From contig QQUE01000012.1 of assembly GCA_008501765.1 (NCBI GenBank), positions 1 through 64,000 of the forward strand: a DNA stretch of 64,000 bases, in the 5' to 3' direction. This DNA is from Calditrichota bacterium. GTDB taxonomy: Bacteria; Zhuqueibacterota; Zhuqueibacteria; Zhuqueibacterales; Geothermadaptataceae. Below, piece after piece: positions 1-64,000 of the stretch (position 1 is the first letter of the stretch; every line of letters begins with the position of its first letter). The notes below the pieces were generated by a model. That model saw only the letters and a list, made by a program, of their open reading frames with translations. It was not told the DNA's origin and did no database searches. Both the position numbers and the translations under genes were made by a program.

Positions 1-111
1 ACCATCGCTCATATCGCTGTGTTGTTGGTAGCGCGAACAGCAAATAAAGCTGGATTCAAAGATAAAATCAGATTTGTGAAATCATTTGTACCAAAATTTC
101 TGAAAAATTAA
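1..111 (+). CDS. C-terminal fragment of an unidentified protein
   Basis: Frame 1 is open from the first base to a TAA at 109-111 and encodes 36 residues, beginning TIAHIAVLLVARTANKAG and ending in a basic tail. The other two plus-strand frames close within about 45 bases, so this frame is the best candidate for the 3' end of a gene that starts outside the window. It points toward the eCIS genes (convergent), and a TAGCCTG-type repeat starts a few bases after its stop. I do not recognise the family, and the fragment is too short to be sure it is coding. Confidence 0.35.
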   Translation, partial: TIAHIAVLLVARTANKAGFKDKIRFVKSFVPKFLKN

Positions 112-118
112 TTTTGTG

Positions 119-265
119 AAGCCCTATTATTCATAAACTGATAAAAATGTGCCTGGCACTTCTACAAGGTATGAAAGCCCTCAAAAGCTACTTTGTTTAG
201 TTAAATTTATAAAAATCAACTAAGTGCCAGGCACATCCACTGCGCTTTATGAATAATTCAGGCTA
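119..265. repeat. TAGCCTG-family inverted repeat, subtype with GTGCC-T-GGCAC core (copy 1)
   Basis: About 147 bp, nearly identical to 9517-9664. The outer ends form an inverted repeat (left AGCCCTATTATTCATAAA; right end, read inverted, TAGCCTGAATTATTCATAAA). Inside are perfect 14-bp inverted arms, TGTGCCTGGCACTT at 148-161 and AAGTGCCAGGCACA at 222-235, and each arm is itself nearly palindromic. No ORF. It lies between the end of the AAA+ ATPase gene and the converging fragment, where it could end transcripts from both sides (inference). It could be a MITE or a REP-like element. Confidence 0.85.
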
Positions 266-303
266 TATCCATTTTTGCCTATCTATTATTATAGCAGAAC
301 GGC

Positions 304-1644
304 TCACTCGTTTTTATCAAATTCTCGACGAATGCCTTGCATCACATCTGAACCGGCGATCCTGTTTTCGCCTTTTTTCAGTGCCTGCAATGACGCGTAC
401 CGGACGATATTCATGATTGCACCTCCCGAAAGAGTATGATCGCTGGCTACTTTTTCCAGATTCAACTCATCATCAAATTCAGCCTGTCTGGAAAAGCCGT
501 TTTTCCATAATTGCAGTCGTTCCTGTGCACGCGGCATCGGAAAATAGATAATGGATTCAAACCTTCGACTAAAAGCGCTGTCGAGATTTTCCCGGATATT
601 TGAAGCAAGAATAGCAATGCCATCAAAAGTTTCAATGCGTTGCAACAGAAAGGAAATCTCTTGATTCGCGTAACGGTCATGGGCGTTACGGGTCGCGCTG
701 CGTTTTCCGAACAAGGCATCCGCTTCATCGAAAAAAAGTATCCACCCTTTGTGCTGCGCCTGGTCAAAAACTTGTGCCAGATTTTTTTCGGTTTCACCAA
801 TGTATTTGGAAACGACCATTGAGAGATCAACTTTATACACGTCGCGGTCTGTTGTTTTGCCGAGCAAGCACGCCGTCATGGTTTTTCCCGTGCCCGGTGG
901 ACCATAAAAGAGACTGCGATATCCCGGCCTTAATTTTGGCGCCATGCCCCAATCTTCCATGAGTGTTTTGCCGTGTTCAATCCAGGTTTTGATTTCTTCA
1001 ATCTGCTTTATCGTTCCGGGATGCAGAACCAGGTCAGACCATTGCAGGTTGGTTTGGATATGTTGTGCTGGAAATTGCGTGCTAAAGTTGGGACGATGCG
1101 GAATTCCAGCCGTAAAAAGACTGAGATGTTCAATTGAGAGCTGCAGTGGCGCCTTCAAAAACGCGCTGTCCGAATTTCTCGACAAAAGACTGAGAATATT
1201 GTGTTTGGCAAAAAAATGCTGCGGATCAAACAGTATTTGCAAGGAAAAACGAACATCAAGGTTATTGGCTGCCAATATAAAAGCCAGGGTCTCAAATGTT
1301 GGAATAAAATCACCTGTTTCGTTTTGACTGATACCGCCGAATTCGGTGAAACGACGGTCAAAAGTTTTGTTCTTCGTGAAAAAGATATCCAAAAGCTGTG
1401 GCCGGATATGAGGTACCATGCTGAGTACGATAGCAAAACGCTCGGCAAAAGAAAGTTGATAGTGATTTACAAATCGGGCATATTCAGAATCGGAGCCGCT
1501 GATATCCGGGGGATCGATATCAAAAACATCGGCAACTTCACTTTCCTGGCCAAAGTAAAGCTTGAATCGTGTATTTAGCACCGAGGAAAACCAGCCCAAT
1601 TCCAGTTCAAGATCGACAACATTTTGTTCCATGCGGTTTTCCAT
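304..1644 (-). CDS. eCIS AAA+ ATPase (Afp15/Pvc15-like)
   Basis: 446 aa from the ATG at 1644. An in-frame start 20 codons upstream exists, but the 1644 ATG overlaps the upstream TGA as TGATG and has GGAG just before it, so translational coupling is likely. The N-terminal ~220 residues are family-specific and helical. The C-terminal half is a classic AAA+ module: Walker A GPPGTGKT (about residues 246-254), Walker B ILFFDEAD (about 300-308), sensor-1 ILASN (about 343) and arginine-finger-like SRRFES (about 358). In Afp/PVC systems this ATPase is needed for particle assembly and acts in the cytoplasm. It is the last gene of the cluster, directly after the tape measure gene, as in other eCIS loci. 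Function is assigned by family and context. Confidence 0.9.
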   Translation of the reverse strand: MENRMEQNVVDLELELGWFSSVLNTRFKLYFGQESEVADVFDIDPPDISGSDSEYARFVNHYQLSFAERFAIVLSMVPHIRPQLLDIFFTKNKTFDRRFTEFGGISQNETGDFIPTFETLAFILAANNLDVRFSLQILFDPQHFFAKHNILSLLSRNSDSAFLKAPLQLSIEHLSLFTAGIPHRPNFSTQFPAQHIQTNLQWSDLVLHPGTIKQIEEIKTWIEHGKTLMEDWGMAPKLRPGYRSLFYGPPGTGKTMTACLLGKTTDRDVYKVDLSMVVSKYIGETEKNLAQVFDQAQHKGWILFFDEADALFGKRSATRNAHDRYANQEISFLLQRIETFDGIAILASNIRENLDSAFSRRFESIIYFPMPRAQERLQLWKNGFSRQAEFDDELNLEKVASDHTLSGGAIMNIVRYASLQALKKGENRIAGSDVMQGIRREFDKNE

Positions 1645-3380
1645 CACCACTCCACTCGAATGGCTGTAGCCATCCATGGTAATTTGATCCACTCCCAACC
1701 CCATGGAAATCGGTCGAGCACGACGTCGTGCGTTTCTCTTTCAACTTGCAAGAGCCAGGAACTATCCCGGGCGCGCAAAATACCTTTCCGGAGGAGAAAT
1801 GTATGACGAAATCCTTGTATCGACATTTCACGCAGGATCGGGGCCTGCTGGATGACTTCAGTCAAAAAACGGGTACTTTCATCCATTTCATAATCTGTAA
1901 TATCAGCCACCGGTTCGACGATATCTGCCGGATCCAGACCACATAAAATTTTATTCAATGGCAGGACAAATTCCGGAATTTCAGTTATGCTCTCGACCAA
2001 ATACTGCAATAAATACACAGCATGAATCTGTAAATTGCGCTGTAAAAAACGCTTGTCATCAGTAAGCTTCAGAAGTGAAAAAAAGGATTTGATGAACGGC
2101 CAAAGCAGGACCAATCCTGCATTTGCCACGTACAATTCATCAGCTGCGCTAAAGCCTGGATAAAGCGGCAAATCATCGGACTGCTCGATTTCATTCCGGA
2201 TCAATTGGACCAATTCCGGAGCTCTTTTGGGCGTCCGGTTGTCTGTTAAACATATATCGAGTGCCGCTAAAACATTATCGATAAGCGCTCCGGGCAAAGA
2301 TTGTTTTGTAAAAAAAATCCGTAAATCATCTGAAGAGAAATTACCACTTTTTGCTGCTGCCAAACGCTGCAGAAATTGCTTTCGATTCTCCTCAGGCATC
2401 TGATCCATTAGTTTCCGGATCGCGGTGATGAGTGCATTCAGATGACGGCTTGAATCTGACATTTCATCTATTGTCTTCGGGAAGGATGCCGCAGTTTGCG
2501 GCATCTGTCGTTCCTGAAACAGTTTGTCAAATATGCGCCTTAAATCTCCGGTGTTCTCCGACTTTTCAGCATGAATTACATCATTAAGTTTCGTGATCAG
2601 CACATCATAGTGCAATCCTGAATCTGCCGCAATCCTTGCAAAAAGCGCACGATAAAAATAGGCATCCGGCGTACTAAAATTCTGAACATACCGGGCCGAA
2701 CTAAAAAGATTAATCCAAAAAGACCGCCTTGTTTTTTCTCGGCTTTGTCCTGGATTTGCTTGCTGGATAGCTTGAATTATTTTGCCGAACTGGAACTGTA
2801 TGGCCGCACCGATATTCGGTGCTATCAATTCCAGCAGATTTTGTAATTCAGTGTCAGAATAATGATAATTTAGCCTGGCCATGGCCTGCTTTTCTGAGCT
2901 CAATTCCCGGATGAGTTGGCGTAATTTACCGGGCGCGGATCCGAGTAAAAATTTGAGACCATCATTCAAAAGGAACGCATTTGAACTATCCGCCCACCAC
3001 GGCAGGCAGCCCGTGTGAGCAAAATGAGAGAGCAGCTCCAGTTGAGATTCTATTTTCGTGTGGTGCCCATTCCCGCCATGGGTCCGTGTCAATTCAACAA
3101 TCTGCTTGGTAAGTTCTTTCTCTAACTCCTCGTTAAATTTGGACACAAAGATAATCTCGAAGTCAGTTTGATCAATATCCCCCAAATCGAGTTCAACTGA
3201 ATCCAGTCTGATTATTTGATTTGAATCACTCAGTGCCGAGCACCAATGATCGATTGCTGCAATTATTTTATTGCGATAAATACGACTCAGCTCGTGCTGA
3301 AATCGTTGTTGCTGATTCCTTGAACCAGAAGTTTCCAACTCAATGATCTGACGTTTGATTATATGCGTTTGCTGCGTCAC
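1644..3380 (-). CDS. eCIS tape measure protein (Afp14-like)
   Basis: 578 aa with a GTG start at 3380 and a well-placed AGGA six bases upstream. The N-terminus matches the contractile injection system tape-measure family as I know it: HIIKRQIIELE, then a helical stretch, then IIRLDSVELDLGDI (about residues 58-71), with the family's Glu/Asp-Leu-rich spacing. The rest is long, mostly alpha-helical and without signal peptide. Tape measure proteins fill the tube during assembly and set its length, so 578 aa, short for the family in my recollection, suggests a short particle (inference). Its stop overlaps the ATPase start. Upstream, a 163-bp MITE-like element separates it from the preceding eCIS gene. 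Confidence 0.82.
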   Translation of the reverse strand: MTQQTHIIKRQIIELETSGSRNQQQRFQHELSRIYRNKIIAAIDHWCSALSDSNQIIRLDSVELDLGDIDQTDFEIIFVSKFNEELEKELTKQIVELTRTHGGNGHHTKIESQLELLSHFAHTGCLPWWADSSNAFLLNDGLKFLLGSAPGKLRQLIRELSSEKQAMARLNYHYSDTELQNLLELIAPNIGAAIQFQFGKIIQAIQQANPGQSREKTRRSFWINLFSSARYVQNFSTPDAYFYRALFARIAADSGLHYDVLITKLNDVIHAEKSENTGDLRRIFDKLFQERQMPQTAASFPKTIDEMSDSSRHLNALITAIRKLMDQMPEENRKQFLQRLAAAKSGNFSSDDLRIFFTKQSLPGALIDNVLAALDICLTDNRTPKRAPELVQLIRNEIEQSDDLPLYPGFSAADELYVANAGLVLLWPFIKSFFSLLKLTDDKRFLQRNLQIHAVYLLQYLVESITEIPEFVLPLNKILCGLDPADIVEPVADITDYEMDESTRFLTEVIQQAPILREMSIQGFRHTFLLRKGILRARDSSWLLQVERETHDVVLDRFPWGWEWIKLPWMATAIRVEW

Positions 3381-3467
3381 TTTTGATCCTGGTTAAGAAA
3401 ATTCCTGTCTGAATACATCATCCGGGTAGATGAACTTCTGTTCCCATTCATTTCCAATGCTGTATTT

Positions 3468-3630
3468 ACGTGAGTTCGATGTAAGCTGTAACATTCTTTA
3501 CCAAGCATAATTATAATAGAGCGAAGGCGTCTCGCCGAGCATTTCGTGCGTTATCCTCGGCGGGACGCCTTCGGACTAGATCCTATAATTAATTCGTTTT
3601 GTCCCAACTCATCTTATATCGAACTCACGT
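3468..3630. mobile_element. 163-bp MITE-like element, copy 1
   Basis: Terminal inverted repeats ACGTGAGTTCGAT (3468-3480) and its complement ATCGAACTCACGT (3618-3630). The core holds a strong GC-rich hairpin: arms 3521-3539 and 3556-3574, 17 of 19 positions complementary, with a 16-base loop. TATTTA occurs at both borders (3463-3468 and 3632-3637), compatible with target duplication. The same 163-bp unit recurs, in the same orientation, at 19051 and 51684. No ORF, so any mobility would need an enzyme encoded elsewhere. It sits between the tape measure gene and the repeat-protein gene inside the eCIS cluster. Confidence 0.88.
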
Positions 3631-3639
3631 ATATTTATG

Positions 3640-5694
3640 CTAATTCGACTGCACTTTGACAAACAATCGCACCACGCGTTTAACTGAAATAGATGTCGCA
3701 TCATCCCGGATTATGTGCACTTCTATGGTCATATCCGAATTTATTGCCGGGGTATTAAAAGTGAGATCGTTCCCCGTTCCGGCTTTCCACGCCCGCTGAA
3801 GGGCATTATTCCAGAACAGATTGTATTTATCGCCCACATGACTGTTGACGATTTTGATCTTTGTCTGCTTCCCGGATTCCACTTCGGTGTTTTCAAGATG
3901 AATTTCCGGCACCGCTTTTATCAACGCAGATTTTAACAAGGGTACGCCGGCTCGGGTTTGGGCCTTCAGCGCCCGGATAAAAAGTTCAGTCCCGGCTGAC
4001 AATGGATCAGTTGCAAGCAGCGGTGGTTTCGGTTTGACAGTCAATGGATCCCCTTCACCATTGCGGGTAATTGCGAAATCCACCCCGATTTTCAGCGCAT
4101 CCAGCCCTTTGTTTAAGACAGGATTCAAATCATCTTTTTTATGAAAATAAGCAGGTAGAGAAATATCATTGTCATCGGGTTGGGTGAAAAAGTGATAAAA
4201 TATTCCGGGTTGACCATCATCGACCAGCACCGATCCATTGGTCTTGTCTCCATTCATTTCCACGATTAAATTAAGCGCCGGGTCGGGATTCGGTCGAACG
4301 AGAACAGCCACAACCTGCTTTACCTGTACCGCTGATTCGATAATTTTTTCAGGATCACTGGCATCATGCGCAAAATGGCTTTTCATTGCCCGAACCAGGA
4401 TGAAACTGTCTTCATGTAATAATTCAGTTGTTAATTCGAGCGTGCCTTCCGTACCGGATTGAACTAATCCGGTGGGAGAAAAATTTACCGGAATATTCCC
4501 ATGCAAGTTTGTCTCCGGCATCAATACCTGCACATCAGGTTCATCTGGCACATTCACTGTAATAATTTCGCGTTCCGGTGGTATTTCACCGTGCAGGAAG
4601 TCACGATCACGAATTCCACCCGCAAAAAGTTGGTAGTCGGCGCTGGTTTGTGTATTCAAAATTTTAACGGAGGCCGGCGCCGCATAATCCACGATTGGCG
4701 CCGGATCAACAGAAACAGTGAGGTTTGCATTGGCGCGTACTTTCAGTGGTAGAATTAAATCCTCATAGATTATTAGCCTGTCATCTTCCTTGCGTACTGT
4801 ATATTCTGCCCGATTTCTATCGGTGATCAGCCAGAAAGCGCTATTCACCGAAACTGTTGCCTCGTCGATTTCTCTACCCAGGTCATTAAATTTTTGCACA
4901 AATTCGGCTGATAATGCGTGGTTGTTCAAATCGGTTTCGTTTTCCATCGCAGCACTAAACAGGGCCTTGCCTAAAAAACCTGTTTCTGCATTTCCCTCTG
5001 CCGATGCGTCAAATATTTTAGTCGCTTTAATGCGGATGTCGGTATCTTCAAAAAATGATTGCGTATCCAGATCAATATCACTTCGATTGCCGGTTACTTC
5101 ATTCTCGGAAAGCTCAATTTCATCAACATTCTTCCATCCCTGTGCAAGTTGCAGGGATACCAATTTGTATTTAATACCCACCTGGCTTTTTGCAATTGTA
5201 ACCTGCACGTGGGCGCCATAGTCAACAAGACGCGGACGGGCATCGGTGGCGTTGTGCAGCGTTGATTTTTCGAGATGCTCTTCGTTAGCAATCCAGGCTT
5301 TGAGAAGCAAGTCAAGCCCGACCTTGATTGAAATTTTTTGATGCAAAGTCGTGCTGTGCCCCTCGGCCGGGGCTCCGGCAAAGATTTCTGCCGCTTTCCT
5401 TTTTCGAGCATGGATTTCAAGGGTTTTGTCCGCCTGAATCGGCGCAGTCGACAGCTCAACTTTGTTGCCATTCCCATAGGCTCCATTCTCCAGCGTTGCG
5501 CCATTTTCAAAAAGGTGATAGAGAACGTCCCGCTGGCTATCATTCACGGGTATTTGCGCCGGTGTGTCAAAAGCGACGATGACCGGTTCATCCACGACTG
5601 CAAGGTCACGCAATGGCGCAGTTTGCCCGATTTTCAGGAGATCGATCAGGCGGTCACGGGCATCGCGAACATGTAAGTGATTTATGGCTTTCAT
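3640..5694 (-). CDS. eCIS-associated protein with tandem beta-sandwich-like repeats, function unknown
   Basis: 684 aa. The ATG overlaps the preceding stop by 4 bases (ATGA), so it is translationally coupled to the Afp12-like baseplate gene. I recognise no catalytic domain. A degenerate module recurs about five times: a strand ending in NS/NT/KS-Q, a turn, then Y-x-L/F (e.g. NDSQRDVLYHLFENG, AKSQVGIKYKLVSL, LNTQTSADYQLFAGG, VNSHVGDKYNLFWN), separated by 90-170 residues. This suggests a string of Ig-like or other beta-sandwich domains. The protein has no cysteine and no signal peptide. Its position between baseplate and tape measure genes fits an external structural, spike-adaptor or target-binding part, but that is inference; it might instead be cargo. 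Confidence 0.75.
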   Translation of the reverse strand: MKAINHLHVRDARDRLIDLLKIGQTAPLRDLAVVDEPVIVAFDTPAQIPVNDSQRDVLYHLFENGATLENGAYGNGNKVELSTAPIQADKTLEIHARKRKAAEIFAGAPAEGHSTTLHQKISIKVGLDLLLKAWIANEEHLEKSTLHNATDARPRLVDYGAHVQVTIAKSQVGIKYKLVSLQLAQGWKNVDEIELSENEVTGNRSDIDLDTQSFFEDTDIRIKATKIFDASAEGNAETGFLGKALFSAAMENETDLNNHALSAEFVQKFNDLGREIDEATVSVNSAFWLITDRNRAEYTVRKEDDRLIIYEDLILPLKVRANANLTVSVDPAPIVDYAAPASVKILNTQTSADYQLFAGGIRDRDFLHGEIPPEREIITVNVPDEPDVQVLMPETNLHGNIPVNFSPTGLVQSGTEGTLELTTELLHEDSFILVRAMKSHFAHDASDPEKIIESAVQVKQVVAVLVRPNPDPALNLIVEMNGDKTNGSVLVDDGQPGIFYHFFTQPDDNDISLPAYFHKKDDLNPVLNKGLDALKIGVDFAITRNGEGDPLTVKPKPPLLATDPLSAGTELFIRALKAQTRAGVPLLKSALIKAVPEIHLENTEVESGKQTKIKIVNSHVGDKYNLFWNNALQRAWKAGTGNDLTFNTPAINSDMTIEVHIIRDDATSISVKRVVRLFVKVQSN

Positions 5695-7715
5695 GCTTCT
5701 TTCATCTTTTCTTTTTCAAATTTACCTTTTTTATCCAACCAGTCAGTAAAAGCATCTCTGGCGATACCCATTTCATGCTGACTAAACCAATGGACCCAGG
5801 CGGCTATGTGCGCAGGCGTTTCTTCCCGAATCGTCCTTTCGACAAATTCACGAAAATCCGCGATGGCAAAACGTCCGCTTTCAAGCGGAAAAATAAAACT
5901 CACCTGCAATGAAAAAGGATCTTTTACATGCGGTGCGGTCAATAATGGAATTAATTGGTGCTGATCTTCAGACAGTGGTCGAAGCAGGATATGCTCAATC
6001 ATAAAAAAATCTTCACCTGTTTCATCAATACCCAGCTTCCGGCGGATACGCTGTTCCAGACCTGAGCTATTTCCGGAATTTGAACCATTGAGGTAGTTGG
6101 TAGCTGTGGACCGTTTACTGCTTAGCTGCGGGTATTCCTGCAAAAACAAAGCTTTGTCGCGTGTGAGTTTTTCATCACTGGTGCTTTCAAAAGCAGCCAA
6201 TGCATAATCGGTAAATTGTTCCGCAAAGCGCGCTAACAAATGATTCAGGAAACGATTTTTACGGCTGGTACCCGAATTTTCTGCAACAGTTGATTCAGTG
6301 AGCTGTTGCAGTTCTTCCCCGTTTAAGTTTAAAATCCCATCGAGCTGCAGTGCAGGATCAGCTACCAATTGTGAATAATAAGTTTGTGTATCTGCATTCT
6401 GTGAGGAAAGAAGTGTGCAGGCATTTTTTAATTGGACAAAAGAATTCGCCAGAAATTGATCGAAGAACAGCAAATAGGCTTTGAGCTGTTTGGCCTGTGC
6501 TTTCCGCTCGGGTGATGCCGAATCAGGCAATCCCGTGGCGCCGATACCGTAAGCCGCCGGAAATTGATATTGGATTGAATGGTATGCTGCAATTTCCCTA
6601 TCTTCTCCTTTTGGTTGAAATAAATCCGGCTTCCATGTTTTCGCAGAACGTAGGCCAGTGCTCCGATTTTGAATTGCAAACGTCGCTCTGACGTTCTTTA
6701 AGTCAACTTTCACTGGCAACTGATTTCTTTCCAAAGTAATGGCTGACCGCATCGCATCAAGCCGTGCAGCTTTTCCCGGATCGAGATGCAGCGTCCATTC
6801 ACCCGCCTCGAGACCTTTACCAAAATTAATTTTACGAACGGCTCGGACGCCTTTGATGCGCATAAATTCATTAATGAGATCGGAGCGATGCAGCGTCTTG
6901 CGCCGCTGTGCCTGTGCCAGCGCCTCATTATCGATGAAGCCGTGAGCAAGCAAGGGGCCGTCAAATATCTCATCCATACTTTTGCCTGATTCTAGCACCT
7001 GTTCAAGGCTGAGAAAACGCACCGGAGGCGAAATATAATCAGCGATGCGTTGATAGATCTCCACCATTAATTTTTCCGGGCTATCCACCGCTTCGATCTC
7101 TATAATTGCATCAATTGGAATATCGTGCGGCAGCAGTTGCTCAATTTTCTCAAAATCTTCGCATAACGGCCTGTTCGCGTGCAAGGATTGCGTGACTTTA
7201 TTTTTTATCGCTGCTGCTTCCTTGCTGTCATATATTGTATAAAATACGTTATACAATCCACGCAAAAGTACTTCCTCATGCAGCAACTGCTCACCTTCAA
7301 AACCCAGCGAATTTTCACCCTCGCTGGAAATAAAATACAGAGGTCCATGCCCGGTGCTTGTTTTTTCAATCCAGGCATTTTTAACTCCATCGATATCGAG
7401 CACCAGCTTTCGTAAATCGGTGAGCGTAACCGGGTGCGTCGTTAAAATTTGCCCCGGGCTGAACAAGTCAGCTCCAGCCAGCTCACCAGCGCTTGCCAGC
7501 AAGTCCGGCATCTCGTAATCGATACGGTAAAACAGATCGGTCAGGGCATAGCACACCTGCTCGAGAATGGTGATCCCGGGATCGTGGGCATTGAAGTCTG
7601 TCCAGTGTTTGCCAGTCATTTTTTCGAGGTGGTGCATCGCCTCATCACGCAGGCCGGCATAATCGAAATTCACAGGCACCTCATCCGATATTGTATTTTT
7701 TTTCATACTTTCCAT
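5691..7715 (-). CDS. eCIS baseplate J-like protein (Afp12-like)
   Basis: 674 aa from ATG 7715; ATG 7706 is also possible, and a TTG at 7769 would add residues overlapping the fibre gene. The N-terminal region carries WTDFNAHDPGITILEQVCYA, the hallmark of phage baseplate J/gp47-like proteins in eCIS loci. It is followed by HPVTLTDLRKLVLDIDGVKNAW and later a LLRPL segment near 590. In Afp/PVC particles Afp11 and Afp12 form the baseplate wedge. Together with the 1596-aa protein at 9666 this gives the usual pair. It is flanked by the fibre gene and the repeat protein. Confidence 0.85.
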   Translation of the reverse strand: MESMKKNTISDEVPVNFDYAGLRDEAMHHLEKMTGKHWTDFNAHDPGITILEQVCYALTDLFYRIDYEMPDLLASAGELAGADLFSPGQILTTHPVTLTDLRKLVLDIDGVKNAWIEKTSTGHGPLYFISSEGENSLGFEGEQLLHEEVLLRGLYNVFYTIYDSKEAAAIKNKVTQSLHANRPLCEDFEKIEQLLPHDIPIDAIIEIEAVDSPEKLMVEIYQRIADYISPPVRFLSLEQVLESGKSMDEIFDGPLLAHGFIDNEALAQAQRRKTLHRSDLINEFMRIKGVRAVRKINFGKGLEAGEWTLHLDPGKAARLDAMRSAITLERNQLPVKVDLKNVRATFAIQNRSTGLRSAKTWKPDLFQPKGEDREIAAYHSIQYQFPAAYGIGATGLPDSASPERKAQAKQLKAYLLFFDQFLANSFVQLKNACTLLSSQNADTQTYYSQLVADPALQLDGILNLNGEELQQLTESTVAENSGTSRKNRFLNHLLARFAEQFTDYALAAFESTSDEKLTRDKALFLQEYPQLSSKRSTATNYLNGSNSGNSSGLEQRIRRKLGIDETGEDFFMIEHILLRPLSEDQHQLIPLLTAPHVKDPFSLQVSFIFPLESGRFAIADFREFVERTIREETPAHIAAWVHWFSQHEMGIARDAFTDWLDKKGKFEKEKMKEA

Positions 7716-7749
7716 AAATTTCGATTCCAGATTACCTTTTATGGGACAC

Positions 7750-9303
7750 TTATCCTCTCGGATTAACAACTATTGGAGGTGGTAAAATTACATTACCGGA
7801 AGTTGAGGTAAATGCTTTAAATGTAATCCCATCAAGCGATATCCAAAGATTGCTGCCGGCGTCAACAAATACATCACCGTTGGTTTTAATATCTATTCGT
7901 CCAGTAACATTGGGGTGTGTGCAGGCAATCTGCAATTCTTGTTTTTCAGGCCGGTATCCCGATGGCAATTTAAAAATGGCACGTCTTATAATTCCGTTTT
8001 TAACCAGACCTTTTAGATGAACAATTCCAAAACTATCCTTAAAATAAGCTGCTTTATTAAATGTGTCGTTGTAATTGATCCAACTGTTCTGAAATCTGTC
8101 ACTTTTACTACTCGAAGCCGCAGGTACTGTTTTCCAATTCTCCTGTTGTATCGCGGCACCCTGGGTGGCATAAATTCTACCTTTTACATGCAGCTCGGCG
8201 CTGGGAGCAGCTACCCCAATACCCACTTTACCACTTTCGTCAATTACAAAAGTACTCGAAGGTGCTCCGGCTTTTATTATGAACGGCATTTTTGCCAGAG
8301 TGCCGCCGTCTGGTGGCGTGTCTGTTGCCTGGCCCAAGTTTAATTGGCCGTTCGACGTGCTGACCACGAAACCCCACGTCTGATTCCCCGCCGGAGCAGC
8401 GCGATTGCGCAGGTATAAATTATTGCCCTCAAAAGCAGCACCCCCAATAACATTTAATTTCGTGACAGGATTATCCGTGCCTATGCCGACATTGCCAATT
8501 TGATTTATGGTCAAGGCTGTATTCGTAATGCCGGAATTAAAACTATTGGACGTTCCAAATACTAACTTCGATCCACTACCATCGTGGTAGGCCGCAATTC
8601 GGGCCGTTGGTTTGGCGTTGTCTTTGAAAAGGAAATCGAGAGGCGTGTAAAACTCCGGGGAATATTCACCACTGAGAGCAAGCATGCCTCGTTCAACTCC
8701 TTTAAATTCCTTAATTTGTGATCCTTTGATATGCATTGGCGAGAGCGGGCTCGAAACACCAATACCAACGCTACCAGATTCGGGTTGAAGCAGCAAGTGC
8801 CCATTGGATTGCATCCAGGCATCAGCTCCAAGATAGCGCAATCCCATCGTGAGTTTTGATTCTGTGCCCGCCCCCATAATTTTGAAAGATGGATTCGCTG
8901 CAGGTTTGGAACTGGCGGAGCCATTGATGACCAATTTGCCATCTGCGCTCGCCGTGCCAATTCCCAAGTTGCCGCTACTGCGATCAAGAAAAATTCGATT
9001 ATTCCCCTCACCATCACTGATAGTCAATCCCGGGCGTAAATTATTGGAATTAGCATCGTCTTGCATATCAAGTTTTATTGTCCATTCCGGAGTCTGGCTG
9101 GCCGTATCGGTGAAAAGACCAAGCGCTTCTTTTTCACCGCTCGCTGAGTTCACAGCATCCAGACGCAGCGGGTTATCCGGGAGTTTTACGATGCCGTCGT
9201 CCTGCTGGTTGAGCACCCCATCGATAAACGCGGCGAATTGCTCTTCGGTGGGTATACTATTTTTACGGAAATACGACTTCAATGTCGCACGATTTTCTGC
9301 CAT
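7750..9303 (-). CDS. eCIS tail-fibre-like protein (Afp13 position) with GIGT repeats
   Basis: 517 aa. The ATG at 9303 has a strong GGGAGG seven bases upstream. The N-terminal ~45 residues (LKSYFRKNSIPTEEQFAAFI) match the attachment segment I know from Bacteroidota eCIS fibre genes. The body repeats the phage-fibre pattern GxGIGTxxPxxKLxV (GNLGIGTASADGKL, GSVGIGVSSPLSPMHI, GNVGIGTDNPVTKLNV, GKVGIGVAAPSAELHV), typical of trimeric beta-rich stalks. The C-terminal ~130 residues, after ATQGAAIQQENW, form a distinct beta-rich head that may bind the target. No S74 chaperone domain is seen. It likely determines which cells or surfaces the particle binds (inference). Confidence 0.82.
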   Translation of the reverse strand: MAENRATLKSYFRKNSIPTEEQFAAFIDGVLNQQDDGIVKLPDNPLRLDAVNSASGEKEALGLFTDTASQTPEWTIKLDMQDDANSNNLRPGLTISDGEGNNRIFLDRSSGNLGIGTASADGKLVINGSASSKPAANPSFKIMGAGTESKLTMGLRYLGADAWMQSNGHLLLQPESGSVGIGVSSPLSPMHIKGSQIKEFKGVERGMLALSGEYSPEFYTPLDFLFKDNAKPTARIAAYHDGSGSKLVFGTSNSFNSGITNTALTINQIGNVGIGTDNPVTKLNVIGGAAFEGNNLYLRNRAAPAGNQTWGFVVSTSNGQLNLGQATDTPPDGGTLAKMPFIIKAGAPSSTFVIDESGKVGIGVAAPSAELHVKGRIYATQGAAIQQENWKTVPAASSSKSDRFQNSWINYNDTFNKAAYFKDSFGIVHLKGLVKNGIIRRAIFKLPSGYRPEKQELQIACTHPNVTGRIDIKTNGDVFVDAGSNLWISLDGITFKAFTSTSGNVILPPPIVVNPRG

Positions 9304-9516
9304 ATTACAGCCTCCCGATTATCATATTTAATTCTTTTATATATAAGTATTTGGAAATATCAGTTCAACCAATCTCAAGTTGCACAAATACCGCTTCAGT
9401 TCAAATTTGTGAATGTGAATTACGGGTGTGCACCGTCTTTATACCATGCAAAATTAATACAAGGAGTTCACTCCCGGAAATGCAGTCACAATTTTAACAT
9501 CGATAAATCACCAATC

Positions 9517-9664
9517 TAACCTGATCTATTCATAAACTGATAATGATGTGCCTGGCACTTCTACAAGTTATGAAAGCCCTTAAAAGCTACTTTGTTTAGT
9601 TAAATCTATAAAAATCAACTAAGTGCCAGGCACATCCACTGCACTTTATGAATAATTCAGGCTA
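9517..9664. repeat. TAGCCTG-family inverted repeat, GTGCC-T-GGCAC subtype (copy 2)
   Basis: 148 bp, close to identical to 119-265. Ends are TAACCTGATCTATTCATAAA (9517-9536) and, inverted, TAGCCTGAATTATTCATAAA (9664-9645), with the same 14-bp inner arms. The right end starts one base after the TAG stop of the 1596-aa baseplate gene (9668-9666). It lies in the 360-bp gap (9304-9665) between that gene and the fibre gene; the rest of the gap (9304-9516) shows no convincing gene. Confidence 0.88.
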
Positions 9665-9665
9665 A

Positions 9666-12600
9666 CTATCCAACAACGAAATCCAGCTCGATTTTCATAT
9701 AATTTATGCCATTAAAGTTTTGCTCTTCAAATTCCGCGTCAGAAATGATATCAATTTCATGTTGCTTTGCTGCCACCAGCACGGTATCCGGTTCCGGGGT
9801 ATCAATCCAATAGCCCGCACTTTCAGATTCCTGAATGAGCAGAAAATTTTCTTGATCATCACCACGAAATAGTTTGAAATGCACCACATAATCGATGTAA
9901 TCCCGCTGCTCGATATAATCAATAATCACATTGGCATAGATGCGTTCACCAATAACGATATCCGCATCCGCAGAATAAGCCCAGGGTGAAAGAAAACGAT
10001 TGATATCGTCATTCAATTTTTGTTTATAAAATCCTTCATTGTATCCGGGCTGGAAACGAACGCCCAAACGAAGTTTTACCTGCACATACTGCGGGTTTTT
10101 TACTTTTACAGTGGCACTTTCTGGAATGTACTCAGTTAGATAATTTTCAATTCGCGCAATCAAAGATGTTGGCGCTTTGGGCTCAAAAGGATCCGATGGA
10201 AGCAGATCATGAATATCAGGAATCACCACGATCGTAACTTGCCCGGGTTTTGCGGGATCGGCCGGCAAACATTTCACTTTGTATAATTCGGGAAAGTGCT
10301 CTAAAATAATATGTTCATAATCCCATAACGACAATGCGCGTTGTTTATGACGCAGGCGCTCGCTTATGCGGGTGTAAAATGTTCTGTCCTGCTCAGCAAT
10401 TTTTCCGCCAAAGGAAGTATAGGGTTGAGAGATGCCAGATATTTGCGGGCGTGCCCTCAAAAGCGAATTTATACTCTCCGCTGGTAATGGCCGGGAAAAA
10501 TGATCCGGTGCATTGTCATTATCTACAAAAGTGGCTATTACTGCCTGTGCATGCAATGCAACCACATCACACACACTTTTGCTGTTTTTTGTTATGCCCG
10601 CTCGAAGCCAGTACAACGCCGGATCCAGCAGCGTGTTTGCTTCCACCTGCCGCAAATCAAATGTCATAATGCCGGAATTGATCAAACCATTGGTGGCATC
10701 ATTTAGAATGAGGCCGTCATCCAGAGTAATCCAATTATTGTCACTCAGATAGCTCCACTGCAACGGAACGGATTCGAGTTCCGGATCAGCACTGCCCTCC
10801 GCCATTTGAAACAGGATGGATAAATTTTGCGGCGCCCGGATGTTTTTAATACCGATGTAAAGTTCACCTTCAAAGTTAAATTGCGGTAGAAATGCAAAAG
10901 GTGGGAACTCTTTTTCAAGCTGAAATTTTCGATAACCAAATGGATGGATGTGAAATATACGATCCATTTCAGCTTCCCTGCTATAATTCTCCATGACAAT
11001 TTCAGCAGAAGAGGTATAATTGACAGTCAATTGTTTTATTTTGGGAGTATAGGGTGGATTGACCTGAAATTTTTCGGGTTCATCCGCAGCGCCGTTTGCG
11101 ATCGCCACAGAAAGTTCCGTTGCTTTTGCGATGGCCAGGGCTGGATAGGCCTCATGCTGAAAATCCGGGGCATTGAGCTCCCATTGCAGATAACGATCCC
11201 AGTTTTTAAGATCGGCATCAAAAGTGGTGGTTATGTTGCCGGCATAATGCCGCTCACCAAAAGCCGAGGCCAAATCCTGTATCGAATTTGTGCCTTTTTT
11301 AGGTTTTTCAGGTGCCGTGGTGTTCCTGCCACCGGTAGTTTCAGGTTCAAATAACGGTGCCGCTTCGCTGATGGGCAGATTGAGTTGCTTGTCGATAATA
11401 CTCATTTTAATGGAAAAGGGCGTATCCGCCGTAACTGCTTCATAGTTATTGTAATGGGTTTGCAGATCGTCGGGAACTCCCATCCATTCGAAATGTGTAT
11501 CCAGCTTGGCCAACTTTTTAATGACCAGTTCCGGATGGCAAAAATTAAAACGGGAGCCAGCTACCGGGCGAACGCCGAAAGGTTCGAATGGTTTTGTGGC
11601 GTCCAGGATTCGCTCATCATTTTGTATGTGCGAGGGAAGCAATCCATCGACACCAACGTGCAGGTGGACTCGCTGTAATTGCAGCGATTTAAAAGCAAAG
11701 TACTTTGTAATAAACTGGCCCGTGCCGTCCTGAATTTCAGCTGGTTTCCAGATATGCCGGAGCGTCAAACGCATTTGTGGCCATTTTTCAGTAGTTTGCC
11801 CATTATTTTCCACAATGGGTTGCACGGCCTCAATATCTTCGGTGAATTTCAATACAACCTGCAACGCCTGATCTTCCGGAAACCCGGTATTTGGAGAATC
11901 GCCGTTGCCGTTCGATGTTTCAGATTGCTCATCGATTAAAGCACCATAGCTGCCAAGGCGCCAGAGCGAAGAATCAGGTTTGATCCAGCCATTTTCGGTA
12001 CTCACTTCAATGCAGAAGGGCCCGCTTCCTTTCTCCATTTGAAATTCATTCGCCTCCAAATCATCGGTAAATGAATGCCGAATAGCCTGCAAATTAAATC
12101 CAACATCAGAAAATCCAAACGTCACAGAGATGGTACGCTTGCCTTGACTGAGAAAAAGTATGGGTGAACTGATCGCCCAGCCAAATGAAGGCGGTGCAGG
12201 TGTTTCCTCCGATTGCAATACCTGCGGTTGACCGAATGTATTCCAGCGATTCAGTTTGTCATTACCCTCACCGGCACGGGTTGCATCTTCATAGGCATAG
12301 ACATTTTTCCATTCAACGTATTGAGCAACCGGCTCACTCAGTCGATTGCGCTGGTGCAGCTCTGCGATCGAGATGATGCGCTCCCACTCGCGGTCAACGA
12401 TATCAAGCGCATCTTGCGATTTTTGAATAATTTCATTTAAAAAATCAGCGAAGGTCACACCGGATTGCTCCTTGAGTCGCTCTAAAGGGTGGACATCTTC
12501 GGCGTTTTGATCGACTTTTCCCAGCGCCAAATCTATTACGTTTTTAAGGCCGGCTATCTGATCGATATCTATTCTGGCCTGATTCATTTCGGCGCGCCGC

Positions 12601-14456
12601 TGCGCATAGATTTTTTCCCGATGGGCAGCGGCCAGCAGAACGTATGCCTTCTCCCAGTCGTGCGTAGCCAAAGCCACTGATTCATTCGGGACAACGACCA
12701 GAAATTTTTCAACAGGCATATAAAAATAGTTTTCTATACGCAGCAGAGCGAGGTGTAGCTCATCAACATTTTCTATGCTGATTAAAGACTGCGTCTTACC
12801 TGCCAGCATACTAAAATCCGGCTGCAAGGGGCTGGTATTCAAATCAGGATTTAATGCATTTTCCAGATTTTTCTCAAAAAGCATGCTGCCTTCAATGGGC
12901 AAATTATATTCAAAATCACCTCTCACTTTTCTGGCCGCATCCTGAAGAATACGGTTGATTTCATCCCATTCAAGATCAATGCGGTTTTTTAAATGCATCA
13001 GGCGGGCGAAATTTAACATGTCATATATTTTGAGTCTGTTACTATCTTTTCGTATTTTATATTCAAGTCTGAAGCCAGAATCAGGATTTAACAGTTCAGC
13101 ACGCCATTCACTTCCCTTTTTGATGATTCGGATGTTGATGTGCGATTGCTGCCCAGCCAACTGATCAGCAAAAATGAATTTCAAAGTCCCGGGCATCGTT
13201 TTGCTATCCAGCATTTTAATGACCTGATTTCCCGCTTTAATCTCCTTATCTGAAAATTGCACATCTTGTTCATCTATGGCGAGAAAGAGCTTCTCCCGTA
13301 TTATCGCTTGCAGCTCCGGCAGATCGCTCCGGTACAGATTCGCGTAAGCGTCATCGATATTTTCCGTTTCAGGGATCTCACTGAAAATCATCTCGAGATT
13401 ATCGAGCTCAGGCGTAACAGCATTTTTAAGATTGGCGTCAAAACTTGTTGAGGAACTTGAAATTACTTTAAAATTTAGATCACGTTTTTTTCCGGCTCTC
13501 GAAATAATACTATTTATTTCCTGCCATTTTTCTGTTTGGTTTTCCCGGTACATCATTATTTTGAAGAAGTCCCGGATTTCCATACTTAGGTTGCTTTTCA
13601 CGAATCCGATTAGATTTCTAAAATCGAGCAGGTGCTTAAATTCGAGTTCCTCGGTTTCCGGTAAAGGGTCCCCGGGCAAATCGCCTGCACCAAATTTTGG
13701 TAAAACGCCTCCCGGGAGTGGTTCACCGTACGCAATGCCCAGCATCTTCATGAACGCACTTTCACTGACAGGGTTCTCCTGTCGTTCCCGCTCCTCGCGC
13801 ATACCGATTTTCGGACTATCGGTATAAATCGCGCTTATTTTTGCAATTTGTGCGCGATTGACGACTATTTTTTCATCTGTTTGATAAATTAAAGCTTTGC
13901 CCTGGCTGTCTTCACCCGCAAGCAGCTCTGCCCCCTGTGGCAGTTCAAACGAACTGGATTTAGCTGCAAGCGCAATCAGCACATGTACTTTATCCGGTAT
14001 AGCGGCCTTTTTTGTCATACCAAGTACGTGCTGAAAATAATAGTCAAGATGACGGTGGGTAATTGTATTCATGTTGTTTTGTGCATGCCTGAACAGGCGC
14101 AGAAAAGCCAAAAACAAGGCGAAGTGCGGCCGGGAAAAATGGCTGGATGTTTCGTTCTGAAATTGTTCAGGGTTTTCCATGAACGAAACGATCTCCTCCA
14201 AATTCAGATTCTCGTCGAGAAAACCGCTCCAACTTAAATCTGCTGACGCGCCAGCCTCCTCGTTTTCGATACCGAAATAACGCAATCGTTTGGCAAAGTC
14301 ACGTACAAATTTCAGCAAATCCATTGTTGTGCGTTCATCGATTGCCACATAATCCGGATCGAGTGCTTTTGTTGCTCGCCCGAACTGACTTGTGCCGTCC
14401 CGTTGAGGAATTTCCACAAGTTTAAATTTTTCCGGTGTTCCGGGATCATTCATCAT
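9666..14456 (-). CDS. eCIS large baseplate J-like protein (Afp11-like)
   Basis: 1596 aa, the largest gene here. The N-terminus (RDGTSQFGRATKALDPDYV) and the middle are family-specific. The C-terminal ~230 residues resemble the baseplate J/gp47 C-terminus: FYTRISERLRHKQRALSLWD, then YEHIILEHFPELYKVKCLP, a P-x-x-VTIVVIPD strand and a late IGERIYANVIIDYIE segment. No signal peptide or membrane helix. Known Afp11 homologues form the baseplate wedge around the spike; eCIS of FCB bacteria often have versions well over 1000 aa. Both flanking gaps contain TAGCCTG-family repeats, so it may be its own transcript block (inference). Confidence 0.85.
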   Translation of the reverse strand: MMNDPGTPEKFKLVEIPQRDGTSQFGRATKALDPDYVAIDERTTMDLLKFVRDFAKRLRYFGIENEEAGASADLSWSGFLDENLNLEEIVSFMENPEQFQNETSSHFSRPHFALFLAFLRLFRHAQNNMNTITHRHLDYYFQHVLGMTKKAAIPDKVHVLIALAAKSSSFELPQGAELLAGEDSQGKALIYQTDEKIVVNRAQIAKISAIYTDSPKIGMREERERQENPVSESAFMKMLGIAYGEPLPGGVLPKFGAGDLPGDPLPETEELEFKHLLDFRNLIGFVKSNLSMEIRDFFKIMMYRENQTEKWQEINSIISRAGKKRDLNFKVISSSSTSFDANLKNAVTPELDNLEMIFSEIPETENIDDAYANLYRSDLPELQAIIREKLFLAIDEQDVQFSDKEIKAGNQVIKMLDSKTMPGTLKFIFADQLAGQQSHINIRIIKKGSEWRAELLNPDSGFRLEYKIRKDSNRLKIYDMLNFARLMHLKNRIDLEWDEINRILQDAARKVRGDFEYNLPIEGSMLFEKNLENALNPDLNTSPLQPDFSMLAGKTQSLISIENVDELHLALLRIENYFYMPVEKFLVVVPNESVALATHDWEKAYVLLAAAHREKIYAQRRAEMNQARIDIDQIAGLKNVIDLALGKVDQNAEDVHPLERLKEQSGVTFADFLNEIIQKSQDALDIVDREWERIISIAELHQRNRLSEPVAQYVEWKNVYAYEDATRAGEGNDKLNRWNTFGQPQVLQSEETPAPPSFGWAISSPILFLSQGKRTISVTFGFSDVGFNLQAIRHSFTDDLEANEFQMEKGSGPFCIEVSTENGWIKPDSSLWRLGSYGALIDEQSETSNGNGDSPNTGFPEDQALQVVLKFTEDIEAVQPIVENNGQTTEKWPQMRLTLRHIWKPAEIQDGTGQFITKYFAFKSLQLQRVHLHVGVDGLLPSHIQNDERILDATKPFEPFGVRPVAGSRFNFCHPELVIKKLAKLDTHFEWMGVPDDLQTHYNNYEAVTADTPFSIKMSIIDKQLNLPISEAAPLFEPETTGGRNTTAPEKPKKGTNSIQDLASAFGERHYAGNITTTFDADLKNWDRYLQWELNAPDFQHEAYPALAIAKATELSVAIANGAADEPEKFQVNPPYTPKIKQLTVNYTSSAEIVMENYSREAEMDRIFHIHPFGYRKFQLEKEFPPFAFLPQFNFEGELYIGIKNIRAPQNLSILFQMAEGSADPELESVPLQWSYLSDNNWITLDDGLILNDATNGLINSGIMTFDLRQVEANTLLDPALYWLRAGITKNSKSVCDVVALHAQAVIATFVDNDNAPDHFSRPLPAESINSLLRARPQISGISQPYTSFGGKIAEQDRTFYTRISERLRHKQRALSLWDYEHIILEHFPELYKVKCLPADPAKPGQVTIVVIPDIHDLLPSDPFEPKAPTSLIARIENYLTEYIPESATVKVKNPQYVQVKLRLGVRFQPGYNEGFYKQKLNDDINRFLSPWAYSADADIVIGERIYANVIIDYIEQRDYIDYVVHFKLFRGDDQENFLLIQESESAGYWIDTPEPDTVLVAAKQHEIDIISDAEFEEQNFNGINYMKIELDFVVG

Positions 14457-14472
14457 TTAATTTTCGTTCACC

Positions 14473-14909
14473 TCACCTGAATAATTCTCAAACGGAGCTG
14501 TGAAGCCGCTGAGAAAAAAACTAAAAAATAGAAAAAACAGTACTCTATGCGCCCAGTATTCCGGGTATCCAGTTATCTCAGCGAGTCTCAAACCCACCCC
14601 TGACTGATGCTCAGCGGCTGCGCCTTTCGCATCTGTCGTCCCCTCCCAAGAGTGGAATTTCTTCAGCCTGCTACCCCCAATTCCCATCCGCCGGAGGGGA
14701 CGACATTTGCGAATTGTTCTTCGTAAATGTCAGGGGTGGGTTGCAAGCTAATTAGACATCTTTTTCTATTTGCTGAGTTAGCTGGATACCCAGAGCCCAG
14801 TATTGATGCTTTTTATTATTCTTCAATTTCTTTTTAAATCCGGGTTCAAAATATTAATTATAAACAGACTAAGTACTTTTACAGCAAAATACGTGAATAA
14901 CGCAGGCCA
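14473..14909. repeat. TAGCCTG-family repeat with a second palindromic element nested inside
   Basis: Outer ends ACCTGAATAATTCTCA (from 14473) and, inverted, GGCCTGCGTTATTCACG (to about 14909) match the 30959-31159 copy, including the AT-rich right half (compare ACAGACTAAGTA with ACAGGTTAAGTA). About 230 bp of nested palindrome interrupts it: arms GGGTATCCAGTTATCTCAGC (14563-14582) and GCTGAGTTAGCTGGATACCC (14772-14791), then ACCCACCCCTGAC / GTCAGGGGTGGGT, and the perfect pair GTCGTCCCCTCC (14636-14647) / GGAGGGGACGAC (14693-14704). It fills the 460-bp gap between the 1596-aa baseplate gene and the spike-tip gene. The 76-codon ORF across it is palindrome sequence, not a gene. Confidence 0.8.
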
Positions 14910-14917
14910 AAAAAAAT

Positions 14918-15352
14918 TCACGTTCCTTGAAATTTTGTATTCATCGTTTGAAATATTCCATTGCCCGAATAGCTTGGGCTGGCGTCGGGAATGGGCGAAC
15001 CCGGGCCCGGTGGCGGCTGTTGGGCTGGGCTCTGTACTTCAAACTTTGCATTGAACTGGCTGCCCTTCAGAATAACCGCCGTACCACCGGTATTGGTTAT
15101 TTCTGCAACCTGATCGCTGGCCAAAGAATCAATTTTTAAGGTTCCACTACCCGGAATGGAATATTGCGGTGTCATGTACATACAGCCTGGCACCGAAACA
15201 TCCTGTTCGTCACCTTCAATGCATATTTTTTTCCCACTTAAAGTACCGTGGCCGCTGCCGGGCATATCACCCGGTTGCACAACCACCGTGGCAGCGCCAA
15301 AACTCGGGAGAAAAATTGCCTTATCGCCTTCGATTATGATAAAATCAGCCAT
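14918..15352 (-). CDS. eCIS spike-tip / PAAR-like protein (Afp10 position)
   Basis: 144 aa. Starts MADFIIIEGDKAIFLPSFGA and has a Gly-rich beta-type body (GSGHGTLSGKKICIEGD, VPGCMYMTPQYSIPGSGTL) and a proline-rich QSPAQQPPPGPGSPIPD segment near residue 112. I recognise this as the small conserved protein that replaces or accompanies PAAR tips in eCIS of Bacteroidota and cyanobacteria. The position directly after gp25 and downstream of the VgrG-like spike supports a role at the spike apex. Its stop lies about 9 bp from the end of the neighbouring repeat. Apex function is inferred. Confidence 0.72.
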   Translation of the reverse strand: MADFIIIEGDKAIFLPSFGAATVVVQPGDMPGSGHGTLSGKKICIEGDEQDVSVPGCMYMTPQYSIPGSGTLKIDSLASDQVAEITNTGGTAVILKGSQFNAKFEVQSPAQQPPPGPGSPIPDASPSYSGNGIFQTMNTKFQGT

Positions 15353-15358
15353 GTTCGA

Positions 15359-15769
15359 TCATTCTGTATTCGCTTCATTAACATAAAACGGATAAACCAT
15401 ATTGAAGCGGGAGTTGGTGCTCCGGATCGTATACTCCAAACTAATTAGCAGCAATCCTGATTCTTTTTTACTTTCCGAGACCTCGATTTTTTCAAGTTCT
15501 ATTCGTGGTTCGTGATAGAGAATGCCGTCAGTGATGAGGCGACTGATTTGATTTACAAGGCCCTGGTCAATCTCTTCGAAAAGCAGGTTTTGCAGATCGC
15601 AGCCATAGTCTTCACGCATAATTCTTTCACCCAGGCTGGTTGAAAAAAGAATCTGCAAACTCTGATGAATGTCCTCGGCGTCGGCGCTCATTTTCACATC
15701 GGCGCCTGCCTGCGTAAAAGCCGGTGGGAAACTCCAGCCTGTTCCGAGGAATGTGCTATTCTCGCTCAA
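15359..15769 (-). CDS. eCIS baseplate gp25-like protein (Afp9-like)
   Basis: 136 aa from a TTG at 15769. The frame stays open 23 codons further to an ATG at 15838, but that extension overlaps the upstream 64-aa gene by 65 bases. The TTG lies 5 bases after that gene's stop, has AAGGG eight bases upstream, and gives the N-terminus (M)SENSTFLGTGWSFPPAF seen in homologues. The core LQILFSTSLGERIMREDYGC is the gp25/GPW motif with the Gly-Glu-Arg signature. gp25 proteins link sheath, wedge and spike in contractile machines. It sits between the 64-aa miniprotein and the spike-tip gene, six bases before the latter's start. Confidence 0.88.
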   Translation of the reverse strand: MSENSTFLGTGWSFPPAFTQAGADVKMSADAEDIHQSLQILFSTSLGERIMREDYGCDLQNLLFEEIDQGLVNQISRLITDGILYHEPRIELEKIEVSESKKESGLLLISLEYTIRSTNSRFNMVYPFYVNEANTE

Positions 15770-15773
15770 AAGT

Positions 15774-15968
15774 TCAGCCCTTAAGTTCAGGTACAGTCGA
15801 TTTCTTTTTTCTGGGCTCCGATTTATCTGAGTTGCCATTCAGTTGATGCCCGGCCTGCTCCTGAATTTTGCCAATCAAACCAAAAACACGGGTAAAGGGC
15901 AGCGTGCCTAAAGCTTCAAGAATGAGATTGGCTTCATCAAGACTGACTTTTAAATTGATTTCTTTCAT
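15774..15968 (-). CDS. Small conserved eCIS-locus protein, function unknown
   Basis: 64 aa. KEINLKVSLDEANLILEALG, then PFTRVFGLIGKIQEQA, followed by a lysine/serine-rich tail. The first 40 residues resemble the small LILEALG...PF...LI.KIQ.Q proteins I associate with Bacteroidota, often coded beside phage-like genes. It lies between the VgrG-like spike gene and gp25, and its 3' end supplies the ribosome-binding site for gp25. It could be an assembly chaperone or an accessory factor; there is no direct evidence. Confidence 0.7.
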   Translation of the reverse strand: MKEINLKVSLDEANLILEALGTLPFTRVFGLIGKIQEQAGHQLNGNSDKSEPRKKKSTVPELKG

Positions 15969-15985
15969 TTTAACTCCTGTTAATG

Positions 15986-17629
15986 CTATTTGATATCCAC
16001 TTTTGCGCCCTTGATTTCAACATCCCCGCTGGCTTCGATTTTAAAATCTTTTGCACTTTTCATTTCGATGCCGTCAGCGCTCATCGTGATGGTGTTGCCA
16101 TGCTGATCGCTCAGTTCAATTCTTTCCGTATCATCGTCGAGCAGGATTTTGTTCTTCTCCGGCGTCTCGATATAAACAGATGATTTTGCATCATCGATAA
16201 AACAAAGGATAGTACCGCTCTTGGTGACGATTCCCTTTTTCAGGTTATCTTCCGATAACTCAGCCATGATTGGGGGAGCCGTGTTTTTGGAACCGAACAT
16301 AGCACCAAGAATCACCGGCTGCCGGGGATCGTCGTTAAAAAAACCGACAACCACTTCATCTCCTACCTCAGGTCGAAAAAAAAAGCCGCGCTCGGCGCCG
16401 GCATCCGGGCTTGTCAGCCGCGCCCACAGTTTGTTGTTTTCCTCACCCAGAGCAGGCAACATAATTTTAACCCGCAATTCATTTTCCGGATCTTCCTCAA
16501 ATTGCTCAACGATGCCCAATTGCAAGCCATTCACCGCTGGCACCAATCCGGCTGCGGGCACATCGATGATGTCGCGCTGCTCTGCAAACTTCATTGGTGA
16601 CAGGCCGGTCTGCAAATCGGTTTGCCAGCCCTGCTGGTCAACGCGATGTCGAATGCCTGTAACAACTGCTTTGCCGTTGAATCGCTCGCCCATTCCGGCT
16701 AATTCAATCACATCCAGCAGGGCGATTTCTGATAAACCTGCCACCGCGATGCGGCCACGAATGAAAGCCATGCGATTGCGAAACATTTCTGCATCAGACC
16801 AGGCTTGATTTTCCTCGGGAGATAGCGGAACACTGTTATTGAAATTCTGTTGTTGAATGCCGACAGTTTTAACTAATTTTTCAGCCTGCAGATTGCCTTG
16901 GGCTAATTTAAAGTCTTTTGCCTTGACGGCCGTGGTCAACTTTTGATTTTTTATATCCCAGGAACTACTGTGAATTTCAGGATACTGATGGCTCATATCC
17001 GCTTCCAAATCGAAGGCATAGATTTCACTCAAGCCATATTCGAAAATGTGCTTTGCCGCAGCGCTCAAATCAACCTTTAAAAGCGAAACCGTATCGTTAT
17101 CCACCGTGACCAGCATCCCGTTTGCTTCAGCACGCGAAACGATGAAATCCCAATCGGTGCTATAATACTGCACCAGTTCCGGGTGTACCGAAGATATCCG
17201 CATCAATTTCCCTTTTTTCATCCCTGAACCGGATAAAATAGATTCGATGGCATCGTCGTCTGTTTTTTCCAGATATATTTGATTTTTACGATTCACTGTC
17301 AACGCGAGCGCTTTGGCTTTCAGTTCAACGATAAGCTGCGACCCTTGAACGCTCGCGGTGATATTCTGGCTTACGACGATCCCTTTGAATACCCTTTTTT
17401 CCTGATTTGGAGCGCCCTCGTAGCGCAGCTTTATTTCGATTTCTTGTCCCGGCTCAAAGAATTTACTCTCACTGACTGCAAATTTCTGCCGCGCAACGCT
17501 ACCATCCAAAAGCGTAAGTTGCGCCCGGGGAATACGGTTGACTTCATGGCTGATATCGATGGAAACCAGTTCAAACGCCAGATCCATTGCTTTGCCGCTA
17601 TTCAAAATTGTCGGTGTAACAACGCCCAT
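15986..17629 (-). CDS. eCIS VgrG-like spike protein (Afp8-like)
   Basis: 547 aa. The N-terminal half (to about 370) has the phage late-control D/gp27-like fold pattern (LAFELVSIDISHEVNRIPRA, YYSTDWDFIVSRAEANGMLV). Next comes a gp5-like OB fold (LQLGIVEQFEEDPENELRVK, then WARLTSPDAGAERGFFFRPE, VGDEVVVGFFNDDPRQPVIL). The C-terminus is a short beta-helix-like needle with a DxHGNTITMS stretch and repeats ending in KGAKVDIK. Such proteins trimerise into the central spike that pierces the target. No C-terminal effector domain is fused. It follows the LysM gene directly. Confidence 0.92.
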   Translation of the reverse strand: MGVVTPTILNSGKAMDLAFELVSIDISHEVNRIPRAQLTLLDGSVARQKFAVSESKFFEPGQEIEIKLRYEGAPNQEKRVFKGIVVSQNITASVQGSQLIVELKAKALALTVNRKNQIYLEKTDDDAIESILSGSGMKKGKLMRISSVHPELVQYYSTDWDFIVSRAEANGMLVTVDNDTVSLLKVDLSAAAKHIFEYGLSEIYAFDLEADMSHQYPEIHSSSWDIKNQKLTTAVKAKDFKLAQGNLQAEKLVKTVGIQQQNFNNSVPLSPEENQAWSDAEMFRNRMAFIRGRIAVAGLSEIALLDVIELAGMGERFNGKAVVTGIRHRVDQQGWQTDLQTGLSPMKFAEQRDIIDVPAAGLVPAVNGLQLGIVEQFEEDPENELRVKIMLPALGEENNKLWARLTSPDAGAERGFFFRPEVGDEVVVGFFNDDPRQPVILGAMFGSKNTAPPIMAELSEDNLKKGIVTKSGTILCFIDDAKSSVYIETPEKNKILLDDDTERIELSDQHGNTITMSADGIEMKSAKDFKIEASGDVEIKGAKVDIK

Positions 17630-17630
17630 A

Positions 17631-18359
17631 TTAAACCTGTCCCGATTTAAGCAATTGATCTAATGGTGGGAAATTCAGTGTTTGTCCCTGCTCCAAATTC
17701 CTGAAGTTGTTCAGGCGGTTGTGGCGTGCGACGTGGGTGGTGTACATGGATTTGCCATAAATATTTTTGCACAAAAGAGGCAAGGTATCACCGGCCTGAA
17801 CAATGCGTTGATGGGTTAAATCCGGGGATTTTTTGTTTTCTTTTCGCCGACGTTTCGATACTTCTTCATCGGAAATCAAGCTGATATCGAGTTCTGCTCG
17901 TAAGGGTGAGCCCTCACGATTAAATAGTGTGTAAGAAATATTTACACTCGCCAGCCGACAATCAAAAGCAAGAACGCCATCGGTTTGATCACCCCATTCC
18001 ACATGCAGTCTATTTGGTTCGTGTGTATCGCCATTCATGTAAAATACAAGATCAAGAAAATGGTGAATTTGACTTGCTACTGTTTTTTCACTTTTTAACA
18101 GGCTGATCCCTGATCCGGAAACACCCATTTCATCCAAAATTAATTTTAAACTTATTTCAGTGGGAAAATTACGAACATACGTTTTCGTGTTATCTGATTC
18201 TCCCAACGATTTAGCTGTGCCATATTTTATTTCATATTTTTTCGATAATGTTGTTGGGTTAAACATAGCTTCAAATTCACCCACCGGCACGGCTCGACCA
18301 TCATCGGAATAGGCTTTAATCTTCAGTTTCGCCAACTTATTTTTTTTCAGGAAGGACAT
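17631..18359 (-). CDS. eCIS LysM-domain protein (Afp7-like)
   Basis: 242 aa. The N-terminus (LAKLKIKAYSDDG, FEAMFNPTTLSKKYEI) matches the eCIS/phage gp53-like baseplate family, where F-N-P is near-invariant. The C-terminal ~55 residues are a LysM module (VQAGDTLPLLCKNIYG ... LEQGQTLNFPP). In phage and eCIS particles this protein links tube to baseplate hub. Its ATG directly follows the TAG of the DUF5908 gene, and its stop is beside the VgrG ATG, so the three are tightly coupled. Confidence 0.9.
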   Translation of the reverse strand: MSFLKKNKLAKLKIKAYSDDGRAVPVGEFEAMFNPTTLSKKYEIKYGTAKSLGESDNTKTYVRNFPTEISLKLILDEMGVSGSGISLLKSEKTVASQIHHFLDLVFYMNGDTHEPNRLHVEWGDQTDGVLAFDCRLASVNISYTLFNREGSPLRAELDISLISDEEVSKRRRKENKKSPDLTHQRIVQAGDTLPLLCKNIYGKSMYTTHVARHNRLNNFRNLEQGQTLNFPPLDQLLKSGQV

Positions 18360-18533
18360 CTAACGATCCTTTTTCTTTTGCAAAATTTTCATCACTTGTT
18401 GAACACATTCCTGAATTAATGCATCCTGATCAATTGCTGCGACTGCAGGGTTTTGGTTATTTCTATTGCGATATTCAGGATCATCAAGGTTTGTACTGGC
18501 GCGAATCACCAGCTCTCTAATTTCTACCGGCAT
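18360..18533 (-). CDS. DUF5908-like eCIS miniprotein
   Basis: 57 aa, ATG 18533 to TAG 18362-18360. Starts MPVEIRELVIRA and ends in a basic helix (QQVMKILQKKKDR), the layout I know from the DUF5908 miniproteins that sit between tube and LysM genes in Bacteroidota eCIS clusters. It begins 3 bases after the upstream tube stop, and its own stop touches the LysM start (TAGATG). Function is unknown; a tube-baseplate adaptor or chaperone is plausible from position. Confidence 0.82.
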   Translation of the reverse strand: MPVEIRELVIRASTNLDDPEYRNRNNQNPAVAAIDQDALIQECVQQVMKILQKKKDR

Positions 18534-18536
18534 AAT

Positions 18537-19010
18537 TCAAATCCTTATAATCTGCATACGTTGATAACTCAATTCCATGGTTTCTATCACTACTTCATTT
18601 GCATTTGCATCGAGATCGGAAACATGCCATTTGACTGGAAATGCATTCATCAGCAGCCAGCTTGCAGCGGGAATAGATGTTCGATCCAGCAAAGTGATGA
18701 GTACATTCGAAGGGACAAATTCAAAGAGCGACATGGCCACGTTAAACTCAATCGTAAGCGGTGATCCGACGACGAGTCCCCGTTCCAATACCAAGTTTTC
18801 GTGCTCTACTTTTTTGGGTAATTGCTGTGTGTAGAAATTCTGCCCACCCTCCTCGACACTCTCAGTGCTGATGCTGGTGCCGAGTCCAGAGACTTTACGA
18901 AATTGAATATCGATTGGATTGGGTACCACACCACCCGCAAAAAACGTCACCCCAAATCGGAAACTTAAGGGTGGATTGCCAATAATTGGCAGAGGGCCGG
19001 GAACTTCCAT
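18537..19010 (-). CDS. eCIS inner tube protein 3 (gp19-like, Afp1/Afp5 family)
   Basis: 157 aa. Tube-family pattern: IQFRKVSGLGTSISTESVEE, central KVEHENLVLERGLV, and C-terminal LDANANEVVIETMEL. It is the most divergent of the three tube paralogues: its N-terminal ~25 residues are proline-rich and it lacks the YPLPVYNY start. By position, next to the DUF5908 and LysM genes, it probably corresponds to Afp5, the tube subunit that joins the spike (inference). A MITE-like element separates it from the other two tube genes. Confidence 0.88.
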   Translation of the reverse strand: MEVPGPLPIIGNPPLSFRFGVTFFAGGVVPNPIDIQFRKVSGLGTSISTESVEEGGQNFYTQQLPKKVEHENLVLERGLVVGSPLTIEFNVAMSLFEFVPSNVLITLLDRTSIPAASWLLMNAFPVKWHVSDLDANANEVVIETMELSYQRMQIIRI

Positions 19011-19050
19011 AAATTATTCTCACAAAATTTTATTTATGATTCATTATTTA

Positions 19051-19213
19051 ACGTGAGTTCGATGGAAACTGTAACATTCTTTACCAAGCATAATTAAAAT
19101 AGAGCGAAGGCGTCTCGCCGAGCGTTTCGTGTGTTATCCTCGGCGGGACGCCTTCGGACTATATCCTATAATTAATTCGTTTTGTCCCAATTCTTTTTAT
19201 ATCGAACTCACGT
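19051..19213. mobile_element. 163-bp MITE-like element, copy 2, inserted at the end of a tube gene
   Basis: Same unit as 3468-3630. It is flanked by exact 6-bp direct repeats TATTTA (19045-19050 and 19214-19219), a clear target duplication. Read on the minus strand, its terminal repeat codes the last residues (VSSI) and the TAA stop of the tube gene at 19197. Removing the element and one TATTTA restores the reading V-N-N-E-S-stop. It splits tube gene 2 from tube gene 3 inside the structural operon. Confidence 0.92.
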
Positions 19214-19682
19214 TATTTACTTTTAAATCATGCGCCAACAATTCCATGGTTTCGATAGCCACCTCATTGCTATTGGCATCGAAGCTTGGCACTTCGAGTT
19301 TTGTCGGCAGCGCTTTTTCGACTTTCCAACTCAAAACTGTGTCCGCATTTTCATCACAGAGCTCGATTAAAACATCGCGTTTTCCATTTTCGCCGAAAGG
19401 ATTATTGTAAGCCTCATCGATCCATTTCTGCAACAAGTCCTGACTTTTCACAATGCCTTTTTTCATCGTTATATTAATGGGTTGCTGCATGCCAGGAATA
19501 ATTTTATCCCCCATCAAATAGCTCAGGCCGTGTTTATAGGTTACCGGTTCGTACTCGACTTGCAAGCCGGAAATTTCGGCAAAGCTGATCTGTACCGCAC
19601 CCGCGGAATCGAGGACGGTGACGCGGTAATTATAAACCGGTAAGGGATAATTCTCTTTGATGAATTGCTTATCAATTGCCAT
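19197..19682 (-). CDS. eCIS inner tube protein 2 (gp19-like)
   Basis: 161 aa, clear paralogue of the 19691-20164 product. YPLPVYNYRVTV start, FAEISGLQVEYEPVTYKHG, ITMKKGIVKSQDLLQKWI, and VPSFDANSNEVAIETMEL near the end. Tube proteins form stacked hexamers inside the sheath. Its extreme C-terminus (VSSI and stop) is written by the inserted MITE; the paralogue ends in EES and the reconstructed ancestor in NES. It starts 8 bp after the upstream tube gene's stop. Confidence 0.92.
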   Translation of the reverse strand: MAIDKQFIKENYPLPVYNYRVTVLDSAGAVQISFAEISGLQVEYEPVTYKHGLSYLMGDKIIPGMQQPINITMKKGIVKSQDLLQKWIDEAYNNPFGENGKRDVLIELCDENADTVLSWKVEKALPTKLEVPSFDANSNEVAIETMELLAHDLKVNNVSSI

Positions 19683-19690
19683 AGCTCAGT

Positions 19691-20164
19691 CTAAGATTCT
19701 TCCATAAAAATGTTGTCTGCCATAAGCTCCATCGTCTCAATGGCAGCATCGTTGGAATTAGCATCAAATGTAGGTGCATCTAATTTTTTGGGGAAAGCAT
19801 TGATCACCTTCCAACTGATAACCGCGTCCCCCGATTCATCACACAAGCGGATATAAACATCTTTTTTATCGATTTGATTCGTCTGAATTGAATTAATCCA
19901 CTGGTACAATACCGGAATACTGCTGCCCTTGACTATCCCCTTTTTTAATGTGATACTCGCCGGTGTTCCCTGCGATGGCATGTGCATAATGCGGGGACCG
20001 GGTGTGCCGCTTTCAACAGGGCTTTCTTTGTAAGTATAAGTTTCATAGCTGATGCTCAAACCTGAAACTTCAGAAAATGCCACCGCTTCACCGTCAATTT
20101 CTACTTTATAATTATAAACCGGAAGCGGGTATGCTGTGCTGATATCTTGCTTTGTTAAAGCCAT
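19691..20164 (-). CDS. eCIS inner tube protein 1 (gp19-like, major tube candidate)
   Basis: 157 aa. YPLPVYNYKVEI, FSEVSGLSISYETYTYKES, ITLKKGIVKGSSIPVLYQWI and PTFDANSNDAAIETMELMAD are the conserved tube-family segments. It directly follows the sheath gene, which is typical for the main tube subunit (Afp1-like). Close similarity to the next gene shows a local duplication. No signal peptide, as expected for an intracellularly assembled particle. Confidence 0.93.
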   Translation of the reverse strand: MALTKQDISTAYPLPVYNYKVEIDGEAVAFSEVSGLSISYETYTYKESPVESGTPGPRIMHMPSQGTPASITLKKGIVKGSSIPVLYQWINSIQTNQIDKKDVYIRLCDESGDAVISWKVINAFPKKLDAPTFDANSNDAAIETMELMADNIFMEES

Positions 20165-20193
20165 GATTGCTTTCCTTTATTTTTTGTTATTGA

Positions 20194-21867
20194 TCAGGCT
20201 TCCTGTAATTTATGGCTGAATCTCAGGATGATAAATTCGGCTGGTCTGACAGCAGCGATGCCTATTTCCACATTCATGCGGCCCTCGAGAATATCCTGTG
20301 TCGTCATGGTTTTTCCCAAACCAACATTGACAAAATAGGCCGATTCCGGCGTCGGGCCTGCCAGAGCGCCTTGCTCCCAGAGGCCATAGAGATAACTTTC
20401 GATCATGGCTTTCACTTTCAACCATGTCGTAGCATCGTTGGGCTCGAAAACAGCAAATGATGTTGCTTTTTGAGTGGATTCCTCAATCATATTAAACAAG
20501 CGGCGAACAGAAATGTAGCGCCATTCATTATCATTTCCGGCCAGTGTGCGCGCACCCCAGACCATCGTTCCTTTGCCTGCAAAGGCACGAATGGCATTAA
20601 TTGATTTGCCGGCAGCCGGGTTGACATTGAGCCGTTCTTGTTCAGCATGCGTTATTTTCACAACTGGACCGATTACGCCGGAAACACTAACATTTGCCGG
20701 CGCTTTCCAGACGCCCCGGTTCCGGTCAACACTGGCGTAAATGCCTGCAATCGCTGAACTTGGCGGCATGACAACGCGCTGTTTCATGAGTTGTTTCCGG
20801 ATTTGATTATAGAGCGATGTATTCGACGAAAGAATTGAATTTAGAAAAACGCCACCATCGGAATCCGATTGATTCTCAAGATCAACAAAAGCATTATTTG
20901 TGTGAGCAACATTCCCGCTGCCGTCACCGGCAAGGTTTATGGAAAATCCACCAGCATCGGCAAAACTTTCCCAGGCTGTGGCGATAGCTGAGCCCGTTTT
21001 ACCATTCACACCTCGAATGGTAAGCTGAACATCGTCTCTTTCAAAAGTGACCGCATCTGCCGCATCCCCATTAATAATTTTAACACTTGGATTCGTTTCA
21101 GAACTACCGGTAAAAGCAACTATAATTCCATTACCCGCTTCACTGCCTGCAAATTCTTTCGACCACGATGATGCCGCGGAAAGGCCATTAATTTTAACTG
21201 TGTTATCATCAAAACGATAATTTATAGTTGATTGCAAATATGGAGTATAGGCCGCGCCGTACATCAAATAATTACTCCCGATTCCATTACGAAACGGTTC
21301 GACTTTATCTGTCCCCTCCAACACATCAAAAATGGAAAATCGATCGCCCAGTTTTTTGCATTGAGCAAGGGATTGCTTACATAAGTCATAATAATCTGTC
21401 GCATCCAGATTGACTGCATCAGTGAGTAAAATTAAAGTCGGCTCATCTTCCTTTTCAAGTTCCTGTAATCCTTGAGAATAATGCGCTTTTCCCGGCGTTG
21501 AGTCATAATCACCAATTGACACGACATAGCAACTGCCACCACCATTTTTAAAATAAAGGTTTAAGCTGTAATAGAGCAGAAATTGAAAATCGACAGCATC
21601 CTTGGCCACACCCACAACTTCATATGCAGTTTCATCTTCAGCAGAAGCCTCAGCTGTGATTGTGAAATTGCTGAGGGGAGCCCGGCCGAAAAGCGTTTCA
21701 AATTCGAGAAATGTGTCAATTCTTTTCACAACCGGGACACCGGCTCCCGCATCATGTTTCTCCGTGTATCCAATAAAGGCTGGGATCGCCGTCGACACTC
21801 CGGCAACAGATGGCGGGAGCGTTGAAATCTCTTCGACATAAACACCTGGGGTCTTGTATGTGGCCAT
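20194..21867 (-). CDS. eCIS contractile sheath protein (Afp2/3/4 family)
   Basis: 557 aa. Starts YKTPGVYVEEISTLPPSVAG, the standard N-terminal arm, followed by STAIPAFIGYTEK. The C-terminal domain has GVWKAPANVSVSGVIGPVVK, INAIRAFAGKGTMVWGARTL and IGIAAVRPAEFIILRFSHK, all characteristic of tail-sheath proteins. The variable middle insert (about 200-330) probably faces outward. There is only one sheath gene, while Afp has three, so this copy must serve cap, trunk and baseplate rings (inference). Confidence 0.95.
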   Translation of the reverse strand: MATYKTPGVYVEEISTLPPSVAGVSTAIPAFIGYTEKHDAGAGVPVVKRIDTFLEFETLFGRAPLSNFTITAEASAEDETAYEVVGVAKDAVDFQFLLYYSLNLYFKNGGGSCYVVSIGDYDSTPGKAHYSQGLQELEKEDEPTLILLTDAVNLDATDYYDLCKQSLAQCKKLGDRFSIFDVLEGTDKVEPFRNGIGSNYLMYGAAYTPYLQSTINYRFDDNTVKINGLSAASSWSKEFAGSEAGNGIIVAFTGSSETNPSVKIINGDAADAVTFERDDVQLTIRGVNGKTGSAIATAWESFADAGGFSINLAGDGSGNVAHTNNAFVDLENQSDSDGGVFLNSILSSNTSLYNQIRKQLMKQRVVMPPSSAIAGIYASVDRNRGVWKAPANVSVSGVIGPVVKITHAEQERLNVNPAAGKSINAIRAFAGKGTMVWGARTLAGNDNEWRYISVRRLFNMIEESTQKATSFAVFEPNDATTWLKVKAMIESYLYGLWEQGALAGPTPESAYFVNVGLGKTMTTQDILEGRMNVEIGIAAVRPAEFIILRFSHKLQEA

Positions 21868-21886
21868 AATTAAATTCCTCCTGAAA

Positions 21887-22942
21887 CTAAAATGTGTTAG
21901 TGAGATATTTTATGACATGAAAAAGTTGATTTTCAGATTGTGTTTGCACCTGAGTTGATGGTGAAAAATTTGACAATGCAGGATTTGCCAACATAGCTAT
22001 GACTGGTTCGTCATCGACGAGAAGTTGTAACGTCTTTTTAGGCGTTTGACTGCAGGGAATTGCAGTTCCTGAACGAAATCCCGTTAAATTCAACTTTGGA
22101 TAGCGCTTTTTAAGTTCGGTGACGGTTTCATGCACTGAATTTTCTGGAATACTCTCTTCAGTAAACTCAAGCGGCGAATTCAAATCACTATCCTTTAAAC
22201 TTAACTGATTCTCATTATTTCCATTTTGAAAATCTGTTAAAACATAATAGAGCCACTTTGCTTTTTTGGCTTTGAACTTGATCAAAAATTTCCCAGGTTT
22301 ATCCAAAATAAGGGGGAATGATTCATCAACACTAATTTCAACATGAGCAAAAACATTTTTTTCCAAAGCGGGCTTCGTTGCGTATTTCACCTCAAAATGA
22401 TCATTGATGCGCATGCTTTCTGTATCTACAACGAATACTTTTGTACGCAGGTCAATACTGGATGGTTTTGATTCCGGCAAACCCTCGATGACGAAATCAT
22501 CACTCGTCAACTCACGCGCCGGCTGACCGCGTAGTGTATACGCATCGTTCCGTTTTGGTTCAATTATGACATGTTTCTCAGTTACGTATTTGACCTGTGA
22601 TTTAAGGAGGAGGATTTCAGAGTCGCTTTCATTTTTGAATACCGGCTTGGACTTGTTTCCGTACTCACGCAAATCTGTAAATAGTGGAAACCGGGCATTA
22701 TCAAGCCGTAAAAGGAAACGCATCTTATTGCCGGGAGCAATCCGCAGAAATGCGGAGTTGTCTTCTTTAACCTGCGTCAGTATGTCGATCCCGTCTCCTC
22801 TGTGTTTTACAATACAACGGTGGTTGCGTAAGAGTTGATCGGTTTCCGGCAAAGTATGAAAAGTCAGGTCATCGCACCGGCGATCCGAATAGTATTCGTG
22901 TTCAATTTTTAGCGAGAGTAAAGGCCGATATCGACCAGTCAT
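21887..22942 (-). CDS. Conserved eCIS-locus protein, function unknown
   Basis: 351 aa. Its ATG overlaps the DUF4255 stop by 4 bases. Beta-rich with no signal peptide: LLSLKIEHEYYSDRRCDDLT at the start, LRIAPGNKMRFLLRLDNARF near 70, then paired strands and KFLIKFKAKKAKWLYYVLTD near 230. I recall similar proteins at this position, between terminator and sheath genes, in Bacteroidota eCIS loci, without an assigned role. It could be a tail-cap component or sheath assembly factor; I cannot tell. Confidence 0.78.
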   Translation of the reverse strand: MTGRYRPLLSLKIEHEYYSDRRCDDLTFHTLPETDQLLRNHRCIVKHRGDGIDILTQVKEDNSAFLRIAPGNKMRFLLRLDNARFPLFTDLREYGNKSKPVFKNESDSEILLLKSQVKYVTEKHVIIEPKRNDAYTLRGQPARELTSDDFVIEGLPESKPSSIDLRTKVFVVDTESMRINDHFEVKYATKPALEKNVFAHVEISVDESFPLILDKPGKFLIKFKAKKAKWLYYVLTDFQNGNNENQLSLKDSDLNSPLEFTEESIPENSVHETVTELKKRYPKLNLTGFRSGTAIPCSQTPKKTLQLLVDDEPVIAMLANPALSNFSPSTQVQTQSENQLFHVIKYLTNTF

Positions 22943-23508
22943 AATTTGATCACCCTTTCAATAGTTTCCCGTGCTTTCATCGCGTCTTTATCTTTAAAGG
23001 TAACCATCTTCACTTTGTACAATACAGAAGGCTGATACGCTGTTCGTAAAGCATTCCATAATTCATTTTGTTCATTTAAAGGGAGTGTTATGATTTCCAG
23101 AACCAATTGGTCAAATTTTTCAGGTAAATCAGGCGCTTTTGCGTGATCAAACACACGCTTATTTTGGAAATACTGAATAATCAAAGAGAGATAGTGCAAA
23201 CCTTCATCGTATTTGGTAAACCGGGCGACAAAGAGGACATACAAATTCATTCGAATAACCGGTTGTACTTTTTGCGTGCCATCCGGTAGAACAGCTAAAT
23301 ATGGGTCTGCAGAACGGAGTATTTTTTCTTCTTCAAGGTTGATTAATAAAACGGAAACGGCGTTAGTTTTGAACACAATCGGATCTGTTTTATCCCCATC
23401 GATAAAGACCACCTTATCTTCACTGGAAATATCAGTTACCAACCCGGTACCTGTCTTCAGGTAACTATTCAAATTGTTTCTGAGAAAAATCAATATGTCA
23501 CTGATCAT
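22939..23508 (-). CDS. eCIS tail terminator, DUF4255 (Afp16/Pvc16-like)
   Basis: 189 aa. MISDILIFLRNNLNSYLK start; AVSVLLINLEEEKILR near 50-65; VIRMNLYVLFVARFTKYDEG; FDQLVLEIITLPLNEQNELW; LGTAY-like PSVLYKVKMV near the end. This is the DUF4255 pattern. Afp16 caps the tube and stops sheath growth. It is the first gene of the eCIS cluster, so the promoter should lie in the AT-rich gap upstream, though I cannot point to convincing -35/-10 boxes. Confidence 0.9.
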   Translation of the reverse strand: MISDILIFLRNNLNSYLKTGTGLVTDISSEDKVVFIDGDKTDPIVFKTNAVSVLLINLEEEKILRSADPYLAVLPDGTQKVQPVIRMNLYVLFVARFTKYDEGLHYLSLIIQYFQNKRVFDHAKAPDLPEKFDQLVLEIITLPLNEQNELWNALRTAYQPSVLYKVKMVTFKDKDAMKARETIERVIKL

Positions 23509-24668
23509 ATCAAGAAACTCTATTAAAAGGTCTGTGAATTTGGCGCAGCAGTAAAATCAGGAGCAGTTTTAAGAGAAGTGTTCAAGAAATTGTTTTAATT
23601 GACCAAATACGAAATCAGCTATGCTTTATAATAACTTTGATTGGCGCACCAACAGAGATAAAATTTCCGAAACTAAAACAGGCCGCATTATAGGTATTTT
23701 TAATAATTGAAATAAAATATAATTATTTTGATAAAATTGCAAGAAATTTATTAATTCCATATAGAAGCAGGGAATACGCCAACACTCCATCAGGAATAAT
23801 CGGAATCCTGTACTATTTATTTCCTGTATTATCCACAATTTTTTCGACTGCGTACTCTGCCGGAGAGCCAGGCACCGGGGTAGCAAAATACGATAAATGA
23901 TTTGAGCCGGTCTATCTGCAATGCAAATAATCTACTATGGACTTATTGAACAATCAAATCTTGATTTCTTTGATCAAGTTGTTTAACCTCCGTTCTTTAA
24001 TAAAGATGCAGTTGCACTTGATACGTGATTCCATGACTGAAAAAATGTATATATTATGACGAAATAAAAAATTTGCCTTCGGTCGAATTTTACGCATGCC
24101 CGTTGACGATTGGTTTGATAGAATTTTCATCATTCAAAATCTCTGTATTTATTAAATTATTAGCAAAGGCAACCTATAAACAAAAGAGAAGTCCATTTTA
24201 GGTCGAATATAGATATATACCTATTTAATTCTCTGCAAGATATGAAGTTTATACGCTGTTCAGGGATTTCCGTATGACTCATTTTGAAACGCTGTATTAT
24301 AATTCATTCGCGATTTCGTACTTTTGCGGTTACTAATATCAGGACTACAGAATCATTTTTGCACAAATTTTTCAGGAGCATATTATTTCTATGCACTGGA
24401 TTTTGATTTTTGGCTTAAACAGGCAATCAATTTGAACCTAAAATATAAAAGTTGAATCACTGAATTCCTATTTCAGTTGTAAATATTTTTATGTGTAATA
24501 ATTATTTGCTGATTAGACGCAATTTAGAGCGAAACTGGAATGGACTTTGCATAAAAATGTGAACTCTATTTCTGAGCCCATTTATAGGTAAATAATTGTA
24601 CCATAATAAACAATTTAGAAACCGAACCGGAAGAAATGACCACTCCTATTTACGAGGAATTAAAGTTT
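23509..24668. other. Long AT-rich divergent intergenic region with one short palindrome
   Basis: About 1.16 kb between the divergently oriented eCIS operon (minus) and the GDSL gene (plus). I see no convincing gene; the one 86-codon minus-strand ORF (23626-23886) has no recognisable protein character. A perfect 6-bp inverted repeat CTTGAT-N7-ATCAAG lies at 23960-23978 and could be an operator. Promoters for both directions must be here or close by. Its length is unusual in this otherwise compact window. Confidence 0.5.
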
Positions 24669-26003
24669 ATGTGGCACCGACTTGTTACTGCACTGGCACT
24701 CACGGGGTTAATCGCTGGATTTCCATTAAATATCGAAGCTCAGACTTACAAAATCTGGCCGCTGGGAAACTCAATTACTGAGGGAGAAGGGTCGACAGCT
24801 TTCAATGGCTACCGAAAACCTTTGTATAACAAACTCAAAGATTATGTCAACCAGCAAAATGAGGGTGTTGATATAAATTTTGTTGGCACCCGGAGCAACG
24901 GTGATTTTGTGGATCCGCAGCATGATGGCTGGGCCGGGCAAAAAACCAGCTTCATCCGATCCAATGCCCAAAGTTGGCTCAATTCACTCACTGCCCAGGG
25001 TGAAATCCCGGATTTTGTTCTATTTCATATTGGAACAAATGACATATCAGCCAAACGAGGTGTACAATTTATCATCGAAGATATCGATGCTACCCTGGAC
25101 ATAATCTGGAACAATGGTGTCAACATCAAAATTTTTCTCTGTGGAATTATCCCGCGCCTGGACTCTCTTGCAAACAAGGTGAGCCCATTAAACAGTGAAA
25201 TCTGGAGCCTCGTTGACCGACGCCGCAATCAGGAAGGCAAAGCGATTTACTATGTTGACCAGTATAATGAGTTTATAAATCACAATAATTGGGAAAATGA
25301 TTATATGGTTAACAACGGCACCGATAATCTTCACCCAAACAATACTGGCTACGATGCGATGGCCAACCGTTTCAAAGGTGTGGTTACTCAACATCTGGTT
25401 CCCGGAACGACACCAGTTGAACTCGTCACTTTTTCCGGATTCGCACGCGATTTTTCCATCGACCTGACCTGGCGAACAGCAACAGAATCCAACAATCTGG
25501 GATTTTATGTCGAACACAGCTTTGCCGATGGACCATTCACAGACGTCGATTTTCTCGAGGGGCACGGCACGACCGTCGAAGAACATGTCTATACTTTTGA
25601 GTTTGCAACGACCCAAAGTGGCCTGCATAAATTTCGACTGCGCCAGGTAGATAACGATGGCACGATTAACTATTCCCCCGAGATAACCGTCGTCGTGCAA
25701 CCACCAAATCGCATAGCTTTGCACCAAAATTATCCCAATCCATTTCGCCCGGGATTCAGTATTTCTAATGGCACAAAAATTCCATTTGAGCTGCAAAATA
25801 GCGCCCGAGTCACCATCAATATTTATAACATTTCAGGACAATTGGTCAAATCATTGAGCAGCCAAAGTTTTGACGCGGGATTGCACGAACTCAATTGGGA
25901 TGGCCGTAACAACCACGGATTACAGGCATCGAGCGGAATTTATTTTGTGAAGTTACAATCCGGTGCCGGTATTGTCTCGAAATCCTTGCAACTGATTAGA
26001 TAA
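24669..26003 (+). CDS. Secreted GDSL/SGNH esterase-like protein with T9SS sorting domain
   Basis: 444 aa from ATG 24669. An upstream ATG at 24636 exists, but 24669 has GAGGA upstream and begins directly with a signal peptide (MWHRLVTALALTGLIAGF...IEAQ). SGNH blocks: IWPLGNSITEG (block I, catalytic Ser kept, GNS instead of GDS), HIGTNDIS (block III Asn) and DNLHPNNTGY (block V Asp-His). It resembles carbohydrate esterase-type SGNH enzymes. Then comes a linker domain (LTWRTATESNNLGFYVEHS) and a C-terminal type A T9SS sorting domain (LHQNYPNPF ... SSGIYFVKLQSG). It is probably exported across the outer membrane to act on surface or environmental glycans; substrate unknown. Confidence 0.85.
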   Translation: MWHRLVTALALTGLIAGFPLNIEAQTYKIWPLGNSITEGEGSTAFNGYRKPLYNKLKDYVNQQNEGVDINFVGTRSNGDFVDPQHDGWAGQKTSFIRSNAQSWLNSLTAQGEIPDFVLFHIGTNDISAKRGVQFIIEDIDATLDIIWNNGVNIKIFLCGIIPRLDSLANKVSPLNSEIWSLVDRRRNQEGKAIYYVDQYNEFINHNNWENDYMVNNGTDNLHPNNTGYDAMANRFKGVVTQHLVPGTTPVELVTFSGFARDFSIDLTWRTATESNNLGFYVEHSFADGPFTDVDFLEGHGTTVEEHVYTFEFATTQSGLHKFRLRQVDNDGTINYSPEITVVVQPPNRIALHQNYPNPFRPGFSISNGTKIPFELQNSARVTINIYNISGQLVKSLSSQSFDAGLHELNWDGRNNHGLQASSGIYFVKLQSGAGIVSKSLQLIR

Positions 26004-26430
26004 ACTTTTTTGAGTTGTGGAGATTGATGAGAAATCTCCACAACAAAAATTAATCTATGGGGAATCGGACATCCCGGCGAGAAAATCCACTCTATTGAGC
26101 GCTAAAGGCCGGCCTTTTTAAGGTCCGCAGCCAGATGTTCAAAATTTTAATTTAAATTATTGCCCATGTAACTTTTTCTTTCATATCTGAAAATAGAATT
26201 GTAATTTGCACATATTTTTTACTGTTATACACAAAAATACAGGCTTTATAAATCAAATCGTTTCCTGAATTGGCAGCAGTCAATTTATTTTTTTTATCAC
26301 AGACCAGGTGAAACCACGCTAAAAACCCAACCGGGAGTTTTGGAACAACGGCCTGAACCCCATTCCTTTGAACACAGATTTGCACCAATTGAATTAACCA
26401 AGTTTTACTGAAAATATAGTCGCCCCTTAC
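26004..26430. other. Intergenic region with a perfect 12-bp stem-loop after the esterase gene
   Basis: 427 bp between two plus-strand genes. A perfect inverted repeat GTTGTGGAGATT / AATCTCCACAAC (26014-26025 and 26033-26044, 7-base loop) begins 11 bases after the esterase stop. No U-tract follows on either strand, so it is not a standard intrinsic terminator; it may protect the mRNA 3' end. A 100-codon minus-strand ORF (26152-26454) overlaps the next gene's start and shows no family resemblance. I see nothing else. Confidence 0.5.
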
Positions 26431-28641
26431 ATGAATATCACCGAATATCTGCAAAATCTACCGACCGCAATATTGCATGTCGACGCACAAAACAAGCCCG
26501 AATTTGCAAATGAGGCACTGCTTCGGCTATGCGGAGTAGCATCTTTTTCTGAATTTAAACAGAGCTGTGCACCGATTCTCGATACCATTCATTCGAACGA
26601 TGCCGCTGTGCCATTTACCATCAGTCAAAATGGGACATTAAAACTCATTCGTTACACCTCCCGAAAAATAAAATCGCCCAATTCAGAAAACGAGATAACA
26701 GAGCTCGTTATTGAAGAACTCCTCTCCGCCTCTGATACCATGCAGCTTTTGGAAAAGCAGAACGATTCGTTAACAAAGATTATCAATCTAACTTTTGATA
26801 TCCTGTTGAAAATCGATATGGATTGCAAAATTCACTGGGTTGGATGGCAGATTGAGGAAATTCTCGGATTTGATGCTGAATCTTTCATTGGCAAAAATAT
26901 GCTCGATTTTATCCATGAAGAGGATAAAGCCAATTTTAGCGAAACTTTAAAACAAATTAGTTTTAATATGAATGCGGATATCCAACAAATCCGGCTGCGC
27001 AATAAAATGGGAACGTGGCCCCACTTCCGCTGCCGGGTTTATCAAATTTATTTGGGAAATAACGGCGATATCGGAGTCCAGGTTGCGCTGCATGATGTGC
27101 ATCTCAGTGTGATGGCGGAACGCTCATTGCGTTCGAGCGAAGCGAGGTACCGCTCATTTATCGACAATTTCCCAGAACCAATTATCCAGTTTGATTTTGA
27201 AAATACCATTATTTTCGTCAATCCGGCATTTAAAAAAACCGCTGGTTTCAGCTCATTTGTCGCCTATTCTGAGAATTTCCTCCATAAATTTATCGGCGAG
27301 GACAGCCTTTCAAATTTCAAATCGCACCTGCAGATTGCTCAAAAAGGGCATATCTCGCAAACTGAAATCGTCTTCAACACACTTGAGGGTGTTGAACACA
27401 CGGCCATCGCAACCGCTTTGCCGTTAATGGAAAGTGGCCGTGTAACCAGTTTCTGTGCCGTCATTCGGGATATCACCAACGAAAAGCTGCTGCAAAACCA
27501 GCTCATTCAAACCCACAAGATGGAAACTATCGGTACGATGGCGCGCGGCATTGCCCACGATTTTAATAATATTTTAACCGGGATTATCGGCAATGCAAGC
27601 ATTTTACGAGAAACCGTGCAGGATGATGAATTTACCATGCAGACCATCGCCGAAATCGAAAAAGCGGCAGAGCGATGCACCCACCTGACACGTGGATTAT
27701 TAACATTCAGCCGCCAGGGAAAAACCTCAATCGAACCCACGGATCTGAATGGTCTGATTCAAACAATGATTCGCCTGTTACGCCGAATAATTCCATCATC
27801 AATAATTATTGAGGCGCCGGTAACGCTGAACTTGAGTCCGGTTTTGGTCGACCAATCGAAAATACAACAAGTTATCACCAATCTTGTGGTCAATTCACGT
27901 GACGCCATTCAGAAAAAAGGCGATTCGCAGGAAAGTCAAGGCAAAATTTCTATTCACCTCGAAGAAATTGAAATTACTGAGGAAGAGTGTAAAAACAATC
28001 TCGATGCGCACACTGGAAAACATCTTAAAGTAAGTGTTTCCGACACCGGCACCGGTATTTCAGAGGCAGCTTTGTCGCAGATTTACGATCCTTTTTTCTC
28101 CACCAAAGAAGTCGCCCAGGAGTCCGGGTTGGGTTTATCGACAGTATTTGGTATAATTCAGGAACATAAGGGTTGGATCGAAGTAACGACCGAGCCTGAT
28201 ATCGGTTCAGTATTTCAATTCTACCTGCCAACGCTGGATGAAAGCATCAAAGAAAGCAAGTATATCGAGGAAAAAATATTCTGCCCGGGTGGCACAATTC
28301 TCATCGTTGATGACGACGAATTGGTTCGCAATGTCGCTTCCAAAAGTTTGGAACGCTACGGTTACCATGTTTTGATTGCTCAAAACGGGGAAGAAGCTTT
28401 TGCACTTTTTAAGGCCAACGAATCATCAATTGATGTGTTGTTAATCGACCTCACGATGCCGGAGCTCGATGGCCGCGCGCTCATCGAAAAAATACACCGG
28501 ACGAATCCTGAGATAAAAGCGATTTTATCGAGTGGCTATGACCACGAGCTGGAGATCAGTGATCCCCACACATTTTTTCTGCCCAAGCCCTATGTGATCG
28601 CCGATTTGGTACGGCTGGTTGGCAAAGCTATACAGCCATAA
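26431..28641 (+). CDS. Soluble PAS hybrid sensor histidine kinase with receiver domain
   Basis: 736 aa, no signal peptide or membrane helix, so probably cytosolic. Three PAS-like regions (about 1-110, 118-230, 238-355; PAS cores such as IHWVGWQIEEILGFDAESFI and IIFVNPAFKKTAGF). HisKA follows with the phosphoacceptor in MARGIAHDFNNILTGIIGNA (about 370-390), then HATPase (NLVVNSRDAI N-box, VSDTGTGIS G1, FSTK, GLGLSTVFGII G2). A C-terminal REC domain (about 617-735) has acidic VDDDE, phosphoacceptor LLIDLTMPELDG and Lys in LPKPY. NtrB-like kinases of this build often lack a DNA-binding partner nearby, and none is adjacent here. Signal and targets are unknown; regulation of the flanking eCIS or polysaccharide genes is only a possibility. 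Confidence 0.9.
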   Translation: MNITEYLQNLPTAILHVDAQNKPEFANEALLRLCGVASFSEFKQSCAPILDTIHSNDAAVPFTISQNGTLKLIRYTSRKIKSPNSENEITELVIEELLSASDTMQLLEKQNDSLTKIINLTFDILLKIDMDCKIHWVGWQIEEILGFDAESFIGKNMLDFIHEEDKANFSETLKQISFNMNADIQQIRLRNKMGTWPHFRCRVYQIYLGNNGDIGVQVALHDVHLSVMAERSLRSSEARYRSFIDNFPEPIIQFDFENTIIFVNPAFKKTAGFSSFVAYSENFLHKFIGEDSLSNFKSHLQIAQKGHISQTEIVFNTLEGVEHTAIATALPLMESGRVTSFCAVIRDITNEKLLQNQLIQTHKMETIGTMARGIAHDFNNILTGIIGNASILRETVQDDEFTMQTIAEIEKAAERCTHLTRGLLTFSRQGKTSIEPTDLNGLIQTMIRLLRRIIPSSIIIEAPVTLNLSPVLVDQSKIQQVITNLVVNSRDAIQKKGDSQESQGKISIHLEEIEITEEECKNNLDAHTGKHLKVSVSDTGTGISEAALSQIYDPFFSTKEVAQESGLGLSTVFGIIQEHKGWIEVTTEPDIGSVFQFYLPTLDESIKESKYIEEKIFCPGGTILIVDDDELVRNVASKSLERYGYHVLIAQNGEEAFALFKANESSIDVLLIDLTMPELDGRALIEKIHRTNPEIKAILSSGYDHELEISDPHTFFLPKPYVIADLVRLVGKAIQP

Positions 28642-28676
28642 AAAAACCCGCCTGCAACGTCCTCGCTGCAAGCGGG
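28641..28676 (-). terminator. Rho-independent terminator for the gmhB transcript
   Basis: Hairpin arms CCCGCCTGCA (28647-28656) and TGCAAGCGGG (28667-28676), one mismatch, 10-base loop. On the minus strand the hairpin is followed by a run of six T (A run at 28641-28646), the standard layout for minus-strand transcripts ending after gmhB (stop at 28725). For the plus-strand kinase gene the same hairpin begins 5 bases after the stop but lacks a U-tract. Confidence 0.8.
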
Positions 28677-28724
28677 CCAGAATGTAGGGAAACGATTTCT
28701 CATTTCCCGCGGCAGACACCGGGA

Positions 28725-29270
28725 CTAACCCGGATTTTTTATTTTTTCAATAACCCAGTTTGCTGCAGACACCAAATCTTCCGCCACAAAATCAACGCTA
28801 ATTTCATTCACATTAATTGTGTTGCCGTAGCCGGTCCGTACCAAAATCGAACGCATCCCCGCCGCTTTTCCTGCTTCAATATCACAAATCTTATCCCCGA
28901 TCATAAATGCATTTTCAGGCTCAATTCCTGTCTCTTCCAGGGCATTCTGCAGCATTTCAATTCCGGGTTTGCGGCATTGGCACGGCTCCTCAGGAGTATG
29001 CGGACAAAAATAAACAGGTCCCAATTCAACGCTCTTTTCAGCCAAAAGAGAGCGAACTTTTTCGTTGACTGCCACAGCCTGTTCCGCTGAATAATACCCA
29101 CGACCAATTCCTGACTGGTTGCTGGCGATTGCCAATACAGCACCGTGTTGCACCAACGTGCGCAAGCCCTGAATGACGCCCGGCAGTATTTCCACTTGCC
29201 CGGGATCACTTAAATAATTTTTTTCAACGATGAGCGTTCCATCTCTATCGAGAATAACAAGAAATTTCAT
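28725..29270 (-). CDS. gmhB: D-glycero-D-manno-heptose-1,7-bisphosphate 7-phosphatase-like HAD enzyme
   Basis: 181 aa from ATG 29270 (AAGGTG just upstream). An in-frame start 14 codons earlier lies inside the upstream gene and is less likely. HAD motif I VILDRDGTL, motif II ASNQSGIGRG, zinc-binding CPHTPEEPCQCRKPG, and motif IV MIGDKICDIEAG are diagnostic for the GmhB branch of HAD-IIIA phosphatases. It removes the C7 phosphate in ADP-heptose synthesis, feeding LPS core or heptose-containing glycans. It starts 14 bp after the Wzi-like gene and precedes a terminator. A related histidinol-phosphatase role cannot be fully excluded. Confidence 0.87.
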   Translation of the reverse strand: MKFLVILDRDGTLIVEKNYLSDPGQVEILPGVIQGLRTLVQHGAVLAIASNQSGIGRGYYSAEQAVAVNEKVRSLLAEKSVELGPVYFCPHTPEEPCQCRKPGIEMLQNALEETGIEPENAFMIGDKICDIEAGKAAGMRSILVRTGYGNTINVNEISVDFVAEDLVSAANWVIEKIKNPG

Positions 29271-29283
29271 CGGCACCTTTTTT

Positions 29284-30861
29284 TTAAATTTCACTGAAGA
29301 ACGACCACTCAAGCCATAATTTCAAATACAATTCACGATTCGTTCGCTCCTCGCCCGGTTTATTTTGATAGTTTGAAAAATCTCCGGCTCGGCCAATCAT
29401 GGATAAATAAAAATATGATTTTGGATGCCACCGCAGATCGAGCGTGTAAATCCGGGCGTATTCAACAACGCCGGTTGGAAAAGGTTCGGAGTATCCTTCA
29501 GCAGTTTCAAAATCGAGCCACGGCGTATCAAAATCACCATTATAGCGCCCTTCACCGTGGCGGCGGAAATCCATACGTGCGTTGAGCAGTAAATTTTTCC
29601 AAATATATTTCCGGCCGTAAAAAAGCCAGCGGTCAAAATCATTGCCTAAAAAATGCCCTATCGGTTTGTTGCGATGGGTAAATTTTTCAGCCAGCGGTAA
29701 CGTGTTGTAAGTTCTGTTTGTTACCCGCGTATATTCAAGGCCCAGGGTCAATCCATCGACACCCAACACATCCGCCGATCTTGCACCGATGAGCAATCCG
29801 AGTTCATTGGGCTCCAAATCACCGGGCACCTTTTTTTCAATCTGAATATCATCGATGAGCAGTTGACCGTAGACTTCAATACCTGATCGCGGGTAAAAAC
29901 TGAAATCGATGAGACCCAGTGTATTGGCACGGATTTCCGGGTCTTCGTTCAGTTGCTCGCCGTGGTAAAATACGAACGGATTCAAATAATAAAATTCCAG
30001 TCCGTGTGTTCCGCCCCAAAGTACAAATTGCGAAAATGCCAGTTCCAGTTTATTGTTGAACAATTTAAACTCAAGGCGGCCACCGCTCATGTAGCGGTTC
30101 GCCCATTCTTGCTGCAACGAGTCAGCGTCACTGAAAATTTTAATATTGTTCAGTTTGCTGATAAAATAACTGAATTGGGCCCGCCGGCTTCGCAGTTGTA
30201 AAAAGAACTGATCAAATGGGCGTGAAGCGTGAGATACAGCCAGGGCAGCATCATAGCCCCGCCCCCAGCGCAGATAATCCCGGCCAAATTTAACCAGCCA
30301 GTCATCAGCCTGGTATTGCGCGTAGGCCTGCTCCGTAATCGCCGTCACATCGCGCCAGACTTTCCCGATGTATTGTTTGTCTTCGCCAAAACTTTGGTCG
30401 ATATTCATCGCATTGAAGATCGACAAGCGCCGCGAAAAACGCGCTCCCGAGTAGAGCCGCAAGCTGCTGAGAATTCGATCATTTCCAACCTGACTGCCGT
30501 ATTTTTCTGACAATGAACTACCGAGATAAATCATCGGATATTCGAGCGCGATTGGGCCTTTTCTCCCAAATTTATAGAGATTCCGGGCAATTTTTTTTGA
30601 TAAAAAACTGGCAAAAACAGCCGTACTATCATGCGATTTTAAGAGATGGGCGGTTGTGTTATATCCCTGCGGCTGTGTCGCCCAAAACGAAATCAATTCA
30701 GGATATCGAAGTTTCAACTCGTCTGCGTAGTCATAAACCCAGTGATATGGCTGCAAGGTAATACTTTTTTGGGCAAATGAATACTGTGGCAAAATAAAAA
30801 ATGCGCAAAGAAGTGCTAAAGTTAACTTCCTGCAGGATCCTCCATGCTTCAAACCTGGCAT
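29284..30861 (-). CDS. Outer-membrane capsule assembly protein, Wzi-like beta-barrel
   Basis: 525 aa. Signal peptide (KLTLALLCAFFILPQYSFAQ) and then alternating beta-strand pattern to the C-terminus, which ends in an aromatic-rich strand (LWLEWSFFSEI), typical of outer-membrane barrels. FGRDYLRWGRGYDAALAVSH corresponds to the conserved Wzi-family segment. Wzi-type proteins help anchor or assemble exported polysaccharide on the cell surface. Start: ATG 30861 is close to GAGGA; a TTG three codons downstream is an alternative. It belongs to the minus-strand polysaccharide region together with gmhB, separated from the sugar-transferase gene by a repeat. Confidence 0.82.
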   Translation of the reverse strand: MPGLKHGGSCRKLTLALLCAFFILPQYSFAQKSITLQPYHWVYDYADELKLRYPELISFWATQPQGYNTTAHLLKSHDSTAVFASFLSKKIARNLYKFGRKGPIALEYPMIYLGSSLSEKYGSQVGNDRILSSLRLYSGARFSRRLSIFNAMNIDQSFGEDKQYIGKVWRDVTAITEQAYAQYQADDWLVKFGRDYLRWGRGYDAALAVSHASRPFDQFFLQLRSRRAQFSYFISKLNNIKIFSDADSLQQEWANRYMSGGRLEFKLFNNKLELAFSQFVLWGGTHGLEFYYLNPFVFYHGEQLNEDPEIRANTLGLIDFSFYPRSGIEVYGQLLIDDIQIEKKVPGDLEPNELGLLIGARSADVLGVDGLTLGLEYTRVTNRTYNTLPLAEKFTHRNKPIGHFLGNDFDRWLFYGRKYIWKNLLLNARMDFRRHGEGRYNGDFDTPWLDFETAEGYSEPFPTGVVEYARIYTLDLRWHPKSYFYLSMIGRAGDFSNYQNKPGEERTNRELYLKLWLEWSFFSEI

Positions 30862-30958
30862 TCCTCGCTGATTTCGTTTCTTAAACTTCTTTCGACTTTA
30901 TTTCTCTCGATTCTCATGAACAGAACAAGCGGTAAGATGAAAATAAAGTAGAAATTAC

Positions 30959-31159
30959 TAACCTTAATAATTCTCACACGAAGCCACAAAGCCACAGAGA
31001 AAGGCTTAAAAATTTAAAAAACAAAACTCTGTGTACGCAGCGGGCCTGCGTGAGAGGCTTTTTTGAAGTATATATATTTTTTCAAAGTTCTGAATTCAAT
31101 ATATGAATTATTAACAGGTTAAGTATGCTTTTTATAAAGTTTGTGAGTAAAGCAGGCTA
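30959..31159. repeat. TAGCCTG-family repeat, CTCTGTG subtype, supplying a stop codon
   Basis: About 200 bp. Left end TAACCTTAATAATTCTCAC (from 30959); right end, inverted, TAGCCTGCTTTACTCAC (31159-31143). Between them is a diverged palindrome (TCACACGAAGCCACAAAG / CTCTGTGTACGCAGCGGG ... GCGTGAGAGG) and an AT-rich right half. The first three bases of the inverted right end, TAG at 31159-31157, are the stop codon of the sugar-transferase gene. With 30862-30958 it makes up the 295-bp gap; the rest is featureless. Confidence 0.82.
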
Positions 31160-32563
31160 ATAAGCGTTGTTATCATTCAAACTTTTTACCAGAGTCAATC
31201 CTATTATTTTTAAATCGAACAAGAATGACCAGTTTTCCAAGTAATATAAATCAAATTCCAATCGTTTTTGAATGGAGGTATCGCCACGCCAGCCGTTGAC
31301 TTGCGCCCAGCCGGTAATTCCTGTTTTAACCTGATGGCGAACCATATATTTAGGAAATTTGTCCTTAAATTGCTGAGCAAAAAACGGACGTTCCGGCCGC
31401 GGACCAACAATACTCATATCGCCACGGAAAACGTTCAGGAATTGGGGTAGCTCATCCAGACTGGATTTGCGTAAAAATGTGCCAAACCAGGTTCGGCGGC
31501 TGTCATTGGTGGTTGTCCACGTAACATCGCTTTCTTTTTCGGACGCCACTTTCATGGTACGAAATTTATACATATTAAAACGCCGGCGGTTGATACCGAT
31601 GCGTTCCTGCCGGAAGAAAACAGGGCCGGGCGAAGTCAATTTTACAAATACTGCGATGAGAATAAAAACAGGCGCGCCCAAAAACATCACTGAAGAGGAA
31701 AACGCCAGGTCGAACATCCGCTTCGCGACCGTGTAACCGATATCATCAGTTGGCAGAGAACGAATACTCACGATCGGCAGGCCATCGAGATTTTTCACAC
31801 GGGTCTTCGGTTGAATTATTTTAAAATAATCAGGCACAATCTCCGACTCAATTCCCTCATGTTCGCATTTTTCCACGATGCGGCAAATTTTGTCGTATGC
31901 CCGCACGGGAAGTGTAATTATCACTTTGTCAATCTGGTTTTCATGGACAATTTTGTTCAATTCTTTCGTGCGGCCAATTATTTTAACACCATGCGATTTG
32001 GGGAAATATCCGTTTGCATGTTGGTCATCAATCACGCCGACCACTTTATAGCCAAAACTTTTATTTTTTGTAAATGACTCGATGACACGGTCGCCAATTT
32101 CTCCAGCCCCGATGAGCAGCAGCCTTTTGACATTGAATCCTTTCGTGCGCAAATATTTTAACGCGCTACGAATTAAAATCCGCTCAGAACTTGTCAAAAT
32201 GAAAAAAGCGCCGCCAAACAAAATGAATGTCAAACGGCTGAAACTCGTTTCGCGATAGAAAAAGGTCATGGCTGAAAGCAAAAGGACCAGTGCCACGCCC
32301 GTGTTCAATACCGGGAGCAAATCGACAAAAACAGACTCAATCCGCCGAGTCTGGTAAACACCGAAGATATGAAATAAAATGATACTGAAAACCGGCGCCA
32401 ACAAACAGAGAATTAAATAATCATTGTAATCCGGGACTGTGGCGACATAAAATAATCCTGAATAAAACCGTAAATAAAATGCGACTACGAATGAAGCAAA
32501 TGTTAAGATAAAATCACCGATAACCAGCGTGAAATGAAACAATTGTGGGTGTTGTTTAACCAT
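31157..32563 (-). CDS. Undecaprenyl-phosphate sugar phosphotransferase (WcaJ/EpsE-like)
   Basis: 468 aa. Four or five N-terminal membrane helices (to about 120), a Rossmann-type CoA-binding-like domain (RLLLIGAGEIGDRVIESF), another hydrophobic segment (VMFLGAPVFILIAVFVKL) and the catalytic bacterial sugar transferase domain (FFRQERIGINRRRFNMYKFR, DELPQFLNVFRGDMSIVGPR, TGWAQVNGWRGDTSI). It transfers a sugar-1-phosphate to undecaprenyl phosphate, starting each repeat unit. The stop codon lies in the end of a TAGCCTG repeat. It is the initiating enzyme for the surrounding Wzx/Wzy-type locus. Confidence 0.93.
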   Translation of the reverse strand: MVKQHPQLFHFTLVIGDFILTFASFVVAFYLRFYSGLFYVATVPDYNDYLILCLLAPVFSIILFHIFGVYQTRRIESVFVDLLPVLNTGVALVLLLSAMTFFYRETSFSRLTFILFGGAFFILTSSERILIRSALKYLRTKGFNVKRLLLIGAGEIGDRVIESFTKNKSFGYKVVGVIDDQHANGYFPKSHGVKIIGRTKELNKIVHENQIDKVIITLPVRAYDKICRIVEKCEHEGIESEIVPDYFKIIQPKTRVKNLDGLPIVSIRSLPTDDIGYTVAKRMFDLAFSSSVMFLGAPVFILIAVFVKLTSPGPVFFRQERIGINRRRFNMYKFRTMKVASEKESDVTWTTTNDSRRTWFGTFLRKSSLDELPQFLNVFRGDMSIVGPRPERPFFAQQFKDKFPKYMVRHQVKTGITGWAQVNGWRGDTSIQKRLEFDLYYLENWSFLFDLKIIGLTLVKSLNDNNAY

Positions 32564-32708
32564 GATGCCGTCCTATCCGATCCCCGTGTTGCCCTTTAGA
32601 TACCGTCTCTAAAAGGCGCTCGCGACCGTTGCTATTAATTGTCCTTTGAGAATATTGAACTGCTCATTTTTAATCTTTTAAGCTCTGTTTAAATAACAAG
32701 TTGATTTA

Positions 32709-32800
32709 TAGCCTGATACATTCTCTCGCAGAGCCGCAGAGAATGACTTAAAGTTATTAAAAATAAAACTCTGTGGGCTCCGTGGCTTTGTGAGAGTTGT
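32709..32800. repeat. Truncated TAGCCTG-family repeat (CTCTGTG subtype)
   Basis: Begins TAGCCTGATACATTCTCTC at 32709 and contains the palindromic pair GCAGAGCCGCAGAG / CTCTGTGGGCTCCGTGGC with AT-rich loop, ending GTGAGAGTT. A second TIR-like GCCTGAATAAT follows at 32802. The AT-rich right half found at 30959-31159 is missing. It is in the 286-bp gap between the sugar-transferase and the next glycosyltransferase gene. Confidence 0.72.
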
Positions 32801-32849
32801 TGCCTGAATAATATTTCATCCCAAGCTGTTGGATAATTCATACCGTTTC

Positions 32850-34082
32850 TTAAACAGAGCGATCTTTTACTAATTGCGATACTTTTTCTAAACTTCGGCT
32901 TTTTCCAACCTTAACTTTCAGGTTTTTAAGATTGTTATATATATTTCTGAAATCCGTTTTTGATAGCACTAAAAGATGATCTAAAATCCGCTGGCGGAAC
33001 AACGAACTTTGAAAACGGAATGTATGCCGTCTGATGGCCGGCCGGTCGTGAAAATAGATTTCATTTTCATTAAAATTTCGTACGGCTTCGACCAAAGCGC
33101 GGACGTCCTGCGACTCGTAAAAAAGCCCTGTTGGCTGTTCCACTTGCTTGCTCTCATCCAGTGGTAAAATTGAATCCAGTACCCCGCCTTTTCCCAGCGC
33201 GATAACGGGTGTTCCACACGCGTTGGCCTCGACGGGAATGATGCCAAAATCTTCGAGTCCGGGAAAAATCAATGCTTTGGCTTTTGCCAAAAGCCGCGCG
33301 ATTTCACTATCCGTTTGCCACCCTAAAAATTCAATGTTCTCATTGGCTATCTTTTGCAAATTTTCCAGTTCCGGTCCGGTTCCGGCGATTTTTAATGGAA
33401 GCCCCAGTTCGTTGAATGCCGCGACGGCCATATCCACCCGTTTGTACGGTACCAGTGATGAAAAAACGATAAAATAGTTATCGCTTTCTTCGGCAACTGA
33501 AAATGAATCGACATTGACTGGCGGCGTAATCACACTGGCGTCGCGCTGATAGAATTTCTTAATCCGTCTGGCGATGAATGATGAATTGGCGATAAAATAA
33601 TCAACGCGGTTGCTCGATGTGACATCCCACATTCTTAGATAATTGGAAAACAGACGATAAGCCATTCTTGCAAAAACATTGCCCTTGTTTTTAGGGAAAT
33701 AAGTAAAATGCAGATCCCAAATATAGCGCATCGGCGAGTGAATATAGGAAATGTGCAGCGTATCCGGCCGGGTGACAACACCCTTCGCAACACAGTGACT
33801 TGTGCTTATGACCAAATCATATTCAGTCAGATCAAAATTTTCGATAGCCACAGGGAAAAGCGGCAAAAACTTGCGATAGTGATTTTGGATTCCTGGAATT
33901 TTCTGCAGAAATGATGGAATTATTTTATGATTTTCGATTTCCGGATGAATTTTCCCTTCGACGTAAATCAAAGTATAAATATCAGCGTGCGGGAAAAGAC
34001 GGCACAATTCAAGCAAGACTTGCTCGCCACCGCGCATGCCGGTTAACCAATCATGAACCAGAGCAACTTTTAGTTTATTCAT
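32850..34082 (-). CDS. Glycosyltransferase family 4
   Basis: 410 aa. N-terminal acceptor domain with VALVHDWLTGMRGGEQVLLE and a GT4-type C-terminal domain: YFIVFSSLVPYKRVDMAVAA, then ALIFPGLEDFGIIPVEANAC and GTPVIALGKGGVLDSI (the E-x7-E region). It uses a nucleotide-sugar donor to extend the lipid-linked oligosaccharide at the inner face of the membrane. Donor and linkage cannot be read from sequence. The C-terminal ~40 residues are basic. Confidence 0.9.
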   Translation of the reverse strand: MNKLKVALVHDWLTGMRGGEQVLLELCRLFPHADIYTLIYVEGKIHPEIENHKIIPSFLQKIPGIQNHYRKFLPLFPVAIENFDLTEYDLVISTSHCVAKGVVTRPDTLHISYIHSPMRYIWDLHFTYFPKNKGNVFARMAYRLFSNYLRMWDVTSSNRVDYFIANSSFIARRIKKFYQRDASVITPPVNVDSFSVAEESDNYFIVFSSLVPYKRVDMAVAAFNELGLPLKIAGTGPELENLQKIANENIEFLGWQTDSEIARLLAKAKALIFPGLEDFGIIPVEANACGTPVIALGKGGVLDSILPLDESKQVEQPTGLFYESQDVRALVEAVRNFNENEIYFHDRPAIRRHTFRFQSSLFRQRILDHLLVLSKTDFRNIYNNLKNLKVKVGKSRSLEKVSQLVKDRSV

Positions 34083-34227
34083 TTTTCTCTCAAAGTTAGA
34101 AGTGTCCAGGTGGTGTTTGAAAAATGAGATTTCAGAAAAATCGACGGGTAGTTCAGTTTATTTTTTCTAAATATCCGCAATTGACTGTTCAAGTCAGTCG
34201 GCTTCATTTCAAACAGGCAGATAACAA

Positions 34228-34950
34228 CTAAAATGTTGTCTGCTCATTATGCTCCTGAATTCGATTATTCCACATCTGATTTTCAGCATAAATTTTATCA
34301 TTTTTTTGCAGCAGCAGTATTGGTGTATGGCTCATCGATTTCAGATATTTACCAAGAAATTCGCCGCCAAAACGCGCGGGAAGAGGATAAAATCCCACAC
34401 CAAAACTTTCTACAAGTTTAAAATTGTTATTATAGGTTGCGAAATTAAGAAACGCCTGATACGTAAATGCGCGCACGTGGGGGCCAAAAATACGGATTGA
34501 GCTGGGCTGCAATCCGAGCAGCAGCATTATTCTGTTATGGAAACTGGACAAATTGGGAACCGAGAACAAAAAATGGCCACCGGGTTTCAGAACACGAAAA
34601 ATTTCATCCAGAGGGTGATAAATCTGTTTCAGATGCTCGAAAACCTGGTTGCAAATTATCACATCAAAGAAATTGTCTTCGAAAGGAAAATTATCACTCT
34701 CAAGATCAAGCTTGGCAATTTCAACGCCGTTGCTCTCCGCTTTGACGATTTGTTCGTCAAAAATCTCAATTCCGAATCGTCCGTTAAATCCCAACTCTTC
34801 GGCATATTTGCGTGTTTTGATGCCATCCCAGCAACCGATATCCAGCAAACGACCATCGCTGGAACCCTGTTGCTGGCTGTGTAACTGCTGACATATTTGC
34901 ACGATTGTTTTATCTAAACTTTCATGAACTTCCGAGCACAAGCGTGACAT
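34228..34950 (-). CDS. SAM-dependent class I methyltransferase
   Basis: 240 aa. Motif I RLLDIGCWDGIKTRKYAEEL, then the acidic EIFDEQ post-I, DNFFDVIICNQVFEHLKQIY and VLKPGGHFLFSVPN, typical of Methyltransf_11/23-type enzymes. In a polysaccharide locus it may methylate a sugar or end-cap the chain (inference). The C-terminus folds into a variable region without known motifs. It lies between two GT4 genes, all minus strand. Confidence 0.85.
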   Translation of the reverse strand: MSRLCSEVHESLDKTIVQICQQLHSQQQGSSDGRLLDIGCWDGIKTRKYAEELGFNGRFGIEIFDEQIVKAESNGVEIAKLDLESDNFPFEDNFFDVIICNQVFEHLKQIYHPLDEIFRVLKPGGHFLFSVPNLSSFHNRIMLLLGLQPSSIRIFGPHVRAFTYQAFLNFATYNNNFKLVESFGVGFYPLPARFGGEFLGKYLKSMSHTPILLLQKNDKIYAENQMWNNRIQEHNEQTTF

Positions 34951-34976
34951 TTATAATCCTGTATTTAATCGATTTA

Positions 34977-36065
34977 TTAAGCATGTAATGATTTCTTGAT
35001 TACCGCAATTGTATTTTGCACACATTTTTCCTGCGTATATTCGCCGGCTTTCTGTAAGCCCTTTTCAATCAAAGTTTTGCGCCAGGTGTTTTCCTGCAAT
35101 AGTGATAAAATTTTTGCAGCCATATCTTCAACATCGTATGGATCACAATATTCCGCAGCATCACCGCAGACTTCGGTAACGGCACCAATATTTGAGGCCA
35201 AAACCGGACAGCCGCACGCCATCGCTTCCACGGGGGGAAATCCAAATCCTTCGTATGTTGATGGGAAAACAAAAAGCAGGGCATTTTGATAAAATTGTTT
35301 TAACTCAGAATCGCTGACAAATCCGGTAAATTTTACTCTGTTTTCAATGCCTGCTATCTCATTTTCAAGATTGGATTCGCTGGTGATAAATCCTTCTTTT
35401 TTGCCGATTATCATCAGATCGCAATTGATTTCATCTGATATCAATTTAAAAGCTTGCACCAATCTTTTGATATTTTTGTGGGGTTTTACATTGCCAACGA
35501 AAAGTAAATAGGGTTTATCAGCCGATATTTTTTCACTTTTTGCGGCCAGCCATTTTTCATCCAGCCCATTGTGCACTACACTTATTTTGTCTGTGGCAAT
35601 ATTCGTGTATTTGATCAGTTCATTTTTACTGAACTCAGAAACACTAATTATAGAATCGGCTTTACGCTTTAATGCGCCAAACATAAGTCTGGAATATATT
35701 TTTTGATCCGGGCGCTTCAGTGTGTGACGCATCGCTAAATGGAAAACATCATGAATGGTAACCAGCATTTTTCCGGAATAAAATACTGGAATGTTATAAT
35801 GCGGCACCCAATACAAATCCGGCTTGGTGGATAAAAGACGCTGTGCTTCAAATTGCTCTGCAATAGAATAAATTGGGCTGTTAAATGGACTAAATCTCAC
35901 ATTTGAACTCGTGTACCAAGGGTACGTGCTGAGCTCATCTTCAGAACCGAGTACATTGAATTGCACCTCCTCACATTCCGAAACAAGCGAAGGCACAATA
36001 CTCCGCAGATATCTTCCGATGCCCGAATTGTTAATCATCCGCATGTCGATTGCGACCGTCTTCAT
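34977..36065 (-). CDS. Glycosyltransferase family 4, mannosyltransferase-like
   Basis: 362 aa. Starts TVAIDMRMINNSGIGRYLRS, typical of the WbaZ/MtfB-like GT4 branch. Then DSIISVSEFSKNELIKY, LLFVGNVKPHKNIKRLVQAF and FPSTYEGFGFPPVEAMACGC with the catalytic E-x7-E. ATG overlaps the stop of the upstream polymerase gene by 4 bases. The sugar transferred is uncertain; mannose or rhamnose is common for close relatives. Confidence 0.9.
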   Translation of the reverse strand: MKTVAIDMRMINNSGIGRYLRSIVPSLVSECEEVQFNVLGSEDELSTYPWYTSSNVRFSPFNSPIYSIAEQFEAQRLLSTKPDLYWVPHYNIPVFYSGKMLVTIHDVFHLAMRHTLKRPDQKIYSRLMFGALKRKADSIISVSEFSKNELIKYTNIATDKISVVHNGLDEKWLAAKSEKISADKPYLLFVGNVKPHKNIKRLVQAFKLISDEINCDLMIIGKKEGFITSESNLENEIAGIENRVKFTGFVSDSELKQFYQNALLFVFPSTYEGFGFPPVEAMACGCPVLASNIGAVTEVCGDAAEYCDPYDVEDMAAKILSLLQENTWRKTLIEKGLQKAGEYTQEKCVQNTIAVIKKSLHA

Positions 36066-37372
36066 TCTGCCTTTTGCATATGCCGGTTTAATGAGAGCGT
36101 CATCGAGATCAAAACAACGATAAATATATTAATTTCAATTGTGTAGAGGAATAATTTATGATCGAAAAGCTGCGACACCATAAAACCTATAATGCCAGTG
36201 AAAATTCCGAGAGCCATGCTTTTCCATTCCTCATTTTCAGAATTATTCCAAACTTCTTTTATTTTTTTCAGCGTAATAATTAGCAACGAAAGGACAATTA
36301 TTAAGCCGAACAAACCTTTACCTTCGAAAATTGTCAGGTACGAATTATGTCCCGCCGGTGTCCAGGTAAATTTGTTATAAAACGAATCGACGATATATGG
36401 GCTAACAAAACTGTAGCCAAGCAGGAAATAATAAGGGGTTGCATTTATATGATTCAAAGTGGCATCCCAAAATGGAAACCGCTGATAAAGTGTTGTATCT
36501 GTGGTTAAAACATAATCGTAAATAAAATCGATGGTTGTATCATTAATGAGGACAAGTAATAAGACGCCGATCCAACCAAAAGCTAACACAAACTTCGTTC
36601 TTCCTTTTAAAGCCATAAAAGCCATAATGAGCAATGAAACACCAAAACCCAACCAGGCAGCGCGGGAGTAACTATAATAAAGCGCGATGGTAACAAAAAG
36701 CGCCACGACAACATAAAACACCGTGGTTAAACTCCGATTTTTCCGGTACTGGAATGAGGCCAGGCAGATGAAATAAGGGGCAAGTAAAACCAAAAAAGCG
36801 CCGAGCTGATTTTTCTGTCCGAAAGTGCCCCGGGCCTCATAATAATCCTGTGCCAGCCGTGTATTAAAATAAGAAAAAATATCATATCCTTTTACGATGC
36901 GTGTCGTTTCATCGCCGACATTTGGATTGGTGATGTAGTAGTTTTCCGAAAAATGCTGCAAAATAGCCAGCGCAGATTCACCAAAAATGATGATGGCAAA
37001 AATCATGTTCAATCGGGCGAAATTCTTACTATTCGATGTGTAAGATTGAATTATGATGTAAATCCCGACATAGGCAAGCAATGTGATAACAACTTTATAG
37101 GCTTCAGAAAGCGAGATAAAGTGGGTGGCGATTAGCAGATGGAGAATATCATAAAGAATAAATACAATAAAAATCCGGTTGATGGAATTCCGTGGCAGCG
37201 ATATCTTGTATTTGCTGATAAAATACACACCAATCAGAATAAAAAACAAGAGTCCAAGATTGGTAATTAAATAGGGATAAAAGGCTGTTCCGAATAACAG
37301 TCCCGCAAAAAATAGAAAAATGACATATTCGAATCTGAACAAACCAAACATATTCTGTCTTAATGATACCAC
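36062..37372 (-). CDS. O-antigen polymerase/ligase family membrane protein (Wzy/WaaL-like)
   Basis: 436 aa, about 11 hydrophobic segments. The Wzy_C/O-antigen-ligase pattern is visible: ARGTFGQKNQLGAFLVLLAP, SRAAWLGFGVSLLI, a long periplasmic loop around residues 290-340 with GHNSYLTIFEGKGLFGL, and the C-terminal helices. In this locus, with a flippase and Wzc, it most likely polymerises repeat units in the periplasm. Ligase function cannot be separated by sequence alone. Confidence 0.87.
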   Translation of the reverse strand: MVSLRQNMFGLFRFEYVIFLFFAGLLFGTAFYPYLITNLGLLFFILIGVYFISKYKISLPRNSINRIFIVFILYDILHLLIATHFISLSEAYKVVITLLAYVGIYIIIQSYTSNSKNFARLNMIFAIIIFGESALAILQHFSENYYITNPNVGDETTRIVKGYDIFSYFNTRLAQDYYEARGTFGQKNQLGAFLVLLAPYFICLASFQYRKNRSLTTVFYVVVALFVTIALYYSYSRAAWLGFGVSLLIMAFMALKGRTKFVLAFGWIGVLLLVLINDTTIDFIYDYVLTTDTTLYQRFPFWDATLNHINATPYYFLLGYSFVSPYIVDSFYNKFTWTPAGHNSYLTIFEGKGLFGLIIVLSLLIITLKKIKEVWNNSENEEWKSMALGIFTGIIGFMVSQLFDHKLFLYTIEINIFIVVLISMTLSLNRHMQKAE

Positions 37373-37384
37373 TTATTTATTTCC

Positions 37385-38593
37385 TCATTGATCGATTATA
37401 ATTTGAGAATCCAGTCTTGGTTTCAATCCATTGACAACAGCGCCTTCTCCATTCAATTGCAACACATTTTTAACAGAATTATAGCGGGAATTCCAATCGA
37501 ATTTTTTCAAGTCGGTCCTGTTAAAGGTTTCGTTCAGCGCAAGCTGCACGGCGCTTAAAAATTCATCTTTATTTTTAGCGCGATAAAACGGCGCGTCAAT
37601 TTCTTCCAATTCCCGCCAGTCGATGGTGACCACGGATAATTCACATGCCAAGTATTCGTATAGTTTGAGCGGATGAATCGAATCGACGACGGCATCGCTG
37701 GCATCAAACGGGATAATTCCAACTTTGGCATTGGCCATATATTGGCCAATCGTATCGCTGTCCCGTTTGCCGAGAATGTAGATATTTTTAAATTTTTCTA
37801 ACGATTTCAGACTGGCACGCACAGGGCCAATTATCACAAATGAAACTTCCGGTAATTGCGTCGCTAAATGTGCCATCAAATCTGTGTCGAACCACTTTTC
37901 GATGGCGCCAACATAAATCACTCTGGGTTCCGGGATATTTTCGTATTCCGCGGGCAAGGTCTTGCCAATTGTGTTAAATTTTTCCAAATTCACGCCATTG
38001 GGCACATAAGTGCACTGCCGGGCGCCATTGGTTAAAACATGTTCTTCCAGGCATTTTGAGGTAAAAAGAACATGATCTGCGCGACTGATCAATTCTTTTT
38101 CTTTTTTCATTGCTGCCGCCGAAATTTTTTCAAATGCAGCAAAATTATCGGTGATCCGGACGACTGTCGTTTCACTTTTGATGGTGTCGATCCAAAAATG
38201 CTGTGTCACTGAATCGATTATCAGCAAGTCGACTTCCGCAAATCCAAAGTTTTTTACTTTCTTTTTAATATTTGGAAAAGCAAGCCGGTGCCAGTTTTCC
38301 AGCACAGCTTCGCTTTTAAGAAAAGGTTTGTCATAAGGAGGCAAAAGTGTAAACGGAGAATAATAAATCAACTGTCCATCCCATGCTTCTTCCCCCCCCC
38401 GGCGCCAGGTTTCAAAGCGATCCGCAATATCGCTTTTGGAGCCGCGCCTGAGCAAGTGGAACGGTGAGATCGGATCGGAAATAAAAAGTATGTGCCAGCC
38501 ATCTTTTAAAAACTCGCGCGCCAAATTATTAGCGCCAACCTGAAATGGAGAATTCCAGTAACTATTTGCTGCCCACAATATTTTCTTTTTCAA
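37385..38593 (-). CDS. Glycosyltransferase (GT1/GT4-like fold) with a nine-G tract
   Basis: 402 aa. N-terminus ILWAANSYWNSPFQVGANNL, then HILFISDPISP. The C-terminal GT-B donor domain includes PRVIYVGAIEKWFDTDLMAH, IYILGKRDSDTIGQYMANAK and VGIIPFDASDAVVDSIHPLK. Similar proteins occur in EPS loci near heparinase genes. A run of nine G (minus strand; C at 38392-38400) codes RRGGE at about residue 65, early in the gene, where a one-base slip would abolish the protein. This makes on/off phase variation possible (inference). Confidence 0.85.
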   Translation of the reverse strand: MKKKILWAANSYWNSPFQVGANNLAREFLKDGWHILFISDPISPFHLLRRGSKSDIADRFETWRRGGEEAWDGQLIYYSPFTLLPPYDKPFLKSEAVLENWHRLAFPNIKKKVKNFGFAEVDLLIIDSVTQHFWIDTIKSETTVVRITDNFAAFEKISAAAMKKEKELISRADHVLFTSKCLEEHVLTNGARQCTYVPNGVNLEKFNTIGKTLPAEYENIPEPRVIYVGAIEKWFDTDLMAHLATQLPEVSFVIIGPVRASLKSLEKFKNIYILGKRDSDTIGQYMANAKVGIIPFDASDAVVDSIHPLKLYEYLACELSVVTIDWRELEEIDAPFYRAKNKDEFLSAVQLALNETFNRTDLKKFDWNSRYNSVKNVLQLNGEGAVVNGLKPRLDSQIIIDQ

Positions 38594-38622
38594 ATTTCAT
38601 CTCCGGGGAAAACCCTGTTGTC

Positions 38623-40737
38623 CTAATTCTGATCCCACTCCAGTTTCGTATAAACTCGCAGCGGCAGCTCCGCTGTCAATTCAGATTTAAGTTGATTGCA
38701 CTCAGATTTCAATCCATATCCCACCGATCGTTCACCGGTTGTCCGCACCCAATCAATATTGGAATTCATCCGAACATTTATACCGAAAAACAATCCAGTG
38801 TTCAAATTCAATTCTATTTTATGCCGGCCCTGCCCCGAAAAATAATCGAGGATTTTCAAACACCCTCTCGATTTATAGAACAAGAACTTCCGCCGGTGAT
38901 TGACCGGATTGTTCAAGTGAGAAAATCCTGAATGCCCAACCAGTAGCGAAATGTGAGATTTTTTATCAGCAAAGCCCAAAATCTTCGCATTGGTCCGGTC
39001 CGTTAATTTAAACAATTCACTCCATAGCAAATTATTTTGCTCGCATGCATCAACGCTTGCCGTGTTATGGCAGCGGCTCGAGCGGAATTGATTGCGTTTT
39101 TCCGGGTTTGCAGTATAAATATAAGTGCCCGGATCAATAATAAATTCATCATCACCTGAAACCAGTTCGAAGGAAAGTTTATCGTTATGACTGTGCCCGC
39201 CAATTCCATCCTGGCCGTTGGCGCCCGCGGATACGATGCAATAATCTGTTTTATGACGCAAAACGGCCCAACCACTTTTGGGGAAAATTTTTGCCGGAAT
39301 TGCGTCAATTGGTTGGGCTTTGAAATTCGTCCAATTGGCCAATCCAGTTTTTCCGTAAAAAAGCCCAGGTTCAACCTTTGTACTCACATCATCCTGAAAT
39401 TCACTAATTTTCCATTTTTTCTCGTTGAAAAACAGAGATCCATGATTGAGCAAATGTATAGTCTCAACTGAGTTTCGCGGGAAAATATTGAACAACTGGC
39501 CGGAATCGTTATCACCAATTTGCGGCATGCAGCCGTTGGGTTTTATCAAGTGATAAGTCGCGTCAAACATGCGGTAAAGCTGTTCCAAATAGGCCTGTCC
39601 AAAAATCTTTTTGCAGACTCCAGTTGCATTTTTACCATCAAATTTCTCACTCGATTTAACAGCGAAAAGGGTGGCAAAATAAAACATTTCCAGAGACATC
39701 TTGTGATAACTTGTCGATGCTTCGAAATTCGTACCGTCATCATAAAACTGGTGCTGTATCTCTGCTTTCAGTTCATCGATGGCAAAATTATACCATTTTC
39801 CCGCCTCACCACCTTTGCCGAAATAAAGTGAGATGAATAAAAGACCGGCTAAGTTCGACAAATAATGGTTGTTGGCAAAATCGGACGTACGCTCCAAATT
39901 TTCATAAATGTGTTCGCCATGGGAAAACAGGCTCAACGCCAGAACCTCTTCAAAAGCTTTGTCGAATTGAACTCCGGCAGCTTTGAAAATATTGAGGGCG
40001 ACAATCCAGTTGCAGGCACGAATAGCCACTTCCATCGCACAATTCCAATTGACGCCAAAAGATGGTGGATTTGTCGCGATAAAATCCAATATCTGGCTGC
40101 GAAATTCTTGTGCAAAACGGGTTGTTGAATCTGCATCTTTTTTATTATCTGCGTTCAAAATATGGGCAATCGCGAGTTGCGGCAAATGCTGCATGCGTGC
40201 CAATTCCCACGGCATTTTAATATCAACACCAGATCTGACGATGCAAGCAATATCATTAAAATAAGTTTTTTCACTCCACCGATGCCCTGATTTTACATCG
40301 AGTTGCCAATCAATTGGCTGATAATTTTCCGGCAGCATGCGCCAAATTTTCCGTGCAAAATCCAGGTCTCTTTTATTAAGTCGCTTTTCCAACCACGAGT
40401 CAAAATTATGTAGTTTTTCATTATTTAGAACTTTTGTATCGAATCTGTTTTCAATCAGTCCTGATCCCAGAAGATCGAATTTGTGGGCGCAAATTTGCTC
40501 AGCGAAATCCTTATATTCATTATGCAATTCCAATAATTGCAACGGCTCAATTTCAAACAAATCAACATATTTCACTGCCGGCACCCGCTTCAAATCAAAT
40601 GGATTTTGCCGGCCATTTTTGTATTTTTTGACTTTGTCATGCACACGCTTTTGAACGTAATCTACACCTTTACTCAAGATATCCTGAGCTGGTAAATTAG
40701 CGACTCGCGAGGCATTCATTTTCAGTTGTTGGTACAT
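38623..40737 (-). CDS. Heparinase II/III family protein
   Basis: 704 aa from ATG 40737. An ATG at 40782 would overlap the upstream gene by 86 bases, and the ATG at 40719 is also possible. An alpha-toroid-like N-terminal half (NWNCAMEVAIRACNWIVALN, the conserved Heparinase N segment) is followed by a beta-rich C-terminal domain with GIGGHSHNDKLSFELVSGDD, FIIDPGTYIYTANPEKRNQF and RSSRCHNTASVD, the Heparin_II_III_C signature with the catalytic-type His-Asn. No signal peptide is evident. Such proteins accompany EPS loci and may trim or modify uronate-containing glycan (inference). Confidence 0.88.
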   Translation of the reverse strand: MYQQLKMNASRVANLPAQDILSKGVDYVQKRVHDKVKKYKNGRQNPFDLKRVPAVKYVDLFEIEPLQLLELHNEYKDFAEQICAHKFDLLGSGLIENRFDTKVLNNEKLHNFDSWLEKRLNKRDLDFARKIWRMLPENYQPIDWQLDVKSGHRWSEKTYFNDIACIVRSGVDIKMPWELARMQHLPQLAIAHILNADNKKDADSTTRFAQEFRSQILDFIATNPPSFGVNWNCAMEVAIRACNWIVALNIFKAAGVQFDKAFEEVLALSLFSHGEHIYENLERTSDFANNHYLSNLAGLLFISLYFGKGGEAGKWYNFAIDELKAEIQHQFYDDGTNFEASTSYHKMSLEMFYFATLFAVKSSEKFDGKNATGVCKKIFGQAYLEQLYRMFDATYHLIKPNGCMPQIGDNDSGQLFNIFPRNSVETIHLLNHGSLFFNEKKWKISEFQDDVSTKVEPGLFYGKTGLANWTNFKAQPIDAIPAKIFPKSGWAVLRHKTDYCIVSAGANGQDGIGGHSHNDKLSFELVSGDDEFIIDPGTYIYTANPEKRNQFRSSRCHNTASVDACEQNNLLWSELFKLTDRTNAKILGFADKKSHISLLVGHSGFSHLNNPVNHRRKFLFYKSRGCLKILDYFSGQGRHKIELNLNTGLFFGINVRMNSNIDWVRTTGERSVGYGLKSECNQLKSELTAELPLRVYTKLEWDQN

Positions 40738-41902
40738 ATCTGCTGTTTTTTCTATCTGAAATATTGATGATTGTTTTCCCAATTGCAGCCATTACATCGT
40801 CGGTGGAAATTGATTCCAGGCAAATTCTGTCTTTGCAATTGACAACTTGTTGATCGCCCCGCATGCGAAAACATGGGGCGCAGGGAATTTCTTTTCGCAC
40901 CAAACTATGATTTTCACCATAGCGAATATGGGAAGTGCGGTGAAAATCCGTTGGCCCGTAAATGCCGATCGTCGGCACACCGAGGGCTGCACTAATGTGC
41001 ATCAATCCGCTGTCATTGCAGACGGCCAAGCTGCACTTTTTCAGCAGCGCTGCTGATTGTTTCAACGATGATTTGCCGAGCGCGATTATTGGCTGATAGC
41101 GCAAAAGCTCGAGAAATTCGTTCAATTCTTCAAGATGCCCCGGAGCGCCAAATATAATTATTTTGGCATTCCATTTATCTTTTGCCAGGTCACAGACTTT
41201 GGCTAATTTTGCCGGATCCCATCGTTTCCACTGCTGCGCACGCCAGGTATCTGCCTGCACCGCAATGAGTAAATCGTTTTCATCGATGTGGTTTTCATGA
41301 AAAAAATCAGTCACAAAATCTACGTCGGGATTTGGCAAATAAAACTCCGGTCGATCGTCCACAGGCTCTACGCCGAGTGCATGCATTAATTTTAATCCAC
41401 GTTCAATTTCATGTTCGTTTTCGCCCATCTGAACCGGAATATTGTACAAAAAATCATATTTGCTTTCCCAGTCAGGGCCGGAAACATGGCCGAGCCTGTG
41501 GGGGATATTCAGAAGCATTGTTACGTAATAGAACGAGGAGCCGTGAAAACTGCTGATCAGAAGATCAAATTTACTTTTTCGAATATCCAAGATTGTTTTA
41601 AATCGCTGGAAAAATGTGCCTTCCATTTTTTGAATGCGATCGACCAAAGAACTTTCATCAATGACGGGAGCGCATCCGGAATTGCCAACCAGCAATATTA
41701 TTTGTGCATCTGAATAGTGGGAGCGCAACGCTTTTAGAAACGGGGTAAACATCACCATATTGCCGATGCCCATATGCCCGTAAACGAGGATTTTTTTTGT
41801 GGACCGGGTTAGCGAGGGAGCAGAATTGTTTCCCAATGCAAATCGGGCAATGATTTTAACCAGGTTCAGTTTAACTGTTTTTAGAGTTTTCAGCATGTGC
41901 AT
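40697..41902 (-). CDS. Glycosyltransferase family 9 (heptosyltransferase-like)
   Basis: 401 aa. IGNMVMFTPFLKALRSHYSD at the N-terminus, LGKSSLKQSAALLKKCSLAV, then CNDSGLMHISAALGVPTIGI and YGPTDFHRT are the diagnostic GT9 (RfaF/WaaC-type) segments. The C-terminal CAPCFRMRG...C...C segment also occurs in family members. The donor may be ADP-heptose, which fits the presence of gmhB in the same region. It overlaps the heparinase start in a different frame. Either LPS core or EPS assembly is possible. Confidence 0.9.
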   Translation of the reverse strand: MHMLKTLKTVKLNLVKIIARFALGNNSAPSLTRSTKKILVYGHMGIGNMVMFTPFLKALRSHYSDAQIILLVGNSGCAPVIDESSLVDRIQKMEGTFFQRFKTILDIRKSKFDLLISSFHGSSFYYVTMLLNIPHRLGHVSGPDWESKYDFLYNIPVQMGENEHEIERGLKLMHALGVEPVDDRPEFYLPNPDVDFVTDFFHENHIDENDLLIAVQADTWRAQQWKRWDPAKLAKVCDLAKDKWNAKIIIFGAPGHLEELNEFLELLRYQPIIALGKSSLKQSAALLKKCSLAVCNDSGLMHISAALGVPTIGIYGPTDFHRTSHIRYGENHSLVRKEIPCAPCFRMRGDQQVVNCKDRICLESISTDDVMAAIGKTIINISDRKNSRYVPTTENECLASR

Positions 41903-41915
41903 CTAATATTCCAAA

Positions 41916-43385
41916 CTAGTATAAATCTTGCCACGCTGAACCGTTATAACATTTCAGTTTGTTATCGTCACTATCATAATAAATATCGCCCGCTGACGGA
42001 GTTCCCGGCGCATCTGATTGAGGCTCTATTCTCATATAATCTGCAATGTGCAATGTCCGGGCCGGTGTGATATTACCAATTGCCGTTTTGATAGTATCTG
42101 GTCCAATTTGAATCATCTTAGAATCATGAAATATTTTCATCCAGTTTTTAAAAGTGGTAGCATCAGTTGAGTAAAGATACAAGTCTTTATTATTACTTCT
42201 ATGTGACAATACATACCGAATATGGGTTGCATCATGTGTTATTTTGCCAATACCGAGCGTAGATTCTGCATCATCAGCGCCCTTTAAAAGCAAATTATCC
42301 ACCTGAAAATATCCATTTTCGTCTAATGAAAAAACACCAACATCATCTTTTAAATCAGCAGTGTCCGCATTACTAAGAATATTAGGCATTAAAACGATAT
42401 TTGAAAAATACCTTGTTGTCCCACCATATGTCGACCCATCTACATCAGTCTCAATATGAACATAATTACTATCAAGAACATTTCCCCCAACTAAGATATT
42501 TGCCCCGCCGGTTGTATCCCCTTGAGTCGCATTACCAATAGATTGAATACTTATTGCGGAGCTGTTTTCTGGCAAGAAATTATAAACAACATTTCCTTTT
42601 ACTGAGACATTCATACAAAAATCATCAATTGTAATTCCGTGGCACTCGTCGTCTCCGTCATAAATAGAATTATCAAGAATATTATTCTGTACCAAAACAT
42701 ATCTCACCAACCCGCTATTACCATCAACCTTTAAGACATCAGGAATCCATGCATCTGAATTTGTAGTAAATGTATTATTAGTTACATAAATATGCTGCAT
42801 TTTTCCTGTTGCGCCATCGTTTTTTACTATAACTCCAAGATGATCAACCTGGATATCGTTATTTTCAATCCGGATATTATCGGTATTATGTGGATTGTGG
42901 GAATATATGCCTATTGATTCACAACCAATTGTTACGATTATGCCCGGTGAAGTAATTTTATTCTCTCTAATTGTAACTGTATTTGTATTTCCTGAGCTTG
43001 CGTCAATTCTAATTCCTCGCCCACCATTTGTGATAATATGCAATCCTTTAATTATTACATTGCTGATTGCATCTCCTTGAATCACAGCGGTGCTATCTGT
43101 GGCTCCTAATCCCGAAAAATCTAAAATAGACTTTTGATTCATGCCTATTAGATTGACATTTGATTTTAAGATTATCTTGTCAGTCGTGGTGAATGTATAG
43201 TAACCTTCAGGGATAACAACACTGCCGGAGTCTGTATCCTGGATTGCAGCGTTAATTGTAGCAACTGTTATTGTACCGTAATCAAGAATGTTCGTCTCTA
43301 CGACTTCCGGTAAATTTGCAGCATGCGTTTTAGGAAGTCCATATCCAAACACATTTGCAACTAATAACAAAATAAAATAGCGCAT
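41916..43385 (-). CDS. Secreted right-handed parallel beta-helix protein with tailspike-like C-terminus
   Basis: 489 aa. Signal peptide (YFILLLVANVFGYGLPKTHA). Residues about 35-330 show pectate-lyase-type beta-helix repeats rich in Asn/Ile/Val (VNLIGMNQKSILDFSGLGA, NVIIKGLHIITNGGRGIRI, ISNVIIKG-like coils). The C-terminal ~60 residues, GNITPARTLHIADYMRIEPQ followed by GTPSAGDIYYDSDDNKLK and CYNGSAWQDL, look like the end segment of phage tail fibres and spikes. No catalytic triad is clear. It may bind, cleave or epimerise the exported polysaccharide; it follows the GT9 gene in the EPS operon. Confidence 0.8.
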   Translation of the reverse strand: MRYFILLLVANVFGYGLPKTHAANLPEVVETNILDYGTITVATINAAIQDTDSGSVVIPEGYYTFTTTDKIILKSNVNLIGMNQKSILDFSGLGATDSTAVIQGDAISNVIIKGLHIITNGGRGIRIDASSGNTNTVTIRENKITSPGIIVTIGCESIGIYSHNPHNTDNIRIENNDIQVDHLGVIVKNDGATGKMQHIYVTNNTFTTNSDAWIPDVLKVDGNSGLVRYVLVQNNILDNSIYDGDDECHGITIDDFCMNVSVKGNVVYNFLPENSSAISIQSIGNATQGDTTGGANILVGGNVLDSNYVHIETDVDGSTYGGTTRYFSNIVLMPNILSNADTADLKDDVGVFSLDENGYFQVDNLLLKGADDAESTLGIGKITHDATHIRYVLSHRSNNKDLYLYSTDATTFKNWMKIFHDSKMIQIGPDTIKTAIGNITPARTLHIADYMRIEPQSDAPGTPSAGDIYYDSDDNKLKCYNGSAWQDLY

Positions 43386-43481
43386 AAAATTACCCTCGTT
43401 TTAATAAAATTGAACAATTATTAATTAAGTCAAGCCATATAGGGTTTCATAATTTCTTTGGGCTTTAAGTCACTTCATTAA

Positions 43482-44207
43482 TCAAGATTTTTCAGAAACA
43501 ATAAATCCAACACCTTGAGCTGGGGACGTGGTATTATAATTGTCCCATACTAATGATGATATGACATCATCTGTTGTTTCTTGCCAGTCTCCATAGCGAT
43601 GAGGCTTATAAAACATTTTCAATGTTTTAATATTTGGCACCAATTCTTCGATTGCCTGTCGATCATAGATTCTCATGCCTCTTTTGATACAACGTTTGCC
43701 TGCGGGTAATGTAATAATAAAATCTCCGCCCTTGCGCAATGAGTGCATTAACTTTTTAACCGCAACTTTATCACCGTCGTTCGATTCCGGATCGCCATAT
43801 GTTGATAGACCAACATGTTCGATAGTTGAAATAGAAATAACGGTATCAAATTCTTCCTTAGGTGGTTCCCATGATAGAATATCTTGTTGGATAAAATTAA
43901 AATTTTTATGCTTAAAAGGATATGGACGAAAATCCATACCGGTTACCTTATAACCGAGGCTTGCAAGGTGGATAGGTAAAAGGTCTTCAACACAGCCAAA
44001 GTCCAAAATCCGGGTAACATCTTTTCTGAGGTGCTGGAACAAAATGGGATACTCGATAATCCTTTCAGAGATAACATTTTTAGGATTATTCGCAAAATTC
44101 GATCTGTAATTATGGGTAATACGGTTTAGAATTTTCGCTGGCAAAGTATCATCAACATTTTCTAATAAAATGTTTTTATTCACTTCATACATTAATAGAT
44201 TGTCCAT
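43482..44207 (-). CDS. SAM-dependent methyltransferase
   Basis: 241 aa. SAM motif I variant RILDFGCVEDLLPIHLASLG, acidic KVTGMDFRPYP, then FDTVISISTIEHVGLSTYGD and LRKGGDFIITLPAG. The C-terminus has HRYGDWQETTDD. It is probably a sugar or lipid-glycan methyltransferase in the EPS locus. Different family branch from the 34228 gene. Flanked by the beta-helix and flippase genes. Confidence 0.83.
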   Translation of the reverse strand: MDNLLMYEVNKNILLENVDDTLPAKILNRITHNYRSNFANNPKNVISERIIEYPILFQHLRKDVTRILDFGCVEDLLPIHLASLGYKVTGMDFRPYPFKHKNFNFIQQDILSWEPPKEEFDTVISISTIEHVGLSTYGDPESNDGDKVAVKKLMHSLRKGGDFIITLPAGKRCIKRGMRIYDRQAIEELVPNIKTLKMFYKPHRYGDWQETTDDVISSLVWDNYNTTSPAQGVGFIVSEKS

Positions 44208-44290
44208 AGTCTGCGTACTCCTTTGTTAATACTTGGTTTTAACAACACGTCTTTAATAATATTTACCACATCGTTGGTTAAAATTGATTA

Positions 44291-45763
44291 TTAATAAATC
44301 CTTGGTTTAGTCATTAGTAAATTTTGCAAAACAAGCTTTTCCTTTTTTACTAAAATATTGAAAAAATAAAGCAGTGTCGGGAAGAGCAAAACCAATGCAC
44401 TCTTGAAGATAATTGCAAGCGCTGTATTTTCCGCTGACACAAATCGACCTACAAAATACAACCCAAAAGCCAGAACAACACTTTTGCCGATACGCCCCCA
44501 TTCATAAGGCACAGGAAACAAGCGAATCGAAGCTCTATATGAAATTGCCGTCATTATAAAGAAAGAAAAAACCGTCGCAGCCGCTGCACCGTACATCCCA
44601 AAGCGGGGAATAAGCAAATAATTCAGCAGGAGATTAACGCCGCATGCCGTTGTTGCCGCAAATGCCAGATAATGCGTTTTGTGCTTCACATTCGCACCGA
44701 TGGCGGTGAGATAATAAATTCCAACCAGGAGATAAGATAATAAAATGACCGGCACGATTCCCTGCGCTGCGTAATAAGCCGGGCTGGTAAAAAGCACAAA
44801 AATCTCGCGGGTGAACAATGAAATCACCAGCCAGATTGCCATCAGGATGAGCGTGACATAAGTCAGACTGCGTGCAAAAAAATCCGGGCCATTCTTTTTC
44901 TTTGCTGTTTTATACATAATGGTTGGCCAGGCAACTTGTATGGAGCCGACAACCATGTTCATGGCCATGCCGATTTTATAGCCGATGGAGTATAACCCCA
45001 GCTCTTCAATTCCAGCATAAAAACGAAGAAAATAGCGATCGGACATGTTCAGTATCACGAACGAAATGCTTATCAAAACCAAAGGCATGCCAAACTTCAA
45101 CATCTCGGCAAGCGCGGATTTCGAAAAGGAGAATCCCAGGCAGTTTCGGCAGACCAATAATAAACATGCAATAAAAAGCGCACTTTGAATGACGTTGGCG
45201 AACACAATGCCCTCGACACCTTTGCCAAGAACAGCGATGAAATAGATATTCAATGCCAAACCGGTGATAAATTTAATCAGATTCATCAGCCCGTATTTAA
45301 GCGATTGTTCCCGCATTCGCAAGGCAGACATGGGGATGATGGCCAGTACATTGAAAAAAACGACCAACAAAACAAGTTTAAACAAATGGGCGTCGTCCGG
45401 CATGCCAATTAAAACGGCACTGATCGAAGCAGCATTTAAATAAAGTAGACAAAGAACAAGGGACGAAAAACCGGCAATGAATAAAAATGCAGTGTTGATG
45501 AGCGCATGCTCTTTTTCCTTTGAATCGAATAAAACGGCTTTAAAAAGGGCAGATCCCAAACCCAGCTCCAACACCAAAGGCAAAAAGATGATGGCGACAA
45601 AAAATAACTCCCAGACACCGTATTCAGCCGGGGTCAGCCTTTTGGTGTACAATGGGATGAGAAAAAATCCAATAGCGCTGCAAAGCGCATTCGAGAGACC
45701 GTAGATTGCAGAGTGCTTTCCCAGACGTTTTAAATCGCTCAGCAAATTTTCTTCCTCAATCAA
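44291..45763 (-). CDS. Polysaccharide flippase (Wzx/MATE-like)
   Basis: 490 aa with about 12-14 hydrophobic helices. The N-terminus AIYGLSNALCSAIGFFLIPL followed by YTKRLTPAEYGVWELFF is the typical Wzx/PST start. Moves undecaprenyl-linked repeat units across the inner membrane. ATG overlaps the upstream oxidoreductase stop by 4 bases. The last ~20 residues are a cytosolic basic tail. Confidence 0.9.
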   Translation of the reverse strand: MIEEENLLSDLKRLGKHSAIYGLSNALCSAIGFFLIPLYTKRLTPAEYGVWELFFVAIIFLPLVLELGLGSALFKAVLFDSKEKEHALINTAFLFIAGFSSLVLCLLYLNAASISAVLIGMPDDAHLFKLVLLVVFFNVLAIIPMSALRMREQSLKYGLMNLIKFITGLALNIYFIAVLGKGVEGIVFANVIQSALFIACLLLVCRNCLGFSFSKSALAEMLKFGMPLVLISISFVILNMSDRYFLRFYAGIEELGLYSIGYKIGMAMNMVVGSIQVAWPTIMYKTAKKKNGPDFFARSLTYVTLILMAIWLVISLFTREIFVLFTSPAYYAAQGIVPVILLSYLLVGIYYLTAIGANVKHKTHYLAFAATTACGVNLLLNYLLIPRFGMYGAAAATVFSFFIMTAISYRASIRLFPVPYEWGRIGKSVVLAFGLYFVGRFVSAENTALAIIFKSALVLLFPTLLYFFNILVKKEKLVLQNLLMTKPRIY

Positions 45764-47922
45764 GCCCGTGGAGAATCCGTCAGTAATAATTTCTCAATAG
45801 TTAATGCAATTTCAGCCGTTTGAATTTGCTCCCACAATGGAATGGGCCAATCCAACTGGTTTTTAATAGCTTCTGCAAATAAACGCAATTCTTCTTTATG
45901 CCCCTTGTCTGCAATTTTACTGCGCATTTTATTAAAACGAACACCGTGAATCATCAATTGTTTGTAGTCCGTCATCGTAACAACTTTGCCGTCACAGTAA
46001 ATTTCCATGTGTTCTTTTGGATAAGTAGAATCACCCATCGCAGTGTAAGTGAGCGATGCCACGGATCCATCTGCAAACGCCATTTGCACCACAAAATTAT
46101 CGTTCGTCAAATAATAATCGAGCTGCGGTTTTATTGGGGTCACATCGATGGAAACGACCTGGCTGCCGGTCAAAAATGTGAAAAGATCGTAAATGTGGCA
46201 CGCTTCGCCGATGTTTCTGCCACCGCCTTCTTCCGTTTGCACCCAATGTTCTTTCGGAATGTATCCGGCATTCATACGGTAATTGATAATCATCGGATTT
46301 TTTCTCTGCAAGACCTGCTTTTTGACGATTTTCATGTAGGGTGAAAACCGCCGGTTATAGCCGGTCATAAGAATCGGGCTCGAATCCGCCTTCGTTTGAT
46401 CTGCGAAAAAATTGCTGATTTTATTCAGTTCTTCGGAGGTGAGAACCATCGGTTTTTCGACTAAAACATGTTTGCCGGCTGCCAGCGCCGCGAGTGCCAT
46501 TTCAGCGTGTTGATGATGCTTCGTTGCAATGAGCACACAATTTAAATCATCGTCGGTAAGCACGGTTTGATAATCGCTGGTTGTTTTTTGGGCACCAAAT
46601 TTTTTCGCCATATTTACGGCATTATGTCCCTTGCGGCTAAAAATCGTATGCACATTATAGTGTTCGGAAAGGGATTTTAAATTGGGCAGGTGCGTCGCCC
46701 GGGCAAATTCTCCCATCCCAATGACAGCGATGTTTAATTTATCAGAATTTTTCACTCCATTCATCACATGCGGGTTGGAAATTTCCTGGATCAATTTCGC
46801 TTTTTCAGTACCAAAATCCAAAACCATGAGTGGTGATTTTAGATTGTTTTCTTCGATTAATGAGTAGGCTTCATCGATTTTGGTGAAATCAAACACGCGG
46901 AAAATCAGTGGATCGATATCGACTTTTTTAGTGGCCAATAAACGCAAATATTCTTTCATGTTACGATTTTCAGACCAACGGACATATGCGAGTGGATATT
47001 CTTTGCCTTTTTCTTCATAATTGTAGTCATAGCGGCCGGGACCATACGAGGTCGAAATAAGGAAATCCAATTCTTTTTCATAAATATCGTCCCGCTTCAA
47101 ATCGAGGCCAACATCACCAACCAGCACGACGCGGCCTTTTTTGCGGCACATTTGAAAAGCAGCCGAAATAATTTCGCTCGATTGCGCCGCAGCCGTGATC
47201 ACGACACCGTCAACACCGTTCCCGTCTGTCACCCTGTGGATATAGTCAATCTGATTATTTTCATCTACAGGCACGCTGTGCTCCATGCCAAGGCTGGCAG
47301 CCAAATCCAGCCGGTCATTTTTGAGATCGCTGCCAATGACTACACAGCCGTTTGCCTGCAAAATCTGGCTCGTCAGCTGCCCCAAGATTCCCAGTCCAAT
47401 CACCACGAAAACTTCGCCCAACGTCGGTTGCAATCGCCGCACACCCTGCAGGGCAATCGCGCCAAGGGCAACTGTACTCGCTTCTTTTGCACCAAGATTC
47501 TGAGGAATGGAGACACAAAGATTTGCTGGAACGGAGATGATTTCCGAATGAAAAGCACATTGAGCACCGGCACAAGCGACTTTGTCACCTACCGAAAATC
47601 CTTGTACCGCCTGGCCTACTTCGAGAACCCGCCCGGCTGTTGAATAGCCGACAGGTGCATCGACGCTCAACTTTGTGTTGATAAAATTCTTGGTGTAAGC
47701 CAGCCCCTGTTGGGTAATCATATCGAGCCCTTTTTTCAGGTGCTGCGGTTTTTTCAGAGCCCGTTCAACGATGGATAATCCCGTTGCTTTTAAACCCATC
47801 ATTTCAGTACCCGCAGAAATGCAGGAGTATTCAACTTGAACCAAAATTGACTGCGGATCCACAACAGGAGACGGGACGTCACAAATAATTGACTTGCCAT
47901 CGCGTAACATTATTTGTTTCAT
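45760..47922 (-). CDS. Fused zinc-type dehydrogenase / Gfo-Idh-MocA oxidoreductase
   Basis: 720 aa from ATG 47922; an in-frame TTG at 47964 would add 14 residues without better support. Residues about 1-345 form a medium-chain dehydrogenase: MLRDGKSIICDVPSPVVDPQ, VGDKVACAG, Rossmann VFVVIGLGILGQLTSQILQA. Residues about 385-720 are a Gfo/Idh/MocA domain with a second Rossmann motif LNIAVIGMGEFARATHLPNL and EKPMVLTSEEL. Such bi-domain fusions are found beside heparinase-family proteins in EPS loci. A role in making or modifying a keto- or amino-sugar precursor is inferred. Confidence 0.87.
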   Translation of the reverse strand: MKQIMLRDGKSIICDVPSPVVDPQSILVQVEYSCISAGTEMMGLKATGLSIVERALKKPQHLKKGLDMITQQGLAYTKNFINTKLSVDAPVGYSTAGRVLEVGQAVQGFSVGDKVACAGAQCAFHSEIISVPANLCVSIPQNLGAKEASTVALGAIALQGVRRLQPTLGEVFVVIGLGILGQLTSQILQANGCVVIGSDLKNDRLDLAASLGMEHSVPVDENNQIDYIHRVTDGNGVDGVVITAAAQSSEIISAAFQMCRKKGRVVLVGDVGLDLKRDDIYEKELDFLISTSYGPGRYDYNYEEKGKEYPLAYVRWSENRNMKEYLRLLATKKVDIDPLIFRVFDFTKIDEAYSLIEENNLKSPLMVLDFGTEKAKLIQEISNPHVMNGVKNSDKLNIAVIGMGEFARATHLPNLKSLSEHYNVHTIFSRKGHNAVNMAKKFGAQKTTSDYQTVLTDDDLNCVLIATKHHQHAEMALAALAAGKHVLVEKPMVLTSEELNKISNFFADQTKADSSPILMTGYNRRFSPYMKIVKKQVLQRKNPMIINYRMNAGYIPKEHWVQTEEGGGRNIGEACHIYDLFTFLTGSQVVSIDVTPIKPQLDYYLTNDNFVVQMAFADGSVASLTYTAMGDSTYPKEHMEIYCDGKVVTMTDYKQLMIHGVRFNKMRSKIADKGHKEELRLFAEAIKNQLDWPIPLWEQIQTAEIALTIEKLLLTDSPRA

Positions 47923-48224
47923 AGTTTTTAGAATACTTTTAAGTTTGCTGTTCAGCCTTTTCAAAATTTCGAATTTATGCTTGTACCGGATGTAAGGTTT
48001 TTACCAAATTGAAATGCCGAACAGTGCGTTCTGTGATTGATTGACGTTTTAATTTTCTGGTGCAATGTTGCAAAAGAGGAGAAATCATACAGGGTTGAGA
48101 AGCATGCATCGTGGCAAGCGGCATTGTAAAAACTATGTCACTTGATGCGGGTTGCGCAGTGGAAATCTCAACATAAGATAATCTTTCTCATCAATTATTA
48201 AGCATATATGTCTAAAATTTCAAT

Positions 48225-50570
48225 TTATGCCGTTTGTGACTCGGGTTTGGCAGTTTTCTTTTTCCGCTTTTTAGTGTTGTCTTTACCATAATAATAGTAA
48301 TGGTAATAATAGTAATAACTGCCATACAGGCTCTCAATATTGACACCGTTGAGAAGTGAACCGAGCACCAGTGTTTTCACATTTTGCAGCAAAGCGTTGG
48401 CGCGGAAACAGGCTTCTCTATCCGTCTGGCCTGATTTAACAACTAAAATAACACCATCCACTTTACTGCCTAAAACTGCCGCATCGGTGACAGCGATCAC
48501 TGGTGGTGTGTCAAAAAGAATAATGTCGAATTTTGTTTTTAATTCTTCGATAAATGCGTCCATTGCTGCGCTTCCCAATAATTCCGAGGGGTTTGGTGGC
48601 AAGGTTCCGCAGGTAATTATGCTCAGGTTGTGGATCTCTGTCTGAACAATCGTTTCCTCAAGCTTGGCGCGGCCGATGAGCACGTTTGTCAAACCAACTC
48701 GTCGGTCGGTGTTGAAAATAGAATGCACCACTGGGCGGCGTAAATCAGCGTCGATCAGCACAACGCGGCTGCCCATTTGCGCCATGGTAATTGCCAGGTT
48801 CACTGCTGAGGTCGATTTCCCTTCACCCGGCCCGGGACTGGTGACCAGCATCGTTTGCAATTTCTTATCGATTTTAGCATATTGTATGTTCGTACGGAAA
48901 GTCCGGTACGCCTCTGAAATCGGCGATTTCGGGGCGAAGTGGGTGATTAATCGCGAAGCCATCCGTTTTACATCATCCGCGGTTCCGCTTTTTACGCCGC
49001 TTGGTTCAACTTTTATTTTATTATAAGTTTCATTTTCATTTATGACTGGAATCGAGCCTAAAATTGAGACTCCCAGCCGCTCTACATCTTCACTTGTGCG
49101 AATAGAATTATCCATCGCTTCGAGCAAAAATGTGATACCGACTCCAAGGCCCAGGCCAACGACCATACCGAGAATTAGGTTTAAAGCTTTCTTCGGCCGC
49201 ACAGGATCTTTCGGGGGTTTCGCAGGATCGATGATTCGCACATCACCCAATTGGCCGACCTCTGTTATGCGGGATTCCTGAAACTTCTCTTTCATCATCA
49301 GATAAATCTTTTCATCCACTTTGGCAGCTCTTTGCAAACGCGCAAGCTGCAAACTTTTTTGCGGCAAACTTTCAAGTTTGACAGTGTATTCATCAACAAT
49401 CTTTTTTAACGAGGCCACCTTCGGTTTGAGCGCCTGAATATTGGCTTCTACTTCCACTTTGCTGATAAAAAGTTGTTCGTTCATCGCCACGGGGTTGACG
49501 ATATCCTGTGATGCCAATTTTGCCAACTCGGTTTTCAGCTTTTCTGTCAGGCCGGAAATCTGGTCATCAAATTTTTTCAGCTCGGCGTCATTCTCATTGT
49601 AGACACCCCGGTTGATCAGATTCGCCATATATGCCGAGCGTTGGCTCTGCAGAGTTGCCATGCTTTTTTTCAATTCTTCGAAATAGGCATCAGCAGAAAT
49701 TGATTCGATATCAAAATGTTGGCGGTTTTTACCCAATTGCTCATTTATATATGCCAGTCGCTCTTTAAAAGAATTTAACGAGGTCAGCGCCTCATGATAA
49801 AATCCCTCAAATTCAGCTAATTTTTTAATCAACTCTTCTGTTTCATGAGAAAGCGCCACAACTTTTTTGGTCTGCATAAAATCTTTCAACGCATTCTCGG
49901 ATTTCGCTAGTTGCGTTTGAATTGTCGTGAGCTGCTCTTCGAGAAATTCCTTTACCTGGCGCACTTCTTCCTGGCTCATCGAGCGGTTTTTTTCCTGGTA
50001 TGCTGAGGTTAAATTATTCGCAATAAAAGCCGCTTCTTCCGGAGTTACGGCCGTTACTTTAATTTCAATCATATCCGTATTGCGAATTGGGGTAATCGAC
50101 AATCGCTGCTGCATCAATTCTTCAACTTTGTCATCGATTGTATATTCATCTTCTGAACTCATCAGCCCGAGAACATTTTTTATCGTATTTTTGAACCCGG
50201 CAATCATGCTTTTTGGATCCTCAGCATATTTTCCGGTGCGCAGGATTTCAAGCTGATTAGCCAATTCGGAATCCTGTAGTTGCTTAATGACAGTTTCCGC
50301 CAGGGTTCGACTTTTCAGAATTTCGACCTGATTGTTAATCATCGTTTCCTGCTGAATAAATCCACCGATATCAAAAATATCCATGCCCCGTGCCGATTCT
50401 TCCTGAACGATAACTTTTGATGCTGCTTCGTATTCCGGCGTTACCGTAAAAGTATAATAAACAGTAAGAAACATAATTATAGAAAAACATGATATTATAA
50501 CCCAGCGTCCGCGATAAAATACGCGTACGAGATCTTTCAAGGTTAATTCGCGTTCAAATTTTTCATCCAT
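48225..50570 (-). CDS. wzc: Polysaccharide co-polymerase / BY-kinase (Wzc-like)
   Basis: 781 aa from ATG 50570 (AAGGA about ten bases upstream; an ATG at 50612 is in frame but weaker). Wzz domain with the first membrane helix (WVIISCFSIIMFLTVYYTFT), long coiled coil (about 190-420), GNVR/proline segment (AKPPKDPVRPKKALNL), second helix, then BY-kinase: Walker A PGPGEGKSTSAVNLA, Walker A' RVVLIDADLRRP and DIILFDTPPVIAVTD. The C-terminus is a tyrosine cluster (YGSYYYYYHYYYYG, ten Tyr) for autophosphorylation, then a basic tail. Controls chain length and export; acts with the flippase and polymerase encoded here. Confidence 0.94.
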   Translation of the reverse strand: MDEKFERELTLKDLVRVFYRGRWVIISCFSIIMFLTVYYTFTVTPEYEAASKVIVQEESARGMDIFDIGGFIQQETMINNQVEILKSRTLAETVIKQLQDSELANQLEILRTGKYAEDPKSMIAGFKNTIKNVLGLMSSEDEYTIDDKVEELMQQRLSITPIRNTDMIEIKVTAVTPEEAAFIANNLTSAYQEKNRSMSQEEVRQVKEFLEEQLTTIQTQLAKSENALKDFMQTKKVVALSHETEELIKKLAEFEGFYHEALTSLNSFKERLAYINEQLGKNRQHFDIESISADAYFEELKKSMATLQSQRSAYMANLINRGVYNENDAELKKFDDQISGLTEKLKTELAKLASQDIVNPVAMNEQLFISKVEVEANIQALKPKVASLKKIVDEYTVKLESLPQKSLQLARLQRAAKVDEKIYLMMKEKFQESRITEVGQLGDVRIIDPAKPPKDPVRPKKALNLILGMVVGLGLGVGITFLLEAMDNSIRTSEDVERLGVSILGSIPVINENETYNKIKVEPSGVKSGTADDVKRMASRLITHFAPKSPISEAYRTFRTNIQYAKIDKKLQTMLVTSPGPGEGKSTSAVNLAITMAQMGSRVVLIDADLRRPVVHSIFNTDRRVGLTNVLIGRAKLEETIVQTEIHNLSIITCGTLPPNPSELLGSAAMDAFIEELKTKFDIILFDTPPVIAVTDAAVLGSKVDGVILVVKSGQTDREACFRANALLQNVKTLVLGSLLNGVNIESLYGSYYYYYHYYYYGKDNTKKRKKKTAKPESQTA

Positions 50571-50670
50571 TTTACTACTATTCCTTTTTCGATTAATTCT
50601 TAGATACAGCATTCATATAAAAGCGTATGCCGGGCATGAATGCGTTTCCCCGTAAACCGGTGAGTAATAA

Positions 50671-51285
50671 TTATTTTTTGGCCGCTTCAACCCAGAAATA
50701 AATCTGTGCGAAAACAGCGAGTTTGGAAGCGAATTCAAATACGCGTGAGAAAAGGTGAAAAGTTGAACCTTCGAGAACAATAGTATCCCCGGGTTTAAGT
50801 TCCGGGATGAGCGATTCATTGCCTGATTGGAGAAATTTATTCACATCGATTGTAATTACTTTTTTATAGTTCTTGGGTGTGGGCTGATCATTTTTAATGC
50901 CACCTAAAGCCATCGCTGTTGTCCCGTTCATGGCCAGGTGAGTGCCTTGATTCACCAGATTGGAGGCTAAGAGAGCTTCGTTTCGAATTAATTTAACTTT
51001 TTTCAGCTTCGCTTCCTCGAGTGGGCCGCCCGCGTAAGAAATTAATGAAATTAAATCTGTATCTGTCGGTACGAGATACTGCCCCGGTTTTTGAACAAAT
51101 CCCCAAATATTGACTTTGATGAGTAACTCATTTCTTTCGCCAAGATAATACAGGGATGCTTTTTGTTTCGTCGGAGAAAAGGTGTCGGTATCCCCAATTT
51201 TGTTTTGGGCGATTACCGGACTCGATAGAAGGGAAATAATGAATGTGAATACGACCTGATAGTATACAAAAGAATACTGTTTCAT
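50671..51285 (-). CDS. SLBB-domain polysaccharide export protein, short form
   Basis: 204 aa. Signal peptide (YYQVVFTFIISLLSSPVIAQ). One SLBB domain: VNIWGFVQKPGQYLVPTDTD followed by LISLISYAGGPLEEAKLKKV, then IPELKPGDTIVLEG, and a C-terminal hydrophobic segment. The polysaccharide-export (Wza N-terminal) domain and lipobox are absent, so it is not a complete outer-membrane channel. It may be a periplasmic adaptor for an export channel encoded elsewhere. It is the first gene of the minus-strand EPS operon, 100 bases before wzc. Confidence 0.83.
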   Translation of the reverse strand: MKQYSFVYYQVVFTFIISLLSSPVIAQNKIGDTDTFSPTKQKASLYYLGERNELLIKVNIWGFVQKPGQYLVPTDTDLISLISYAGGPLEEAKLKKVKLIRNEALLASNLVNQGTHLAMNGTTAMALGGIKNDQPTPKNYKKVITIDVNKFLQSGNESLIPELKPGDTIVLEGSTFHLFSRVFEFASKLAVFAQIYFWVEAAKK

Positions 51286-52007
51286 CTGTCTGCCGCCATG
51301 CTAATATGTGGTTTGCCTATTTATTCTGTTTTTGTGCTACAAAAATCTTCACACCGCCCTGGCATCCTGCCTGAGGCTGATTGAAAATCAAAACTGCCTG
51401 ATTAAAAGAATTTTCCAGAATTAGAGTGCCCCAATTCACCGGAGGCTTTTATGTGTATCGGGAATATTCGTAATAGTTAATCAGATAATACTAAAACATT
51501 TATCGAACAGAAGTCTGTTACCTTTAAAACTATGGCACTATCTTAATTTTGGATGGGAAATATTTTCAAATGTGGAAAAACGAAGGTTTTCGCGGGGAAA
51601 ACTTTACTATTCCGCCGAACAAATGACAGTTAGGAAAACATTTAGCAAATCCGGCAGAAAAACGAGTAACTGAGTATTAAATAACGTGAGTTTGATGTAA
51701 GCTGTAACATTCTTTACCAAGCATAATTATAATAGAGCGAAGGCGTCTCGCCGAGCGTTCCGTGCGTTATCCTCGGCGGGACGCCTTCGGACTAGATCCT
51801 ATAATTAATTCGTTTTGTCCCAATTCTTTTTATATCGAACTCGCGTTAAATATAATTCCAGAATGAGAGTAATCAGCCACAATTGGTGTTTATTTTGGGG
51901 GGCGAGCAAACCAACTTGGCAGTAAATTGGAAATTTCGAAGGTGGGAGTAAAGAAGGAACCGCTTCTATTTCAGGGGCAACATATTATGAAGCGGCTCAG
52001 AAAAAAA
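51286..52007. other. Intergenic region upstream of the EPS operon; contains MITE copy 3
   Basis: 722 bp between the LolA-like gene (ending at 52008) and the SLBB export gene (starting at 51285), both minus strand. The promoter of the EPS operon should be here. Apart from the MITE at 51684-51846 I see no gene or clear regulatory motif; the part between 51300 and 51680 is AT-rich unique sequence. Confidence 0.6.
51684..51846. mobile_element. 163-bp MITE-like element, copy 3
   Basis: Same length, orientation and hairpin as the copies at 3468 and 19051. Terminal repeats ACGTGAGTTTGAT and ATCGAACTCGCGT carry one substitution each. It is flanked by exact TAAATA direct repeats (51678-51683 and 51847-51852), the reverse complement of the TATTTA flanking copy 2, so the target site is the same in the other orientation. 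Confidence 0.9.
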
Positions 52008-52658
52008 TTAACGCATATCGACAACTTCAGCATCGGCAGGAATTTTGAATTGAAAAATTGTCTTTTTCAAGGGTAAATCAATTTTATAATTTTCGAGCTC
52101 ATACCGGGTGATGTTTTCGTTGATATCTTCTTGTTCAATCCGCAGGGCCAGGTTGGTTTTTTTATCGATCAGCACACTTGTACGAACGACAAATGCCTCT
52201 TCATCGCGCGGGGTAAAGATGACTTTATAGCATTTTGTTTTGTTAAATAGGTGCTCCCCATCCAGCCTCGCATCAAATTCTTTTGTGTAATGGATCAACA
52301 TATCGCGTGGTGTTTTGTTTTGGCCGGCACCAGACAAAGAGTTGATCACAACCTGGTTTTTTTCATGGGAAAAAGTCCAGACGTCTTTTCCATTTGTGAC
52401 GATTGTCTGTGCTTCTGTTTCAACACGATATTTATCGTTTCCCATGACTAAAAACTTTCCTCTGACGCTTTGCTCATCACCGGCCAGCGCCCAAACTGTT
52501 GTTTGCGTAAAATCCGCCTGTAAAGACGCAAACTTTTCGTAGCGCTTTTTCAGCTTCTTAACAATATCCTGAACTTTTTCCCCGGCCTCAACCTGCGTTG
52601 CACAAGTGGCTATCAAAATGATGAGCAGTAACTTCCATGTATATTTATTCTTAAACAT
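52008..52658 (-). CDS. lolA: LolA-like outer-membrane lipoprotein carrier
   Basis: 216 aa. Signal peptide (KLLLIILIATCATQVEAG), then LKKRYEKFASLQADFTQTTV, the family-defining first helix/strand. GKFLVMGNDKYRVETEAQTI, TNGKDVWTFSHEKNQVVINS and RDEEAFVVRTSVLIDKKTNL follow the LolA/LolB half-barrel pattern. It would carry lipoproteins from the inner to the outer membrane. It lies 43 bases after ftsK, an arrangement I know from related bacteria and many others (ftsK-lolA). Confidence 0.88.
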   Translation of the reverse strand: MFKNKYTWKLLLIILIATCATQVEAGEKVQDIVKKLKKRYEKFASLQADFTQTTVWALAGDEQSVRGKFLVMGNDKYRVETEAQTIVTNGKDVWTFSHEKNQVVINSLSGAGQNKTPRDMLIHYTKEFDARLDGEHLFNKTKCYKVIFTPRDEEAFVVRTSVLIDKKTNLALRIEQEDINENITRYELENYKIDLPLKKTIFQFKIPADAEVVDMR

Positions 52659-52701
52659 AAAACCCTTTCAAGTTCTCTCTTTTTTAGATTACGATTTTAT
52701 A

Positions 52702-55116
52702 TTAAATCATATTCCAGTCTAATTGTTCCAAATCATCTTCCGAAAGCAAAACTTCACGGGCTTTACTGCCATCGAACGGGCCCACAACACCCGCTGCCTC
52801 CAATTCATCAATTATTCTCGCGGCGCGGGCGTAGCCAACTTTCAATCGACGTTGCAGCAGCGAGATGGAGCCTTGTTGATGCCTGACAACAATTTTCAAC
52901 GCATCATTGAACAAGACATCCCGTTCATCAATCATACTGGTGCCACTACCGGGCCGGGTAATTTCTTCGTCACGAATTGGCAGAAGCGAGCGTGGATAAC
53001 GCGGCTGCTTTTGAATATGAGCAAGGATTTTTTCCACTTCCTCTGTCGAGACATAAGCCCCGTGCAGCCGGATTGCTTCTGGACTGCCCGGAGGGACAAA
53101 CAGCATATCACCCTTTCCAAGGAGTTTTTCCGCCCCGTTCATATCAAGAATAGTCCGCGAATCAATTTTTGACGCGACAGCAAATGCGATTCTGGCTGGG
53201 AAATTGGCTTTAATGACGCCTGTAATAACGTCCACAGACGGCCGTTGTGTCGCGACGATTAAATGCATGCCAACAGCACGCGCCATTTGCGTCAGGCGTG
53301 CAATGGGTTCTTCCACCTCCTTGGCCGCGGTGAGCATCAAATCAGCTAATTCATCAATCACCAGAACGATATGCGGCAAATGCGTTGCTGGTTTATCATC
53401 TGCACCTGCGATGCGCCCATCTTTTACCCGCTGGTTATAATCGTGAATATTCCGGACTCCCGCGCTTGCCAGGCGATCGTATCGCAGTTCCATTTCATAT
53501 TCCAGGCTGCGCAATACAGTCAGGGCGTTGTTCGGGGTGGTGAAAACAACCTCATCCAGGTCTTTGCGAAAAGTCAGGTGATGGTTGTGCAGTTGATTGT
53601 AGAGGGAAAGTTCCAGCCGCTTGGGATCAATCAGCACAAATTGCACATCTGTTGGGTGGGCTTTATAAAGGATACTTGCCAAAATCGCATTCAGGCAAAT
53701 GCTTTTTCCGGATCCGGTAGAGCCCGCGATCAGCATGTGCGGCATTTTATCCAATTCGGTAATAAATGGCTTGCCACTGATTGTTTTTCCCAGCGCCAAT
53801 GTAAGCGGGGATTCAGATTTGCTGAACCCGGCATCATCGATTAGCGATCGTAAATAAACAGTCTGTGGGCGTCGGTTGGGCAATTCAATTCCCACAGCCG
53901 CTTTTCCGGGGATGGGAGCAATTATGCGGATTCTTTTTGCCCGCATCGATAAGGCCAAATCATCGGCCAGCGCAGTAATTTTTGCGACTTTTATACCTGG
54001 AGCCGGTTCAATTTCGTAGCGCGTAATCACCGGCCCGGGATTAATTTCGATGACATTTCCTTCAACACCAAATTCTGCCAACCGCTCTTCAAGAATCTTT
54101 GCGTTGGTGAGTAATTCTTCTTTCGGAACCGGCACAACCTGGGTATCCGGATAATCGAGCAGATCGACTCCGGGAAATTTGTAAGCCCCGCGAGCTGGTG
54201 GCGGCGGCAATTCGTTATCATGCCGTAATTCGCCAAGGTCATCCCGTTCGGTCACCGTTATTTCATCATGAAATAAATTTTGTTGATCCGGTAATTCCGG
54301 AGAACTTATGCTTGCTGGATCGTGAAAATTAACAACCGGTGATTCATCTTTTTTCTCCGCCGCAGCCTGAGCCTGGCCAGAGAGCATTTTCAGGCGTTCC
54401 TGCAGCGGAATCTTTTTAATCTCCGGTTCAGCAGAATTCTCTTCCGGAATTCTTGGTGTAACTTTCTTGGGAGATTTCTGCCTGCGAAATGCACTAAAAT
54501 CCAGATTGGGCAGGTGAATCCGTGAAACAGTTGTTTTTATCCACGAATAAACCAGAAAAATTGCCGAAAAAACACTCGCTACCATACGCTCAAAACTCAC
54601 CTGCGTCGCAGCGACGATTGCTATCATCGCGATGGAAATAAGTATAATTGTACTGCCGACCGTCCCAAAAAATTTATAGAGCACAGTCGCAAAAAAGCCA
54701 CCGACCAGACCCGAGAATTCAAATCCATACTTAAAATTTTCCGGATTGGCCGCCTGCGGAATGCCGAGAATTGTAGCGATATAAACAGCGATTATAAAAA
54801 CGAATAAAGTAATGCGTATCAGTTTTGCCGTTTCATTGCCGCGAAAACGATTCCAACCCCAGGCGAGGAGAATAAACGGCAGCACGACTGAGGAATAGCC
54901 AATGAACATTTTTATTAAATAATAGGAAATGTAAACACCGATAATTCCCATCGCATTTTTTACCGGCAACAATTTTAGCCCATTCGGCTCCTCGCCGGGA
55001 TCGTAAGTTACCAGACTAAAAAAGATGAGAAATGCCAAAGTCATCAGCAAAATGCCGAATATTTCTTCCTGTTGGCGAAAACTGCTTCCTGTCGATGCTT
55101 TCTTTTTTGGGCTCAT
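52702..55116 (-). CDS. ftsK: DNA translocase FtsK/SpoIIIE
   Basis: 804 aa. Four to five N-terminal membrane helices (to about 190), a charged linker (200-300) and the motor domain: Walker A HMLIAGSTGSGKSICLNAIL, IDPKRLELSLYN, Walker B IVLVIDELADLM, RLTQMARAVGMHLIVATQRP. The C-terminal gamma winged-helix (about 735-804; SLLQRRLKVGYARAARIIDE) recognises KOPS-type sequences. Pumps chromosome termini through the division septum. Length is normal for the family. Confidence 0.96.
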   Translation of the reverse strand: MSPKKKASTGSSFRQQEEIFGILLMTLAFLIFFSLVTYDPGEEPNGLKLLPVKNAMGIIGVYISYYLIKMFIGYSSVVLPFILLAWGWNRFRGNETAKLIRITLFVFIIAVYIATILGIPQAANPENFKYGFEFSGLVGGFFATVLYKFFGTVGSTIILISIAMIAIVAATQVSFERMVASVFSAIFLVYSWIKTTVSRIHLPNLDFSAFRRQKSPKKVTPRIPEENSAEPEIKKIPLQERLKMLSGQAQAAAEKKDESPVVNFHDPASISSPELPDQQNLFHDEITVTERDDLGELRHDNELPPPPARGAYKFPGVDLLDYPDTQVVPVPKEELLTNAKILEERLAEFGVEGNVIEINPGPVITRYEIEPAPGIKVAKITALADDLALSMRAKRIRIIAPIPGKAAVGIELPNRRPQTVYLRSLIDDAGFSKSESPLTLALGKTISGKPFITELDKMPHMLIAGSTGSGKSICLNAILASILYKAHPTDVQFVLIDPKRLELSLYNQLHNHHLTFRKDLDEVVFTTPNNALTVLRSLEYEMELRYDRLASAGVRNIHDYNQRVKDGRIAGADDKPATHLPHIVLVIDELADLMLTAAKEVEEPIARLTQMARAVGMHLIVATQRPSVDVITGVIKANFPARIAFAVASKIDSRTILDMNGAEKLLGKGDMLFVPPGSPEAIRLHGAYVSTEEVEKILAHIQKQPRYPRSLLPIRDEEITRPGSGTSMIDERDVLFNDALKIVVRHQQGSISLLQRRLKVGYARAARIIDELEAAGVVGPFDGSKAREVLLSEDDLEQLDWNMI

Positions 55117-55288
55117 AAATTTTATCTATTTCATTCCACTGATCGTTTAAAAAGACTTTTGCAATCCTGATTCCCGCATGTTCAAATTATCCACTGTTAT
55201 TTTGAATAACTCGGGGCGCAATGCGAAGTTAAAATCACCCTGAGAGAAAATATATTCGATGAAAAAAATCTTTCCTAACTCAAAACAA

Positions 55289-56377
55289 TCAATATGGCCG
55301 ATTATAAAATGGTGTTTTCACGATTGTCGCCGGAATCATTCGGTTGCGTACTTTTATCTCAACATTTGTTCCGACCGCAGCATATTCCGTTGCGATATAC
55401 CCTGTGGCGATTGATTTTTCAAGGCTGATAGATTTCGTTCCACTGGCAATCACGCCAATATTTTTATCGCCGCTAAAAATTTCAAAGCCGTGACGGGCGA
55501 TATTGCGGCCATCCAATTTCAGGCCAACCAATTTTCGTTGCGGGCCTTTTTCTTTCACGGCGGAGATGACCTCGGAACCTATGAACGCACCTTTGCCCAA
55601 CTTGGTAATCCAGCCGAGGCCTGCTTCGATTGGATTTGTTGTGGCATCAATATCATTGCCGTATAAACAATATTTCATCTCTAATCGCAGTGTATCACGG
55701 GCGCCGAGACCGATGGGTTCGATCTCAAATTCGGCGCCAGCTTCCATGATGGCCTGCCACAATTTGACGGCATGTTCGTTGGGCACCGCGACTTCAAATC
55801 CTGCCTCACCCGTATATCCTGTTCGGGAAATCAAAGCGGGGATGCCTGCAACATCTCCCTTGGCAAACCAATAAAATTTAATGGCAGACAAATCGACATC
55901 TGTCAATTTTTGCAGTGTAGCGTCAGCGTCCCGGCCTTGCAAAGCCACGAGGGATGTTTCCTCGCTTTCGTTGCGCAGTTCCACGCCGCCCGGCAAATGC
56001 TTGCTGAGCCAGTTAAAGTCTTTTTCCAAGTTGGAGGCGTTTACCACCATGCCATAAAAATTCTCGTGCCGGTAAACAATCAAGTCATCAACGATGCCGC
56101 CATCTTCGTAGCACATAGCCGAGTATTGCGCCTGATTTATTTCGAGTTTCGATACATCATTGATGGTGACATTTTGCAAAAAATCGAGCGCCCCTGCGCC
56201 ATGGACGGAAAATTCACCCATGTGAGAGACATCAAACATGCCGACAGAGGAACGAACCCGGTTGTGTTCCTGAACAATACCGGAATATTGTACTGGCATA
56301 TAATATCCGGCGAATTCAACCATCTTAGCGCCAGCTTCCACATGCACATTATATAAAGCTGTCTTTTTAACAGACAT
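55289..56377 (-). CDS. gcvT: Glycine cleavage system T protein (aminomethyltransferase)
   Basis: 362 aa, full length. AKMVEFAGYYMPVQYSGIVQ, then SSVGMFDVSHMGEFSVHG and ISRTGYTGEAGFEVAVPN, and a C-terminal barrel ending IPATIVKTPFYNRPY, all diagnostic for GcvT. Transfers the aminomethyl group to tetrahydrofolate in glycine breakdown. Other gcv genes are not in the window. The upstream 235 bp (56378-56613) lacks a recognisable glycine riboswitch. Confidence 0.95.
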   Translation of the reverse strand: MSVKKTALYNVHVEAGAKMVEFAGYYMPVQYSGIVQEHNRVRSSVGMFDVSHMGEFSVHGAGALDFLQNVTINDVSKLEINQAQYSAMCYEDGGIVDDLIVYRHENFYGMVVNASNLEKDFNWLSKHLPGGVELRNESEETSLVALQGRDADATLQKLTDVDLSAIKFYWFAKGDVAGIPALISRTGYTGEAGFEVAVPNEHAVKLWQAIMEAGAEFEIEPIGLGARDTLRLEMKYCLYGNDIDATTNPIEAGLGWITKLGKGAFIGSEVISAVKEKGPQRKLVGLKLDGRNIARHGFEIFSGDKNIGVIASGTKSISLEKSIATGYIATEYAAVGTNVEIKVRNRMIPATIVKTPFYNRPY

Positions 56378-56613
56378 AAAACCTCCTTATCCAACCACGA
56401 TTGCAGCCAGGATACCAAATAAAAAAAATTCTAAAAAAACTTTAAAAGATAGTCATTTTATCGCAGACAGTCAAGCTCAATTCAAAAGAGGTGAAACATT
56501 GCTATCCCCTTATTTGACTTGATGTTAGGAGCTAGGAAGTTTAAATATCAGGTTCAAAAACAACACCCCATGAGTTTGATTTGTACCGGTGCGTTTGCCG
56601 CACTAAATTTCGC

Positions 56614-57474
56614 TCATTTTAATTCGAGATCAGCGACGACAGGGCGATGATCAGAAGGCACTATTCCATTCCAATTTTCTGCAATAATTCCCTGACGCCA
56701 CACATGCCATCGTTCATTGACAAAAATAAAATCGATATTTTTTAATATATTTTCATCGGGTTGAAAACCGGTATAAGTTCCGAATGGCCCGTAGGCGGCA
56801 TCGCCGACGACAACGCGCGTATCGAACAACGGTTTGTCGGCCCGGGTGAGCAGAGAATAAGGGGCTGAACTCGCATCAAAATTAAAATCACCACTCAAAA
56901 TTACCGCTTCGCTCCCGGCCATTTCGCGTATTTTATCCATGATCAGGGCGGCGCTGTGGCGGCGGGCTTCCACACCTCGATGATCAAAATGTGTATTAAA
57001 AAAGAAGAAGGAAGTGCCATTCGCAATATCCGTCATCTGCGCCCAGGTAACGATACGCTCAAGCGCAGCATCCCACCCGACACTCGCTGTATCCTCCGGT
57101 GTTTTACTGAGCCAAAATGTGCCCCAATCAATAATTTCAAAGCGGTCTTTGCGATATAAAATTGGCGAATATTCCCCTTTTTCTTTCCCGTCAGCGCGGC
57201 CAACGCCCACTGCCGCAAACTCCGGTGCCATTCGTTTAATATCATCGAGCTGATTTTTTAATACTTCCTGCATGCCAACCAAATCCACACGATGAAAATC
57301 CAGCATTTTCGCTACGCCTTCACGGCGATTTTTCCAAATATTGTCGCCGTCATTGGGGTTATCATAGCGAATATTAAAGGACATCACCCGTATTACTTTT
57401 TTTTCCGATCCAGCACTTTGATTGCAAGCCAATGTCCCGAATAATAACGCAACAAACAGAATGCGAAATCCCAC
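56614..57474 (-). CDS. Endonuclease/exonuclease/phosphatase (EEP) family secreted protein
   Basis: 286 aa. Signal peptide with Cys at 17 (LFVALLFGTLACNQSAG), an imperfect lipobox, so possibly a lipoprotein. EEP motifs: VMSFNIRYDNPNDGDNIWKN, VGMQEVL (metal-binding Glu), the FFNTHFDHRG catalytic His, LSGDFNFDASS, and C-terminal PSDHRPVVADL. Members cleave phosphodiesters in nucleic acids, sugars or lipids; the substrate is not clear here. Next gene upstream is the candidate selenoprotein, with a terminator between. Confidence 0.87.
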   Translation of the reverse strand: MGFRILFVALLFGTLACNQSAGSEKKVIRVMSFNIRYDNPNDGDNIWKNRREGVAKMLDFHRVDLVGMQEVLKNQLDDIKRMAPEFAAVGVGRADGKEKGEYSPILYRKDRFEIIDWGTFWLSKTPEDTASVGWDAALERIVTWAQMTDIANGTSFFFFNTHFDHRGVEARRHSAALIMDKIREMAGSEAVILSGDFNFDASSAPYSLLTRADKPLFDTRVVVGDAAYGPFGTYTGFQPDENILKNIDFIFVNERWHVWRQGIIAENWNGIVPSDHRPVVADLELK

Positions 57475-57516
57475 TTTTTCTCCTCCACATCTGATTAAGT
57501 TTACGCACCTGAAGAC

Positions 57517-57551
57517 AAAAAAAAAGCGATGCCTGATTACAGCATCGCTTT
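57517..57551 (-). terminator. Rho-independent terminator after the metallophosphatase-fold gene
   Basis: Perfect 10-bp stem AAAGCGATGC (57523-57532) / GCATCGCTTT (57542-57551), 9-base loop. On the minus strand the stem runs into nine T (A run at 57517-57525, partly inside the stem). It lies 20 bases after the stop of the 57571-58542 gene, so it ends that transcript before the EEP gene. Confidence 0.87.
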
Positions 57552-57570
57552 AAATTACCTATTTAAAATA

Positions 57571-58542
57571 TCAGTTACCAGCCTTCGCTTTTTCGATCCG
57601 GCGTTGCTGGCGCATTTGTCTTGCTTTTGCATCCGCTGCCATTTTATTTTTAAATATTTTGTCGAACGGCAGCCATTTTGGCGAATCAGCAACATTATCG
57701 CCCAGCGGGATGATATCGCAGGTTACCAGCGCCGCTTCCTCGCGTTTTTTCTTCTTCAAAGTGACAAGAGCTAATTCTCGACCGCGGTCGCCCGGCCCGA
57801 CAATGGGAACCTGTCCATCAAAGATTTGTGCTTCCATCGCTTTGCCATTGCTATTGCCGAGAAACATGAGATCAAATCCTTCCAGCGTGGAGATCAAATC
57901 CAGGGATTCTTTCTTTCGGCCGAGAAAAACCAGGATTTGAAAATCCACCTTTTTCTTACGAAAAACTTCCTGTGCGTTTAAAATCGTTTCCACGGGCGGC
58001 AATAATTTATTGTTGCGAAAATAGCTGCGATAATTTTCTGAAATCGCCGAGACTATGCCAATTTTAGCGCCGTTGTGCTTAAATATTCTATAGGATTGAT
58101 CGATTTGAACACCGGCTGTATCAGCGATGTTCCCTGATAAAAACATCGGTGTTTTCTCGTCCCGTTTTGCTAACCACACAGCGGCAGTATCTGCATAATC
58201 CCGCTTGCCAATCGTAATTAAATCGTAGCCCATATTTGACATTACATCCCAAATTAAGGCTGTGATCCATCCGCGCCGGCTGCTGGCGGATTCACCGCTG
58301 TCGCCACCATCAACGAGCAAAACCTCGGGATGTGCATTGCGAATACTGTCTATTGTTGTCCATCGCCTGGCCAGACCGCCACGCCTGCTGCCATGTCAGC
58401 CACAGGGCAGCAAATAGCCATTTGCCGCGCTGGAATAAAGGATGGTTAATTTCTTCTCTTTCGCCGCCATCTCTCCGGAAGACAACGGAATCAATGCTGC
58501 TATTCCTAAGAACGCAATTGCCACTTTAAAAAATCGTGTCAT
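57571..58542 (-). CDS. Secreted UshA-like metallophosphatase-fold protein, probable selenoprotein (in-frame TGA = Sec49)
   Basis: 323 aa if the TGA at 58398-58396 is read through. ATG 58542 has GGAG upstream and begins a signal peptide (MTRFFKVAIAFLGIAALIPL). The reading frame on both sides of TGA is the same and continuous: LTILYSSAANGYLLPCG-U-HGSRRGGLARR, then HPEVLLVDGGDSG. In the family as I remember it the motif reads PCGC...GGLARR, so TGA stands where Cys is expected. Just after TGA a hairpin (stem TGGC/GCCA, loop GGTCTG, outer pairing CAT/ATG) places GGTCTG 18 bases downstream, the spacing I recall for the E. coli fdhF SECIS. The usual metal ligands (DxH, GNHD/E, GHSH) are replaced by SSA-, GKRD and GNSN, so it may not be a phosphatase. 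A nonsense mutation is the alternative. Confidence 0.78.
58361..58398 (-). promoter_or_regulatory. Candidate bacterial SECIS element
   Basis: Immediately 3' of the in-frame TGA on the minus strand. Upper stem UGGC/GCCA closes the loop GGUCUG. Lower pairs CAU-x-GC with GC-x-AUG, with an 8-base bulge on the 5' side. GGUCUG begins 18 nt after UGA. From established knowledge, SelB needs a stem-loop at this distance with a GU in the loop; this one has GGUCU, as in E. coli fdhF. The bulge makes the fold weaker than the textbook case. Confidence 0.65.
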
Positions 58543-58696
58543 CGTGCTCTCCATTTTTTCAATAATTAATTTAAATGAACTGATCTTAATTTGCATAATT
58601 AAATGAATGAAAACCCCAAATTTTCTCTTACCTTTATTAATATAGCTTTTAAATTCATTTTTCAAGAAATTTCTTTTCTAAAATCTAAATTTTATC

Positions 58697-58868
58697 TACC
58701 CTGAGTAATTCACACACAATGGCACTAAGTCAATAAAAAATATTTAAATACTTATAAAACATACTTTTGTGAACCCCGTGGCTTTGTGAGAGCTAATTTT
58801 AATAGCCTGAATAATTCGCACACAAGGGCACTAAGTCAATAAAAAATATTTGTGAATAAAGCAGGCTA
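58697..58868. repeat. TAGCCTG-family repeat with an internal direct duplication
   Basis: Left end TACCCTGAGTAATTCACAC (58697-58715), right end, inverted, TAGCCTGCTTTATTCAC (58868-58852). Contains GTGGCTTTGTGAGAG as in the 32709 copy, then a new internal TAGCCTGAATAATTCGCACAC at 58803. The stretch GGCACTAAGTCAATAAAAAA (58721 and again about 106 bp later) is directly duplicated, as if two elements had joined. With flanks it fills the 487-bp gap 58543-59029; the remainder is AT-rich without features. Confidence 0.8.
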
Positions 58869-59029
58869 CATATTAGCAATTTTCGGCAAATTATCAATAT
58901 TTACAAAGTTGATAAATCCAGTGATGTGAAAAAGCCGAATTAATACTTGCACATTTAGGACAGATTCTGTTCTTTTCTGTTCAAATTGAACCAACCCTTT
59001 TCATTAAATTAATTATCCGGAGCAGGCAT

Positions 59030-59878
59030 TTGCACGACTTAAACTGGTCAAAAGTAGATAAAATTATCCTGGAAGCACTGGCGGAAGATATCGGCAGCGG
59101 CGATATTACCACAGCCAGCGTCACTGAAAATTTACCTGTTTGCACGGCAAAAATAGTCAGCAAAACAAACGGCATCCTGTCTGGTTTAAAAATCGTTGAG
59201 CGGGCCTTTAGCCTGCACGACAAGCACATTCACCTCGATCGCCTGGCAGAAGAAGGCGAGAATATCACACCCGGCCAGATTTTAATGACGATAAACGGCC
59301 CCGGAAAAACCATTCTTGCAGTGGAGAGAACCGCCCTGAACTTGCTTGGCCGCAGCTCAGGCATTGCCAGCCTCACCAACAAATATGTGAAAGCTGTTGC
59401 GGGCACACACGCCATAATTTTGGATACCCGAAAAACAGCCCCTCTCCTGCGGGAACTGGACAAATACAGCGTCCGGGCCGGATGCGGGCAAAACCACCGT
59501 ACCGGGCTTTACGACATGATACTCATCAAAGAAAACCATGTGCGATTTGCCGGTGGTATTGAGCCAGCACTTAAAAATGCAATCCGCTACCGGGATGACC
59601 AGGCACCGGACATAAAAATAGAAATTGAGGTGACCAATCTCGACGAGCTCGAAATTGCATGCAGTTTTAAAGTTGACCGCATTATGCTGGATAATTTTTC
59701 ACTCCCCGATTTATCTGCAGCCGTAGCACAAATCAATGGGGCGATCGAGCTGGAGGCCTCCGGTGGTGTTACGTTAAATTCGGTGGCGGAAATCGCTGCA
59801 ACCGGTGTCGATTTCATTTCCGTGGGTGCGTTGACACACTCAGTTGAAAACGCTGATTTTTCACTTTTGTTTGAGTAG
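59030..59878 (+). CDS. nadC: Nicotinate-nucleotide pyrophosphorylase (carboxylating)
   Basis: 282 aa with a TTG start at 59030 preceded by GGAG seven bases upstream. IILEALAEDIGSGDITTASV near the start, VERTALNLLGRSSGIASLTN, ILDTRKTAPLLRELDKYSVR, GLYDMILIKENHV, VDRIMLDNFS and LEASGGVTLNSVAEIAATGV are all textbook QPRTase/NadC motifs. Converts quinolinate and PRPP into NaMN in de novo NAD synthesis. nadA and nadB are not adjacent here. It is divergently oriented from the selenoprotein candidate. Confidence 0.96.
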   Translation: MHDLNWSKVDKIILEALAEDIGSGDITTASVTENLPVCTAKIVSKTNGILSGLKIVERAFSLHDKHIHLDRLAEEGENITPGQILMTINGPGKTILAVERTALNLLGRSSGIASLTNKYVKAVAGTHAIILDTRKTAPLLRELDKYSVRAGCGQNHRTGLYDMILIKENHVRFAGGIEPALKNAIRYRDDQAPDIKIEIEVTNLDELEIACSFKVDRIMLDNFSLPDLSAAVAQINGAIELEASGGVTLNSVAEIAATGVDFISVGALTHSVENADFSLLFE

Positions 59879-60213
59879 TACCCAAGCACAAGGTTCTCAT
59901 CATTACCTAAATTGTATTGTCATGAAAATGTAAAAAATACAGAGCCGATCATAAAATAATTGCAATCATTCAAATTAAACTTATTTTAGCAAAGCGATTG
60001 CGCAGTCATTTTTTTTAAAATCTTGGTTATTTAATTTTTCGATGGGAGGTGATCAAATTCCTGCAGAAACCCGGCGCCCAATTCATCTGCTCATATTAAA
60101 AACAGTTTTTCAATGCAGAATGCATTTTTCCACAAACTGAATTCTGTTTCACAGGCTGATTATTGCAATAATGGGGAAAATGCATGTAACTTTTTAAAAA
60201 AAAGGATTGACAC
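59879..60213. other. Intergenic region between nadC and the interrupted peptidase gene
   Basis: 335 bp. No ORF of note and no terminator-like hairpin with a U-tract that I can see. The 3' end contains the ribosome-binding site AAAGGA seven bases before ATG 60214. A promoter for the peptidase gene is expected here. Confidence 0.5.
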
Positions 60214-60609
60214 ATGCAAAAGATAGCCTTCTTTTCACGTTTTCACGTTTTCATCTTTCTACTTCTGATGGTTACATTTCCTCTCTTCGCTAGTAAAGCG
60301 ACCGACATCCTCAAAATAAAAACCGCACAAGCGCAGAAATGGGTTGATATTCACTGGGGTCAAGGCCATTCCGTTGATGCCCCCCAGGTTTATTATGACA
60401 CCAACGGCTACCCTGCCGCACTTGTTTATACCGTTTTTCGCAAACCGGGCCTCACAAAAGATGGCATTGCCATTCTCGCTCGCGTCGAGAAGAAACGAGC
60501 CTTGCGTTCTGCTGCGGAACAACGCTATATCGACAGCGAAGAAAGCAACAAACAGGCTGAATATGCCGAAATTGAAGCTGCATTTGCTGCCATGCGCTAT
60601 GATGATTAA
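60214..60609 (+). pseudogene. N-terminal part of a secreted C39-like peptidase, cut off by in-frame TAA
   Basis: 131 aa. ATG with AAAGGA upstream; signal peptide (VFIFLLLMVTFPLFA). Then a helical pro-region-like stretch (AQKWVDIHWGQGHSVDAPQV, YYDTNGYPAALVYTVFRKPG). Ends AAMRYDD at TAA 60607-60609. The same frame continues at once as YGTLVMSINPNYLVP and runs into the 60625-61869 ORF with no shift. I read the two as one gene broken by a single nonsense codon. TAA cannot code Sec. A sequencing error, or two genuinely separate chains, remain possible. Confidence 0.72.
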
Positions 60610-60624
60610 TACGGCACCCTTGTT

Positions 60625-61869
60625 ATGAGTATCAACCCTAACTATCTGGTGCCGATAAAATTTTATGACGGGCTGCCCCCGCATTACGTCGCTTTGGAAG
60701 ACATGAAAGATTTTGCTAAAGAAGCACTCGGACAGACCAGGGTGAAAGTAAATCGGCTACTCTTTGTCAGTTTTCTCGATATGTACGCTGAAGTTTCGGT
60801 GAACGGCCAGACACGTATCGAAAATCTGCTAAGGCCAGGCGACGGCATGGTTGATGAATCGTTGCAAAGCCAATTTGCACCAACCCAAAGCGAACAGGCC
60901 ATTGAAGCCTTCCTGGAAAAATATGGTGATGCCACAGAAGCATTGCCTCCCGATGACGAATGGTGGGAAGAATACATCTCCGGTGTGCCCGATTATAACA
61001 GCGTCTGCCGGCCAGGTGATCCTTATCCAACACACAGGAATGGTTGTGCACCAGCAGCGAGTGGTTGTGTCCTGGGTTATTGGGATGACCATGGCTACGT
61101 AAACCTGGTGGATGGCGGTGGAAGTTCATACATGGGTTCCGAATGTGCGGGAGGATTTTTAAAGCTTAATTGGTGTGAATTGGGCCCTGCGATGGGATAT
61201 TATCCGAATAATGGTACTTATGTTGGATATATCCCGGGGGGAATTCAAACAGTATGTAATAACAATGGATATAGTAGTATAGATGTAGATGGCAATTTCT
61301 GGCATTCTTCAGCACCCGAAGACCGCTCAATGTACCATTCAGAAATTAATGCTGCTAAACCATTTGTTTATACCAGTAGTCATCCAAATTGGAATTATGG
61401 CTGGCATACTATGGCTGCGACCGGTTACAAAGAGAATCTGTATTGGCATTATCGGATTGCACATGACAATAATGCCTATACAGCGAAAAAAGTCTATTTT
61501 AATGAAGTGAGTTTTTCAGGATCTACATATATTACTACGATACATCCAGGATCATCAAAACAAAAAGCCGTAAAAACGGATTTGCAACTTCCAACTGAAT
61601 ATTCAGTGAGCGCTTATCCCAATCCATTCAATCCAACAACAAAGATAAGCTGGTCAATCCCAAACAAGAAAAATGTCCAATTGAATATTTTCAATACGAA
61701 CGGCGTTCTGGTTTTTAACAAGGATTTTGGAGCACAGGAAGCAGGGCAACATGCTTTCACCTGGGATGCAAAAAATAAGCTTGGCAATAGAATGAGCAGC
61801 GGTGTTTATCTTGTCCAAATTCGCAGTGGCCAAAAAAAGATGAGTCAGCGTATCACTTTATTGAAATAA
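60625..61869 (+). CDS. C39-like cysteine peptidase domain with T9SS sorting domain (downstream part of a split gene)
   Basis: 414 aa, in the same frame as 60214-60609 and 15 bases after its TAA. By itself it lacks a signal peptide, so it would not be secreted unless it belongs to the upstream part. The ATG at 60625 has no good ribosome-binding site. Peptidase core: NGCAPAASGCVLGYWDDHGY (nucleophile Cys region) and NYGWHTMAATGY (His region), like peptidase C39-type domains in secreted proteins. The C-terminus is a type A T9SS sorting domain (VSAYPNPFNPTTKISW ... SSGVYLVQIRSGQ). Intact homologues would be extracellular proteases; whether this copy works is doubtful. Confidence 0.75.
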   Translation: MSINPNYLVPIKFYDGLPPHYVALEDMKDFAKEALGQTRVKVNRLLFVSFLDMYAEVSVNGQTRIENLLRPGDGMVDESLQSQFAPTQSEQAIEAFLEKYGDATEALPPDDEWWEEYISGVPDYNSVCRPGDPYPTHRNGCAPAASGCVLGYWDDHGYVNLVDGGGSSYMGSECAGGFLKLNWCELGPAMGYYPNNGTYVGYIPGGIQTVCNNNGYSSIDVDGNFWHSSAPEDRSMYHSEINAAKPFVYTSSHPNWNYGWHTMAATGYKENLYWHYRIAHDNNAYTAKKVYFNEVSFSGSTYITTIHPGSSKQKAVKTDLQLPTEYSVSAYPNPFNPTTKISWSIPNKKNVQLNIFNTNGVLVFNKDFGAQEAGQHAFTWDAKNKLGNRMSSGVYLVQIRSGQKKMSQRITLLK

Positions 61870-61931
61870 TTTCAAATCCCCTTGGAATAAGAATTCATTT
61901 GCAAGGGGATTATTTCGAACAAGGAGTAGTC

Positions 61932-64000
61932 ATGATTTTTTCGCCAATTTTACGAACCAGTCTGATTTTCATAACATTCTTTTGCACTTTTCTTCATTTG
62001 CAAGCCCAATGGCGCCAACTGCGACGGACAGAATGGTATTTTCCCATCCAACATGTAATATTTATGAATGAGAATAGAGGGGCACTTGTCGATGTCTCCA
62101 ATGTATTCCAAACGTGGGATAATGGTCAAAATTGGATACCGCTTTTTTCACCTCGAGATAGCATAAATCAATATCAACCAGGTTTTACAGGAGAATCACC
62201 TGCGCTTGTCACAAATAACATGTGGTTATTAAGTTTGGATGGTGTTTTTGCTTGCCTAGCTGAAGACGGAACACATAAACTCATCAATTTCCGGGATCGA
62301 TTAGCCAATGATTATGATGATTTTACAACTTTTGATTTCGTTGGAGACAGCCTTGTCTGGGTTGGAACACGATCTGGCATGATTCTTTTAAGTCATGATC
62401 AGGCTCAGACCTGGAATGAAATGCACCAATTCGACACACGTATTAATGATATTGTATTTTTCAATGAAAATATTGGAATCGCCTTGCTCGGCGGTGGTTT
62501 GGGTCCGGGGAATATTTTAACCCCGACCAAAGTGCAGATCACACATGATGGAGGTCAAACATGGCAGGAAAACTATAATCTGCAACCAATAAATTTCAGC
62601 TATACAATCGTATCATATGCCGAGAACAATGCATGGATTTTAGGTCGATACAACGACACCTGGTATACAAAGAACGCAGGCCAAACCTGGCAACACGCCC
62701 CCGGCCTGCCCGACTCCCTGCAACAGCGCTCCATTTTTTTCATCGATGAAAGCAACGGCTGGCTTTGCGGGGAAAATGGCGCAGTCATGCGTTCCCGCGA
62801 TGGTGGCGTTTCATGGCAAAAGATCACCCGTCCTACGGCGAACGACCTTAACGAAATTTATTTCATCGATGAAAACCGGGGCTGGGTAGTGGGTAATTGG
62901 GGTTTTGTGGCGGAAACAAAAGACGGCGGTGACAGTTGGCAGTGGCTCATGGATGCGCCGGGCAACATCCTTTCGGAAATCCACTTCACCGATGAAAATA
63001 GGGGCTATGCTATCGGGCACAAGATATTCATGCAGACGAAAGACGGCGGTCTCACCTGGGAATACAATTTCGATTTCTCCGGAACCGATGTGGAGTTTGC
63101 CGATAAGAACAACGGCTGGCTCATCACTTACGACGAAATCTGGGGTACACAGGATGCCGGCACAAACTGGCAAAAACAAGCGGATTACCCAAGCAAAAAT
63201 ATAGTCGATCTAAAAGTTTTGGATAAGAACACGGCCTGGTTCATGGCGCACAATGAAAATTCTGCCACGATTTTTCGCACATTGAACAGCGGTGAGAGCT
63301 GGATAAAAATGGCGGATATTCCATGGAATCTCAATGTCATCGAATTCGTTTCGTTAAACATCGGCTGGGGTGTTGGCGACAAAGGTATCATCATCAAAAC
63401 CGAAGACGGCGGCCAAAGCTGGACGAAACAATACCAGGGCCGGCAGGATATTTTCGGCGCTTTCACCGGCGTCGATTTTGTCGATGAATCCTTTGGTTGG
63501 GCGGTGAACTGGGGTGGTGAAGTTTTTTTAACTACCGACGGCGGCGCTGTATGGCGCCAGACTTTTCCCAATAACCGCTTTTACACTGAACTGATGAGTG
63601 TGCAGTTCCTCAACCGCAAAGAAGGCTGGGCGGCCGGCACTTACGGCGTCATCCTGCACAGCACAGATGGCGGCGAAACATGGGACGACTCGTACTCACA
63701 GGAACAAGGCTTCTGGTGGCGCGATATTTTCTTTCTCAATGAAAATATCGGCTGGACCTGTGGTTTGTACGGCGCCATCGATAAATTCGAGCGTAATCCG
63801 AATGGAGTTTTAGAGAGTAGTAACAAAGCAGTACTCCAGCCTGTATTGCATTCGGTACAACCTAATCCGGTCACAAGCCAAACTCGAATTACCTATAACC
63901 TACCCAAGGAAATGATGGTTGAACTGACTATTTTTGATATTCGTGGCAGGCGGGTGCAGCAGCTCTTTATCGGCCGCCAAGGCACCGGTGACCACGAACT
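61932..64000 (+). CDS. Secreted YCF48/BNR-repeat beta-propeller protein with T9SS tail (runs off the window)
   Basis: At least 689 codons, open to the window end. ATG 61932 has AAGGAG five bases upstream. Signal peptide (TSLIFITFFCTFLHLQAQ). Ten or so repeats of the form GWxxGxxGxxxxTxDGGxxW (e.g. NGWLCGENGAVMRSRDGGVS, RGWVVGNWGFVAETKDGGDS, GWGVGDKGIIIKTEDGGQSW), matching the YCF48-like/BNR propeller family. From about residue 640 a T9SS type A sorting domain begins (VQPNPVTSQTRITYNLP, LTIFDIRGRRV) and is incomplete here. Probably surface-exposed or secreted; binding or structural role unknown. It lies 62 bases after the peptidase gene, same strand, so possibly co-transcribed. Confidence 0.85.
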   Translation, partial: MIFSPILRTSLIFITFFCTFLHLQAQWRQLRRTEWYFPIQHVIFMNENRGALVDVSNVFQTWDNGQNWIPLFSPRDSINQYQPGFTGESPALVTNNMWLLSLDGVFACLAEDGTHKLINFRDRLANDYDDFTTFDFVGDSLVWVGTRSGMILLSHDQAQTWNEMHQFDTRINDIVFFNENIGIALLGGGLGPGNILTPTKVQITHDGGQTWQENYNLQPINFSYTIVSYAENNAWILGRYNDTWYTKNAGQTWQHAPGLPDSLQQRSIFFIDESNGWLCGENGAVMRSRDGGVSWQKITRPTANDLNEIYFIDENRGWVVGNWGFVAETKDGGDSWQWLMDAPGNILSEIHFTDENRGYAIGHKIFMQTKDGGLTWEYNFDFSGTDVEFADKNNGWLITYDEIWGTQDAGTNWQKQADYPSKNIVDLKVLDKNTAWFMAHNENSATIFRTLNSGESWIKMADIPWNLNVIEFVSLNIGWGVGDKGIIIKTEDGGQSWTKQYQGRQDIFGAFTGVDFVDESFGWAVNWGGEVFLTTDGGAVWRQTFPNNRFYTELMSVQFLNRKEGWAAGTYGVILHSTDGGETWDDSYSQEQGFWWRDIFFLNENIGWTCGLYGAIDKFERNPNGVLESSNKAVLQPVLHSVQPNPVTSQTRITYNLPKEMMVELTIFDIRGRRVQQLFIGRQGTGDHE

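Follow-up and report, generated by a model that had tools for sequence, protein, structure and literature searches.

The minus-strand gene at positions 57571..58542 of the window (the whole stretch of 64,000 nucleotides that was analysed) very probably encodes an exported UshA-like (COG0737) CxU selenoprotein, in which an in-frame UGA is decoded as selenocysteine (Sec); this reading explains the observations best overall. The gene comprises 323 codons including Sec49. Its frame runs from the ATG at 58542 to the stop codon TGA at 57573-57571 and is interrupted only once, by the TGA at 58398-58396, which forms codon 49. As the preliminary description had stated, the flanks of this codon, LLPCG and HGSRRGGLARR, lie in the same frame. 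When the TGA is read as Sec, the product consists of 323 residues and contains a putative signal peptide, the segment TILYSSAANGYLLPCG-U-HGSRRGGLARR, and then a UshA-type domain. By reading of the sequence, the signal peptide (MTRFFKVAIAFLGIAALIPLSSGEMA) was placed at 58465..58542 (minus strand), and a GGAG-type ribosome binding site (tggagagc) was located at 58548..58555 on the same strand, a few bases upstream of the ATG. Given the predicted signal peptide, the product is probably exported. A strong intrinsic terminator, an 11-bp stem followed by a T-run (57523..57551, minus strand), lies directly 3' of the gene, which is therefore probably the last one in its transcript.

Homologues of the gene were searched for in 63 genomes of the class and were found in 60 of them. 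The 59 homologous loci were read in all six frames. TGA stood at exactly codon 49 (58396..58398 in the window, minus strand) in 54 of these loci, belonging to 53 genomes, while the other five (L036, L059, and L080-L082) carried TGT or TGC in the Sec column. Cys47, Gly48, and residue 49, either Cys or Sec, were invariant across the alignment of 58 rows. The UGA is thus aligned with Sec or Cys in its homologues, as expected from the earlier proposal that Sec replaces the second Cys in PCGC. The TGA could also be a real stop codon or have arisen from a lesion in a pseudogene or an error in sequencing, and the default annotation does cut the frame at this codon, with the 3' part appearing as a separate 249-aa ORF. 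However, we regard the probability of this explanation as negligible and reject it, as the TGA is common to 54 loci and recurs in independent genomes, Cys occupies its position in other homologues, and purifying selection acts on either side of it (dN/dS of ~0.08-0.13 both 5' and 3' of the TGA when compared with the closest relative). The freezing of silent sites 3' of the TGA and the full Sec machinery of the genome, both described below, speak against it as well. Taken together, the comparative data very strongly support the decoding of the TGA at 58398-58396 as selenocysteine.

The genome from which the window comes is 98.9% complete and consists of 21 contigs. It contains all the components of the Sec machinery that had been suggested as a check of the proposal, namely one tRNA-Sec with the anticodon TCA (66.4 bits, over the Rfam cut-off) as well as selA (544 bits), selB (342 bits), and selD (353 bits), each over its curated cut-off. 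The in-frame UGA is therefore found together with the machinery for its decoding. The selD gene contains one TGA of its own and is itself a selenoprotein gene (L021, G000:C3:229267-230187, minus strand; context ASSCG-U-AAKASP). Its hairpin has the perfect stem GAGUCC-GGUC-GGACUC with the loop GGUC located 17 nt after its UGA, and this hairpin is kept with compensatory changes in three members of the family (G050, G051, and G052). The contexts of selD in other families differ from that of the L021 hairpin. In many genomes of the class (L114-L137 and others), selD was also observed within an open frame of ~730-810 aa, which represents a fusion and is often accompanied by a shorter Sec-type selD.

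The Cys form L036 nests within a Sec clade in the tree. Its host genome, G007 (96% complete), has neither selD nor selB over the cut-off, and the pattern in this lineage, with Cys at the Sec site, is as expected if Sec decoding was lost. L080, L081, and L082 (genomes G052, G053, and G051, respectively), which belong to the window's family, represent a second, Cys-type UshA-like paralogue (DCGCGEDPAGGL, GHWHR) found alongside the Sec form.

A SECIS hairpin is situated at 58365..58384 (minus strand), as supported by its fold, by the conservation of silent sites, and by the pairing within the order. It consists of the loop GGUCUG (58377-58372) closed by UGGC/GCCA, followed by a G.G mismatch and then by GC/GC. 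The loop begins 18 nt after the TGA, and GGUCUG is located at the same offset in E. coli fdhF, so that the spacing given in the preliminary description was correct; the fdhF sequence used as the yardstick was confirmed as such against E. coli genomes. The two elements differ in that the stem in the window is shorter and the remaining sequence is unrelated. The hairpin satisfies the published bacterial SECIS model (PMC13188914), which specifies a loop of 3-9 nt with G in its first two positions, a distance of 16-37 nt from the UGA, and an upper stem of at least 4 bp. The upper stem has only 4 bp, and the folding energy is no better than that of shuffled sequences (z of -0.3 to -0.9). A search with Rfam near the gene gave no SECIS or other family above chance. 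It is the silent sites rather than the folding energy that show the SECIS element to be real. For this, the codons for conserved residues were compared in 12 genomes of the order, the proteins of which are 25-80% identical to that of the window. Codon identity at silent sites was 0.87 for codons +1 to +12 after the TGA versus 0.49 elsewhere (Mann-Whitney p 1.4e-5). In the closest relative (80% identical), 12 of 12 codons after the TGA are identical despite a dS of ~1.2-1.6. Within the order, L028 and L029 retain a hairpin at the position typical of the order, although their silent codons are quite different.

The preliminary description had presented the gene as a probable new selenoprotein. 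This did not hold, since UshA-like CxU selenoproteins (COG0737) were already among the known families in an ocean survey of 2008 (PMC2398784), are given in two reviews (PMC9312934 and PMC13188914), and are covered by the NCBIfam models NF041198 and NF049981 (PMC13188914). A novel selenoprotein family is thereby ruled out. NF041198, the 'UshA-like (seleno)protein' (UshA_like_PCGU), matched the window protein with an E-value of 1.9e-25, but the score of 89.5 bits lies below its cut-off of 275. The homology covers residues 14-269 and ends at profile position 272; the PCGU motif is common to both, and the metal site has met the same fate. Unlike this family, however, the window protein lacks the C-terminal multiheme cytochrome region (profile 356-519) and has no CXXCH. 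Relatives from the class that carry the tetraheme C-terminus (L041, L049, and L057) do pass the NF041198 cut-off, at 286, 314, and 284 bits. NF049981 (UshA-like family 2) is similar to the window protein in length, in the absence of a cytochrome, and in homology across almost the entire profile, but the score was 48.3 bits against a cut-off of 140, and the motif is CxU rather than the CxxU entered for this family in PMC13188914. The broad definition of COG0737 UshA-like CxU proteins, a UshA-type domain with a conserved CxU, does apply. Judged by its sequence, the window gene belongs to a catalogued family as a divergent variant without heme, outside both curated models.

The earlier assignment of a UshA-like scaffold was supported by the alignment profile, which matched the CD73/UshA structures with an E-value of 2e-42. 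AlphaFold run on two sequences gave a pLDDT of 47, too poor for use. Mapping from CD73 placed the metal ligands (D, H, D, N, H, and H) at A39, N41, D81, K113, L207, and N230 of the window protein, and the catalytic His and Asp at R114 and A117. All the metallophosphatase ligands had been described as substituted; this is right for five of the six, the exception being the bridging Asp, which is retained as D81. The Asn and His of the GNHE motif are absent from 58/58 rows of the alignment. The window protein thus resembles the 5'-nucleotidases UshA and CD73 in its N-terminal metallophosphatase-type domain and differs from them in the substituted metal ligands and catalytic residues and in the absence of the C-terminal substrate domain, so that it has neither the two-metal site nor the catalytic His/Asp of an active enzyme of this type. 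With the ligands lost and the GNHE Asn and His never kept, a metallophosphatase is very unlikely. A broader possibility is that the protein is still a hydrolase, resembling a nucleotidase or the SoxB thiosulfohydrolase, with Sec serving as a metal ligand or nucleophile. The fold does match both 5'-nucleotidases and SoxB, and the CGU motif adjoins the old DxH ligand in the sequence. However, the same replacements at the metal and catalytic sites, together with the loss of the GNHE Asn and His throughout the alignment, make such a role improbable. The SoxB model TIGR04486 gave 26 bits for the window protein against a cut-off of 550.

In the sister family f2 and in some other clades, a tetraheme cytochrome c554-like domain continues the same chain. 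Together with the retention of Cys-Gly-Sec by selection, this fusion in relatives favours redox chemistry or electron transfer. We therefore lean slightly towards an exported Cys-Gly-Sec protein that is built on a dead 5'-nucleotidase scaffold and may carry out thiol/selenol redox or electron transfer reactions outside the cytoplasm. In the proposed mechanism, the GGUCUG-loop hairpin 18 nt downstream directs SelB and Sec-tRNA-Sec to decode the UGA of codon 49 as Sec. The fold is derived from the N-terminal domain of 5'-nucleotidases, but the two-metal phosphatase site is gone, and Cys47-Gly48-Sec49, conserved instead, lies in the loop leading out of the former active-site strand. Cys and Sec would cycle via a selenenylsulfide and would exchange electrons with the fused tetraheme cytochrome c in the sister family and with a separate partner in the window's species. 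Alternatively, Cys-Gly-Sec might bind a soft metal, a metalloid, or a selenium or sulfur species, the protein acting in trafficking without electron transfer. CxU and CxC are able to chelate soft metals, export of the protein is probable, and the heme-less form has no known electron partner; since the cytochrome fusion in several clades points to electron transfer, we consider this binding role unlikely, if less so than the hydrolase. As for the redox role, no conserved neighbour outside the genus was found in support of it for the heme-less form, and the literature search returned neither a function for UshA-like selenoproteins nor a link of them to multiheme cytochromes.

The next gene, at 56614-57474 on the minus strand, lies beyond the terminator of the Sec gene and encodes an Exo_endo_phos-domain protein with a lipoprotein-like start (LACNQ). 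It adjoins the Sec gene in the same genus only. Operon logic involving this gene was ruled out because of the terminator between the two and because their adjacency does not extend beyond the genus. In ten genomes of other families (L095, L097, L102-L105, L107-L109, and L111), the Sec gene is preceded by genes for an exported NHL-repeat protein (~965 aa) and an OmpA/AMIN protein. This run does not adjoin the Sec gene in the window's genome, where a homologue of the NHL protein is encoded elsewhere (G000:C8:235045-237849). Another secreted-looking protein, with a C-terminal type IX secretion-like sorting domain (SAYPNPFNPTTKI...), is encoded at 60625-61869 of the window on the plus strand.

A different hairpin was found in the rest of the class. 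Outside the order (42 Sec loci), the codons of L-A-R-R-A build another stem, whose loop is located at +28 (+25 in six loci) and reads GGA or GGC, and GTC once. Between the Ala codon and the second Arg codon, the third bases pair in 42/42 loci (T-A in 33, C-G in 8, and T-G in 1), and those of the Leu codon and the next Ala codon covary as well. Neither pattern was equalled in 5000 shuffles (0/5000 as good in each case), figures that ignore relatedness and hence are not probabilities; the paired changes fall at silent sites. The +28-type hairpin spans 18 bases from the Leu codon of GGLARRA in L037-L079 and is absent from the window's order, the sequences of which can form only 1-3 of its 7 pairs; the five Cys forms can form few. 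In the unrooted tree, the order is a single clade with full support. As the order is monophyletic and the two hairpins are distinct, the Sec codon appears to have been kept while the hairpin changed. We consider it fairly probable that the SECIS was replaced within one family at one fixed Sec codon, the GGUCUG type at +18 in the order standing against the +28/+25 type in the class, and that the protein without heme works as a redox enzyme in its own right, with a partner of its own.

Throughout this group in the class, the GNHE residues are lost and Cys-Gly-Sec is kept, and the fused tetraheme cytochrome is present in some members only. Automatic annotation cuts genes of the type described here at the TGA, and their scores lie under the present NCBIfam cut-offs, so that such genes would be overlooked. 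Since 2008, UshA-like selenoproteins have been catalogued with no assigned function, and the analysis turns the 'nucleotidase-like' label into a redox hypothesis that can be tested. If the replacement proposed above is true, bacterial SECIS elements can be exchanged at a Sec residue that itself remains fixed, perhaps alongside changes in SelB. One Sec codon served by two hairpins in sister clades would then be a natural example useful for the study of SelB/SECIS co-evolution.
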